From positions 186,001 through 250,000 of the forward strand of contig WIXG01000080.1 of assembly GCA_009869945.1 (NCBI GenBank): 64,000 bases of DNA, written 5' to 3'. The position numbers were made by a program, and so were the translations under genes. Below, one piece after another: positions 1 through 64,000 of this stretch (the first letter of the stretch is position 1; the number at the start of each line of letters is the position of its first letter). A model generated the notes under the pieces. That model saw only the letters and a program-made list of their open reading frames with translations, did no database searches and was not told the origin of the DNA. This DNA is from Mesaphorura yosii (lineage: Eukaryota; Arthropoda; Collembola; Poduromorpha; Tullbergiidae).

Positions 1-34
1 ATCCACGATATGCGCCTGATATCTCACACGTTGT

Positions 35-887
35 TCACGAACCACGATCGTGGCGCACTTCGACATTTGTGGGATACAGCGCAGTATCAGCGTTGCCTGC
101 ATATTCGTATTCATTGCCTGAGTACCCGCCGTGAGCTTGTTCTCTGGAGTCCTCTTCGAGGGCGATCATGTCACCGTTCTCATTTTCCTCAAAAGTGATA
201 CCGTTGACATTCTGATCTTCACCACTTTCCAAAGCTTCAGAGGCTTCCACTGCGGCGGCAACAGCTAAAATGAGAATTTGGAATCATGCAAGAGAAGTTG
301 CGACCATGAGAATAAAAGACCGCCCGCTTACAGTCGGCCTCTGCTGCGGCAGCTTCAGCTGTTGAGAAAATTAGGAACGAATTAGGAATTGTCATTCAAC
401 GAATTGAAGCGTTGTTCAGTCTCAAAGTTTTTAGATCACCTGCGGCTGCAATGGAGTCAGCCTCTGCCTTTCGTTCATGGAATAACTCTTTTCTCTAGAA
501 TGAGCCAAGCATATCCGAGTCATGTAGCGAATGATCTGATCAACACAGAAGCGAATGTCTCCGTGCACTTACGTGATCTCTCCGTATTCTGTCGATGACT
601 GTTTGTTGTCCATGTCGCTCTGCGTTCTTGTTCAATTTGGTTGTGCCCAGTTTATTGACAACCCCCTCGTTCATCTTTTCCGATTTGAGGTCCCGAAGCT
701 CGGTGTCCACGACAGGGTCCTGTGTAGCTGCCCTCCTGACACGGTGGGGCGTTTCGCCAATTTCTGACTCTGAAGCTGCCAGCGCTCCCATGCATGACAG
801 AAGGTGAAGAACGACAAATATCCACAGGAGGAAGGATGACACTGAGACTGATGCTGATACAAATTGGCTCAGAACGGAGAGCCGCAT
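35..887 (-). CDS. Small secreted acidic protein, unrecognised, with microexons
   Basis: I do not recognise this protein. The proposed exons (minus strand) are 573-887, 440-467, 332-358 and 35-264, giving about 199 residues in one frame. The start at 887 is chosen because the first ~40 residues form a signal peptide: a long hydrophobic stretch ending near MGALAAS. A 5'UTR intron fits GTAAGT at 971-976 and an acceptor just before 892. After the signal peptide comes a basic RVRR motif, a typical furin-type site, so the product may be a processed precursor. The two microexons (28 and 27 nt) encode Ala/Glu/Asp-rich repeats that continue into the last exon; the remainder is acidic with Tyr/Gly-rich patches. 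The acceptor of the 28-nt exon is weak. The stop is TGA at 35-37. A secreted peptide precursor or matrix protein is possible, but function is unknown. Confidence 0.5.
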
Positions 888-970
888 CTTTTCTAAAGCG
901 CAATGCGTGGTACGAGATTCACTTTGGACTGGAAGGAGTATTCGGGACTTTCGACTTTTGAACATTGAGC

Positions 971-976
971 ACTTAC
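971..976 (-). other. 5' splice donor of a likely 5'UTR intron
   Basis: A consensus GTAAGT lies on the minus strand upstream of the signal-peptide exon. It pairs with a CTTTAG acceptor at 893-898, leaving five untranslated bases before the ATG at 887. This supports a noncoding first exon for the small secreted protein gene and argues against translating the longer open frame that extends to 1142. Confidence 0.45.
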
Positions 977-1142
977 AAAATGCGTTAGAAGTTGCGAATT
1001 CATGAGCCCTAAGCAGAAGACGCACAAAAAGCGCATTGCTGAATTTATTGTTATCAACACCCACGAACACGAGAGCGGCACTGATCTCCCGTATCGTATC
1101 GCATGACAACTGGCGAGTGGCAAGAAGAACTCGTAACGGCAA

Positions 1143-2146
1143 CGGTGCTCAATTTCCTATTGGATGGTTACACGCAGTTAAGCAGCTCCACAGCAAATTG
1201 TAATTCTAATGGCGAGAGACATTTGTCTCATCTCGTTGCATTCGCATTGTTGAGTTCTTGGCTCGTACGTCGTAACTCGAACGCGAAGGGAAGTTCCGTT
1301 CTTAAAATCTCAATGCAACTGCAGTGTGGACGGTGCGGGGCTCAGAAAACGGTAAATCACATTTCGCATTCTGACTTTTTCTCAGCGAAATCACTGAACC
1401 AATTAATCTCTGCTACGATACGAGGCTTCAGAAAAAAAACACACAAGACAGCAAGTCGAATATTCTTGGTTTATTCAAGCATTATGTACAAGAGGACGAT
1501 AACCAAGAGCAATTATTACCGAACCTAACTTATCTTGCTGCAGTTAAAGTAACTCAGGAGGACAATAACCACACAAGACTTACTTACGCAGTTGCACCAA
1601 ATATGAAAGAAAGGAGTTTTGCAGCTTTTAAAGTGTACTGTACAATATACCACCTGTTATTTGGGACACACTTCGACCTTCAACTAAAAGAATACACTAT
1701 CATGTGACCATTGATTGAAGTCTAACTTGTAGCTCAGACTTTATCCGAAACCTCATCAAAATACTTACTTTAACCACGATAATCATTTTTTTGGTTTGGT
1801 TTTGGATTGAGTTTTCCATAAAGTAAGACTAAAAACGCTAAACGAACTAAGGATTTGAAAATGAGAAATGAAGACAAAACTAAACGTATTTGAAGAAAAT
1901 TGTGTTGATGAAGCCGGACAAGGGTCAAGCAATAGTACAAAGTATACTTAACAGTTAAAGTTGATATCTTAAGTGTAGGACAATTTAATTTAGTATTTTT
2001 GTATTTCATGAACATTGTCTTTGTTCGAAAGATTATAACGAAACGAGGTATCCATTAATGTTTGGGTTCGGAGGATGAATTCTTCAGCGATTACACTTTG
2101 CGGATCGTGGTTGCGAAGTCACAATTGCAATTATCTTTCCCTGCAA
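1143..2146. other. Spacer between two minus-strand genes; no gene seen
   Basis: This AT-rich stretch holds only short unconvincing open frames. It should contain the 3'UTR of the ubiquitin-conjugating enzyme gene. A minus-strand AATAAA lies at 1469-1474, which would give a 3'UTR of roughly 670 bases, and the promoter of the small secreted protein gene is presumably near 1000-1200. No repeat or RNA gene was recognised. Confidence 0.4.
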
Positions 2147-3100
2147 TTACGACTCGTCTCCGTTGCCAGAATCGTCGTCATACATCTCATTCGGAGTGTC
2201 TTCTCCATCATCGTCGTCGTTGTCCAGGTCGTAGTCATCATCGTAGTAATCCGTCAGCTCCTGATGCGCCGACTCTGGAGGCTTTGATTTCACTAAGTAG
2301 TCTTCTAAAGTGATTGGGACAGTCACGCCATCCTTCTCCGCTTCAATCTTCGACAGCGAAACTTGTTTCCTGAAGTTGAAATTTGCAGATGTCAGTTTTA
2401 TTTTGCACAGCTTTTTTTTAGTGGGCTTATTTAAATTCATACTTAATGATGTTCTCGTACTCCTTGTCCTTTCCTTTGGACTCCTTCCATCTTCTATACA
2501 TGACTGAGGCATCAACGTTGGCTGGACTCGAGGTGTTTGGTTCATTGAGGAGCGAAACTACCGACAGCAAAATTGTGCGGACATTTTGTGTCGGGTTCCA
2601 TCTCTCACAAGGTAACTCGCCGCTTTGTGGGTCATCGATCGGCGGATGCAAAATTGAAATGCACAAATCTCCATTCTGAAATCACAATCAAAGCATTGCT
2701 TATTGTTTCTACATCGAGACCACTCAGAATCAGGTTGTTTCAATCGCAGCTTACCTCGTAAACATTAGGATGCCAAACTTTAGTCTGAAACCTTACTGTG
2801 GGAGGGGAGTAAGGATAATCATTGGGAAATCGTATATGAGCCTAAAGAGAATACGATGAGTCAAATTAGAACGTGCTTGCTTCATGTTCTCTTTTGTGAT
2901 TTAGTCGGCTTCATTGATCTTACCTTAAAGTAGCCTCCTTGGTACAAGGTATCTGGCGGACCAAAAATTGCGACCTCCCAATCGAAGAGATTCTCGTCAT
3001 TTAACAGCCGAACACGAAATCCTTCCACTGGTTCCTCCGTGACATTCTTGTATTCTAGTTGCAAAGCACGCACAGCACTTGACGGAGCTGATCCACTCAT
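2147..3100 (-). CDS. UBE2R: Ubiquitin-conjugating enzyme E2 R (CDC34-like)
   Basis: This is an E2 enzyme that passes ubiquitin to substrates of SCF-type cullin ligases, building mainly K48 chains (known role of the family). Exons on the minus strand are 2924-3100, 2755-2841, 2443-2675 and 2147-2369, giving 239 residues; human CDC34 is 236. Visible hallmarks are the WHPNVY motif, the catalytic Cys in NGDLCISILHPP at residue 93 (the same number as in human CDC34), the acidic-loop insert PIDDPQSGE typical of the R/G class, and the PANVDASVMYR segment. The tail is very acidic, with runs of Asp, as in CDC34. All splice sites are GT-AG and in phase. The start MSGSAPSS is chosen by alignment with family N-termini; an in-frame region upstream is probably 5'UTR. 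Confidence 0.93.
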
Positions 3101-6100
3101 CGCACAGGGATTGCCACTCCTTTTCGTAGAAGCCGATTGGTGAGTTACCAAGAGAGAATTGGTGCTTGAACAGATGTTTCAACGATGTACAGCGATGAGT
3201 GATGAGATGACGCTTTCGATTCCTGCAAACCAAAAGCAATTTTGTCAATTAAACATTGTACAGGTTCAAAGTGGTTTCTGACGAGGAAACAGCCACCGCC
3301 TGTCACCCGGTTGGAACCAAATGGCAATAAGAGCGATGATAAAGCGCAATGCTAGCCGCGATGTTGTCAGTTGAATAATGTGACTCAACGCTCGCTTACT
3401 CTACTCGTGTATAGTTTTATAACAAAGAACCGATAGTTGTCGGGAGAACAAAGGCTATTAACACGTGCTTCCATTAAGAATTTTATTATGAAAGGGTAAT
3501 GAATCAATAGCCTTGCAAATGTCGGGCCCATATAAGGAGCCGTCCAGTCCTCGGACGGGTGTCAGAAGCCTTTCCCTAACTCTTCCCCATTCGGAGAGGG
3601 GACCAACTTCTTGCTGCTAACAGCTTAAAAGTTTTTTTGCCAAACTACAGTAAGAAATTGTCTTTTCTTGTCCTTTCACATTAACGTGCACTATTACTAC
3701 AAAGTTCAATACGTTCACCTACCAAATGCAGTCGTTTCTATCAAATATTTTTTTCGACTCATGCCTGATGAATAAAAACATTCAAACTTTAAAGGAAATG
3801 AGCTTTGAAAAAGATTTTAAGATCGTTCAAGGGGACTCTAGCCCTTCCCATGTATCAGTATCGTTCCGAGTATGGCCAGGCTATCAGGAAAATGATTCTA
3901 AACTTACCAGATGACGCAGAAGCGAATAAGAATGGCTTCAATCAAACAATCATATTGCTTGTCAGCTACAGCTAATCAGTACGAATTTGCTATTGTTAGT
4001 AGTATCTTAATGTGACGATGAGGTCGACCTGCAATGACCAGGATAACGCATAGGCTAATTAATTTCTTGGTTAGGTTTGTAATTTTAATTGGAAACTTAC
4101 TTGAACTTTTGCGACGTGGAGGACGAAATGATATGTTGTATGGTTGTGTTAAGATTACAAGTACGACTATGAAAACAAAGATTAGAAGTTAAGCGACTCT
4201 GAGTATAATTGCGAAACGCACTGATTTGCAGTTTCGATTTATTGCGTATCGTTTGCGCTTTCCGATTACGTATTGTGTTACGAGAAACGAGAGATCAATG
4301 CACTAGATGTGATGCGATGTTCCTTTGTGAGCACGACTGAACCAAGACCACGACCAAGTGTTTAAAAATTAAATTCGCTTTAATACGCGAGAGAAAGAAG
4401 CCAACATATGAAGGCGAATGCAAGTTATCCTTCAGTTGAATCAGAGTGATTGCAGAAATGAAATGAATCTGCGTCTACACCATTACGAGTGGAACAAGGC
4501 TAAGGCCACAGCCAAGCAGCAGAGCCAAACACTCGAACCACCTTCCCAAGTAACCAAATCAACTCTCCCATGCACTCGTCCCCATACCCCTGCGCTCCTG
4601 CTGTTGCATTGCTCGTTGTACACTTGCCAAAACCAAACAGATTAAAGAGATTGAGAAACTGGCAGTCCTGGCTCAGACAAGTCAGAGATGTGCACGGTGA
4701 ATCAGATGTTGGCCCAAATTGAACTGCTCCTGCGCCAACGCTCACACTCTGCCCCTGCCCGGGCTCGCCGGACCCCTGCGCGAGTCCAGGAGGCAAGATT
4801 CAGCTTCAGGAGGGGTTCATTTTCGAAGAAAACGATAGTCAAGGTTTGTGTCCTTTGGGTAGCCCAGGAAGCTCTGACGTGTTTTGGTCGAAACGCTCAG
4901 CTCTGACTGGCTGCAACTTCATTCCCTGCATTGCAGCTCAGAGACTAGACAGGTCTTTTTCTTTGTTCATGTTAAGTTATTCAGTGATTCAGTTGCATTC
5001 ACCATTTTCTGGTTGGCGAGTCAAGAGTGCACTGACGTCTTGTCTCGTCAAATGAAATCATGGCAGCCTTTCGTCATAATTCACAAATAAGAAGTGCTGT
5101 ATTGGCATTAACTGCATGCATACAAAGCATAAAACCAACGACTTACAATGCGATCCAATTATCATGAATTTGTGACCAAACTGGGCAGCGGAGATGTGAA
5201 ATACTGATTCAGACTCGAGATTCCATTCATCATGCGCACATCTGAAACCTCCTCGTGGAGACGAGAACTGATTTAAATTCAAACTCAGCGTAGGTTGGGA
5301 TCTGTTGTGTGAGAGACTTGAATCTCACCGAACTGCGATACAACGCAGTACAAATGGGGAATTCTGATCACGAGATGCAATCAGAGCAATGATGATTTTT
5401 ACGTTGACACGACTGTCAAGCGAAGACTGTCAATTCATAGCATGCATCTTGTTTTGTTTACTTCTCGTATCTCTCAAGATGAATTGATCGATTGGGCTTC
5501 GGAATTGTATTGACGTTGGACAGTCATCCACTCCGCAGTTCGTCTTCCCACTCATTAATCATCCTAATTGTACACAATTAAAACCGACAAACGCCAAGAT
5601 CTTGTCGCGTCTTGTGCGTGCTTCGCGTTTCATGTCTTGAAGAATACGAAACTGTCCACTGTTACTGTTTGAACTCCACAATCGCTTCCTTAATCACGTC
5701 TCGGCAGCTCTGATCTTCATTGCTCGTCGTATCGAACGAAATTTGCTCTGCGCCTGCGTCTCGTCTCCGAGAATTTTCGGTACCAATATAAAACAAATTC
5801 AAAATAAGTAAGCGTCTAAGGTGGGCAGGCACTCGTAAATTGCGGAGGAGTCACGGAACAAAATCATTAAATTGATGGACTTTTGTGTGTCCGTAATAAC
5901 AACGGACTGCTGGTTGCTAATTTTGAAGTTGTTCTTTAGTGAGACTTGTTGATCCTTTTGTTGGGCGTCCACTGACCTCTGTTCTCTGCCGCTGCGTCAT
6001 TCAACGCGAATTGCTTTAGTTAATCAATGAGAGTACTTAAAATCCCAACCGCGCCACGTAATGATTGTATTACGACTCGGATTCGCTTCATCATCGAGTC

Positions 6101-9100
6101 ATAATTATGATTAATTCGGCACTCTCCCACGACAAACCCTAGAATGTGGGCAAGCAATCAATTATGCCTTTACCAATGAATTTTGCGTGCATCATCTTTC
6201 TATTTATTCGCACCCCGTTTCTCAAATTCATCTTCACATCTTTCATCTGCCTGTTTTGAACTACACATGCTGGCTGTTGACGAGATAGAGATTTTCATTT
6301 CTCTTTTCTCGGGATCCTTTTGTTCGTCCTTCCACTCCGTGCGACTTGGTCGCGGTCCTTTTGAGACAAGTTCATTGTCGCCACACTCCTGAATGGACAC
6401 ACGCCAGCTGCCAAAACTGCCAATTGCTAACTAGTCAACTGCTAACTGGTGGTCAGCAGCGAAAGCCACAAAGCAGCGAGCGAGTCGGAGATAAAATCGA
6501 GGGGAAGCAGCAGCTTGCAGTAGTAAGAGTCGGAGTCCGAGCCGAAATAGTTGGAAAATGGAAATTGAGTTTGGAATTGGTGATAAATAAGGCGTGGGGT
6601 GAAATGACATGGCGATTTTGCACAGAAAGGAAACTCAATGAGCCGGGTCGAGGTGTGTGTAGTGGTTAAGTTGCTTTTCTGGGTGCATTTCACGATTCAC
6701 GATCCGATTCACGGCGGAGCGGGTCCGGAACGGGGCTTCATTCAGGAAGAAATTCAGGAAGGACAGATTGCGTATTATACGTATTGCAGTGCCTATTTAC
6801 GTTGTAAATCCATTATCATTCACAACGTGTATTCGCTATTACAGCTACAACATCAAACACTAAGCAAGCCAGGCCAGGAAAGGGAGGACGACGACAAAGT
6901 CTGAAACAAAAGACAACACGATTGCCATTAATGCAATTCCATTCAGCTTTCTCCCCCACTCGCACTCATCTCAGCTTAGCTCGTATCATGAGCGCTGCAT
7001 TGCTTGACTGTCTTGTCTGCTGCTGGAAATCGAAAATCCTTGAATTTGGAAATTGCCAGCTTCCATCGCATACAACCATCTCTTTGCATTTTACTTTTAT
7101 TTATATTGCGCGCATCTCACCCGCCATCAATACCATCTCACCCTGCATTCGATTTCGCATCTGCATCCGCATCTGAATCGCATTACACGCGTGCCATATG
7201 TGTTCTTTTCTCCTGCTGAAAGGAGACCACCCCGTGCTGTCGCGGCTGCTGCTACAAAGAAGAGGGATTTAATCTGTAAGAGGATTCAGATTCACGACGT
7301 GTTTCCAAACAATGCATTTCTAATTTCCAGCCACAGCTTCCAGTAATGCTTCCGTCTTGTCTGTACACTTCCCGCTTCCGGCTGGTGTTCCTTCTTCTGT
7401 TTACTTCCTGTCGCAATCAAAGACTGCTACTGGAGAAAATTAGAAACGAATTCCTGACATGGAACGAATGAATGAATGAAGCAACGAGAATTCCATTAGC
7501 GCAGAGCGACTTCACATCTGAAGTACGCGTATGTGAATCGTAGAGTTTGTGTAATAAAGGGCACAAATTCGAAGTGATACATGGCATCCTTCTTTCCTGA
7601 TGCGACGGCGAAGATGCAGTTGGATTCTTGAGTGGTTGGAGTGGAGAAACGAGAAAGGGGGAGAAACAAGATTCCGCTTTCACTTTGAACTTTGCTGCTG
7701 TGGTGCTCCACCGGTGTAAATGTAATAAGGAAAAAGCAATGTCATGTTTTTAAAGAGGGAGGTTTCTCGATGAGTCATCAACTGGAAGAAGTTTGGCCAA
7801 AGCACGGCACAGGAGCTAAGCGTGGAGGATCGATGCTGGAATAATAAACCCCGAATTTGTTCACTCTCCCTACAGAAACTGCCGGTACACCTCCACTCAA
7901 TTGCGCTCCAAGACGCGAGTATGCGAGTTCGCTAAGCCAGCACCCGTGGTGCAGTACAGCATGGCTCAATTCAATGGCGTGGGCAAAGCATGGGTCTATT
8001 TTTCGGTGCGAGGGAGAAAGAAAGAGACATTGCAGAGCACAGCGTAAAAAGTTGGTGCGTACGATGCGGTGGAATAAATAATGTCGACTTGTCATAAATA
8101 AAGCGGCTGCAGCCTGGATCAATGCTGGACGTGTACCCGAGAGACTCGTTGCCACCGTCCGAACGCTGCACGCACTCCAGCACACCCGCCCTCAATGACT
8201 TGCCTAGCTCGCGTGATCTGGCTGTCGCCTTCGCGCGGCCGCGCTGGTAGCATAGTCAGAATACTCGTGAATGAACCAAGCAATTTGTTCCGGATTACGT
8301 GGAATTACAAAACAGAGTAAGAAGTGAATGGTCGCGGCATGGCGTAGCATGGCTGGCCTCGCGATAAGAAAGTTGGTCAGCCGCCTGGAAAGGAAATATT
8401 TCTTGGAAGGAACGCGAACGGGAGGCATAAAATTACAACCTGGCCGAGTATCGCATTACGGTCGTGTTATTTGCGTAATGCCTGTCCATTGGCACTGTTA
8501 TTAATGGTTCTCATAAACTCAGCGCTTACCCTTCATCATTGCTGTCGGGCTCTTGTTCCAGCGTTACTGCGTAAAGAGGGTTAGTCATGGTTACGACCGT
8601 TGCGTTGTCTCAGTCTCTCAGGTGAGTGCAATAGAATGGAATGGGAAGTCATGCACAAAAGGACGAACGACTCGTTTACCCTGTTCAGGAAAAATTTGGC
8701 TTCCCTCTTCCGTTAATTTCTGTTGCAAGATGAAAAGAAATTTCCCCAATACCAACAACAGCGTCTTTTGATCCGCGTCCGATTCCCGAAAGGTGTATAA
8801 AATAAAGCCTTATGTTGTATTGCAGCCAGGGAGAGATGAAGGAAGATGAGAAGAGAATCTCTCCCTTGTGTTGCTTTTTCCTTTCTTTCATTCTTCCGAC
8901 AATAAATTGACTTCGCCTGGGCAGAGGCATGGGACGGCGTGGCGTGGCACGGCAGAAGGCAGATGCAAGTTGTAATCATTATTGTTGCATTTTCCCGAAT
9001 CGCTGCCCAATTCCAATTTATGTGTCCGGTGATTCATATTCATTAAGCGTGGGGTCGGTCCGAGTCCGCGTTCAAGGGCGAGTGCAGTCCGCGGGCGCAA

Positions 9101-10957
9101 ATCATCGCCCATCGCGTGACTGCGACTCTCTTAATTAGATCAGAGTGTTGGCAGAGCACTGCACAGCTTTCGTGCTCCGGTGTCATTGTCGTGGACCGCT
9201 GACTTCTGTAGGCTTTTGCCCTTATCAGCGCCAATCTCCCAAATTGCTCAGCATTTCAATATTTCAATTGTGCGTCCGTGAGTCATGCTGGTTTAAAGCA
9301 AAGCTCAGAGCAGCGCATCTGCCGACTGACGACTGCCGCCGCGGACTCAATGAAATCACGAGAATTATCTTCGTACAAGATCGTGCACTCTGCTGTAGTG
9401 TGCGAATGAATTTCCTCCTTCGTCTTGAACAGAAAAGGAGCAACCGAAAAGAAGAAGAGAAGAAAAGATACCCAAATATTATGAGACGATGGTCTGGGGA
9501 TGAATTCGATCAACAGGCATGGCCATCGCCAGCCAGACCAGGCATTGTTGGTTGTGACTGTAATTGCACAGGTGAGGGACTCGTTGGCTGTTTGAGAGTG
9601 TTCATTGTTGCATGACTGCTTGGCTTTGGTTCTCAGTCCTCCAGCGGAGTATTACGCTCCAGGCGAATCTTATATAATGATGATCATCTCCTCAAAACGA
9701 AATTGTGTAATTTCATTTACAGACGAGATTCTTGTGCAGCGCACCTCGCCAACAACGACCGAACGCGAAGCAAGTGCAATGCTGAATGCTAAAATGCTAC
9801 CCCTTGGCAGTGGCTGTGGCGTGGAGTTTGCCTGCCGTGGCTCGGCTGGTTGTTGGGAGAATGAGTCAAGCCAAAAGGCAACAACAAAAAACAACTCTCA
9901 TACTCGCTGGCTGCTTCGTCTCATAGTATCCGCACATCCGCAGTTTACTCACCATGGAACTTCGTACGTACGAACTGCGTACTGGCACCTCTGCCATTGT
10001 ATTCCCACGGTTTATTGACCACGGTCTCAGCACTTCGTCTGTCAGTACGAATCCAAATCTCGAGTCGCAACCATGACAGTCTCGCCGGTCTCGTGAGTTG
10101 CGGCTTCTGTCTCTGTTGTGTGTGTCGCGTGTTCTGTGTTTTGGTGACAAATCCCGACCGAATACTCAACAATCCCGGGCAGAGAAGCCAAGTGAGAGAT
10201 GAGAGAATGAAAGAAGAGGCTGGGAAAGTGAAGTGATTAAAATCCAGTTTGGTTAATCTCGGAGTAATGAGACTCGTTTATGCTTCGGTTCGAAAAGCTA
10301 CAAAACCACTTGATGGTCTGATAGTGAAATTTATGACGATCGAGTTTTAAATTCCTTCGGTGCGCCAGAGCAAGAGCAAAAGGCCAAGACCAGTGCGGCG
10401 AGTGAATGTGAAGCCGAAGGTGCGCATTCCAATCCAACTCCTTTGCCTGTTATTCATCTTCTGCGCCCAACTCAAATAAGGAAAGCGATCTGCAAACGAC
10501 AAACTTTGTCAACCGGACTCGTAACTCTGCTCACTGCTTGTCGTTATTTGCATTCAGAAGTTGGGAGTGGGAACAAGATCGTTAAAATTCTCTGAATTGA
10601 AAAGTCGTGACTCGCATTTTATGGCTGAAATCTCATATCGCACATTGCAGCCGACGACCGCAGCTCCCGAATACAACATGATCACATCATTATAATTTCA
10701 TCCCTCCGTCGCGTCGCATAGCAAGTGTGTTTTAGTGCAGTGTGACATTTTAATTATCATCATTGCGAAATATTGTGCATTTTGCCGGTGTCTTTATTAA
10801 GTGCCAGATCGTGATCATCTTGTAAAAGTTCTCTCACCGGTGTCTCTGGCTGCATTCGGAGATCGTATCTTCACCCTCACATCATCATCATGTAACTCTA
10901 ATTAGCTAATTAATTCGGTTCATATTTCACGACGCGTGAAATAGCGTAGCGAGCATC
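3101..10957. other. 7.8-kb region with no supported gene
   Basis: Both strands were read and no open frame here shows family resemblance, good exon structure or length above background. The left end should contain the 5'UTR and promoter of the CDC34-like gene on the minus strand. The right end should hold the promoter and 5'UTR of flamingo. A TATA-like/CArG element near 3530 is listed separately. The rest is AT-rich DNA with short homopolymer runs. No tRNA, rRNA or transposon signature was recognised. Confidence 0.4.
3528..3566 (+). promoter_or_regulatory. Possible core promoter: CArG/TATA element plus initiator-like TCAG
   Basis: CCATATAAGG at 3528-3537 matches both a CArG box (CC, six A/T, GG) and a TATA element. 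TCAG with its A at 3564 lies about 33 bases downstream, the spacing expected for an initiator. An inverted repeat CCGTCC...GGACGG (starting near 3539) sits between them. It faces away from the CDC34-like gene and could start a plus-strand transcript, but no convincing protein follows. Such a match can arise by chance in 64 kb. Confidence 0.2.
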
Positions 10958-13900
10958 ATGAAGGCGAGCACAAGGAGCCGAACTCGAACTAATCCGTGGT
11001 GGTTTCGGTTTCACTGGAAGTACAAACCACCGACGCCAACTTTTCTCATGCAAGCTAATCTTTCTGTCCTCCTGCTCCTCCTCGTCTCCTTCTGCAGCAT
11101 TCATCCGTGTTCCTCCTTCGTGGTCATCGTCTCTTCGGACGAGGACCCGACACTCTTCGACGCAAAAATAGCATTTAATCACCACCTGCATAACAATCAC
11201 CGCTCTGATTCACGTAATGATGATTATGGTGATCAGGCGACTAATTACCAGTACCGCGTCTCTCATCACAAGACGCAGCCATGGATTCACCGACTCGTCC
11301 ACTTTGACACGAATCACGAGGGCAAGCTCCGATTTCGACGGCACTACTCACACTCTCAACAGTGTCAGGAGACGAGTACTGGTGCCGGTGGTGGGTCGGT
11401 TGCTCCTGCACTGCCCTCGACGTTCCTCGTCTACATTGACATAATCAAGACTCCAGTACAAGTACAATCAACACCTGACTACGAATCTTCGTCGGTGTCT
11501 GCTCTAGTGCAAGCAGAAGACGAGCACGTCTTCGACTACATATCATTCCCGCTTATGATCATTCTGCACTGCAATCACAAGACTGAGCAGTCGTCCTCCC
11601 TCCAGCAACTGATTCGGACGCAGGACACGAGGCACCATTGGGCTCGGTCCATCGACGACTTGTACGTGTCGCTGCCGGTGGACTCGTCCTTCTGCCATCA
11701 CCGCTCGGAAGTGGTGGGCAACGTGTACAACTTCATTCCGGCAAGCATTCAGGACAGGTGTAACATCAGCGGGCACATCGACGAGAACAACCATTTCTTC
11801 GCCGTGGAGGCTTCCACAATGGATATTGTTCTCAAGTCTGACTTTTGCCTGTTTGAACCCTTCCATACAGTTCAAATTGCACTAAAGCTGCAATGTGAGA
11901 CGGGCACCGGAGGCAGGAGCAAAGTCATTGGATGGGATCAGTTGGTCCACTTCATCGTGCACCGTATCCACGGTGGCTCACTGAAGAGTCCCTCGTCCGG
12001 CGCCAACTCGGCTGACGAGTTCCACTCCAACAGCATCGACTTTGTGCATCCGATTCACCGCATCCGTCGTGAAATGCGGAATCAGGCTCCGTTCTTCGAT
12101 CAGCCCCTGTACAAGGCGTCTGTGCCCGAAGAACAGCCGGCTGGAGTGACGGTGACGACTATCACGGCCACCGACCCGGAGAACGCGCATTTATCCTACT
12201 CGATGACATCGCTGCTGGACGCGCGATCTCAGCAGTACTTCATGCTGGACTCCAAATCCGGAATAATTTCGACGGTGGATCGTCTGGACCGGGAGAAGAT
12301 GGACGTTCATTATTTTCGAATTATTGCCACTGACACGGGCATTCCGCCAAGGACTGGAACTGCGACGCTCGAAGTAAGTCTGAATTTTGATTCTTGATCG
12401 AATAATAATTGCACGCTTCGTTTAACCACAAATCGCGGTTGAAATTGCTCGACACCTTCGCCCTCGCGTATCGCGTTCGAATCCTGCACTCGTCCGTGTT
12501 GATTTTGACTTTCTTGACTCTTGAGCGTATTAATTCTATTTGTACAGCCGCAGCGGCATCCGCGTCCTGAATCAGCGACGACTCCTCAGCCGGAATTGTC
12601 TGCTCATGCGAGAAAGATAAAAGAGAAAGATTCTTCGTAATTTGTGCGGCGGTGTGTGGCCAACTCTAATTTGTTTACCTTTTATGATCTCCCTTCTTTC
12701 GTCTTTCGCTTCCCGACAAACAGAACGCCTTCGTCTTGTCGTTTGGTGTATAATTTTCCGCATGATTACTTTATGGTTGTGTCATTTCCTTTGTCTCTTC
12801 TCCAACTACAAATTAGTTTCTAATTTAACGTAATCCCAAATTATTATCCTAATAAGATTCACAAACTTTCGTCTGCTGGTGACGCTGCTCTGCATAATTT
12901 TCCAATTTCTATTCCGTCCTATTGGGGCGCTGTGGCGATTGTCAACGGAATTCCAACCAGATTTTATCGCAGATCTCTCCGAGTTCATTGATACGAGTGA
13001 TTTCTTCCCCTCTGACTCGTATAGCATTCATTTTTCACACCCTTTTGTCAAAGGAGAGCTGAGAGGCAATAACACAGCAATAATCTTTGACAAATTATGA
13101 AACTTTTCGAGTGGAAGATCAGATGCGAGCAATCGCAACTCGTAACCAAGGACCAGCGGGAATTATTTATCTCAGTCGTGTCGGTGCTTCAAAAACTTTT
13201 AATTGCCTCGGTTGAGGAATTTTCAAATTGAAAAGAAGAAACGGCTCCGAAAAGTTGTGCCTTCCCTCGGCGTCTTTTTTACATGCAAGATTCTCATAAA
13301 ATTGGCATTAAAATTTTGCCACTTGTCAAATCGTCGCCTCCCATCTTCAAAATTGCTTCTTATTGCTTTACTCTCGACCCCAGTCGGGCGACGCAATGGA
13401 TTCAGTAGAGCTGTCTATGACATCGTGAGTGATTCTATTCTCATTCTGTCTCTGTCGTATTGAATCTCCATCGCTAATTCCTTCTCTGCGATCTCTGCAC
13501 CGTGTAGACCAGAGAGACAACGCGTTTGTTTCGGTCCACTTTGGCCGCGCTTCCTACGATCGCCCTTTTCAGCTTTTTGACCTGGACAGTTGTATTAGAC
13601 TTCAGCTGGGATATTCTCGTTGTTTTCTAGTAGATCTCCATTGTCATTCTAGCTCAGTTTAACTACGTTGATGGCGTGTTCGGATTTGAAATGCCACACT
13701 ATCGCCTTGTCGTAAGTTTTGGCCATCAGTGACCAGGGCCGGGACGGTCCAGTTTGTAATGTTCTGACACTTTTTGACATGACTCCAGGTTCGCCTCGCC
13801 ATTGACATGTTCGGTGTCCTCGCGCTTCATTTCATGGAGACCTGGCAGTCGCACCAAGAAGACTGGCACAAAGACTTGCCTGGCGGTGGCCAGAAGACAG

Positions 13901-16900
13901 TCAACGTGCTCAGCGTGGCTTTTCGTAGCTTGGCCTTTCTCTTCATCGACATAATTCGAAACAAATTCTGAGCTGAGCAGACAAAGTTAAAAGTTAAGCG
14001 GACTTTATTGTCCCATAAAGATTTGTGATTGATGAGCCGAGCTGTTGATGTGTGTCTATTTATGGTGTGGGAACATGCGCTCGACATGGGTGCGTAATCT
14101 GCATGCTGTAATTTATGGCAACAATGCGAGAGCGAGACGATGTTCATCGAGTCGTGAAATGGCAATGCACTTTGCTTATTATAGCTTCACAGCGCAGTTA
14201 CAGCACACAACACTCTCCGTCCCGCATTGTTTACAGCAGTTACAAGTTGTTAAACATCCTTAATGACTTCATTGCAACTCTTGCATGAAATTCCTGAATC
14301 ACTTAGCACTCATGTGGTGAAAGATGCGAATAGCGAATGCAAACACGGATACAATATAGAAATAGCGATGTCTGTCTTGTCTCCTGGCACAAGGCCCAAG
14401 GCGGCACATCGGTCTCTGTCAATTTAATCGCTTGTAATTGATACGGACGTGTGTTGAATGTCATCGGCACTTTCTAACTAGCGCTTCGTTATTGTTTACA
14501 GATTCAGGTGGAGGACATCAACGATCACGACCCCGTCTTCGAGAAGCCGTCGTATTCCGTCACCGTGCGCGAGGGCGTGTCCATCGGCTCCACCGTTCTC
14601 AGCGTCCGTGCCACGGATCAGGACTCGGATCGGAATGGAGACTTATCCTACACGATTCTGAATCCGCACGATATTGACGACACGTTCCGCATCGACGTCA
14701 AGACGGGAGCCATCACGACGAAGCTGCCGCTGGATCGCGAGCGGCGCGACGAGTACCGGATCGTGGTGCAGGCCAACGACATGGCGTTCGTGCAGAGCGA
14801 ACGGCGCTCAGCGACCACGACCGTGTCGGTAGAGGTGCGGGACGAGAACGACAACTACCCGCAATTCACGCAGCGGCTCTACAACGTGACTGTGCCCGAA
14901 AACATCGACGTGTCCAATTACCCAGTCATCGCTCGCGTCAGGTATGATCACTCGGGGACTTACTCGCGGCCGTGGCTCGCGACGTGCCTGCGATTACTCT
15001 TAAGAGCCCCGCCGAAATATGCGCGGCGATGAACATCATAATTATGGGCTCAAGTGTTTGCTATGCGCTTCATTCATTCGCTGCCGGTCAGCATAATCCG
15101 ACATTTTATAAGATAACCGTGCATCTCATCTCTCTGAGTCTTTTAGGCGCGGTTAATCTCGTTCTCGTATCTCAACTTGTTAATAACGACGTGTACGAGG
15201 CAGCAGTGGCCATTATCGTTACAATGCACAAAGACTGAATGGTATTTAAGAAACCAGTTTGAGTTTAGACGAATGTAATGGGCAAAAAAGGTGCTTCTCT
15301 GCACAGATACAGTTGAGGAACGAGCGGACTGCCTTCCTGAAGCGTCTCGCACGTAATTATCCGGCATGAATGCGATTATGAATGGGAAGGAGGTTAATAA
15401 CGACTCGGAGGTTAATAATTCCCAAATAATTCAATAGCTGAGTCATTTGTTACAACCACAAACCCGTGCACGACTCGCAATCACAACTGCCAAGTCGTGA
15501 ATTCCTCTGAAGCGGTCCCAGTCAGAATTTCAGGGGTCGTGCATGCACGGAAATTAATTAGCGAGTGCAAAAACCCAAATGTCGGGATGAGTTTGATAAA
15601 TGACGCGCTTCCTGGGCTTGGCTTGTCCAGTGACCGCCGCAAACCGCAAAAAGACGGGTGCATAGCAGTTTGACTCAAGACAATGACTCGACATTCTCGT
15701 TGACACTTTTCTGCCATAATTTTTAACTTCAGGGGAGTCGTAAATTTTGACGTGCATCCATTTTTTGGTGGCACAGGTAAACGAGTACTACGTGTTTAAT
15801 TCGTCGGATGACAACAGCGAGCAGAAAACGACTTGAGTATTTTGTCTCTTGTTCTTGTCTCGCTGCAAGTACAATTTTGATGGTAATGATAATTGTCAGT
15901 CAAAAGACGTGAATTCGAGTGCTCGAGTACGTGAATACGTGATGTTCACCGTTTACGGGGATTTATGAGTGAGGTGGGCGCAGCAGCGACTTTATTCGCG
16001 CATAAAATCTTTTAATTTCTTTGTGCTGATGACATTTTTGTGCGCAGACACTTGACACTCGCATCTGAGATTACTGTCTGAAATTATTGCACTCCGATGT
16101 CATAGCTCGTAATGAAGCTGACAATTGACTCTGACAACGGCATGGCAATGTCCCAGTGACATTGACAATCTGGTCCTAATCTCTTGGCTCGAAATCGGAC
16201 AGATTTATGCGCTGATTGTATGCAGATGCCAAAGCCAAATACATACTCATATGCCTAATCTCCGATGTGTGCTGTTTTGCAGTGCGACGGACGCTGACGA
16301 GGGTGTAAACGCGGCGCTGCGGTACTCCATCATTGGCGGAAACAGCCAGAATCACTTCTCCATCGACAGCCTGACGGGCGAAGTGAGTGTCCTCAAACCC
16401 CTGGACTACGAGGCGACCAAAAGCTACCGCCTCAACATCAGAGCCATCGGTGAGAACTCTTCATCAATCTCGAAAACCAAAAACTATAAACAGTGCAATG
16501 CACCTGCCCAGCAATGGCAATCATTTCATTTTATAAGAATAATTCCCCACTCAACAATTGGTCTCGAGTGCTTTTGTTTGTCTTTCGTTTCCAAATCCCA
16601 CAATTTAAATTCAGAGCCGTGTCCATGTGTGAATGCAGACGTCTTCATTTGAGCACGGATTCAATTTTCGTAGTTTGTGGCTGTGCGTGAGACGAAGCAA
16701 AGCAGCTTGGTTCACGCTTCGCGTCGCCCATCATCGGAGTGCCTTGTGGGCCTGGCTGCGGCATATTTTCCCATCAACCTCATCCAAGCATAGAATATTG
16801 CCATTGCTATTTGTTTTGATTACACGCTCGTCTCACGTCCCGACACAAAAATGTAGTCTCGACATTTACATACGAAAAATATTTTCTACATTTAATATTT

Positions 16901-19900
16901 TCGATTGTTCACGCTTCATCGCAGTTAACCGCCACCAAAATGTCCAAACCACAACAATCCGAATGACAATGGCAATAATAATTGTGGGGGCAATAGAATT
17001 ATAATGACACTTGTCCCGATTGTGCTGCACCTGTGCCACCCGTACGATTGTTGCCGAATTGCGTGTCGTGCGTGGCATATCCACAATCCGCATGTGACAA
17101 CTTGATACCCTTTAATTACTTAATTGTGCATCACCTGTTTGACATTCCAGACAGTGGAAACCCGTCGCGGTCCAACAACACGCAACTCGTCGTCACCCTG
17201 CAAGACATCAACGACAACAATCCGCGCTTCTACTCACAAATATTCCAGGAAACCGTGCAAGAGAATCTGCATCTGGGCAGTTCCGTTGTCCGCATTCAAG
17301 CCTTTGACCCGGACGATGGCCCGAATGCACGGATTCGATACCGCATTTCGTACAGGGAGCAGAGCGAAAAGTTCCCGTTCGAGATCGACTCGGACAGCGG
17401 CTGGATCACGACGAACAAAGAACTCGACAGGGAGCAACAAACACGATATGACTTTGACGTGATCGCAGCCGACTCGGGTGAAGTACCCGCCAGTGCGACG
17501 GCAAGCGTAGTCATCACGGTACTCGACTTGAACGACAACGAGCCCGTGTTCTCGCCCAAGATCTACGAGACGATGGTTTCCGAGCAAGATATTCCCGGTA
17601 CGCCCGTCGTCACCGTGAAGGCCACCGATCCTGACGAGAACTCCCGCCTCGTGTACGAGATCACAGAAGGAAACGTACGAAATCGGTTCTCCATCTCGCC
17701 ACAGAGCGGAAACGGCATCATTGCCATCGCGCAGCCACTCGATTTCAAATCCGAACGAAAGTTTGTGCTGACGATCAAAGCGACGGACAACGGAGGCAGA
17801 TTCGACCTCGCAACCGTTTACATGTGAGTCCACATCGCATTGTTTGCTTATCTTTCAGTTTGAGCATAAATCTCGCTTTGTGGTTTAAGATTTATGCGCA
17901 AAGTTGACCTGCAGCATTCCTTTCAATTTAATTATCCTTTGAGGAAACCGCTGCGCAAATTCATTCCGCTGCTCGAAACTCAATTCTTCAAATTTACGGC
18001 TCGCAAATTAATTGAAATTAATTGCGGGTTCACAGCGACATCCTGGACGCCAATTCGCATGCTCCGGCCTTCCAAGGCACGCCGTACTCGGCCAAAATCT
18101 TCGAGGACGTGCCTGTTGGCACGACGGTCTTCACGGTCACCGCCTCCGACGACGATTCAGGACAGAACGCGCAGATCGTGTACTCCTTCGTGGCGGACCT
18201 AGACAACGAGGGCTACGACGATTTCATGATCGACTCGACCACGGGCGCCATCTCCACCATGAAGCCCCTTGACAGGGAGCGCGTTTCGGGCTACATCCTC
18301 ACCGTCACCGCCAAAGACAAGGGCATTCCGCCGATGAGCGACACGACGGACGTGGAGCTGATTGTGAACGACGTGAACGATCTGAGCCCTGTCTTCGTGC
18401 AGGAGCACTACCAGGCCAAAGTGAGCGAGGACGTGGCCGTCGGAACGAGCATCCTCCAAGTGCAGGCTTCGGTGAGTCTCTCAAGTCTCTCTTCCTCTTC
18501 TACTCATTGGTATTCACAAAATTCACAGAATTCTGATTCTTGTTCGGACCGTCATTAATCATTGCGATTCATCTTCGTCCGACGAGTCTTTAGTCTCCTC
18601 ACACCTCAAATATTCATTAACCGTAAATTATCGAGCATCTGTATGCAGGGCCACAAAACATCTCAGAAATGCGTAAACACTCGGAGAGATGACCATCGTC
18701 ATTATCATATCCATTGTTACTGCATTGTTGAGATTGTTGTTTTCAAAACTCGTTTCCTTTGTGGGCTTTTTCATTCTTTCTCACTCGACTTCATACTTCA
18801 AATTCAATTAGTCAATCACTGAATTTTTCGTTCCGCAAAGAGTCCTCGAGCTACAACGCGACCATGAAATTGAAAAATGTGGACTTGGCATGAACGCATA
18901 GCTCACAATTACGATTGCGATTGTTGACTCGATCGATTTGATTGCAGGACGGGGATCAGGGCAAAAACAGCATCGTGAGGTATACATTCTCCACATTCTC
19001 TGATGGCGATGGCACCTTTTCCGTCGACTCGGCGTCGGGGATCATTCGAACCATCAAACCGCTCGACAGGGAGACCGTGTCGCGATACGACCTCATGGTC
19101 CTGGCCGTCGACCACGGCACGCCGGAACTGACGGGCAGAACCAACGTCACGATCAATGTGGAAGACGTCAACGACTCGCCTCCGCACTGGGAATCAGACC
19201 GCATCCGACTCTTTATCCCCGAGAATTCGCCGATTGGCTCAAAAGTGGGGACAATTCAGGCGTACGATCCTGACGAAGGCCCGAACGCGCAGATCATCTA
19301 CACCATCGTCGGCGGCGTGGACATGAAGAGCTTCACGCTGGCTACCCATCCGCAGTCTGTGTCGGGCGGTGCGAGCGGGATCTCGACCACGGCAGACATT
19401 CTGACGAGAGTGGACCTGGACTTTGAGTCCTCCCGCAAGAAGTACGACATCATCGTCCGTGCGGCTTCACCGCCTTTACGAAGTGACGTGCACATCGAGA
19501 TCCATGTCCAGGATGTGAACGACAACCTGCCGTACATCGGACTGCAAGATGGGAAGGGCTCTTCCTCGGTGCACATCGTCCTGAACAACTACAAGGACTA
19601 TTTCCCCATCGGACCGATCGGCAGAGTACCCGCCTTCGACGCAGACGTCACCGACAAGGTACGAAAACGTCTTTCCTCTACATCTAGCACTTTGCATATT
19701 TGCGGACACTTTTCTGGTTTGTTAAAACGCAGCAGTAAATTAAAACGTTCTCCATAAATCATGAAACCTGTTATTATCTCCTTCACTCAAGTGCAGGCCA
19801 CCTGTATTGCGTAATTGTAGGGCCTTTAAAATTCAGAACGCAATTCAAGTACATTTTTTGCATTTTCCGCAAAGAATTTTCAAGTTTCGGATGTTTGAGT

Positions 19901-22900
19901 CGTGAGACGACGTTTTCCGAAAGAAATTACAAGAGAAACACGTACGGTAACATGAAGCATTACAATTAACCCGAGACATAATGACAACGTGAAGAGAAGA
20001 GACAAAGCGACAGCTGCAAATTGACAATTTCGTTTCGCAGGCAGAGTCTCTTTGGGTTTTCAGCATCGTGCGCCATAAAATGGGTTATTTTATTGCACTT
20101 TGTGCTGACGGTGCTCGGAACGTGTAAACAAAAGAAGATGCTTCTGCAGTTGAGTAGTTTGGTTCGACAATCGGTTAAGTACGTAATTTGGAGATAAGAA
20201 AGGTGATTCGAGCATCCGGTGCGATTCATTTGCTGCGTTGGTTGTTGCCAAACAAGTTTTTCTCTTCTTTTGTTTGTGGCTTTCATCTTAAATTAAAAAA
20301 TAGCCAAATGAGCAGTGCAGGACGGAACACAATGCGATGACTGCTGCGATGAGCCGGGGCATTGTGAATTATACGTGCGTTTGACGAGTGCAGGAATCCT
20401 TATCTTTCTCCACCATCTCATTGTGTACTTCGCCTTCGACTCCTGCGCTTTAGTCACGATGATGACGATAATGAAGGGTCGAAAATATACAATTAGGAGC
20501 CTGGAATCGTCAATTCCGTTTTTATTATCTTTACCAATTACTGCTGCCAATGAGATTCAAAGGCAAAAGACCAAATCTCGGTAGCGCGCCGCCTCGTCAT
20601 TGAGTGCATGTTTTAATGACGGATTCTTGTCCACTGATAAGCGAGTGAATGAATAAATCGATTCGGATCCTCATAAATCCGTCGTGGTCAATGCACTCAC
20701 TGCCTTGTCGTATTAATAGAGTCTGTCCATGTAGGGCTAAAACAAATTAAACCTGAGCGCGCAATCTGGCTCATGAAAGAATTAAGGGATTTGTGTTGAT
20801 TGTTGTTTTGTGTGATTTACAGCTCGTGTATAGCGTGCTGAACGGGAACAACGCGAACCTCCTCTATCTGAATGAGAGCACTGGTCTGATCACTCTCTCG
20901 CCCAATTTGGACACCAACGTCCCATTAACGGCCAAGATTGAAATTTTGGTTTCAGGTAAATTACGTTCGCTTTGTTCGTCTGATTTGGGATTAAAAGGCT
21001 CAGAATTAATACAAAAGACGCGGATCGCGGATCTGCGTGAGAGGGTTCCGTGCAGGCTGCTTATGGAGTTGTCAGATGACTTCCACGCAACACGAACACG
21101 TCTCGTCTCCCTTCCGCGGGTTGCGTGGCTTGTTATTGGGAGCCTGACCGCTCACTCATTTTCATCTCATCATTATCATCCATGAGAAATTTGCATACAT
21201 GGCCCAAAGTTCAATTTCGATTTAATTAAAAAGATTAAAGCTGCTGCCAGCCCACAATCACGCCTTCTCATTCACTTCTCTCCCAAAACCATTTCCCTTT
21301 TCCCCAACTCCCGGAAATTGAACCAAACCAAATGCGTCGACACAAAAGGTGAACTTTCTTTGAAGTTATTAATTCGGGTTATGCATTTCGCAGACGGGCT
21401 GAATGAGGCACGTGGAGAGCTCATTCTGAGCACGCAGTTCATCACCGACGAGCTGCTTTTCCACTCGGTTAGTGTCCAGCTGGCGGACATGACGACGGAG
21501 GCCTTCCTCTCGCCGCTCTTCGCCCAGTTCGTGCAGGCGCTCGGCGTGATCCTCAACTCGCCAAAGGACAACATCGTCGTGTTCAGCGTCGAGGTGAGAA
21601 CGCTCGCGGCACGAGTTGTTTGTTACTCTTCGCAATTTGCTACTTTATTGTCAAAGTTCAGACTAAAGTTGATGGCTGAGAGGCTGGATGTATGCGAGGG
21701 GAGAAAGCAATCTTGTCGGCTTTAAAAGAAAATGAATTTTTTTACGAGCGCCTGTGCAACTTTCCCACCGCTCGTGCAAGTTTATTTTGGTTTTAACGCG
21801 TTATTTTTACGGGTTTTCTCCCCTTCAAGAGCTGCATGCGTAATGTTAAGCTTCGACTGAATTGTGATTGGTGAATTGATGCCGGTCGGCATATTGCTGT
21901 TGCTCATTGCAGGAGGAGATGGACGGAACTCGCGGGATGCTCAACGTGAGCTTCGCGGCGAAAAAGCCCCACTCCACGAGTAGCACTTCATCGGAGGAGT
22001 TCTTCACACCAGACTACATTCGGGAGCGAGTATTCCTCAATAGACTCATGCTGAGCAAATTGGCGCACGTTGAGGTACGACGGCATTACTGAAATTGCCC
22101 ACGCACTTGATACCCACCCCGTCACCGTCAGTGCGAGTCGCATTTATATTTGTATTTGATATTTGTTTTTATTCCGCTTTTATTTGAGCAGTTGAGGTTT
22201 TGGTGTTTAAATTTAAGTGTTAAGCATGCGAAGGGCGATTCTGGCACGTAGCACGCGGCGCAGACACAGACACAGAAGGCGTAGGCTCGTCATCGCCGTC
22301 AGTGGCATTGCTATTGCCATTTTCAATGATTTCACAATAACAATACGATACACTACACAGCGTGACGCGGTATGCGGCATAATTCCCGTACCCGAGCTTT
22401 CTTGCTTTCTTTCTGGTTCGGGACGATAACAGTGAAATATTGATGTCATTACCGGCACACAGCGACAGCCCGGCACAGCACGGGAAATATGTTAAACGCG
22501 CGTGTGTTGCGTGTAGGAATGTAATTAAGTGTGTTTTGTGTTCTGCTCTCCATTCAAATCATATTTCACACAAAAAAGAGTTATCGAATGAAAAGTTACA
22601 TTTTTACTTACCAAACACAAACTTTTCGCCTTTCGCGTTACGAGTTTGCAAACTTCTGCCTGTGTCTGCATATTGTATCATTTACGATTTACGAGTTGCG
22701 GGCCGACCATTTCGATTGTTTTCGTACTCAACAACAGTTCATTGCTTTTTTGCTTTGTGCTCTTGACTCTGACTAGTTCTATGGGAGAAATGCTTGCGAG
22801 AGATTTATAACAAAGATTACGAGCGAAAAGCATTGCATAATAAACAGCATGAAGGCAGGAATTTGGAATTTGTCGACTCACAGCGAAATAATACCAAATC

Positions 22901-25900
22901 ACTTTTCTCTTGCGTGCTGTCGACATCCACACAAATTCCTTTTTATTATTTTCATGCAAAAAGTACTCACAGAATTGCCAATGCCTGACAGGATGCGTCA
23001 AACGAGTCAAAATGTTTCAGTTTCGTTTACGACTTTTCACATTTCACTCGAAATTGTCGAAATAACAGTCGGCACTGAAACAAAGAGGAAATCGACTGGC
23101 ATTTAGCATTTTCCATGCGGTTTATTCGAAGTTTCGAAGATTTGATGTGTCGTGCTGACTTAATGCGTTTGCGTTTCTTTGCACGCAGGTGCTGCCGTTC
23201 AACGATGACCTTTGCCTGCTTGAGCCCTGTCCCAACTTTGAGGACTGTCTTAGCGTCATGCGTTTCCGCAACGTCTCGACCTTCGTGGCCTCCGACTCGG
23301 TGCTCTTTCGCTCCGTGCTGCCTTGGCAGACGTTCGCCTGTCGCTGTCCGCACGGATTCGCAGGTCTCGGAGAGCACTACCTCTGCGATGCGGAGATCAA
23401 CCTCTGCTTCTCCTCGCCGTGCGCCAACGGAGGCACCTGCTTCAGGAAGGAGCGGGGCTACTCATGCGTTTGTCCACCGGGCTTCACGGGCGCACAGTGC
23501 AAAATCCAGCTGAACATGGACACATGCCAGCCAAACATCTGCTCCCGAGGCAGCAACTGTACGCCGCGCCTCCGTGGCGGCTTCATCTGCAACTGCTCCA
23601 GTCGGGGCGACTACGTCAACTCGCTCTGCGAGCTCACGGCCCGCAGCTTCTCGCGCGGTTCGTATCTTACATTCCCTGGACTCAAAAACAGGTTCCGGTT
23701 CACTATCAAAATGAGCTTCGCCACGCAGCAGAGGAACGGACTCCTGTTCTACAACGGAAGGTACAACGAACGGTTCGACTTCATCGCGCTGGAGGTCGTC
23801 AACTCGACCGTCAGGTTCAGCTTCTCACTGGGATCTGCCAATATCTCGCAAGTCAACACAGGCAAACTGGTCTCCGACGGACTCTGGCACACAGTCGAAC
23901 TTCGTTACCTCAACAAGACGGCTACGGTGAGCATCGACGACTGTGACATTATTCTCTCGCTGGAACACCCGGAAGAGTTCCCCAAATCCAAAAGATGCGC
24001 TGGAACTGTAACTCAAGTCCTCGAGAAGCGCTGCGACCTGTTCATCGAATCATGTCAACGTTTTCTGGATCTCACCGGACCGCTTTATATCGGCGGACTC
24101 CCTGCGCCGTCGACATCCTTCCAGATCGAGACGCACGACTTTTTCGGTTGCATCCGTAACGTTCACATCGATCAGAAATTCCTGGACCTCAACAACTATG
24201 TGATGGAGTACGGCACGGCTCCCGGCTGCCCAGAGAAGAAAAACTTTTGCCTGTCGCAGCCGTGCAAGAACGGTGGCAAGTGCAAAGAGGGTTGGGGCAC
24301 ATACCGATGCATCTGCCCAGACGGCTTCGGCCAGAAGGATTGCTCGGAGGACGCGAAGCCAGTCTGGAACTTACGAGAGGACAGCAGCTACCTCAGCTTC
24401 ACTCCACAGCTGCGTCCCATTCAATTCCCGTGGTACAATTCCATCTCACTCCGAACTCTGTCTTTGTCCGGCGCCATTTTCTCCATTCTTTTGAGTAATA
24501 ATGACACGATTCAGCTTTTGCTGGAACAGAATGGCCTGTTGCACTACACGGTGGATGGGCAGGTGATCCCCATCACCCTGCCAAAGGTCAATGACGGGCG
24601 CTGGCACAACATCGAAATCAAATGGATGACCGCAGAAATTTGGTTCTCGCTGGACTTTGGCCAATTCGAGATCACGGTTCCTTTCGAGGGCAAAGTGCAG
24701 AATCTCCACTCTGTCCAAGTGATTGTTGGGAGCAGCGACAGCGCACGGTCATCGCTGATTGGCTGCGTGCAGGACGTCCGTGTGGGCAGCTCCAGAAACT
24801 ACCTCCGCAAATCCAGCGCTGAGCGGAGTGTGAGCGAAGGCTGCAGTTTGGCTACTGCGTGCATCGGCGCTGTCTGTCCGCCGAGGTCGACGTGTACAGA
24901 AGAAGCCGGCAAGCACAACTGCCACTGTGATTCTGGCTACGTTGGAGTCAACTGCGTTGGCGTGTGCGACCTGAAACCCTGCAAGAACCAGGGAGTCTGC
25001 TCCCTCGAACTCTCGGCACAGTATCAAAACAACACACGCGGGTACAAATGCAAATGTGACGATCGGTTCTACCGGGGCAACAACTGTGAGGAGGCGCTCG
25101 ACCTCACATGCCCTTCGACGTGGTGGAACTGGCCTGATTGTGTCCCGTGCGACTGCTCTGCAGAAAAGAATTTCAGCCCGGACTGCAACAAGAAGAGTGG
25201 GCAATGTAAATGCAAGGAGTACCACTACGAGAAGGACGGCACATGCCTCAACTGTCTCTGCTACGGGGTCGGATCCATCAGCAAGAACTGCGACCTGGCC
25301 ACAGGAAAGTGCCAATGCAGGCCCGGCGTCATCGGAAACCGCTGCGACAGCTGTTCGAACCCCTTCGGAGAAGTCACGTCGCGCGGCTGTGAAATCGTGA
25401 CTGACGGATGCCCAAGAAACTTCGCCACAGATATTTGGTGGCCGAGGACGAAGTTTGGCGTGAGTTCGGTGCACGAATGTCCTTTGGGCGCCATTGGTCT
25501 GGCGACGAGGGACTGCTTGGATCCATCCGGATGGGCACCGCCCGACGTCTTCAACTGCACGTCAACAACTCTCATCTCCATCCTCAACATCCTGGGACAG
25601 TTGGACACGGAGGACTTGAAACTGACGCCACTGCTGTCGACCAAACTGGCAGCCGACTTGCACAAGGCGCTCAACATGTCGCAGCACCTGTACGGGAACG
25701 ACATCTGGATCAGTCTTCGTCTACTGACTCACCTCATCAAGTACGAGATCGGACAGAAAGGGTTGCAACTAAGCCATCGCCAAGATAAAAACTTCATTCG
25801 GAACCTTGTGCTTACCGGCGGGAAGATCACCTCTAAGGAATACGTTCAGGAGTGGAACCGCATCATGGAGCTGTACAACCCGGCGGGAGGAGCCACGATC

Positions 25901-28900
25901 CTGAAGATTATGGAGCAGTACCTCAACCAGCTGACTCTCAATCAGGAAGACACATTCACGCGACCCTTCGAGATCATCACACCAAATCTCGTCTTGGGAC
26001 TGGACACCGTAGAACTCACTTTCGAGAACCGGGACCGCAAGAACTTTGAGGACCTTGAGATCAAGTCAAATTACGACGTGTACGAGACCAACACACTCGT
26101 CAAGCGGGCGGTGAAGTTTCCCAAGTATGACAACATTGTGATGGACCCCACGAGGTACTCCACCACGGCCAAGGTCATCATTCCCCTCGACCTACTCGGT
26201 CTGAACGAGGACAAGGAGATGGCGGGCAGCGCGGTGGTGGGCTACTTGGAGTACTACTCCATCTGGAACATCCTCCCAAAGCGGTTCAAGAATGACGTGG
26301 ACAGGAGATTCAACTCTGACCTCATCGCGTACCCACCAATCATCACACTCAGCGTGTTGGCCTCCCGGCTTGGACTGCAGAAGGGCAGACAGAGTAGCCC
26401 CATCCGACTCACGTTCGAGCTGATTGGCTACTACATCGACTCGTCCAACCCACAGGTAAGATTTTAACTCCAATCTACCAGGCTCGGTTTTGATGAAATG
26501 TGCATGAGTCCTTTAATGCTCAATGATCTGTAGTGCGTGATCTGGGAAGAGTCGGATCTCCACGGCGTGGGCAGCGGCTCCCGCTCTCGAAGCAGCAGCA
26601 GGGACGAAGTGCTCGTACTCTCATCCAGCGAGGCCGCGACAGGGGCTTGGACTACCCGCCCTTGTTGGACGGAGGTGGAAGAGAGTTACTCGGCCTCCAG
26701 AATGGCTAACGTCATCACAGTAAACTGTACTTGCTGGCATCTCTCCACGTACGCAGTCCTCATCGAGAACAACGATTCGCAAGACATCCCGCGCCCTGGT
26801 TTGCTGGAGGATATCGTGTTGTACGTGTCTTTTGTTACCGCTCTCTGTCTTATCTTCTTCGCTCTGGTGGCACTGGGCCTGCTCAAGGGTCCCATACCGT
26901 CCACGATCACCAACACCATCCACAAGCACCTTCTGCTCTGCATCTTTGGCGCCCTCCTCTTCTATTTCGTGGGACTGAAGTTGAGACTGGTCCTCGTGCA
27001 GAACGACATTATTTGTCGAATCCTAGCCATCGGCCTCCACTTCCTGTGGCTTTCCACCTTCGCCTGGCTCTTTGGCTCTGCGCTCCACCTGCGCAGGATC
27101 TTCATCGAGGTGCGCGACGTGAACCACGGCTCAGCGATGATGTACTTCGCGTTCGGGTACGCATTCCCCATTCTTTGCGTGCTGCTGAGTCTGGGCGTGC
27201 GTGCCAACCACTACGGCAACAACTTCTTCTGCTGGCTGTCACTCTATGAGGGCATCGTGTGGGGTATGGTTGGACCCATTCTCTTTTGCGTCCTCGTCAC
27301 CCTCGCCTACTTCATGCTCGCGATCCACGCCGCATTTACCCTCAAGGACCACGTCGTGGACTCGGGCAACATGCGCACTCTGCTCTGGATGGACCTCACC
27401 CTCCTTCCCATCTGCGGAATTGTCTGGACGCTCTGCCTCCTCGGCGCCAACGAACGCAGCTCCTTCTGGCAGTACTCAATCAGCGCCTCTGTCCTCCTTC
27501 TCAGTCTCTACATCGCCCTCGGCTACTGCATCCTTAACCAGCGAGTCAAGGACAGTCTTTACATCCGGGCAGGCACGCTCTTCAGGCCGCGTGAAGAGCC
27601 ACAGCAGCCGAATCTTCAGCGGTCAGCGTTGTCTTACCGCAACGAGCCTGGATTGAGGGCGGAGGACGTGAGGCACGACATTCTCTTCAGAGGAGCGCGG
27701 TCGATGGGCATCTCCACAGCATCGACGACCTCCCGCTCCACAACGAAGACTTCGAGCAGCCCCTATCGAAGCGAGGGCTTCCACACATACGGTGGCGGAA
27801 CAGAGAAAAGTCGTCTTGCACGTGATGTAGACACGATCGACTCCATGCGAAACGGCTACCATCAAAAGCAGAGAAAGCGAGCCAACTCCGAAGAGGGAAG
27901 TTCAGACGGAGAGCACACGCTGGAGCTTGCGTCGTCCCACTCGTCGGACGAAGACGAGGCCATGAGCAGGCACGGAGGCCTCAGAACAACTGACAAAATT
28001 GGTAAGTAACTCTTTTAGCGTTGTCAACTAACGTAATATGTAATACAGTATAGCAGAATTGCTTAAGATTGAACTCTATTTCGATTAATGCTGCGACCTG
28101 CCGCGAGTAGTGATAAACGGGTATGGGAAGTATCGCCTGATTAGAGGAGTCGCGACTCCCTCACCGACACGCAGAACAGCCGTGTCGGCCTCATTGTCAA
28201 CTCTGCACGTCCCTCAGGCGAAGCTCCCTGCATTGCCTCGTCTGTACTCCACCAATTGGACACCAAATATTTCCACCTACACGTACCGCGATTTTTCAAA
28301 CAGTAATGCCCTCATATTGGGTGTCCCTTTGTATTCTGGGTGTTGTGTTGTGGTCTTGCCTTTTGTGTGCTTTCGTCGTGTGTTGTAAATTTTGCCCGCG
28401 GATAATTCAAATTTTGAATGTTAGTTAACAAAAAATGTATCATTGCAGATGTCCGGTCGAATAACACGAGCGCAGGCCCAGGCTCGGGAAATTCTGGCTC
28501 TGACAACGAGAACCCAAACAATGGGTCTGTAGCGGTTTCTCAAGAGTACAGCCCACAGAAAGTACTCAACTCGTCGGAAAATCTTCCACTTGGATATCAG
28601 CACATTAGTCATGAAGCTTATCCAGGTTTGTGAACAGTTAACAAACCAGTGACAGTCTATGATTCTGCCCAGACTTGAGTGGTTACATCGAATCGAATAT
28701 TCTTGCTCATTTCAGAACCAGTCAACGATCTCAACGGCACGCTGGGCGTAGTGTACGTCTCACAGTCACAAATGAGTCCACACATACAAAGCCATCCACT
28801 TAGCACGTTCAGCAATCCCCACACGAGCACTCCACAGCCACCTCATCCTCTGCACATGCCCTACCACCACCATGCTACCCTTCAGAGGGTGCAGGACTCG

Positions 28901-29272
28901 CCCATTTCACCCGTCCAGGAGGAAATCGTGGAGGAACTCATGGCAGGCAGATACGAGTAAGTTCAGCCCAGACTTTTCATGACCAATAATTGTTACAATT
29001 CAACTTCTATAATTTCCTGCTGCCTGCTTCTGAAGTTACCCTTACTATGATGAGGTTTGAAGTCTTCGAGGCCTTTACGCCAGTGCATCACTGATTTTTG
29101 TGTTATGTGTTCCGTTTTCAGGATTAACGAGATGCGAGTCATGGACCCTTCGCAGGGCGTAGTCAACCCAATGGCGGGCGCCCATCGTGACGACGACCCG
29201 CACGGCCGAGAGGAGGAGGAGAAGGAGAGCGAGATTTACGGCGGGTCCATCACGTCGGGCGTCCTCGTATGA
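10958..29272 (+). CDS. stan: Flamingo/Starry night (CELSR) adhesion GPCR, seven-pass cadherin
   Basis: This core planar-cell-polarity receptor forms homophilic junctional bridges (known role). Fourteen coding exons: 10958-12373, 14502-14941, 16283-16449, 17151-17823, 18036-18471, 18948-19658, 20823-20955, 21394-21593, 21913-22074, 23189-26455, 26534-28001, 28449-28625, 28716-28956, 29122-29272. All are in phase and give about 3,213 residues. Domains in order: signal peptide; a pre-region ending at RIRR; nine cadherin repeats (about 375-1400) with DINDH, DENDN, DINDN, DLNDN motifs; EGF and laminin-G domains (two LamG, about 1600-2000); EGF; laminin-type EGF; hormone-receptor motif starting near GCPRNFATDIWW; GAIN domain; GPS with CTCWHLSTYAVL (about 2598); seven membrane segments (about 2626-2873); and a Ser/Glu-rich cytoplasmic tail ending SGVLV. 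Two Met codons (10958, 11048) precede the hydrophobic signal. The longer start is used but is not proven. Confidence 0.96.
12374..14501 (+). other. First coding intron of flamingo (2.1 kb)
   Basis: This is the largest intron of the gene. GTAAGT follows the codon for Glu in ATLE, and the acceptor TTTACAG precedes IQVEDIND, so it splits the EC1/EC2 boundary strand in phase 0. No gene was recognised inside on either strand. A GTTCGAATCC-like string at 12473-12485 is not part of a tRNA fold. Confidence 0.7.
22075..23188 (+). other. Flamingo intron before the 3.3-kb exon
   Basis: A 1.1-kb phase-0 intron separates the membrane-proximal end of the cadherin region from the exon that carries all EGF, laminin-G, hormone-receptor and GAIN sequences. 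The donor is GAG|GTACGA and the acceptor CGCAG|GTG. The intron is AT-rich and no gene or RNA was recognised within it. Confidence 0.6.
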
Positions 29273-32200
29273 CATAGGTTGAAGCGCTAGTTTATTACAC
29301 AATCAGATGTAACTCATATACGTAATGTCACTGCAATGGCAAGACTTAAGCATATCTAAACTACATATTTATACAGTGAAAGTCAATATCAATATGCAAA
29401 ATGTAAGTAATTTATTATGAATATCAATCAACCAGTGTTCAAGTTCCATTCCATAATGTTAAGTGTTAAGGCTAAGTACAAGAGTTAGAATATTAAGAAT
29501 TCTGCTGCGATCCGCTTCAGTATTATTTTTGTACTTGCTCCCTGTGAACGCTTAACTGGCAATGTGCAGTGCTGCGATTTTAATGTTGAGCAATAAAACG
29601 CTTGAGAATTATTGCGAATTCTGCGGCAAAATCACAATTCTTCGCGGTGAATGCGCAATGACATGCAAAACTCGTGCAAGACCCGACGCACGGTTACAAA
29701 ATCAGACGCTAATGTGTGACAGCGTGCGTGTGCGTGCCTGCATATGTCATGGCGCCAGGCGTCGTCGATCGAGGAAAGAGGGATTCAGAGCATGAGCTTT
29801 TAATTACAGGAGTGTGTCGCAAAACATGACAATTAAAAGCGGAAGAACTCGCAGCAGGAATATCCGGACTCTGAATTTAAAGTCAACCGTGGCGACAACA
29901 ACAATAAGTTGAGCCTCAGTATAGATAGGCTGGTGCAATGGAGCCAAGGCGTGAAGGCTGCTTGGCTCCCACTGCGGTTTGCTCTGACGTGAGTGCCTTA
30001 CCTTACGGAAGTGACAATTAACGCTTTACGTTGTAATTGCTCATTAAACGCCAAACGCTTTAATCCTGCTGCCACTTCCACGTTGTCACAGTCTTGATCC
30101 ATTGGGTGCTCATTGTCTACTGTTGCCATGCACTTGGCACTGCCGCTTGACAGACAGACAGAAACTAAGGTGATACGCGTGCGCGTGGCCAATGAGATCG
30201 TTTGCAGTTCGTTCGAGTGGGGTTCATTGTCGTTCGTTGAATCATCCCCATCCATCTACCCATCTTTCTTTTTCTTGTCTCCCATCGTCTGTCACGCACC
30301 GCTGTGCTGTGCCGCTATGCTCTTGTGTGCTCTATGAGCTAAGATGATTCACAAGGAAGGAATTTATGGCACAGAACACGAGAACAGGCGATAGACTTTG
30401 TGACTGTGACTATGAAGCAAAGATCCTGGACACGACAAACGCGTTAAGTTGTTGAGATGAGACAAGTACAATGCACGTCAAGCTCCACTGCAGACCCTCG
30501 ACAGACACTCACTTCCTCACCTCCACAGCTTCAAGCTTCAGAAATCCCCAATCGGACGTCCTCTCTTTGCTTTCTGCCTTGATCTGTCATTTAATCCGGA
30601 ACCGATCGCGAGATAAAGCGTCCATTGCAGGAATTGGCCTCACTTACTCGTCAGCGGTCAACTTGAAGTGTCCGAACTCGAACTCGAGCTTAACTTACGA
30701 GAGCAGCCGCAGTTCGAAATTGGCATTGAGACAGACTTCTTATTGGTCACACTTTTGTCGAGTTTGTGGCTCATTTCGCCGTTCGTCGTTTTTGTGGTCA
30801 TTTTGTAATTGTCAACAAATCATCGACGCCTCAAATCGTACCCCAAGCAGGACAATTACGCGATTGTTGTCATCGTCATCGATGAAGGAGCTTTGCCTGT
30901 CTTCTGTTCGATCGCGAATTGTGGCTGGCTGTGGTTTTGCTGGTGTGTAATGGCCAACCTGCTGATTGTTCTCGATCTCAACAATGCAGTCTGGTGTTTA
31001 ATCACTGCGTTGGAGTCAAGCGTTCGTTCTGGGCTGGTGGCTCTGAGATTAAGATTATTAGTTGAGTGCTGCTGCCCAACATCGAGCTGAAATAATGAAG
31101 GAGAATTACGCGAGTGGTATTGTAAGACGAGTGTAAGTACAAGATAACAATGGGATTGAGTGTGTAAGTGCTGAGCTCAGATTCAATTCAGTCTCGCGGT
31201 GCCCTCCTGCTGCTGATGCTGTGTGCCTGCATTTCCAATCGATTCTTCTCTCAGCCTCCGATTGAGCAAAACCAAAAGGGAAATCGCTTAGAAATTGTGC
31301 AGAAGATTTCCTTAGAACTCAGTGCGGCGTGGTTCTTTGCTCTGTGTTCGTCAAAGGTCCAGCTTGGAGTTTGAATCAACGTCCTTCCAAACATTCGTTT
31401 CGTGATTGTGCCTGACTTCTAGCGCTGTCGTGTCGAGAATTTGTTTCAATTTCAGGCGCAGCCGGGTCTCGACACCTGCTCAGTTTTGTTTTGTCTCAGG
31501 CTACAGCGGGTTATAAAAACACAAAAGTGAGCGAGAGTGCAAGTTCCCAAGCGTATAAGTATTCAAATGTCAAATAATGACAATGCAATGGCAATGCGAA
31601 CTAATTCGGTGCAAGTGACCACCTTCTGAGCGAAAGTGAAAGGATTTCTGGACCCAAAGCGAGAAGTAAGATTCTCATTTGTCTAAATTTGCATGATGCC
31701 AACTCAGATTCAATAGAGTTTAGTTTCGACGGGGTTCCAAGTATGAAACACGATGAATAGCAGTTTTCGTAAACAAAGCATTTGTTCCGTCGAGCGCACC
31801 ATTTTAAAGTTAGGAGCTATTATCAGTGTCATTGCACTTGTAATTGAGGAGTAAAACACAAGTTACGAGGTAGAACAGTGGAAGCAATAAGCGAAATCAT
31901 GTATCGTGTTTCGTGCAGTGTTTGAGTTGACCTACACCTCGTACGCGATTACAAAGGTTACTCGATGTAATACAAACGCAGCGAGTCGGAAACTCAATGA
32001 AATACAATGCAACAAAAGCTTATCGATCAAGAACCAAGAATTAAGAACAAATGAGCGAGGAGATCAAACTAAGTTTGAAGTTTCCAAGTGGCATAAAATG
32101 CTTTACTTTCATTTTATCGGGTAAACGATTAATTCAGCGCCTTGTTGAGCAGAGCCCACTGCACTGTGTCTCACGCGCACGCGCACTGCGTACGCATGGG

Positions 32201-34814
32201 CAGCATCCCGTGGCATCTTCGACTTTCCTTTTCGCAATTAGACTAATTTCAAATTAATCAACGAGGCCCCAATCAGCTCAGCATGCTCAACACGTGTACA
32301 CATTACGTGCGTGTTGCGTGCGGTTTGCTTTGCGGATGAGGGGCTTCTGTTTCTCTTATCTTTTGCTGTGTCTGGCGTGGCAGGACTGACTGAGGCCGGG
32401 CTGGCCTTGTTGCGCTTCCGAGCGAGCAGGGCGCCCAGCGTGCACTCACGACTGGTGTCGAGTGACAATGTGGCGACACGCCGTCAAAGCATTCGAGAGC
32501 CAGAATTGCAAAAATGCGAAATATATGCAAAATATGACGGATGAGATTACGAACGACTGCGAAAGAAGTTCACACGTATGAAATTTGCCAATTGGCGCCG
32601 AATAATTGTCGATTAAGGCTGGCTGCCGTGCGTAGTCTCGATTTGGAAAGCTCTAATTGAACCCCTCAGCTGCGTCTTCAGCTGAAGAAGCAATTAGCAC
32701 ATGCAAAACGCGAAGAGTGGTTTCCTTTACAAAGTGCACGCAAGAATAAAATCAACTTTTGGGTTGCAGAGGCGTGAATTCGCTCTGTTGCAATTAATTG
32801 CCTGAAACCAGCCCAAAGTGCACACATCAGTGGACTCTGCCTGCCAGCGACCACAACGAAACTTTCGTTGGGTACCATTTTGTAACTCGAATACGAATGC
32901 TGTTAACAGGCTGTCATGATAAGCCTCATGGTTTGGGCAGGACAAGCTCTGGTGGGTCTAAACCTCACGGGCCTTGGCGAATGGCGAATGACCGATCTCG
33001 ACGAGTGAGTACTTTACAGGTGGCAAGTGGTGTCACATTTATTATTTTAGGTTGGCTCCACACTAGTCTTAAACACTGCAATTTCAGTCCACGCACGCAC
33101 CCTCTCATTGGTGCCTATCTGATCCTTGTACTCGTTACTTCAAGTTACTTGTCACTCGAACTCGCACAGAGTGCGGAATTCGCATTAAATCTGAATAAGG
33201 TAATTTCAGTAATTAATGGTCGCCAGTTGTCGCCAACCCAAAGCACGGGAGCCGAGCATGACTCGAGTTGACAGCCTGTTTCCTTCATATGCTTGTGCGT
33301 GCCCGTGACCACAATCACTACGAGCCAGAGACTAAATTCCAGATCAATGGACTCGCTCGCAACAAGTCAAACTCAAAGAAAGCATTTATCAACTCCCACA
33401 CATGAAATTGATCTGTAAGGTACCCAAAAGCTTTACGCAGAATAATCTGGAGGTTTATTTGGGCAAAGAATGCCATTAATCATGATTAAAGTGCTCAATG
33501 TTTGTTTTTGCCGAATGTGAATGGAAAATCTCGTCGGAGCCGGCCAGTCAGCGCCAGTCTCGATTTCGGTTTTGGCCTAGCCAAAGCAATTTCTTCGCAT
33601 TCGTGTTAAGGAGAATCCAATTTATGGCCACCAGTGCCATTAGGGAATTAGAATAATTGGCTTCAAATTCCAATTTAAACTTTCCTCAAGGCGAGATCAA
33701 AATGTCAAGTGGTGGTTGTTGACAGTTGACAGTTGAGCTTCAGCGCTTATGAACTGTGACGAATTGCAATTGCGATCCAGCTGAGCAGGCACGAGACGAA
33801 CACGAACACTTTCTGTTTTATTTGCAGAGCCACAACAAAAATGCGTTGCGACTCGCGAATTGCCTGCCTGCTTTCTTGTGAACAGGTACCAAAATAGTGG
33901 TGTTCGTGTTAATTGTTGAGCGATTACAGTCAAGCCAAGCGGAACGTACGCGTCAGCTGAGTGCTTTAATTCAATAAAACGCTGCTGCAGTTGTACAGGG
34001 CACAGTTCAATGGAGTCAATCGCGTACGTCACAGTCACAAGAACAGTGGATCCATCAAATTACTCTGTTTACGAGTGAACAACTGCAAGCAACACATAAC
34101 TACATTGTTGTGATTGTGCAGCATTCATGCATTGGTGCAGTGAGCCGGAAGTTGGTTCAATTTCCAAACTTTTTTAGTTGTCATTCAAAATAGGAAATAG
34201 GAAACTGTGCCACTCAGAACGGAATGGCACGGTAGATTCAGAAACCATTCAGTAACTCAAACAGGACCACAAATCTTAGGAACTAGTAGTCAAAGATGGC
34301 AATTCTTTTGAATTCTCACCGACGTCGACATTTTTTCTTTATCTGCTTAGATTGAAGCCTGCACGAAAACGAAAGCACATTCACGAAACACGATTCGATT
34401 TTTCAGCCCAAAATTGCAGATTCGAAGACAATGAACTAAATATAAAGTAAAAGAGATTATGAAATGAAGAATATAATAATTGCAGCATTTCTAATAGTGG
34501 TGACAGGCATGGAGTGTTGAATTGTTGAATAAGGCAAGACAATGGTCGTTTACGTAACCGATTCACGGTACATCGCATCCAGAGCGACTGCCATCGCCTC
34601 AAATGAAGTCATGATGACATGCATTGCGTGCCGCGTGCGTTTGCGGAACGCCGAAAAATTCGTGCTTAATTAAAACTGATGCCTTGCTTTTTTCGCTGTA
34701 TTTCAGAAACGTACGTGATTGGCAATATTCGCTGCTCATACTTGTGAAAAACCTCAGCATGAAACCCACACTGCCATCTTCATCAATGAAAAATAGAATA
34801 GAGCACTGTTCAAA
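29273..34814. other. 5.5-kb spacer with no supported gene
   Basis: The left part is the flamingo 3'UTR, with a polyadenylation signal listed separately. The rest shows only short open frames without family resemblance. The right end should carry the promoter and 5'UTR of the gene starting at 34815. No RNA gene or repeat family was recognised. Confidence 0.4.
29592..29597 (+). terminator. Polyadenylation signal of flamingo
   Basis: AATAAA lies 320 bases after the flamingo stop codon, within AT-rich sequence. It is the first canonical signal seen downstream, so it is the likely 3' end of the transcript. Confidence 0.5.
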
Positions 34815-37800
34815 ATGTTGAAATGGTTGAAGCAGAAACCGACGCACTTCGAAGAGTCCCGGTTGACAACGCACAAGGGCGGAAATGAGTTGAGCTTCGA
34901 CACGACGGACGATCCGCTCGCCACATTCCAGGTCCAGCTGAAACTCGGCAAAGAATTGCCTGGAAAGAAGAAGAGCAAGTTATTTAAGTCAGGGAACAAC
35001 AAGAACGAAGTGTATTCCGTGAGTAGAGTGAACCCGCTGTTCGATGGAAGCTCCAATTCCCTCATCACGGTGGACAAGAACCCGGTGGGCGAAGGGCATA
35101 TGGAAGGCGAGCACGTGGGGAACCATTCCGGGAGTTCGGGCTATGACAGCAACAGCAACACGAACCCCAGCGATAATGAGGAGTCCGAGGGAGACAACCA
35201 GAGCCAAAGTCATGAGGACAGTGGAGGGAATGGCACAGTATTCAAGGATACGGACAGTGACATAGTCATCAGTCGGAAAATAGTGACGATTACTCCGACA
35301 GAGGCAGAAAGAGAGAGTCCAAGTAGTCGTGAACATGTGTCAGATGATAGCCCGACTCCTACTGTTCCGGTCCCACCGCCATTCCGTGAGCCAAGTCCCT
35401 CCGTCTCGACCCATCCGCCTCCAGTTATCATACACCAGCATCCTGGCTACGTCAAGAGCATCATTCTCGCCATGGGCGGAGGAAAAACTTTCAACCTCCC
35501 GCGCAGTGATGTCCAGACGGATAATGAGCCTACGACCATAGGCAGGCCTTTGTTCAGTAGTCCTCCTCCTCTTCTTGTACCAAAGAATCCCAATGCGGGC
35601 CGACCGCCTCCGCCGCCGCCCGCGCCTCCGGGTCCATTGACCAGTTCGATTCCCGTCTCTATTCATCATCCCACCAATTCACCAAGTGCAAGTGAAAGTG
35701 TGGACGATTTGGGCCCGGTCGTTAAACTTGTGCATAAGAACTCGCAGTACGTTCAGTCCATTCGCATTTGCCAGCATCCACAAGGCCCATCTTCCTCGTC
35801 ATCCAGCAGCGTTGGTTCAGTCAATGTCGGGTTTGGGAAACCAACTCGCATCAAGCAGACACACGCACGCACTTCCTCGGCTGAATCGTCCACGGGCGAG
35901 ATGGCGGAGCACAACGGAGGCAGACGAAAACCTTCAGTCACATTTTCTGAACTGGTGGATGTCGTTGTGGATGGCCACCCTGAAAACGGAAGGAGGCGGA
36001 AGAAGTCGTCGCAGGCAGGGGACGTGCAACTGGAAAAGTTTTCGACTTCACTGAGCAAGAACAGAATGGTGAAGCAAATAATTTCAAAAAGTGCGCTTCC
36101 GCCTGCCCCAGATAACGCAAACGCTGCAGATGACGCCGGGGATGTGGAGGCCGAGTCTGATTTTGTGTACCACCACGTTTCGGACAACAGAATCCCAGGC
36201 GCCGAAAGCCAGTATCGTGCACGAGGAAACCAAAGCAGTAAGTCGCCATTCGGTGGCATTGCGGACCACTATGCCGCTGCGAAAGAGATCGCCAAAGAAA
36301 TCGAGTCCTACTCCACGGGCACCACAAAGTCCACAAAGATCAGTTTCGTACGAGACCTGCTCCTGAGTCACGGCCACCGGGTCAAGGCGTCCTCGCGCAG
36401 GAACCGATCTCCTCCACCGCCGATGGCCACCACGTCGTCGTACCTTGTGACACCTCACAACTTGCTCAGTACAAAGAACGAGCCGATGGGCAGCCGCAGT
36501 GGCAGACCGTCGCAGGGCGCTCGGTCCGGATCGGACGAAGAGCGCTATCCGATCATCAAGGTGGTTGATGGGAAAGTTTCCGTGGTGCGTCAACCGTCGT
36601 CGTCCGCTCGGTGGCAAGTGCTGCAAGTACAACCGCAAGTGTATGTCAAGGCGAGCGATGGTGATGGCGATGGCGAAACAGCTACGACGAAGACAAACGG
36701 CTCAGTACGGACGAGGAACAGCAATCGCAATGCGAGTGAGTATGACTATGCTAATCGCGGGGATGAAGGGCAAGATCAACAACAGAATCAGGTAAGCCCC
36801 AGCAATCTGCATTCAGCACGAAGCTCAAGTTACAAGTTATAAGCACTGCTGCTCGTATGCACTTCTGCATGCAATTTTGTGCTTGACAGATTTGTCGTCA
36901 AGTGTAAGCGCACCTGACTTACGTATTCTGTTCTTGCATTGTTGTGCGATGCGTTGTAGTTTAGTGTATCCGCAATTGCGAAAGAGTGTACAACGCAAAG
37001 CACGGATGAAGTCACTCGCGTCTTCACTTCGTTTCTTGTCGCTGTCTTTCCATTCATTGCATAACGTACAACCTGAGACAAAAAACGACTCATTCACGAT
37101 CCAGCGTTTGCGTTAAGCCCCTCGTCGTGAGCCTCGTAAGCGACCATTCACTCACAAGCGAGCTGCCTTCTGCGTTCTGCACCCGGAACCGACTCGCCAA
37201 TTGCGAATTCCCAAGAAAGAAAATCCCTGTCTTTCTTATAAAATGTGATTAAACTTTGCACATCGTGCTCAGTTGCCATCGTCATTGCCATGCGAGTATT
37301 GCGACGAGTGAGACTGTGAAATGGCGTCTCCCGAATACTACTACGAGTACGCGCCCTACGCCGACTACGATAATTCGTATCGCAGACTGAGCGACCCCTC
37401 CGAGTTGTCGTACGGCGAGAGCAGCGGATGCTCTAGCGGCTTCAGCACACAAGGGCAAAGTACTCCAGATAAGGTGCTCCAGTCGCCCGCCCGGCCTTGC
37501 TTAGTTCGTTTACGTCAGCCTCAAGTTAATCTGTGCTTCTTCTGTCTCAGGTTCCTATTTACGAAGCCCTACCATCTGCCCACAATTCCGGTCCAGGAAA
37601 TCGAAACCATGACGATTCGGACTCTGGACATTCGACTGACAGGGTACTTTCTTCCGATGCCATTTGGTAAGCAAGCGGGTTAATCTCATGAGTCTAATGC
37701 GAATTGCAGAATGCAAGCGGATCCGACGCCGGAGGGAAGAAGGGCGCGGGATCGAGCCCGAACGGGCATGACGACTGTTCCTCGTCCTCTTCTTCAGGAG

Positions 37801-40800
37801 ACCAGGACCACCCCGCCTCGTCTAGTTCCAGTGCGCGGGCGGGTGAAAGTGGCAGCAGCAGCTCCAGTGTGTGTTCCTCGGGTGGTGAGAGCGGGAAGAA
37901 CAAGAGCAAGGTGATGATCATCTCCGGTGACAGTCAGAACATGGTTGTCGACCTCACCGCCGTGCCCTCGGAACTCCGGACAGCGATCATCGCCGGCACG
38001 ACGCTCATGCAGCTGCCCGCCACGACTGACTTCCGCCAGCACCCGCACCCACACCAGCTCGAGCCTGGCTACACGCTCATCACCATACCGCCAGAGATTC
38101 GGGGCCAACTCGGCGGTGGCAAAGGGGGCGACGGTGACGAGGAACGGCTGCAAGGCAAATTCTCCCGGCATAACCTGACTCAGATCTGGAACGTGATGCA
38201 GGCGAATCTGATGGGCGGTGGAGGAGACGGCAACCGGAAGAAGAAGGACGTGACGACGGTGCTGCCCTTCCACCCCAACCGCGACGCTCACGTGAGTCTT
38301 TAACCAGTCTTTAATTGCCCATTTGCACATCATTTAACGAGTCGTCATAAAATGATAAAATGCGGAATGCTGTAGCAGCATGCTGAGATTTGCAATCACA
38401 ACACGGTCGACGGTCATCGCTCATCGCATTTCGCGTTGTGATTAATATTGGTAAAGACCTTTGCGCGTACTCGCTAAGTGAGATTTAATTCCTCGCCATT
38501 GCATTTATTAAACGACGACGAGGAATTCTTTCGCGTAATGAGGCAGAGGAGAGCTGAGGACGCGGATTTCATTATCATATTATCATTAAGGAGGGTCCGA
38601 ATCTCGCCGGCGCTGCGAGGCGCAGATGCGTGGTGACTTTGAGCGCTGAGATGTGACTGTGGCTGTGTGATCTATTCAGCTCTTTTGTTGCAGTGTGATT
38701 AAAGCCAAGCCACCGGCCTAGACACAGATAACTTGCTACATTATTTACATACGGCACGGCGCATGCATGAATAGGAGTGTTTCGATACACCTGTTGCAGG
38801 CCACGCTGTAATTTATGCACAAAAACAAACAGGCAGTCAACAATGTGCTCGAACCGTGTGAGAATGATAATTAATCAGTACACAAAGCACGGAGCAGCAT
38901 GGCTCGAGCTTGAGAGCTGTGCTGAGTTGCGAAGTATCAATAACCACATTAAGACATCAAGATAACAGCGACAGAGATGAAATTCCTTCAGCGGCCTTGC
39001 CAAGCCTTCACCTTATTCCACTCTTGTGCTGTGCTTTTGTATCTTGTCCAAATAAGTCAGCGCATTAGCAAGAGCCTTTATCTCGTATCGCGTATCTCTC
39101 TTTATCACTCTGACAGCCAGCCAACGGCGACAGTCCGGGCCTGAACTTGTACTCTTTCTTTATTGTAATTTGCCAAATTCTGTTATATTCCATCCAATTA
39201 CCAAATTCCAATTCCAAATTGCAGTGGTTAGTGATTAGTGATCATTCTAAACTTGAAAACCACTTTTTCTGGCTTTCGTGCCCATTCTCGCAGCCACAGC
39301 CCGTAATTTGCTTGGTTCACTTGGTTGATAATGAAATTTTGTGCATTTTAGCAGCTGCATTTTTTCCAAGTCATGAAGTGTTAATTTATCTTCTGCAAAA
39401 CGGTGGCTGGCTTCCTTCTCGTCTCGTGTGGAGTTTTTTGCGGAGATTCACGTTCACGATGCAATTTAAATTAAATCTAATTGATGATTGTACGCGCATC
39501 TTTTCCTGGTTTTTGAGTGGCTCAAGTACTGCCGAGTCTTAAGTCTTTGTTTTGTTTAATTATTTACCCACAATTCATAATTCATGATGCCAGCAATGCC
39601 TCAGTCAGGCAGTCAATGACCACAAACACATAGACGAAATTCACGTCACGCGATGAGTTGACATTTTTATTCTGTGTTTTCAATCTGCACAATCTAATCT
39701 CCATTGATCTCAGTCTGATTAATTGGTGCTGTGGACACCTAACAAAGAGATAAAGAGCTTCCAGGAAGCCCCAACACACGATGACGGCATTTCACTCGCT
39801 TGGAATCCCGACATTCTGATTTGGCTTTGGACTGACAAACGATTCCCTTCTGTCGTCGTTGTTTTTGCAGTCTTTTTGCTTTTCTCGCTTCTTCCATTCA
39901 CGACTCACGTCTCTTTATCATCTTTCTTTGAGCAAATACGATAAGCCCATGCCATGCATTAGCTCGCATTCGCACTCGCAAGGCTAGCCTTTTCGAGTGA
40001 GTGATTCCTTTATTCGAGTTATTTTTTGTGTCTCGTCGAAACGCAAGCGACGCACGAAGGTTTGGAGTCAAAGCACAAAAGATTCAGACTTTTTGCAACG
40101 CGTTTGCAAAAAAGATTTGCATTGGGATTTTGCACGCCTTGGAATTTGGCTTTTTCTCGTTTGTGTTTTTTCTTGACAAATGCGCGTAATTGCTTAATCA
40201 AAGGAATTCGCAGTCTTTTGAGCCGTCAGTCAGTGTGTCAAAGACTGTAAGCACGGATGAATGAATGCGAAGTACGGACGAAGGTGAGAAAGTCATAAAA
40301 TCTGTGGCATAGCAGTAAAAAACGAATCAATGCTAAGCCCAGCTCCACATCCATCTTCGGACTCGTTTAGTATTCAGTTTTGCCAGGAGCGCATTGCGCA
40401 TCTTTTTTTGCGCGAGATGCCCAATTTCGTCGTTCATTCGCTGTAACCTTTGCGCACTGTTCAAGGGCAGGCACAAGTCGCCGTGTTGCCGTGTTGTTGT
40501 GCATCGAATCCTGTCATTCGTCTTGTTTTCTCGTAGTCGCCATCAAACTGGCTGGCGACTCGGCGTCACGCGTCTGGTTGACTTTATTGGCCTCATGCCG
40601 TAATGATGCGGTTTTGACAATTAATTTGCATGTGATTACGCACATCCTCAGTCATCTGCATAATCACAGCCAGCTTCCATCACGATGATCAGCAATGACA
40701 TTTGAAGGAGTCTCGTGCCTCACTCTGACAAATGTCACCAAAACCCAAAATAGCGACACCTGAAGGTTTTAGTCCCTCACAAGTCACAATAACAAGGAAC

Positions 40801-42691
40801 TTTATTGGCGGAGCATAGCAATTAATCTCGCTCACAGATTCCTTTGACTCGGCATGACACTGTGCAAATAGCGAGAGATATTTTATTGCAATCTTAAACT
40901 CGTATTCGTATGCTAATTTGATATTTACACAGTTTCAAGGCGAGGGGCTGCTGCTTGTTTACAAACACAGGCCCATGCCCAAAACGGAACAGCACAGCAG
41001 AGCAGCGGCGAAGCAGAAAGAAGCCCAATTTGCGATCATAGACGACTTGAGGAGATGAACTCAATCTCAGTTGCTCAATTAACGACGCTAAAATGCATTT
41101 AAATCCTCAAATTAAATTAAAACGAGGGATTTCCATCCTATTCATTTTCTTGATGAATTGCACCGCGCTCTGTCACGATTCTTGTTAGCCATGACGTGTA
41201 TGCATGATGTCACGATGGTGCTGAAAAGATATGAAATGAGGATTCACCTTGGCGGTGCGTTGGCTTTGCCGCGTTGGTCATTAATACAGATCACGATCTC
41301 ACGCACTGGTGTAAAAATAAAATTGCAGAAAGAAAGCAACGGCACTCGAAACAAAAGCGGGCTGATGTGGCCAGGAGTTTCGCTAATGAGACTGGGCCTT
41401 GGCCAATGTCCTGGCGAATTTTCGATAAAATTAGGAAATTACTGTCAGGCGAGCGATGGCAAATTGTGACATTCGATTCGTGTAATGAATCCTTCACACT
41501 TGTACAGAATGTGTACTTAAATGCTAATGAGACTCGCATCTCAGCCAGCTCAATGCACTTGGGAGACATTCAACTGTCATTGTGCGTCTTGCTGCGTCTT
41601 GATCTTGGTTTTGATTTTGGCATGGCGCGATGCGCTGATTGACAAAAGATCTTATCTATGCATTATTACATAAACGTGGAAAGATACACATCTCACAATG
41701 GAAACGAACAATGCAATGCGACGGTTTGATTTTACGTGTGAAAGGTCACATTCGTCAAATGCTCAATTTGCCCGTAAAATATTATTCATGACGAGCGGCG
41801 ACCTTCTCAGGTATACTTTGCCCTTTGATACGTTTTTAATTATTTTGGGTGTAAAATGAGCAATTTGAGACGAAAAGCGAAACTCGATTCATGAGGAACA
41901 CTTTTATTTTTATGGTCGCAATGCGAAACAATGGACAATGAACAGTGAGCAATGAAGTGGCTGCCTTGACCTGGTCCAATCCAAGCCCAATTCTAACGCA
42001 CACGGGACTCATGCACATAAGAAAGATCAAGGTGAATGTGGAGTTTTTATTCGATATTGCACTTTTGTAGTGCTGGGATTTACGACCGTGTTGCGAGTAA
42101 TTAATTGCACATGCGAATCAGACATTTTATGGAGCCATAAAATGAAAAGTGCGAGTCTGATTTATGTTTCCTCATTCATTCGAGCGCAGAAGGAATTTTC
42201 CAATGATCCTAAATTCGCACTTGGCGAGGCGAAGTCAGGCAGCTGAGGACGGCGAGGAACGCGTGTACGTGCGGATGCTCGCGCTCAGGCGAGGCACCTC
42301 GCAAACCTGATTTTTTTTTATTTAATTGCATTTTGATGTGACTCTAATTGACAAACGCCCACTTGGTCGGGTGGTCGTCTTAATGCCTGACTGAGATTGA
42401 GATACAAAAAGCAAATGGCAGTCTTATGTAACTGCTCGCTTGATTGATCTCGTTTGTTTTTTTATGATTTTTTGCGCATTTTCTTGTGTGTTTCAATTGC
42501 AGACTACTCCCGACTTCACGCTCGAAGGTCACCGACTGGCCCTGCAGGCGAAGCGAGTGCGGAATGGAAAACGACGGCGGTGCCTGTGTCGCCTGTGCGG
42601 AATGCTCGTCTTTCTCATCTCCTTCCTCGGCGTCATCGTCACCCTCTCGCTCATCTACACCAACGGAAGAAAGTACTTTGGCTCCGCGTAG
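34815..42691 (+). CDS. Unrecognised tail-anchored membrane protein, long isoform
   Basis: I do not recognise this family. Exons 34815-36791, 37551-37643, 37710-38291 and 42503-42691 join in phase 0 throughout and give about 946 residues. Most of the protein is low-complexity: Ser, Pro, Gly and Asp-rich, with a proline run near 35605-35630. Two similar short segments, HPGYVKSIIL and NSQYVQSIRI, suggest a repeated motif. The well-ordered part is the C-terminus: TTPDFTLEGHRLALQAKR, a basic stretch, a Cys-rich CLCRLC (possible palmitoylation), and one membrane helix at about residues 917-937, followed by nine residues. This is the layout of a tail-anchored or type II protein with a large cytosolic part. 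The acceptor at 42502 follows a 4.2-kb intron. The start is the ATG at the left end of the long open frame. Function is unknown; a cytoskeletal or scaffold role would be a guess. Confidence 0.7.
37237..37275 (+). promoter_or_regulatory. Internal core promoter: TATA box and TCAGTT initiator
   Basis: TATAAAA at 37237-37243 is followed by TCAGTT with its A at 37271, 34 bases from the first T of the TATA box. TCAGTY is the known arthropod initiator consensus. A separate ATG exon opens 50 bases further on, at 37321, preceded by an in-frame TGA, so this exon cannot be an internal continuation of the long isoform. The element therefore supports an alternative promoter inside the gene. Confidence 0.55.
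37321..42691 (+). CDS. Unrecognised tail-anchored membrane protein, short isoform
   Basis: This is an alternative form using its own first exon at 37321-37473. The exon encodes 51 residues rich in Tyr, Asp and Ser (MASPEYYYEYAPYADYDN...) and then splices to the shared exons 37551-37643, 37710-38291 and 42503-42691. The frame is phase 0 at every junction and the product is about 338 residues with the same C-terminal membrane helix. The donor at 37474 (AAG|GTGCTC) is weak. An in-frame TGA lies just before the ATG, which marks this as a first exon. The promoter with TATA and initiator directly upstream agrees. The short form keeps the Ser/Gly-rich linker and the conserved-looking C-terminal half, but lacks the 659-residue N-terminal region. 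Function is unknown. Confidence 0.6.
38292..42502 (+). other. 4.2-kb intron before the membrane-anchor exon
   Basis: The donor CAC|GTGAGT and acceptor TTGCAG|ACT are both in phase 0. The intron separates the disordered cytosolic part from the exon coding for the membrane helix, so skipping or premature polyadenylation here would release a soluble form. No gene, RNA or repeat was recognised inside on either strand. Confidence 0.5.
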
Positions 42692-42822
42692 CAGCAGAAG
42701 ACAATCAGTCAGCTAGCCAATAATTATTTACCAGTTTTACTCTTGTTGAATTTGCAATACTCGCTCCCGTACCTCTAAAACCCCTGAATTGCTTCCTACT
42801 TCTAGAATTAAGTAGCAGTTGT

Positions 42823-42828
42823 AATAAA
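42823..42828 (+). terminator. Polyadenylation signal of the tail-anchored protein gene
   Basis: AATAAA lies 132 bases after the stop at 42689-42691 and only 26 bases before the stop codon of the convergent SLC17-type gene. Cleavage 10-30 bases downstream would place the plus-strand mRNA end at or inside the end of the minus-strand coding region. Confidence 0.6.
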
Positions 42829-42853
42829 ATTGCATATTGCCTCTCCCGTCATG

Positions 42854-44443
42854 TTAATACTTCTCGGGCTCCACATGTTTCTTCAAATCCACGATCGTGT
42901 CTGTGATGCAGCTCCCGGCACGAGACTTTGCGGGCGTGGGCTTGGCTCTGTTCCAGCTCTGCTCTTTGCCTGTTCCAAAGCAGAGGTACACGAAGTTTCC
43001 GAAACACTGAATGCATGCGCAGGTGATGAAAACTTTCCTCCACTGCCCGATGCTCGCGTCGCCCTTCAGAATCACACCAGCCACGGCGGGAGACAGGAAC
43101 CCTGGAATGGTCGCGAGTGTGTTGGACATGCCGAGGAGAACTCCTGCAAAGTTGGGTGCGATGTCGATGTGGTTGCAGAGCACGCCTCCATACACTCCGC
43201 CAATGAACCCGACAGCCAAGGTGAGCAGGAACACAGTCACCACGTAGTTGCAGCCCGAGTACGCCACACCGATCGACATGGCCGCGGAGACCCACATTGC
43301 AAAGGTCATGTTGATCTTGCGTACGGTGGTCGTGGTGACCAGTCCGCGTGCCACGAGCGCGTCGCCCATGTAAATGAGTGCGAGGGAGATGAACCACGAG
43401 AGGAGATGCGGGGCAGCCGAGATCCAGGCGTTGTTCTTCATGTCAAAGTGGAGGGCCGACTTGAGGAAGCTCGGGATCTCGATGAGCATTGTGTAGTGCC
43501 CCCACGTGCAGCACGGATGCGTGATAAGGATCGCCCACACTCTCGGGCTGCGCAGAATATCCTGCCACGGAGTAGGAATCCGCTCCTTGTTTGCCATCGA
43601 ATCTCCGATCTTGGTTTTGATGTAGTTGAATTCCACCTCGGAGATGGTCGGGTGCTCGTACGGACTTCCAAAGCACATGATGGCCCACAGGAAGAACCAA
43701 AAGATCGTGATTCCGCCCGTGATGTAGAAAACGGCCTCCCATCCCATGAAGTGAGTAATGTACCCGGAGATCAGCAGCGTTATTGCCGAGCCGAACGGCA
43801 TACCTGCGTAGATGAGAGTGGAAAAGCGCCCTCTCTCTTCGGGTGGAATCCAATGGGCGATGATTGAATGTGTGGCGGGGATGGTGATTCCTCCACAAAG
43901 TCCCTGCACCACTCGGATGACCACCAGCCACTGAGGGCCAGCGTAGGACAGCACTGGGATGAGGAGCCCCGCAACGGCTGCGATGAGTTGTCCGAAGCCG
44001 AACAACCACTTGCCACCTAGGCGTTGAGCCAACATCCCGCCGGGAAACATGGTGCACAAGTAACCCCAAAAGAAGGAGCCGAGGATCAGCGCCTTCGTGG
44101 GCTCGTCCCAGTGGAATTCTCCCGTCTTGGCAATTCTTCGTAACACGGGTACCGTCGTATTGCCGGGGTTCTCATCGTGGTAGAGAGCCTCGGAGGGGCA
44201 AATCTCCTTCGCAGTTAGCTCTTCTCCGCCGGCGGAGTCCCCCATGGACGTTGCAGATGTTTCGTCCACACCGGCCATCGTCGTAGAGTTGATCATGGCC
44301 ACAATGGCAATCGACAGGTTGAACCGCATCGCGTAAGAGAGTGCAATGCCGACGAAGGCGAGCAGTGCCAAAATGTGGCGTTTGCCAAAGCCCGAAGGAT
44401 TGTCCCATTTCTCTTCTGGAGCGACCCAGGCCTCGTATGCCAT
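42854..44443 (-). CDS. SLC17-family anion/phosphate cotransporter (MFS)
   Basis: This is a 529-residue major-facilitator transporter of the SLC17 type, the family that includes sialin, vesicular glutamate transporters and insect 'inorganic phosphate cotransporters'. It likely moves organic anions or phosphate across plasma or vesicle membranes; the exact substrate cannot be told. The coding region is a single open frame without introns. Seen in it: a first helix with SYAMRFNLSIAIVAMIN, a large first extracellular loop with N-glycosylation sites (NTT, NST), FHWDEPTKALILGSFFWGY, GGMLAQRLGGK (the loop 2-3 motif of the superfamily), the VVQGLCGGITIPATH segment, an IPPEERGRFSTL loop, and about twelve hydrophobic helices. 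The C-terminal tail is charged. The start MAYEAWVAPEEKW gives a cytosolic N-terminus of normal length. A minus-strand initiator-like TCAGTC lies about 45 bases upstream (44485-44490). Confidence 0.9.
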   Translation of the reverse strand: MAYEAWVAPEEKWDNPSGFGKRHILALLAFVGIALSYAMRFNLSIAIVAMINSTTMAGVDETSATSMGDSAGGEELTAKEICPSEALYHDENPGNTTVPVLRRIAKTGEFHWDEPTKALILGSFFWGYLCTMFPGGMLAQRLGGKWLFGFGQLIAAVAGLLIPVLSYAGPQWLVVIRVVQGLCGGITIPATHSIIAHWIPPEERGRFSTLIYAGMPFGSAITLLISGYITHFMGWEAVFYITGGITIFWFFLWAIMCFGSPYEHPTISEVEFNYIKTKIGDSMANKERIPTPWQDILRSPRVWAILITHPCCTWGHYTMLIEIPSFLKSALHFDMKNNAWISAAPHLLSWFISLALIYMGDALVARGLVTTTTVRKINMTFAMWVSAAMSIGVAYSGCNYVVTVFLLTLAVGFIGGVYGGVLCNHIDIAPNFAGVLLGMSNTLATIPGFLSPAVAGVILKGDASIGQWRKVFITCACIQCFGNFVYLCFGTGKEQSWNRAKPTPAKSRAGSCITDTIVDLKKHVEPEKY

Positions 44444-44648
44444 CGTTTCAACTTGAGGAAGTGTTTGTCAAAGGGATAAGCAGTGACTGAAGTCACGAAA
44501 TCGAAATCCGTTCTTATTACCGTTCCGATGAGTGCAAAAATAGACAAACTTATGTTGTGTGGACAGTAATGGCCAATTATGAGCATTTATAAGCACCCGA
44601 CATTTTTGCATGCATGTCAATTATCTGAATTCTTAAGTTGGCGGAAAT

Positions 44649-44654
44649 TTTATT
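44649..44654 (-). terminator. Polyadenylation signal of the allergen-repeat-like gene
   Basis: On the minus strand AATAAA occurs about 60 bases past the stop codon at 44715-44717. It gives a short 3'UTR, as is common for highly expressed secreted proteins. Confidence 0.5.
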
Positions 44655-44714
44655 TCACATTCAATATCGTCGGCGCGTGGGACCTTGCATTGCATGACGC
44701 ATGCAGTTGACAAC

Positions 44715-45582
44715 TCAGGGTTGTTCGTGGAGTCCGAAGAAGATATCCAAGATCCCCAGAATGAGCTTTGGTGGAACTCCGACTGCCTCCATTCGCTCTC
44801 CCAGGTCGATTGCAGACGGTTTCATGATGAAGCTGTGGTACGAATCAATCACGTCCTGATCACGAAGTCGCATGACGAGGGCCACAAATGATTCGTCTGT
44901 GGCGAGGATGTCGAGGATCAAGTCGAGCATCTTCCATATAGGCACAATCCTCGACACGATCTCTGCAATGGCTTCCTGGTCCTCCGGCGTGCATTCATCC
45001 TCCGCCCGAGGAGCGGCGGCTGGGAGCTTTGAGACTGGAGCCGCAGCGATTTGGAAGCGCTCAGTGTAGGGAAGGTCGGGCAACTTCATACCAAGAAGCA
45101 GATGAATCAGACCGACCATGTCGTACACGTACTCCCAGCCGTTGGTGGCGATAAACTCAAGCACGGCCAAAATGCCGGGTTCTCCCCAGAAGTCGTCGAT
45201 CACCAACTCGAACTCGGGCCCACGGAAGTACTCCCACATCTCTGCGCCACACCCGCTCTCGTAGTTAATGAGCTCGATGGCTGCCTCCAAGTTGATCATT
45301 CCCATTAGGGCCTCCAGTGACGGGAGCAGGTCGTACTCGCCATCACGAAGTGCCGTGGAGCGAGCGGCGTGACGAGATCTCGCGTCGGAAATCAGCTTCT
45401 TCATGTCATTGCGAATTCGAGCGTGCTCCTCGCCTGCAAGAATGTGAACTCGGCTTCTTAAATCTAAACTTAGATTGTGATTTTCTATTTGTAGTAATTG
45501 GCTTACTGTGTCGTGCATTCGGTGACGCAGCAAGACAGAAGTTCAGGCTGACTAAAATGGCGAAGGCTGTGTTGAACTTCAT
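44715..45582 (-). CDS. Secreted protein related to the insect allergen repeat (G12/Bla g 1-like) family
   Basis: Exons on the minus strand are 45507-45582 and 44715-45433, giving 264 residues; the phase-1 intron uses A|GTAAGC and CTTGCAG. The first exon encodes a clear signal peptide (MKFNTAFAILVSLNFCLA). The body is mostly helical. It contains LLPSLEALMGMINLEAAIEL, an EYFRGPEF segment, then EFIATNGWEYVYDMVGLIHL ending in GMKLPDL. This order of short helices fits the insect-allergen-related repeat (Pfam PF06757), known from microvillar or midgut proteins such as Bla g 1. A second, weaker helical half follows a Pro/Ala-rich linker (VPIWKMLDLILDILATDES). The family is known to bind lipids and to be shed into the gut lumen; that role here is inferred. 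The assignment is by pattern, not by search. Confidence 0.65.
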
Positions 45583-45979
45583 CGTGTCACTCGAATTCTA
45601 AGCACTATTCTTGACTGATTGAAGGTCGGGAGTTGAATAATTGACTGGTTGCCACGCGTGGGAATAAAAATAGTTCGATGTCACCTCACTTGCTAACGAT
45701 GGGCTTGAGCCACTGAAACTAAGCTGTCGGACTTAACTTATCGGTTCTGCCATCATTTGCTTTGCTTTGTATGTTGCAATAGTTTTGTTCTGGTAATACC
45801 TTTGTCACTTGTCATCGTATCAATCAATACACAAAGCACTTGAACACTGGACCCACACTGCACTTGTAGACTGGGCTTAACGCTGCTTCAGAAACCAGAT
45901 TTTTCGCAGGAATTGCCGTTTTCACACGCGGTATGCATGGAAATGGAAAGTCCGTCGATCCATTTTGGCGACAATGAGC

Positions 45980-46786
45980 CTATGAAGAGCCTATCAGGAG
46001 TAATGGGTCGTGATTTCCAGCCTCAGGCACCGGGACTGCTGACACAGCGACCAATGCCGTATTTGGGTTCATCTTCGCACTGCGTTCGGGTCGATGCCGG
46101 CCTTGCAACTCCTGCAATTGTTGTCCGTAGTCGCGATTTGGTTCGTAGATCCTCTTCAGGAGTCTTCTCTCTTCCGCCTGCCAGTCGTGCTCGTAGTCTA
46201 GCCTGTCATCTGCCCAGTCCTCTTCCTCGTCACTGTCCTTCCACAGCGACAAGAATGACTTCAACTTACCCTTATGATGATTGTGCTTGTATTTTCCTTT
46301 GTGGTAGGGTTTGTGATGCGGTTCGTGGCACGACGAAATCAGTTTGACGTACTGCACCTTGTCCTTCTTGAAGAGAAGTCCAAACAGTCCTTGGAGTAAG
46401 GTGACCAAGCCAATGAGACCGAGGAGAAGGAGAATCAGGGGAATCAGGAGCAGGAGGGGTAGCAACATGAGTAGGAGAGCGGGCAGGTTTCCCAGAGACG
46501 CCAGCAAGGAGCTGAGAGTGGTCAGGATCGTGTTGATAGCGTTCAGAATCTGAAGTATCGTCCCAATCCCAATCTGCTTCCCTGCTTCGGCTGGAGTAGG
46601 AATGTCACCACCACTCTCACTCCAGTCAATTTCAGAATTAGCCCCAATGTTAACTATAGAAGCCTCCTGCTCTTGTTCGTATTCTCCCGCCGGTCCTGTC
46701 GGTACGACACCATTCCTATGACGTCCAGAGTGGATGCAAGATGCCAAGATGGTCAACACGAGAAGGAAAGGGAAGATGAGCTTCAT
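45980..46786 (-). CDS. Unrecognised secretory-pathway protein with Leu-rich hydrophobic core
   Basis: I do not recognise this protein. The start at 46786 is chosen because MKLIFPFLLVLTILASC is a good signal peptide; the open frame continues upstream to 46981, but that part looks untranslated. The product is 268 residues in one exon. After an acidic segment comes a very hydrophobic block (about residues 75-130) of Leu, Ile and Gly, with runs such as LLLMLLPLLLLIPLILLLL. It is followed by a His/Lys-rich stretch (HKPYHKGKYKHNHHKGK), then an acidic and Arg-rich tail with WKDSDEEEDWADD. The core could insert in membrane or self-associate. A perfect donor-like GGTAAGT (46264-46270) lies within the His/Lys-rich part, so a spliced form ending elsewhere is possible. 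The layout vaguely resembles arthropod cuticle or silk-gland proteins, but no family can be named. Confidence 0.55.
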   Translation of the reverse strand: MKLIFPFLLVLTILASCIHSGRHRNGVVPTGPAGEYEQEQEASIVNIGANSEIDWSESGGDIPTPAEAGKQIGIGTILQILNAINTILTTLSSLLASLGNLPALLLMLLPLLLLIPLILLLLGLIGLVTLLQGLFGLLFKKDKVQYVKLISSCHEPHHKPYHKGKYKHNHHKGKLKSFLSLWKDSDEEEDWADDRLDYEHDWQAEERRLLKRIYEPNRDYGQQLQELQGRHRPERSAKMNPNTALVAVSAVPVPEAGNHDPLLLIGSS

Positions 46787-47855
46787 CGTCAAAGATTGAG
46801 AATAGAATGCGAACATTAACTTCCGTGTCATCATTTCTCCCGTCAAACGGGGCTGCATATTGCCATAAACAACTTTCCTGCAGTCGGAAGTCGTGCATTG
46901 AGTGGGCACAACTCTATAAGTTGAAGCCAAATCTTTCTCATCGGAGACCGAGCAAAGTTGGGTAAACGTGACGCAAGTCAACAGACGTCAAACCAGCTAA
47001 ACCGTAGCACGACAAAATCTTTCCGTAAAAAATCCCTCGGTGACATAATCCCTCTACGACAAATCCCTTCGACAAACACGAAGGCTTTAGGGGTAAGAGG
47101 AAGGACAAGAAAGGAAGAGCCTGTGAACTCGGCTACCCGGCACAAGGCGGGATTGTTAATTAGGCACACTGTTTATTGAAAATTGGAATAAGCCGAGAAT
47201 GCAAGAGTTTTTATAAAAATTCGAAACGTTATAAAAGAACAGAGTTATAAATTTTTTAAAATATAAAACAAGAAATACATAAAATTTGAACAGTAAATGA
47301 GTTAAATATGTATGAGTAATTATAAGTTAAACAGACTAGTTATACGTTAAAAGCTGTTCACTCTACAAACTGAATGGTGTGTCCAGTGGCTAATGATGAA
47401 GACTGAACTCGATTTTGAAGGCTGAAGCCATATTTTATTGCACATTTTTGGAGGAATTTTGTCGTAGGGAGATTTTGTCTATGGGAGTTTGACGGAGGGA
47501 TTCTGTCGTGGATTCAGCTAAGCTATTCTGATTCGGCGTTTTAAAATAGAGGGCAGATGGTCATTTGATTCCTGATTGCTGCTTCACTTATTCGGTGAGA
47601 AGCTGATAAGCTAAACATGATTTTAATTTGTAAATTGACGAAAATTCCCCGAATGAGGTGCGGTTGTACATGCTATCTGAAAAATCTCAAGCTCAAATCT
47701 CAACAGGCTCGGTCATCTGTCATCAATTTGTGATATTATGGTCATGGGTTTTTAATTCTTCAATGAAAAAAGTCCATAATGATTCAGACTGCGCAGCGCC
47801 CATTTCCAATTAAGTCGTCATTCTGTCGGTGCACACAAGACTAAAATAAATCAAA
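46787..47855. other. Divergent intergenic region
   Basis: This roughly 1.1-kb, AT-rich region lies between the minus-strand hydrophobic-protein gene and the plus-strand esterase gene and must hold both promoters. A TATA-like CTTATAGAG (minus strand, near 46914) could serve the left gene. No clear TATA was found for the right gene. No other gene is seen. Confidence 0.4.
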
Positions 47856-49283
47856 ATGAGACAATACAACGTATTCTTGTTTGCGTTGGCGTTCGTCTTC
47901 GCTGCGTGTCTGCAGTTGGGTTCTGGCGCAGTGAGTCTGGAAGGGTACAATGTGGACCCCAGTCAGGTGACAGTGTCCGGGCTCTCGGCTGGCGGCGCCT
48001 TCGCAACGCAGTTCCACGTCGCCTTCTCGAGCGAGGTGTCAGGTGTTGGCGTGTTTGCAGGACGTAAGTTTTTGTAGACCAGAGATTACGTACGGCAAAT
48101 GACAAATGAATTTACAACAACGGCACTCATTCCTTACGACATTATTGAATTCGCAGTCCCATACGGATGTGGGAAGGGCGGTCTCGCAGACGCTTCTCAA
48201 TGCATGTCAATTCCCGACTGGTTCGCCCCAATCGGCGGACTCATTCAGTTCGCCGAGACGCAGTCTGGTTCGGGCACAATTGATCCTGTGTCCAACCTGC
48301 GTGGACAGAAGGCGTACGTGTTCCATGGGACGAAGGATTACACCGTCCATCCCGGCAATGGAGCCAAGGTCCAACAAATGTACGAGCACTTTGGCGCCAG
48401 TGTGGCCACCGAGTTCAGCTACGACGCGAATCATGGCCATCCTACCGACTTCTACGGCGCTGCCTGCAGCGCTTCCTCCGCTGCCACGCAGTACATCAAC
48501 AACTGCGACTACAACGGCGTGTACGAGATGTTTAGGCACCTCTACGGCTCGGAAATCGTGCAGCCTAACACGGGCTCCACTCCTGCCGGAGACCTGCTTG
48601 AGTTTGATCAGTCTGAATTCGTCACGGGAACTCCAGCCTCCATCAGCATGGACTCCGTCGGGTTCGTGTACATTCCCACGGGATGCCGTGACAGAACAAA
48701 AAGGTGTCGAGTGCACATCGCCTTCCACGGCTGCGTCCAGTCGAGGACCACAGCCGGAATAGGAGATGCATTCGCGACAAAGACGGGCTACACGCACGCA
48801 GCTGAAGCCAACAATATCATCGTAATCTTCCCACAGACCGTTGCGATGGGCATGACAAACCCCAACTCTTGCTTCGACTGGTGGGGATATCTCAACTCCA
48901 ACTTCGGTAACATAAAATTTACTTAGAGCAAGTGAGCACCTGACATCTTCACCTGCATTTGCCTTTGCATTCTTATAGTGACCAAATCCGGGGCGCAAAT
49001 GGTCGCAGTGCAAAGAATGCTGCACCGCGTTCTCGATTGTCCGGGATGCCAAGAGGAGCCGGAGCCAACAACCACGACACTATCGCCAACCACGACTCAG
49101 CCCCCGGCAGGAGGTTGTGGGTCGGAAGAGATCGCGTTTAGTCGGGTGAACGGCACCTGCAACTATTACACAGTATGCGCCTGTGGCGGAGCGAACATTC
49201 TCCTCAAATGCGCCGATGGGCTGTACTTTGATGAAACCATCGAGTCGTGTAATTTCATGCAGCTGGTTCCCTGCTCCGTGTGA
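47856..49283 (+). CDS. Secreted PHB-depolymerase-like esterase with C-terminal chitin-binding domain
   Basis: Exons 47856-48063, 48157-48906 and 48979-49283 (phases 1 and 1) give 420 residues. A signal peptide occupies residues 1-24. The catalytic domain resembles extracellular short-chain poly(3-hydroxybutyrate) depolymerases: VSGLSAGG with nucleophile Ser44, FHGTKD with Asp130, and NHGHP with His164. The spacing agrees with the Ser-Asp-His triad I recall for the Penicillium funiculosum enzyme. A later FHGCVQS and SCFDWWGY also match the family. The protein then has a Thr/Pro-rich linker ([15 protein letters not shown]) and about 60 residues with six or more Cys in peritrophin-A (CBM14) order, including [11 protein letters not shown] and [11 protein letters not shown]. 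It would hydrolyse hydroxyacid polyesters or other esters outside the cell, probably held to chitin. Such enzymes are mainly bacterial and fungal; the introns and the arthropod-type binding domain show it belongs to this genome. Confidence 0.85.
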
Positions 49284-49355
49284 CACGACCCCAGGTGGTA
49301 GTACATATTATGAAGGTTACAACGCTTATCGGACTCGAATGTATCAATGTCAGTT

Positions 49356-49361
49356 AATAAA
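49356..49361 (+). terminator. Polyadenylation signal of the esterase gene
   Basis: AATAAA occurs 73 bases after the TGA at 49281-49283, giving a compact 3'UTR. The next gene begins about 240 bases further on. Confidence 0.55.
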
Positions 49362-49600
49362 TTGAGCGCTTGACAGCAAACAAGGACCAGTTAACCCAAG
49401 AGCAAAGCAAACCCATAAACACGACTTGCCCTAGAGCACAGGAGGAATTTTGCGGTATTATGAAACAATTATTAGCTCTTATCTCAATTATACGTGAAAC
49501 ATGCCCGACGGATTCCAGTTGTTATTGCGTAGCCGTGTCGGCCTGCGTCTAGTTTTAAAAATCACTGGCCAACCCGAAGAAGAACCCAAACACACACAAA

Positions 49601-50136
49601 ATGTCGTGGTCGTCCATGTTGCCGCTACTGGTGCCATTGCTCCTCGTCATCCTAGGAGTCTCGTTCACATCAGCTGGAACTGAGCACCACCACCACTACA
49701 ACACAGGTACGAAAACAGCATACACGTATGCATCTTCCTATCGGCTGATTGTGCTGATTAACCCAAGTAGCAATGTTTCCGTAACACATCCTCGGATTTT
49801 CTTTTCTTCCTAGATTTCTGCGTCGGAAAGGCTGATGGCGAGTACGCCCACCCAAACAGTTGCCCACACTTTATTCACTGCTCCCATCAAGTGGCGCATG
49901 TGAAACCTTGTTCGGACATTGATAAGCTTGTCTTCGATCCCAACCTGCGCGTTTGTGTCTGGAAAACTGACTACAACTGCAGGAGTGGAATGCCAGGTTC
50001 AGGATCGGGTGGATCGGGTGGATCCCCTGGCAAACCGTCCAAAGCGACAAGAACGGCAGTGACGTACGCGTACGCGACTGTAGGACTTTTAGCACTGCCG
50101 ATTCTTGCTCTTAAATTAAGCCGGTACGGTGATTGA
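49601..50136 (+). CDS. Small chitin-binding (peritrophin-A) protein with hydrophobic C-terminus
   Basis: Exons 49601-49706 and 49814-50136, joined by a phase-1 intron, give 142 residues. The N-terminal 26 residues are a signal peptide (LLVPLLLVILGVSFTSAG), followed by a His-rich patch. One CBM14 domain follows, with the expected Cys pattern: DFCVGKADGEYAHP, CPHFIHCSHQ, VKPCSD, LVFDPNLRVCVW and DYNC. After a Gly/Ser linker of SGGSGG type, the last 25 residues are hydrophobic (YATVGLLALPILALKL) and end in a short basic tail. This looks like a single membrane anchor or a GPI-attachment signal, so the protein may hold chitin or a peritrophic matrix at the cell surface. It follows the chitin-binding esterase on the same strand, about 320 bases downstream. 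The TATA-like GTTTTAAAAA near 49550 could be its promoter. Confidence 0.8.
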
Positions 50137-50155
50137 ATTTTTACATAAATGCTGA

Positions 50156-50161
50156 AATAAA
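50156..50161 (+). terminator. Polyadenylation signal of the small chitin-binding protein gene
   Basis: AATAAA lies 20 bases after the TGA stop, giving a very short 3'UTR. Confidence 0.6.
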
Positions 50162-50932
50162 ATCAAAAATTGATTGTAAATCCGCGCGTGTGCTTTAATT
50201 TTTCTGATAAGGACTTTAGAGAAAGAAACCATATCACTTCGGGTTCAGCAAGCCAAGAGAGCCGCAAATACGTCCAGAAATGACGGGCGCCATCTAACTG
50301 GGCTGATTGCGCAACAAGTCTGAATACATTTTGTACTTGTATCTTGTGTGCATTGAGCACTGAATGCGAATGATGCAAGAATACGAAATTTGGGGTGATG
50401 CGATGCAGGATTCTTCAACACGTAATTGCATGACGAGGCTGAATTTAGAACGTCGTCGTCGTCGCACTCAAAGTTCAAAGGAGCATGCACAAAATATAGT
50501 AAAGTAAAGCAGGAGCGACTGTACGAAAGGATTTGAAAGTTGTTTCACGGTTTGGGCCGACGTGGATTAATAAAACTACTAAACTTTCAGTTTCGTTGAA
50601 TCATTGTCACTTGTTATCACTGTTGTACGCTCATTCAGTTATTTTAAATCCCGACATCTAATAGTATCGATTTAGAAGCGTGTTCAACTAGCGGAAGCAC
50701 AATTCAATTCGTGAGAGTGGTGGAAACGAAAATTCTAAGGATTCTATCTTGAAGCCGTTAGAAGTAAGGCTAATTAATTTTTAGTTCATGTTATGACCTC
50801 GTTAGTAATGGATTGATTTTCGTAGGCTTTTACCTTTACTATCATCTCTACTGCTGGTCGTCTCGCAGTTTCGACTTAGAAGCCTAGTTTGGAATTGGTT
50901 TTACGGTTTCACATTAAATTGAGTTCACTAAA
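50162..50932 (+). other. Spacer and 5' region of ubiquilin
   Basis: About 770 AT-rich bases separate the chitin-binding gene from the ubiquilin start. No gene is seen. The promoter and 5'UTR of ubiquilin must lie here, but no clear TATA or initiator could be assigned. Confidence 0.35.
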
Positions 50933-53065
50933 ATGGCGGACGAATCCAGTCAAGGAAATGAAAAGAAGTCAATGACGATCAATGTAAAAACACCAAAAGA
51001 AATTCGACAGGTGGAAGTTCCTGAAGATGGCTCAGTAAAAGATGTAAGATGATTGAATTACTCGTTCTTTTTCAACGTGACTTGACTTGGGTTTGAACTC
51101 ATTGGTTGTAATTGCTAATATTGCAGCTGAGATTGAAGGTGTCTGAGAAGTTTGAGGTAGCCGAAGAACGGCTGTGTCTTATATTTTCGGGGAAAATCAT
51201 GAAGGATGGCGAGACCCTGGCGCACCACAAGCTGGCAGATGGATTTACAGTGCATCTTGTCATTAAGTCTTCTGCTCAAGGACCTCAGGAACCATCTTCG
51301 GCAACATCTAATGCGAATGCAGCCCCAATGCAAGCAGGTGGTGCACAAGCACAGCAAAGTAAGTTTCCTGTTTCTGCTTATTCGTATCCTCTTTCCACGG
51401 CCTCCACCTGCAATGAATGAGGTCCTTTTCAGATCCTGCGGGAAATATCTTCGGTGCCTTCGGAATGCCAAACATGGGTGGTTTGGGACTGGGAGGAGGT
51501 GGGTTTGCGGAAATGCAAGCCAGGTTGCAGCAAGAAATGATGAACAACCCGGAAGCATTGCGGCAAATGATGGAAAGCCCCATGGTCCAACACATAATGA
51601 ATTCTCCAGACCTCGTACGGAATATGTTGAATGCTAATCCACAGATTCAAAGTCTAATGGAGGTGAAGACAGTCAGACAATGTGATCTAAGAGAATGCCA
51701 GCATTCAAAGATAATCGTTTAATAAAATTTATATTACAGAGAAACCCTGAATTGACCCACGTTTTGAACAATCCTGAAGTTCTTCGTCAGAGTTTAGAGC
51801 TTGCGAGGAATCCAGCTGCATTCCAAGAACTGATGAGGTCACAAGATCGTGCCATGTCGAACCTTGAGTCCATTCCGGGAGGCTACAACGCACTCCAGAG
51901 AATGTACCACGACATTCAGGAGCCCATGCTAGACGCCGTCCAAGAAAGGTAAGCTTTCATCGAATCTCCCAATCTCCCCGTTGAATTTATCAAATGAAAT
52001 GAGTTGATTTTGTGCGTGCCGTCAAATAGATTGGTTGGAAATCCATTCGCGGGCTTGGTTGCAAATCAAGGTGACGGAAACAACCCGCAACAGGGAGTCG
52101 AAAATCGTGATCCTCTTCCAAATCCCTGGGCGCCACCTACTGCACAGACGCCCAATTCGACTGGCGCAAATTCTACAACGGGAGCTGCGAACAGAACTGG
52201 AACTGGAGCTAATCCTTTGGGAGGTGGAATGGAACAACTCATGCAACAAATGCTACAAAACCAAGGTGGCATGCAGGGACTGCTGAACTCGCCGCTCTTC
52301 GAGGCAATGACAAATAGTCCTGAGTTCCAGCAGCAGCTGCTGAGTTCAAACCCTCTGGTGGCAAATAACCCAACACTGATGGAACAGATGAGGGCCATAA
52401 CGCCTCAAGTGATAGCGCAAATGCGAGATCCTGAGTTCCAACAAGTTTTGTCAAACCCCGCCGCAATTCGAGCTATAATGCAAATTCAACAAGGCATTGA
52501 ACAGCTGCGCGTCGCAGCGCCAAATTTTGCAAACAGGTAAGAGATTAATTGTCAGATTCTTCAAAAGGTAAAGATGATATTAAAGTACGAGATGTTTGAA
52601 CAGGCTGGGGCTTGCTGGGCTGGGAGGATTTCCAGGAGCAGCCGCTACAACCGGAAATTCGACAGTTCCAACCTCAACTCCGAGTGGCACGACGACTGCA
52701 CCTTCCGATTCAACCACACCTGCGCCTCCAGTAGCAACCCCGAACAACCCTTTCAGTGGACTTGGAATTGGACCTGATGTGCTAAATCAATTTATGGGAT
52801 CGATGGTAAGCTAATCAGACAATGCCAATTTCCGAGCAAGAAGCAACTACTAATTATATTTGTTATGCAGCTCTCGCAATTAGCTCAAGGAGGCGCGGCA
52901 GGAGGCGGTCAGCCTCCCGAAGAGAGGTTTCGCACGCAGTTGGAACAGTTGGCTTCTATGGGATTTGTGAACCGTGAGGCAAACATCCAAGCTCTGATCG
53001 CTACATTCGGCGATGTGAACGCGGCTGTGGAGCGACTCCTGGGCAGTCAGAATTTCCCTTCGTAA
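50933..53065 (+). CDS. UBQLN: Ubiquilin, UBL-UBA proteasome shuttle factor
   Basis: This adaptor carries ubiquitinated and mislocalised membrane proteins to the proteasome and aids autophagy (known role). Exons 50933-51043, 51127-51358, 51433-51662, 51740-51948, 52030-52536, 52604-52805 and 52871-53065 are all in phase and give about 561 residues; human UBQLN1 is 589. The N-terminal ubiquitin-like domain covers about residues 16-90 ([35 protein letters not shown]). STI1-type repeats follow, with [17 protein letters not shown] and [17 protein letters not shown] in the first pair and [15 protein letters not shown] and [18 protein letters not shown] in the second. The linker between is rich in Asn, Thr and Gly. 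The C-terminal UBA domain has [34 protein letters not shown]. The start is the only Met before the UBL. Confidence 0.96.
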
Positions 53066-55766
53066 CTGTCACTCTCGCGATGTAGAGTATCCTTTCAAAT
53101 GTCTTATTAGGATATTCCAAGTCTACCCACGCGCATTCACGGCTAGTTCCATCAAATTCTGAACATTTTATTTACTATACAAATCCTTCTTCACGAAATA
53201 TAATAAGCCCTAAGTTACATCATCATTTGATGGTCCTCTCCACGCGCGGTTGAGGTTGGTTTCGTGCGTGAATTGTGAATGGACACTTTAATTAAACATC
53301 CCTGCACAAAGCTTCATTTCTGCATTGTTCAAGGTGCGCGTGTCAAGCTAAATTGCAGTGTGTAATGAATACGTTCACTCGGAATCCAGTCAGGAGTCAC
53401 GGCACCAGCGCATGCGAGTCAAAAGTTGAAAGAGTTGAATCCATTATAAAACTAAACTGCACTACGCGTAAATTATTTCATCTATGTCAAGTCTCAGATA
53501 GAAGAGTCTTTGCTGTTTGATTCGTTTTTTTAGACGTCTGATTTTGTGATTCTGAATCGATTATCTATGTACGGCTGAATTGTGAATTGTGGGGCATTTG
53601 TTGGGCAGAGTTTATCATATTTAGCAATGAATGGTTTACAGAAATAATAAAATACCTATATTACAAATCTTTACACAGAAGGTCCTAATTGCATTACACT
53701 CAAGCAGATTAACCAGCATCAAAGACCCAGACGTCAAGTCGAAGCAGAGCGACATTTGCGTACCTGATTTAAGAATTTGTACACCCATCCGCCGATCTCA
53801 GTAAGACTTGTTCAGTTTAAAAACATATCATTATTGAGGAAAAACTAAAAAAATGAGTCTGTTGTGTGTTGGTGCTATTTGCTTACGTCAAACTGAAACT
53901 GAAGCAAAAAACGAACCAGCCAACTTCACACACTCCACATTAGCATTAGCGTCATACTCTCAAGCTAGGCGAGTATGACCTGTGAATTGACCTCCAGTTT
54001 ATTCTGTTCGTTTATTTGCGAATTACGACTCACACTAACATTATGCCAAATGAATGAAACTGTCTTGCTTGCAATGGGAATTGCTATCCGAGCGGAACTT
54101 AGTCCACCGTCCTTCGTCCTTTCTGGGAAGTGGTATTCCTATTTCCTTCCATAATAAAATTCCCTACAGAAACTCAGAGACGCTAAAAATGTCTGGTGCT
54201 TCACCATAAAATTTGCAATCCTAACGAAGTCCCAGTTCCCAAATACATTGCTTGTCACTGAATGAAAGCAATGGTGTTCATCGGTGACTAACATAAGTCC
54301 AATTATGGAATAATACGAGCAAAGAGATTGACGTCGAAGATAATTCTATAAATAACTTGGGTGCAATTGCGGCCAAATGAGTTGAACTCTACCGGATATT
54401 ACGTAAGCGTATGTCGTAAATTTAGAAGCAAGCGAAGTAACCCAGACTGTGACCATTCCCACGATCACAGCTTAATTTTATTTCGGAATTTTAGAATGCA
54501 GTAATTGCAACATGGCTTGCAAAGCATAGAAATTCCTTTCACAGAGTAGGAAAGCACCAAGTCGCCAAGGGTCAAATCCCGAATGTTGGGACTTAACGCC
54601 TGCGTCGTTCGCAAGCAAATGCCTCTTCTAAGTTTCATTTCCTCTGATTGGTCAATTAGGTTCCGTTTTCTACTTTCTCAATTCCGCACATTGTTATTGT
54701 TGAGCAGAAGCCAGAAGCCAGCGAAACGAAGATTCATTTGGGTTAATATTTTTTTCTGACGTGTGTCCTTCGGAGTAATTGTCTCCTTCATCCTTATTGC
54801 AGTCTTACGGCGCATTTTTTCCCATTCGACTCTCGTTCCCAGTCTATTATTCTCATTAGCCGATGCTACTTGGACGAAGAATAAGTATAAAACTCAAACG
54901 CGGGTCCTCAGCGTCTTGTCAGTTGCAAACTGGGACCATCACGAACACGCGCCAGTCATTCATCTCCTTCGCCTGAAGCGGAAATTTCCAAGATTGCGAA
55001 ACAGTGCCTGTGCCGTGTCGAGGTGAACTTGAACCTTATCGCGATTCTCATCTTGTAGCTGCTTTTGCGCGTTTCCGGCTCCTGCTTTTGTTCCCGGTTG
55101 CCACACCACAGGTAATCTAGCTCAAAGCCCTGATTCATTCATGCAATGGATGCTTCGCAGAGTGGGCACAGTAATTTGAGGTCAAGAGAGTTAACAAATT
55201 CTGCAAATTGTGCGTTGACAATTGAAACCGTATAGCTTCACTTCTGTCGCTCAGCGTCAATGTTACGGCTCTGGCCTTGAGAACAGTATTAACGAATAAT
55301 GGACTTTTACGCCTTTTAGATTGCAACTCAGCGTAGTAAAAGCAATTGAAACATTCCCACTCGATCCATTTGTGATTAGGCATCGCGTTATCATAAACTT
55401 GCAACAAATTAGTGAAGTTGTGCATTTTTTACGACTTGCAGTGTTATTACAATCAATCAACTTCTGGCTTGCGGATTTCGAACAGCTTGCAGATGGTCCG
55501 TTAGCAGCACGTGCAGTTCATTACATTACAGTTCGTGGCAACTGAAGGAGCATGCTCCATATTCTGAATAGGAGACTCAGGTGAGGATAAGTGCGAAAAG
55601 ATATGCAGAAACCCCAGTATTTTTGATTCTTCTTAGTAATGAATAATCATTCTTTCTTTGGTGCTCTGTATCTGACGAACATAGTGGCATCTGAGCGGTA
55701 GTTCGCTCTCATCTCTACACTCTTAAGTGTCTTAAGTCCAAACTACCCCAGCACCCGTGTCATTCG
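53066..55766. other. 2.7-kb spacer between ubiquilin and HMG-CoA reductase
   Basis: It contains the ubiquilin 3'UTR and the 5' region of the reductase. I looked for exons coding for the polytopic sterol-sensing domain of HMG-CoA reductase and found none: the open frames are short and none has a run of membrane helices. No tRNA or repeat was recognised. Confidence 0.45.
53646..53651 (+). terminator. Likely polyadenylation signal of ubiquilin
   Basis: This is the first canonical AATAAA noted after the ubiquilin stop, giving a 3'UTR of roughly 600 bases. Variant signals closer to the stop cannot be excluded. Confidence 0.35.
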
Positions 55767-57772
55767 ATGGGGTCAGCAGGAGCTCTCTACACAGGGCCAG
55801 CGCTGGACAGTGATGACGGCGACTCTGAGTTCTTGGTCAACGGACGAGAACAGAGTTCACAGGACGCAATTCCAAGTAAAGCAATGGGCAATGGAATGGG
55901 CGTGAAGAGGCATCCGGGTCCAAGCGGCTACCGCCAGGAGCGAAAACAGTCTGTCATCCCCACCGAGCTCTATAATGAGTACAAGAAGAAGCTGGCAGCC
56001 AGCAGCGGCGATGACGACATCGACGAAGAAGGAAGCAACACGGGTGCTTCCGGTCGTAAAGGGAAGAGCTTCTTCTTCACGATGGGCGGCAGTGGAAGTG
56101 ACTCCGACTCCGATGCTTCCTCCGATGTGTACTCGGAAGAGGACGAAGACATCCCGACAGGCTCATCCAACGCTGGCGAGTCGGACGCTCAGCGTCAGAT
56201 GCAGGCGTTAGAAATCATTCCCGACGAAAATGAGGCACCAGAAGTGCCAGCCAGACCACCAAGACCAACCGCAGAATGTCTGGGCATCTTCCGCTCGACC
56301 AACAGTCTCAAGACGCTTACAGATGAAGAAATCGTCAACTTGGTGAAGACAAAGTCTATTCCGAGCTACGATTTGGAGAAATCGTGCGAGGACCTGGAGC
56401 GAGGTATATCAATCCGTAGACAATTTGTTGGGCTAGAAGGAGGATTTTACGATCGAATGGAGAACATTCCGTACCAGAATTACGATTATTCCCTGGTGCT
56501 TGGCGCCTGCTGCGAAAACGTGATTGGGTTTACTCCGATTCCGTTGGGCGTGGCGGGTCCCCTCTTCCTGGATGGAGAAAAGCTGACAGTACCGATGGCC
56601 ACAACGGAAGGGTGTCTCGTAGCAAGTACGAACCGAGGCTTCAGGGCACTGCAGGAGTATGGCGTCCAGTCTTGTGTGGTGGCGGGTAAGTATAGATTAA
56701 ATACCATTTGGTCTCGTTTTGTCGGTTATAATCTTACCCGTGTAATGCAAAACTGTTTTCAGATGGAATGACTCGTGGTCCTGTGGTCCGTTTTCCAAGC
56801 AGTGTGAAATCGAGTGAAGCGATGGTCTGGTTGAGTGAGGAAGAAAATTTTCAGTTGCTGAAGGAGACTTTCGACGCGACCAGCAACTACGCTCGTCTGC
56901 TGAGCATCCACTGCCGCGTGGCTGGGCGGTATTTGTTCATCCGCTTCGTGGCGCGGACGGGCGACGCGATGGGAATGAACATGATCAGCAAGGGCACGGA
57001 GGTCGCCCTGAATCGCATGAAGCAGATCTTCCACGAGATGGAGGTTCTCTCGCTGAGTGGCAATTTCTGCACCGACAAGAAGTCGGCTGCCGTCAACTGG
57101 ATCGAGGGGCGTGGCAAGTCGGTGGTTGCGGAGGCCATCGTCAGTCGAAAGAACGTCGAGTCCATCCTCAAGACCACAGTTGCGGCGATGGTCGAAATTA
57201 ACATCGCCAAGAATCTCGTTGGAAGTGCTATGGCGGGTTCAATTGGAGGATACAACGCGCAGGCAGCCAACATTGTGACGGCTATCTACATCGCGACCGG
57301 ACAAGACCCCGCACAGAACGTCGGAAGCAGCATGTGCATGACTCTGATGGAACAGATGGGCGACGATCTACACATTTCATGCACGATGCCTTCGATTGAG
57401 GTGGGCACTGTTGGCGGAGGGACCGTCCTCCTTCCGCAAGCAGCCGCTCTAGACATGCTGGGCATCAAGGGCTCGCACACCACCAACCCGGGACAGAACG
57501 CCCAGAAACTTGCGCGTGTGGTCTGTGCCTCTGTTCTGGCCGGTGAGTTATCACTGATGGGGGCGCTCGCGTCCGGGACGCTGGTCAAATCTCACCTCAC
57601 CCACAACCGCAGCTCGACCAACATTGTGGATATGCTGCGGAAGTACAGCACGTGCAGCATGGGGGCAAACACGACTCCGCCAATGAGCAGGTCTCCTGCC
57701 CCCACTCGCAAGTCCAAGTCGTGCTACATCGCGCCCTCAATGGACCTGCTTTGCGTGCCGGGTAAGCCCTGA
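55767..57772 (+). CDS. HMGCR: HMG-CoA reductase catalytic protein lacking a membrane domain
   Basis: This enzyme reduces HMG-CoA to mevalonate with NADPH, the committed step to isoprenoids such as farnesyl compounds and arthropod hormones. Exons 55767-56685 and 56763-57772 (phase 1) give about 642 residues. The catalytic part matches class I reductases: [29 protein letters not shown] (catalytic Glu281), [32 protein letters not shown] (Lys412/413), [13 protein letters not shown] (Asp near 489), [12 protein letters not shown] and SHLTHN (His near 588). The N-terminal ~170 residues are acidic and Ser-rich with no hydrophobic helices, so the usual sterol-sensing membrane domain is absent. No exons for it exist in the 2.7 kb upstream. 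The in-frame sequence before the ATG is open only back to a stop near 55692. The C-terminus extends about 30 residues beyond the vertebrate end. It is probably a soluble cytosolic form. Confidence 0.9.
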
Positions 57773-59786
57773 ACTCTGATTCGTGTAAGCTGTAACAAAT
57801 GCACCATATTCTGTCTGTCAGAATTTGTAACCTCGAATTTAATAAATGTTCATTCATTCTTGCACCGGCCGACTCGGTCCAGTCAAGCCTAGTTTCCAGT
57901 TTCCGCTCCTTTCAAGTCGCACGTAATTAATTTGTCATTAACCGCCCGGCACTGGAGAGACGTCTACATTCCTCTTGAACAATGGACAGCGATCATTCGA
58001 CAAAATGACAGTTCGTCCTTGTCATTGCATGCGAATTCCGGTCCTGTCAACCGCCACGCAAATTGCAAACGGCTTACATGTTCATTCATTCAAGTTCGAC
58101 TTCGAGTTGAAGAGTAGCTAGAACGTGTTACGGCCTCATTAGCCTGGTCAGCGTGTTTACTCAGCACAGCCTCCAATTCCTGGAAAGAATAGTGATTCAT
58201 TTAATTGCTTTGGAGTTTAGTATGCTTAAATTCTATTAAATTATTCCAAGAACTGTAAAAATGTTGTACGGCACGGGCAATTAGGCCTTGGACGGAAGCT
58301 TACGCAGGTCCGATGTTAAAATCACGTGAATTTACATAACGTGTATTTTATTTTACTGTACCTCCCATTTAAAGATGTCATACTGACAACTAAAACCAAA
58401 GCAAAGGCACACAGACAAGAGGTGTACAAGCAAAAAGTTGATTAACATTGTTTAGCAAGGGCATGCCAGGGTGAAAGAATGTGCAAACAATGCGCAACTT
58501 GTATGTGTACGTTTGTAATGTACAATTGTGATTGTATGTTCATTTATATGCCTGTCAGGTGCCAAGCGCGAGCTCGAGCTCAAGTCCGATCCACATAATA
58601 ATGATGAAACTGTCGAATGGCAATGGCGATGGCATGTCACATTGTTGTCTGGTTGCATAAGGCTCAGGCGTTACATAATGGACTTCGATGGAAGCACTTA
58701 TCGCCTAACAGAATTGTTGTGCTGGGCGAGTGAGTTGATTGTGGTCAGTTCAGAGAATCAGCGCTTGCACTTCATCTGCTGCATAGAAATGATAATAATA
58801 GCGTTCATCATCGCGATCGCGTCGCGTTCATCATTCAACCTCACCCCGTCTCTTTAAAAGTGATCGTGCAAGGGCAGTTCTCGGAAGAGTCGAGATCAGT
58901 TGCTAGAAGCAGTTTGCTCTGCCGTGCCGTAGTTCCATTTCTTACCCATTGACCATCTTCATCTTCCTTGTCATATTCAAATTAAGCCCAGTTTGGCTGT
59001 TGTTACTGATGAGTGAGTAATTAGAGCCCAGCTGTTAACTCATCTCATTTACAAGAGGTTGGAGCCACGCACGCTCGCAACACTCAATGTTCTAACTGAT
59101 GATCTGGTCGTGATCAATAAGTTTTACTTCTCTCTCGGCTAATCTACTTCGCAAGGTCAGTGCTGTCATTCTACTACTGTTTCGAATAAACTCCGTAGAC
59201 AAGATACAAGCCACAAGACATCAAGCACATCATCATCAAGATACACCACTCACCAGGCTTCAGTCTCAGTCAGCAGTCTCAACTGAGTTTAGTTGCGTGC
59301 ACTGCAGTAGTCACCATGAATATTGCAGTAATTGTGCGAGTACAACAAATTCAGCTCCTCAGTTTTAATTAGCTTTCCTATGAAGGACCTGAACTGAATT
59401 ACTGTTTTCAGTGGCCCGTTGAACGGCAATTGTTCGAATTACGAGGATGTGCAGTGCTCGGGCTTAATTGTATCTTTTAGAAAGTTGGTCCACGTCCCGT
59501 CCGCTGAACCGCTGACTGACAGTCAACAAAAAACTTGGCTGCAGCATCAATGCAGCCAATGCGTCAATACAACTTCCCGGTTCATAGTTTTTGTTGTTTT
59601 AGTTAGTTTAAACGATACATTTCAACTTTCAACCTGCTTTCGCAGGTGAGAAACAAATGTTATGTGTTTTAATTTTTAACAAACGTTATTTTAGTGCTCA
59701 AACTTTACCTGTGATGTGATTTTAACTTGCGATTTCCGACTGTGATAACCGGAAACAAAAGCTCATCATCATCAACGCGTACAACA
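57773..59786. other. 2-kb spacer and 5' region of the OATP gene
   Basis: No gene is supported here on either strand. Near 59259-59273 two overlapping TCAGTC initiator-like motifs occur in tandem and could mark transcription starts of the downstream transporter. A 5'UTR intron is possible. Short open frames elsewhere show no family resemblance. Confidence 0.35.
57841..57846 (+). terminator. Polyadenylation signal of HMG-CoA reductase
   Basis: AATAAA lies 68 bases after the TGA stop. It supports 57772 as the true end of the coding region even though a donor-like GGTAAGC spans the last codons. Confidence 0.55.
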
Positions 59787-62366
59787 ATGGTCAAACCAGC
59801 AAACATGTAAGTCCAATTCCACTTCTGTGCTACACTGTAGTGAAGAGTGCACGTAGAATCGCACTGCACTACCTTCGAGATTCGTGACGTCAACTCATGT
59901 ACTGGTACCTGGACTGACGTCCATGTCGGTTTCTTGCTTGAAGGTCGTCCGGTGCCGGAATTCAAAATGACGGCTTCGAGAAGGATGACGCGGACGAGAT
60001 TGAGCTTAATGGAGTTCACGTCTACTCCAACGGCCACAGCCCAGTGGCTGCACCCACAGAGAATCGAGATAAAGGCCGAACCATTGAAGACGACGCCGAC
60101 CACCTGCGATGCGGTGTCGCGTGCTTCTCGCCCGATTGGATCCAGAAGTTCGCCACGAGGAGGTCTTTCATCATCGTCTTCAGCATTCTGGGCATTATTC
60201 AGAGTATGTCGTGGGCGTACTTCAGCGCCACGCTCACGACGCTCGAAAAACGCTTCCGCCTCAGCTCGCAGACGGCGGGCGTTGTGATGACTGGAAATGA
60301 GGTCAGTCAGATTGTATTCTCCATCATTCTCTCTTACTACGGAACGGGCAGTCATCGCCCTCGTTGGATTTCGGTCGGTGTAATGTTGTCAGCCATCGCG
60401 TGCTTTTTACTTGCATCGCCACACATTCTCTACGGTTCTGGCTCCACTGCGCTGAGCTACACTACTTCAGAAAATCACCTGGACCCATTAAACGACCGGA
60501 GTTTCCTCTCCAGCATCGTGTCGGACGATTTCCAGCCAATCACTACGGACTCTAACCTAGTACCCGACTCGTTCAAGAAAGGCATAAAGAAATACGGACA
60601 GCCATGCTTTTTGCAAGGCCACAGCACGACGACCTGCAAGAAAAATGAGAGCTCAACCGACGAGTACTCGCTGCTTCCCCTCGTCCTCATCTTCTTCTCT
60701 CAGTTCGCGTCGGGCATAGGGAATATCTTATTTTTTACGCTGGGTGGACCGTATCTGGACGACAACACGAAGAAGGGCAAGCTGCCGATGGTGTTTGGCA
60801 TCACGTACTGCTTCCGACTTCTCGGGCCGACGCTCGGCTACCTCCTTGCCTCAGCCTGTCTGAAAGTGTACATCAATCCGCTCCTGACGCCTGTCATCGA
60901 TAGCAGCGACCCGCGCTGGATTGGGGCTTGGTGGCTGGGGTGGATCTTGCTGGGTTGCCTCATGGCCCTTATAGCCTTCGTCATCGCACTCTTCCCCAGA
61001 ACGCTGCAGTCCAGCGCGGGCGCGGATACCGAAAAGCAGGTGCAGTTGGACGACGGTCCTCCACCCGAAGAACTTGTCAAGATTTCTGGTGAGACAACTA
61101 CGGGTTTCAAGTTAGTTTATTGGGTTATCAGTTTATGGCTCAGATGACTCATTTCTTCGTCCTTTCTGCAGAGCTGCCGAAGGCCATCCGAGTACTTCTG
61201 ACCAACAAAACCAATCTCTTCAACACTCTCGCGGGAGTGCTCTACCTTTTCTCAACAATTGGATACTGGACATACGCCCCCAAATACTTGGAAACCATCT
61301 TCCTACAGTCAGCTTCGAGTGCTTCCATCACTTCAGGTACTCAACCACAAATTTGCCATGACAGGTCTTTGAATAACTTTGCTGCTTGTGTTGTGTACAG
61401 GAACTGTGGGAATCGCCTTCCAAGCAGCTGGTCTGCTGGGCAGTGGGTTCCTCATTTCCAAATTCCGGCCGAGAGCGCGACTGCTCGCTGGGTGGAACGT
61501 GGCTGTGGCCTTCCTGCACGTGGGCATCATGATGGTGTTCACTCAGATCGGATGCAATCCGGGCCGTATTGAATTCGGGACGAGTTCGTCCAGCGAGTCG
61601 CAGGGCACGTACTGGAATTTGACTTCTGAATGCAACCTTGACTGCGGATGCCAGAACAACAAGATTCTGCCCATCTGCCTGAAGGAAGAGAGCAAAGTTT
61701 ACTTTTCTCCCTGTCATGCCGGATGTGAGAAAATATTCCCCAACGGAACGCTCACTCAGTGTAGTTGCTTCAGCTCTCCAACAGCGACTGCCGAACTAGG
61801 AACTTGTTCGGAAGGCTGCTTCGTGACGTTCGTCACTTACCTGGCGGTGACGGCGATGATCAAGCTGCTGGACAGCACGGGCCGAATTGGAAACACGCTG
61901 GTCGCGTACAGATGTGTGGATAAGAGAGACCGGTCTCTCTCCATCGGAATCGGCATCTTCCTCATCAGCATTTTCGCCCTTCTCCCCGCGCCCATCGTCT
62001 TTGGCGCCATAATCGACTCGGTGTGCCTGATCTGGAACAAGTCGGAGTGTCAGTCGGACAAGGGCAACTGTCTCTTTTATAACGGAGAGAGACTGCGATA
62101 TGTATTCAATATTACGGCAGCAGGTACAATCACATAAAATTGTATAGTGTTTAAAAATAGAAACACGCATAATGAAATGATTGGTGTAATTATTAATTTC
62201 TGTTTTCTGTTCCACTGATGCAGTCTTCACATTCGCTGGCGGCGTGCTGGACTGTTTCGTGTGGTATTACGTCAAGGATTTGGAATTGTACAGCGTCCCC
62301 GAAGAGTCAGTTAAAGCTGGAAGTGACAGGGAGAAGGAAGACACGCAGAAAAGCATAAAGTCTTGA
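59787..62366 (+). CDS. Organic anion transporting polypeptide (SLCO/OATP family)
   Basis: This is a sodium-independent carrier for bulky organic anions such as hormones, conjugates and xenobiotics (known family role); the substrate here is unknown. Exons 59787-59806, 59944-61088, 61172-61336, 61401-62123 and 62224-62366 are all in phase and give about 731 residues. The first coding exon is only 20 bases (MVKPAN plus two bases before GTAAGT). Its phase fits the acceptor at 59943 exactly, and this chooses the start. The OATP superfamily signature is present as DPRWIGAWWLGWIL. The large extracellular loop 9/10 is Cys-rich and Kazal-like (CNLDCGCQNN, CHAGCEKIF, CSCF, GTCSEGC). Twelve hydrophobic segments are visible from RRSFIIVFSILGIIQ to the final FAGGVLDCFVWYYV. 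The C-terminus is charged. The gene converges on gephyrin. Confidence 0.94.
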
Positions 62367-62451
62367 GCCTGGCTTTCATTAATTAATGCAATGCAACTAG
62401 AATCTATTTTGTTCTAACTTCTTTCTTATTGTGTTACACATTCTGATGCCA

Positions 62452-62457
62452 AATAAA
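62452..62457 (+). terminator. Polyadenylation signal of the OATP gene
   Basis: AATAAA occurs 86 bases after the TGA stop and only four bases before the last base of the convergent gephyrin coding region (stop at 62461-62463). Cleavage downstream would place the OATP mRNA end inside the complement of the gephyrin coding sequence. Confidence 0.6.
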
Positions 62458-62460
62458 GAT

Positions 62461-64000
62461 TTAAATGGAGGCTGTCATAATGACGTCCAGAATGGAGCCC
62501 GCTTTGACCATTTTACGCTCCTCGCTCCCTTGTGGAAGAGCCAGCAAGCCGTTTGACGTGTTACAGCTGAGAAGACGGCTGCTGATTTGAAGGCCTGTGC
62601 TGCGAGCGATAGGAATTGGCTCCTCACCCCAAGTCACCACCACGCGATGGAATTCTGGGCGGGTGGTATCCAGTTTCATGTCTTCAACGACTTTGGCCTT
62701 GACGGTTGTCTGGAATGGATTCTGCCAACCGGATAACTTGCGGCAAGCCGGAATGACGAACAGATGTGCAGACACAGTTGCTGAGACAGGGTTTCCAGGC
62801 AGACTGAACACCAGCTTCTTGACACCTTTCACCATGCACGTGGCGAATGTGGTCGGCTTCCCAGGTTTCATTAGTACGCTGCCAAAGTGAATCGTTGCTT
62901 TCAGGTCGGTCACCAGCACTTGCTTCAAGAAATCACGCTCGCCCATTGACACACCACCGGTGCTCACGATAACGTCGGTCGATGTCAGCCCGGCTCGGAG
63001 CTTCGTCAAGACTTCGTCTGGCCTGCAAAAGAAAACGAAATACGGAGTGCATGCATCAGTGATACAAAGAATTTCCCCATATTGTGCATGCTTACGTGTC
63101 ACGTGCTATTCCCAAGTCAACAGTTTCAAAGCCTGCTTCACGGAACAAGCCTTCAAGGGTAGTCTTGTTGCTGTCTCGGATCTTTCCTTTGCTCAAAGGT
63201 TCAGATGGGTTGCAAAGTTCATTACCTGTTGAAAGCAGTCCAATCATTGGTCTCCTGCGTCAAACATTACGTAAAATTTAGACTATTTACATGATAGATC
63301 TTTACCTTAGTCTCGACTTACTTGTATGTGAGAAATTTATCCACGCCCACGGCGGCAAGGATTCCCAACTCCGAGCAGCCGAGCCTGGATCCTTTTCCCA
63401 ACACTTTCTCATTCTCTCGGATATCACTTCCAATAGGTCTAGAAAACGAAGGTAAACTCCTGGGTAGGATAAATGGAAAGAATTGGAGTTCAATGAATCC
63501 GAAGGATAAACTCACCGAATGTCTTGCCCAACCATCGGTTTCTTCAGAATTCGGATTGTTTTTTCTTCCCTCCCGTCCTCCGAGCGTTCGACCAACTCTG
63601 TGTCCTCGACCTGAATAACAGCGTCCGCCTCCTCAGGTACCGGAGCGCCCGTGCTAATCCGAATGCAGTAATTATCTGGAATTCTACATTTTGCTGGACT
63701 CTCCCCAGCAGTCGAGTCGCCCGCAACGTACAGGAGATCCATGGCTGGTTTGACTCGAACTGCATATCCATCTTTGACAGACGCCAGAAACGGCGGAAGC
63801 GGGTCCTTCGCAAACACGTCCTGAGCCAGAATGTGGCCAAGCCCTTCCTTGAGTGAAATGCTTTCCGCAATTAGAGCGCAGCACTCCATTAGAACGATCT
63901 CCTGCGCCGCCTTCACTTGCACGCTTGCGAACAGCGATTTCCGAGCTCGATCGGCAATGTTAGTCGGATCCACTTTGCTAGGAGATTCGGAAAAACTGGG
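62461..64000 (-). CDS. Gephyrin/cinnamon, MoeA-like domain (5' part beyond the window)
   Basis: Gephyrin inserts molybdenum into molybdopterin and, in animals, also scaffolds inhibitory receptors (known roles). Exons on the minus strand are 63516 to the right edge, 63322-63438, 63096-63254 and 62461-63022, all GT-AG and in phase (2, 2, 2). The sequence follows the gephyrin E domain closely: PLPPFLASVKDGYAVR, STGAPVPEEADAVIQVEDTEL, VGQDIRPIGSDIRENE, LLSTGNELCNPSE, GKIRDSNKTTLEGL, STGGVSMGERDFLKQVL, FGSVLMKPGKPTTFAT, FSLPGNPVSATVSAHLFV and SSRLLSCNTSNGLLALPQ. The frame stays open to the right edge, through a Ser/Pro-rich linker that usually joins to the N-terminal MogA-like domain. Whether that G domain is present cannot be seen. 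A stand-alone MoeA (cnxE/moeA type) is the alternative. Confidence 0.92.

Follow-up and report, generated by a model that had tools for sequence, protein, structure and literature searches.

We found that the arthropod Mesaphorura yosii carries a gene in which the catalytic domain of a type 2 scl-PHA depolymerase is joined, within one exon, to a CBM14 chitin-binding domain. The gene has a complete three-exon structure, scores above the cut-off of the depolymerase family and keeps its catalytic residues; the same genome holds a second fused paralog and an expanded family of relatives with shared introns. In our view, this arthropod gene is probably intact and encodes a secreted, chitin-tethered serine esterase of the type 2 scl-PHA depolymerase family, acting on PHB-like polyester. 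The gene was analysed within a stretch of 64,000 nucleotides, here called the window (C80:186001-250000).

Results

Gene structure and neighbouring genes

The gene lies at 47856-49283 (+) of the window and, as read from the genome sequence, has three exons, two GT-AG introns and a product of 420 aa. The start and stop codons coincide exactly with the two ends of the region given in a preliminary description of this DNA, and the two introns that it proposed were recovered. From N- to C-terminus, the product consists of a leader-like stretch, the catalytic domain, a Thr/Pro linker and a Cys-rich domain; the hydrophobic, leader-like nature of the N-terminus was judged by eye. The features of the gene and its surroundings are as follows.

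47856..48063, + strand: exon 1, with the ATG, the hydrophobic leader-like N-terminus, the start of the catalytic domain and the lipase box GLSAG with Ser44 (by residue mapping); GT donor at 48064
48064..48156, + strand: intron 1, 93 bases, GT-AG, phase 1, interrupting codon 70
48157..48906, + strand: exon 2, the bulk of the catalytic domain, with Asp130, His162, Cys262 (HGC) and Trp311
48907..48978, + strand: intron 2, 72 bases, GT-AG, phase 1, interrupting codon 320
48979..49283, + strand: exon 3, the end of the catalytic domain, the Thr/Pro linker, CBM14 and the stop codon in an unbroken frame
49041..49115, + strand: Thr/Pro-rich linker, about residues 341-365, from the translation
49125..49274, + strand: CBM14 match, residues 369-418 (Pfam PF01607, 27.9 bits, cut-off 22.1); the genome scan gives the same place (C80:235125-235274)
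49356..49361, + strand: AATAAA, a candidate polyadenylation signal just 3' of the stop, by string match only
49601-50136, + strand: next gene downstream, with a single CBM14 (45.1 bits), starting 318 bases 3' of the esterase gene
44715-45500, - strand: frame matching the insect allergen related repeat PF06757 (24.6 bits against a cut-off of 23.2)

Other neighbouring frames matched an MFS transporter (153.9 bits) and, below the cut-off of 27, a ubiquilin-like protein (21.3 bits); the frame at 45980-46900 had no domain match. The downstream CBM14 gene also encodes a hydrophobic C-terminal stretch and its product is perhaps membrane-anchored. The preliminary description had placed the gene among ordinary animal genes, and animal-type neighbours, the CBM14 gene and the insect allergen repeat frame, are indeed present on the contig. 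In addition, the genome contains 66 matches to Chitin_bind_4 (R&R cuticle). We take these cuticle domains and the insect allergen repeat to be arthropod marks, and together they support an arthropod as the likely host of the gene. Searches for COX1 and for an 18S pattern gave no match.

A type 2 depolymerase catalytic domain

The catalytic domain matched the NCBIfam model of extracellular type 2 short-chain-length (scl) PHA depolymerases, NF050059, with 320.7 bits against a cut-off of 280, over positions 2-305 of the 305-position profile. Other models stayed below their cut-offs for this protein: the NCBIfam type 1 model (96.2 versus 150), TIGR01840 (74 versus 107.85) and Pfam PF10503, Esterase_PHB (12.4 bits versus 23), which also had no match at E <= 0.001 in a search of the genome. 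The best PDB matches were the PHB depolymerase chains 2d80 (E 4.4e-45) and 2d81 (1.1e-44) of Penicillium funiculosum. Residues 27-336 match residues 2-312 of the 2d80 chain, with 114 identities at 297 aligned positions, and in the family alignment S39, D121, H155, C250, N302 and W307 of 2d80 correspond to S44, D130, H162, C262, N306 and W311. We assume the numbering and roles of these 2d80 residues and of S40 to be those of the structure paper, with C250 presumably as the oxyanion residue; the 2d80 sequence does have the named residues at these positions. Ser40 of the fungal enzyme is replaced by Ala45, and two of the eight fungal cysteines align with Ser, although C85 and C173 are two and three residues off. 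The family score and the 2d80 alignment bear out the Ser-Asp-His domain of the PHB depolymerase type that had been noticed before.

Structure prediction of the triad and of CBM14, suggested in the preliminary description as a check, succeeded in part. The exon-2 frame modelled alone (249 residues, 17-row alignment) reached a moderate pLDDT of 69.3, and among 603 PDB matches at E <= 10 only 2d81 and 2d80, which came first, had E <= 0.001, with a TM of 0.71 by query length. The exon-3 frame folded alone gave no usable fold (pLDDT 37.4) and is uninformative for CBM14.

Type 2 enzymes are defined, in parts of PMC2666664, by an oxyanion hole located C-terminal to the triad; the same parts give the triad as Ser-Asp-His, with a GxSxG box and a hydrophobic x1. 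In the present protein, the Cys262 of HGC comes after S44, D130 and H162, and the box reads GLSAG. The architecture shared by depolymerases, as described in those parts, further includes a linker and a substrate-binding domain, in place of which our protein has the linker and CBM14. The 2d80 chain, an accepted member of 318 residues, is covered by the catalytic domain over 2-312 and has no room for a substrate-binding domain either, so we did not treat that domain as essential for type 2 membership.

An expanded family with shared introns and altered active sites

Searched in six frames with the catalytic domain, the genome (93.0 Mb, 1127 contigs) yielded 71 matches at E <= 10, spread over 25 contigs, with those of the window counted in. 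Using spliced alignment with our own script, we built 27 paralog models, which lie on 22 further contigs. Twenty-two models are near full length and five are clearly partial (L013, L021_2, L022, L025_3 and L035); family pieces on C690 and C838 were left out as they fell under the score limit of 110. Some of the L012/L013 and C1031 copies may be alleles or assembly repeats, and L021_2 and L029_1 each contain a stop.

Five intron positions are shared among the 28 models: codon 70, phase 1 (19 models) and codon 320, phase 1 (17 models), both with the window gene included, as well as position 164, phase 0 (18 models), around 264-269, phase 2 (15 models), and position 136, phase 1 (13 models). The window gene keeps two of the five; none occurs in L011, L012, L013 or the fragment L022. 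The window protein served as template for the models and good splice sites were rewarded in the fit, a procedure that may pull boundaries together, but rows of as little as about 31% identity still agree in both position and phase. L011 (C1112), L012 (C864) and L013 (C455) are intronless and possibly retrocopies; the active site is intact in L011 and L012, and L013 is cut off. On this evidence, read from sequence, the family is old and expanded in this genome.

The active site varies widely across the family. Ser, Asp, His and the oxyanion Cys are complete in 9 of the 28 models (the window gene, L011, L012, L014, L015, L016, L017, L021_1 and L031), and all of these except L021_1 and L031 have the Trp as well, which makes seven. 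The triad is present in L013, whose sequence ends before the Cys. Both Asp and His are missing from their aligned places in L018 (C584), L019 (C763), L020 (C241), L023 (C541), L028 (C344) and L032 (C356), all of which keep the nucleophile Ser; in L018 a His stands at the next position. L030 is without the Asp only, L029_2 is without the His, and in L025_1 to L025_3 the catalytic Ser is Gly (GHGSG). L021_2, L022 and L035 are too incomplete to be assigned a catalytic state. The repeated copies L025 and L035 on C1031 lie about 4 kb apart, with Gly for Ser in the three that reach that far, and are either true tandem copies or assembly repeats. L024, L026, L027 and L029_1 show a GxSNG box and a kept triad, with the oxyanion Cys changed to Ser, Ala or Tyr. 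The paralogs that have lost catalytic sites are likely pseudoenzymes. When five paralogs were scanned against NCBIfam, L011 (305.2) and L017 (316.2 bits) exceeded the NF050059 cut-off of 280, and L028 (209.8), L027 (172.5) and L025_1 (164.1) had the same best model below it.

The varied active sites of the paralogs suggest diversified roles. This would suit an active esterase whose substrate is not PHB but another ester on a chitin surface, for example cuticle lipids or microbial wall esters, as would the variation among paralogs at the positions of 2d80 N302 and W307. The window protein itself, however, keeps S, D, H and Cys together with the equivalents of N302 and W307, and it lies above the PHA depolymerase cut-off. 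We therefore regard a different substrate as a serious but clearly less likely possibility than a PHB-like polyester.

Fusion to a chitin-binding domain

A single open exon holds the C-terminal residues of the catalytic domain (from a ten-residue stretch onwards), the linker and CBM14, so the join between the catalytic domain and CBM14 is independent of splicing. Furthermore, paralog L017, on the unlinked contig C168, has the same order of catalytic domain and CBM14 within its last exon. These two observations uphold the fusion of an esterase to a chitin-binding module proposed in the preliminary description; its Thr/Pro linker is visible in the translation, and its peritrophin-A-like Cys-rich domain is the PF01607 match given above. 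The domain has cysteines at 366, 380, 386, 397, 410 and 418, a spacing that we take to be the peritrophin-A plan, and one more at 388. This extra cysteine beyond the six-cysteine plan (CAC, residues 386-388) is present in the CBM14 of both fused paralogs.

The CBM14 of the window gene is identical to that of L017 at 29 of 52 positions (56%), versus 12 of 51 for the CBM14 of the gene just downstream, and an origin from that adjacent gene is not supported. The Pfam scan of the genome gave at least 152 CBM14 matches, and among those listed, the domain directly follows the catalytic domain only in the window gene and on C168. A small profile built from three domains (window, L017 and the gene next to the window gene) detected no further CBM14 in the stretches that follow the 27 paralog models, each scanned for at most 1.8 kb, the best other match having an E of 0.15 (L012); the scan covered less than 1.8 kb for L012, L013, L025_3, L031 and L035, and less than 300 bases for L013, L025_3 and L031. 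As far as seen, therefore, the fusion is carried by 2 of the 28 family models. Most simply, this means that it arose after the family had begun to expand; the alternative is a fused ancestor followed by many losses. One fusion and a later duplication would be the simplest reading for the window gene and L017. Their sisterhood by catalytic domain appears neither supported nor rejected by the trees described below: forcing it on the 52-row tree gave a log-likelihood 1.91 above that of the free tree (p-AU 0.55), and in the 41-row tree L014 stands weakly beside the window gene (52/17).

The extra cysteine in both fused paralogs and a Pfam score 5.8 bits above the cut-off could fit a CBM14 that has lost chitin binding and now acts as a protein- or mucin-binding domain or a stabilizing tail. 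We think this rather unlikely, since both fused paralogs retain the remaining six cysteines and their domains are 56% identical, and we prefer a domain that still binds chitin.

Relatives outside the genome and origin of the family

Scanning 84,980 prokaryote species with a six-row alignment gave at least 597 stretches, at least 546 of them encoding a relative, and the best 80 of the latter were kept. Thirty-two representatives of these 80 comprise 28 Pseudomonadota, 2 Myxococcota, 1 Actinomycetota and 1 Bdellovibrionota. The window protein is 39-45% identical to 29 of the 32 and 36-38% identical to the other three. Two of the bacterial proteins, L036 and L087, scored 399.6 and 381.8 bits with NF050059. 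A tail of at least 150 aa beyond the catalytic match was present in 39 of the 80 loci (the best 80 of at least 546). Four tails were scanned: Fn3 is present in L036, L087 and L113, whose tails are long, and the short tail of L072 had no match. CBM14 would thus take the place at which many bacterial relatives probably have Fn3 plus another C-terminal region. Plasmid records contained a relative in 46 of 72,556 cases, all below 60% identity. Among viral contigs, a single-protein query, which reaches close relatives only, found three stretches that fit a pattern and no relative.

Two unrooted trees were built, with best-scoring bacteria and one fungal enzyme as the outside rows. The 52-row tree holds the window protein, 18 of the 27 paralogs, the fungal enzyme and the 32 bacteria; the 41-row tree holds 8 own rows. 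The 19 own rows of the former (of 28 models) form one side of a branch with 100/100 support, and the 8 own rows of the latter do so with 100/99. In the 52-row tree, the fungal 2d80 pairs with a Ramlibacter sequence (L087) among the bacteria (100/100), a pairing that hints at a separate transfer into fungi. Forcing the own and fungal rows together gave a p-AU of 0.0194 in the 52-row tree and 0.101 in the 41-row tree.

The nearest outside relatives are thus bacterial enzymes and one fungal enzyme, these being the outside groups searched, which agrees with the microbial affinity of the enzyme type noted in the preliminary description. Of its overall reading, the fusion of a depolymerase-type esterase to an animal chitin-binding module stands; a microbial transfer does not follow from the trees, in which the own rows occupy one side and are not nested in a donor lineage. 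A microbial origin of the family is plausible. An old eukaryotic or animal family inherited vertically, with no microbial transfer, is in our view possible though doubtful: it accords with the presence of 27 other models, and their common introns, within a single genome, with the separation of the own rows from all sampled bacteria and with a grouping of own and fungal rows that the 41-row tree does not reject, but the 52-row tree disfavours that grouping and joins the fungal enzyme firmly to Ramlibacter.

A recent horizontal transfer from a bacterium or fungus into this species appears disfavoured by the 27 further family models and their shared introns, and we consider it very improbable. 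Its appeal lies in the bacterial and fungal outside relatives, the only outside groups compared. Against it stand an identity of just 36-45% to the 32 bacterial representatives, intron positions common to paralogs and the large family in the genome; being one of more than 20 related copies, the window gene does not look like a fresh microbial import. The introns at paralog-shared positions, the family size and the neighbouring genes speak equally against contamination. That the gene model joined two neighbours, or is microbial contamination, is hardly credible even with a separate CBM14 gene beginning 318 bases downstream and splicing read from genome sequence, given the single open exon for catalytic end and CBM14, the same order in the unlinked L017, and introns and animal-type neighbours on the same contig.

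Discussion

For the protein encoded in the window, we infer secretion, chitin binding, the substrate and the site of action as follows. The leader would export the protein from the cell, and CBM14 would anchor it to chitin, in the peritrophic matrix, the cuticle or an ingested fungal wall. Ester bonds would then be attacked by Ser44, which His162 and Asp130 activate, the oxyanion hole lying around residue 45 and Cys262; we assume these roles of the triad and the oxyanion hole by carrying them over from 2d80. The target would be a PHB-like polyester from bacterial food, and the products soluble hydroxy acids. Counting against this explanation are Ala45 in place of the fungal Ser40, the change of two of eight cysteines to Ser, the pLDDT values of exon 2 (69.3) and exon 3 (37.4), and the miss by PF10503. 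A wider and more speculative proposal, which we think probably goes too far, is that the lineage made a microbial-type PHB depolymerase into its own polyester-digesting toolkit of more than 20 copies, with active enzymes, two of them chitin-tethered at the gut lining or cuticle and directed at PHB granules, and with non-catalytic paralogs that bind polyester or have a regulatory role.

Should the enzyme prove active, an arthropod could break down a main carbon store of bacteria by enzymes of its own, which is ordinarily seen as the work of microbes, and it would provide a chitin-anchored polyesterase of natural origin. With an animal chitin-binding module at the place of other C-terminal domains in bacterial relatives, the layout would clearly exemplify a microbial-type enzyme fitted to animal biology. 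Moreover, the many altered active sites make the step from enzyme to pseudoenzyme testable within one genome.

PHA depolymerases of animals, gutless marine worms among them, are reportedly described in a preprint. If so, the catalytic family is not new to animals, and the novelty lies in the CBM14 fusion and in the size and decay of the family. In our literature searches, neither an animal PHB depolymerase nor a fusion of such an enzyme to a chitin-binding domain came up, although a paper could be missed; the word "depolymerase" is absent from the main text of PMC13342648 and PMC9460274.

Several known systems resemble this gene in part. The window domain passes the Pfam cut-off for the CBM14 proteins (PF01607) that include arthropod peritrophins; unlike them, it is joined to an esterase and has an extra cysteine. 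The depolymerases of marine invertebrates possibly represent the same catalytic family in animals, and we know of no CBM14 fusion among them. The bacterial type 2 depolymerases, such as L036 and L087, have a catalytic domain 36-45% identical to that of the window protein, but the three long tails scanned hold Fn3 where the window protein has the Thr/Pro linker and CBM14. The closest likeness is to NF050059 and the Penicillium funiculosum enzyme 2d80/2d81, which share with the window protein the whole catalytic domain by sequence, the triad, an oxyanion Cys C-terminal to it and, in part, the fold; in contrast to these, the window gene is an animal gene with introns, a Thr/Pro linker and CBM14, and with Ala replacing the fungal Ser40.
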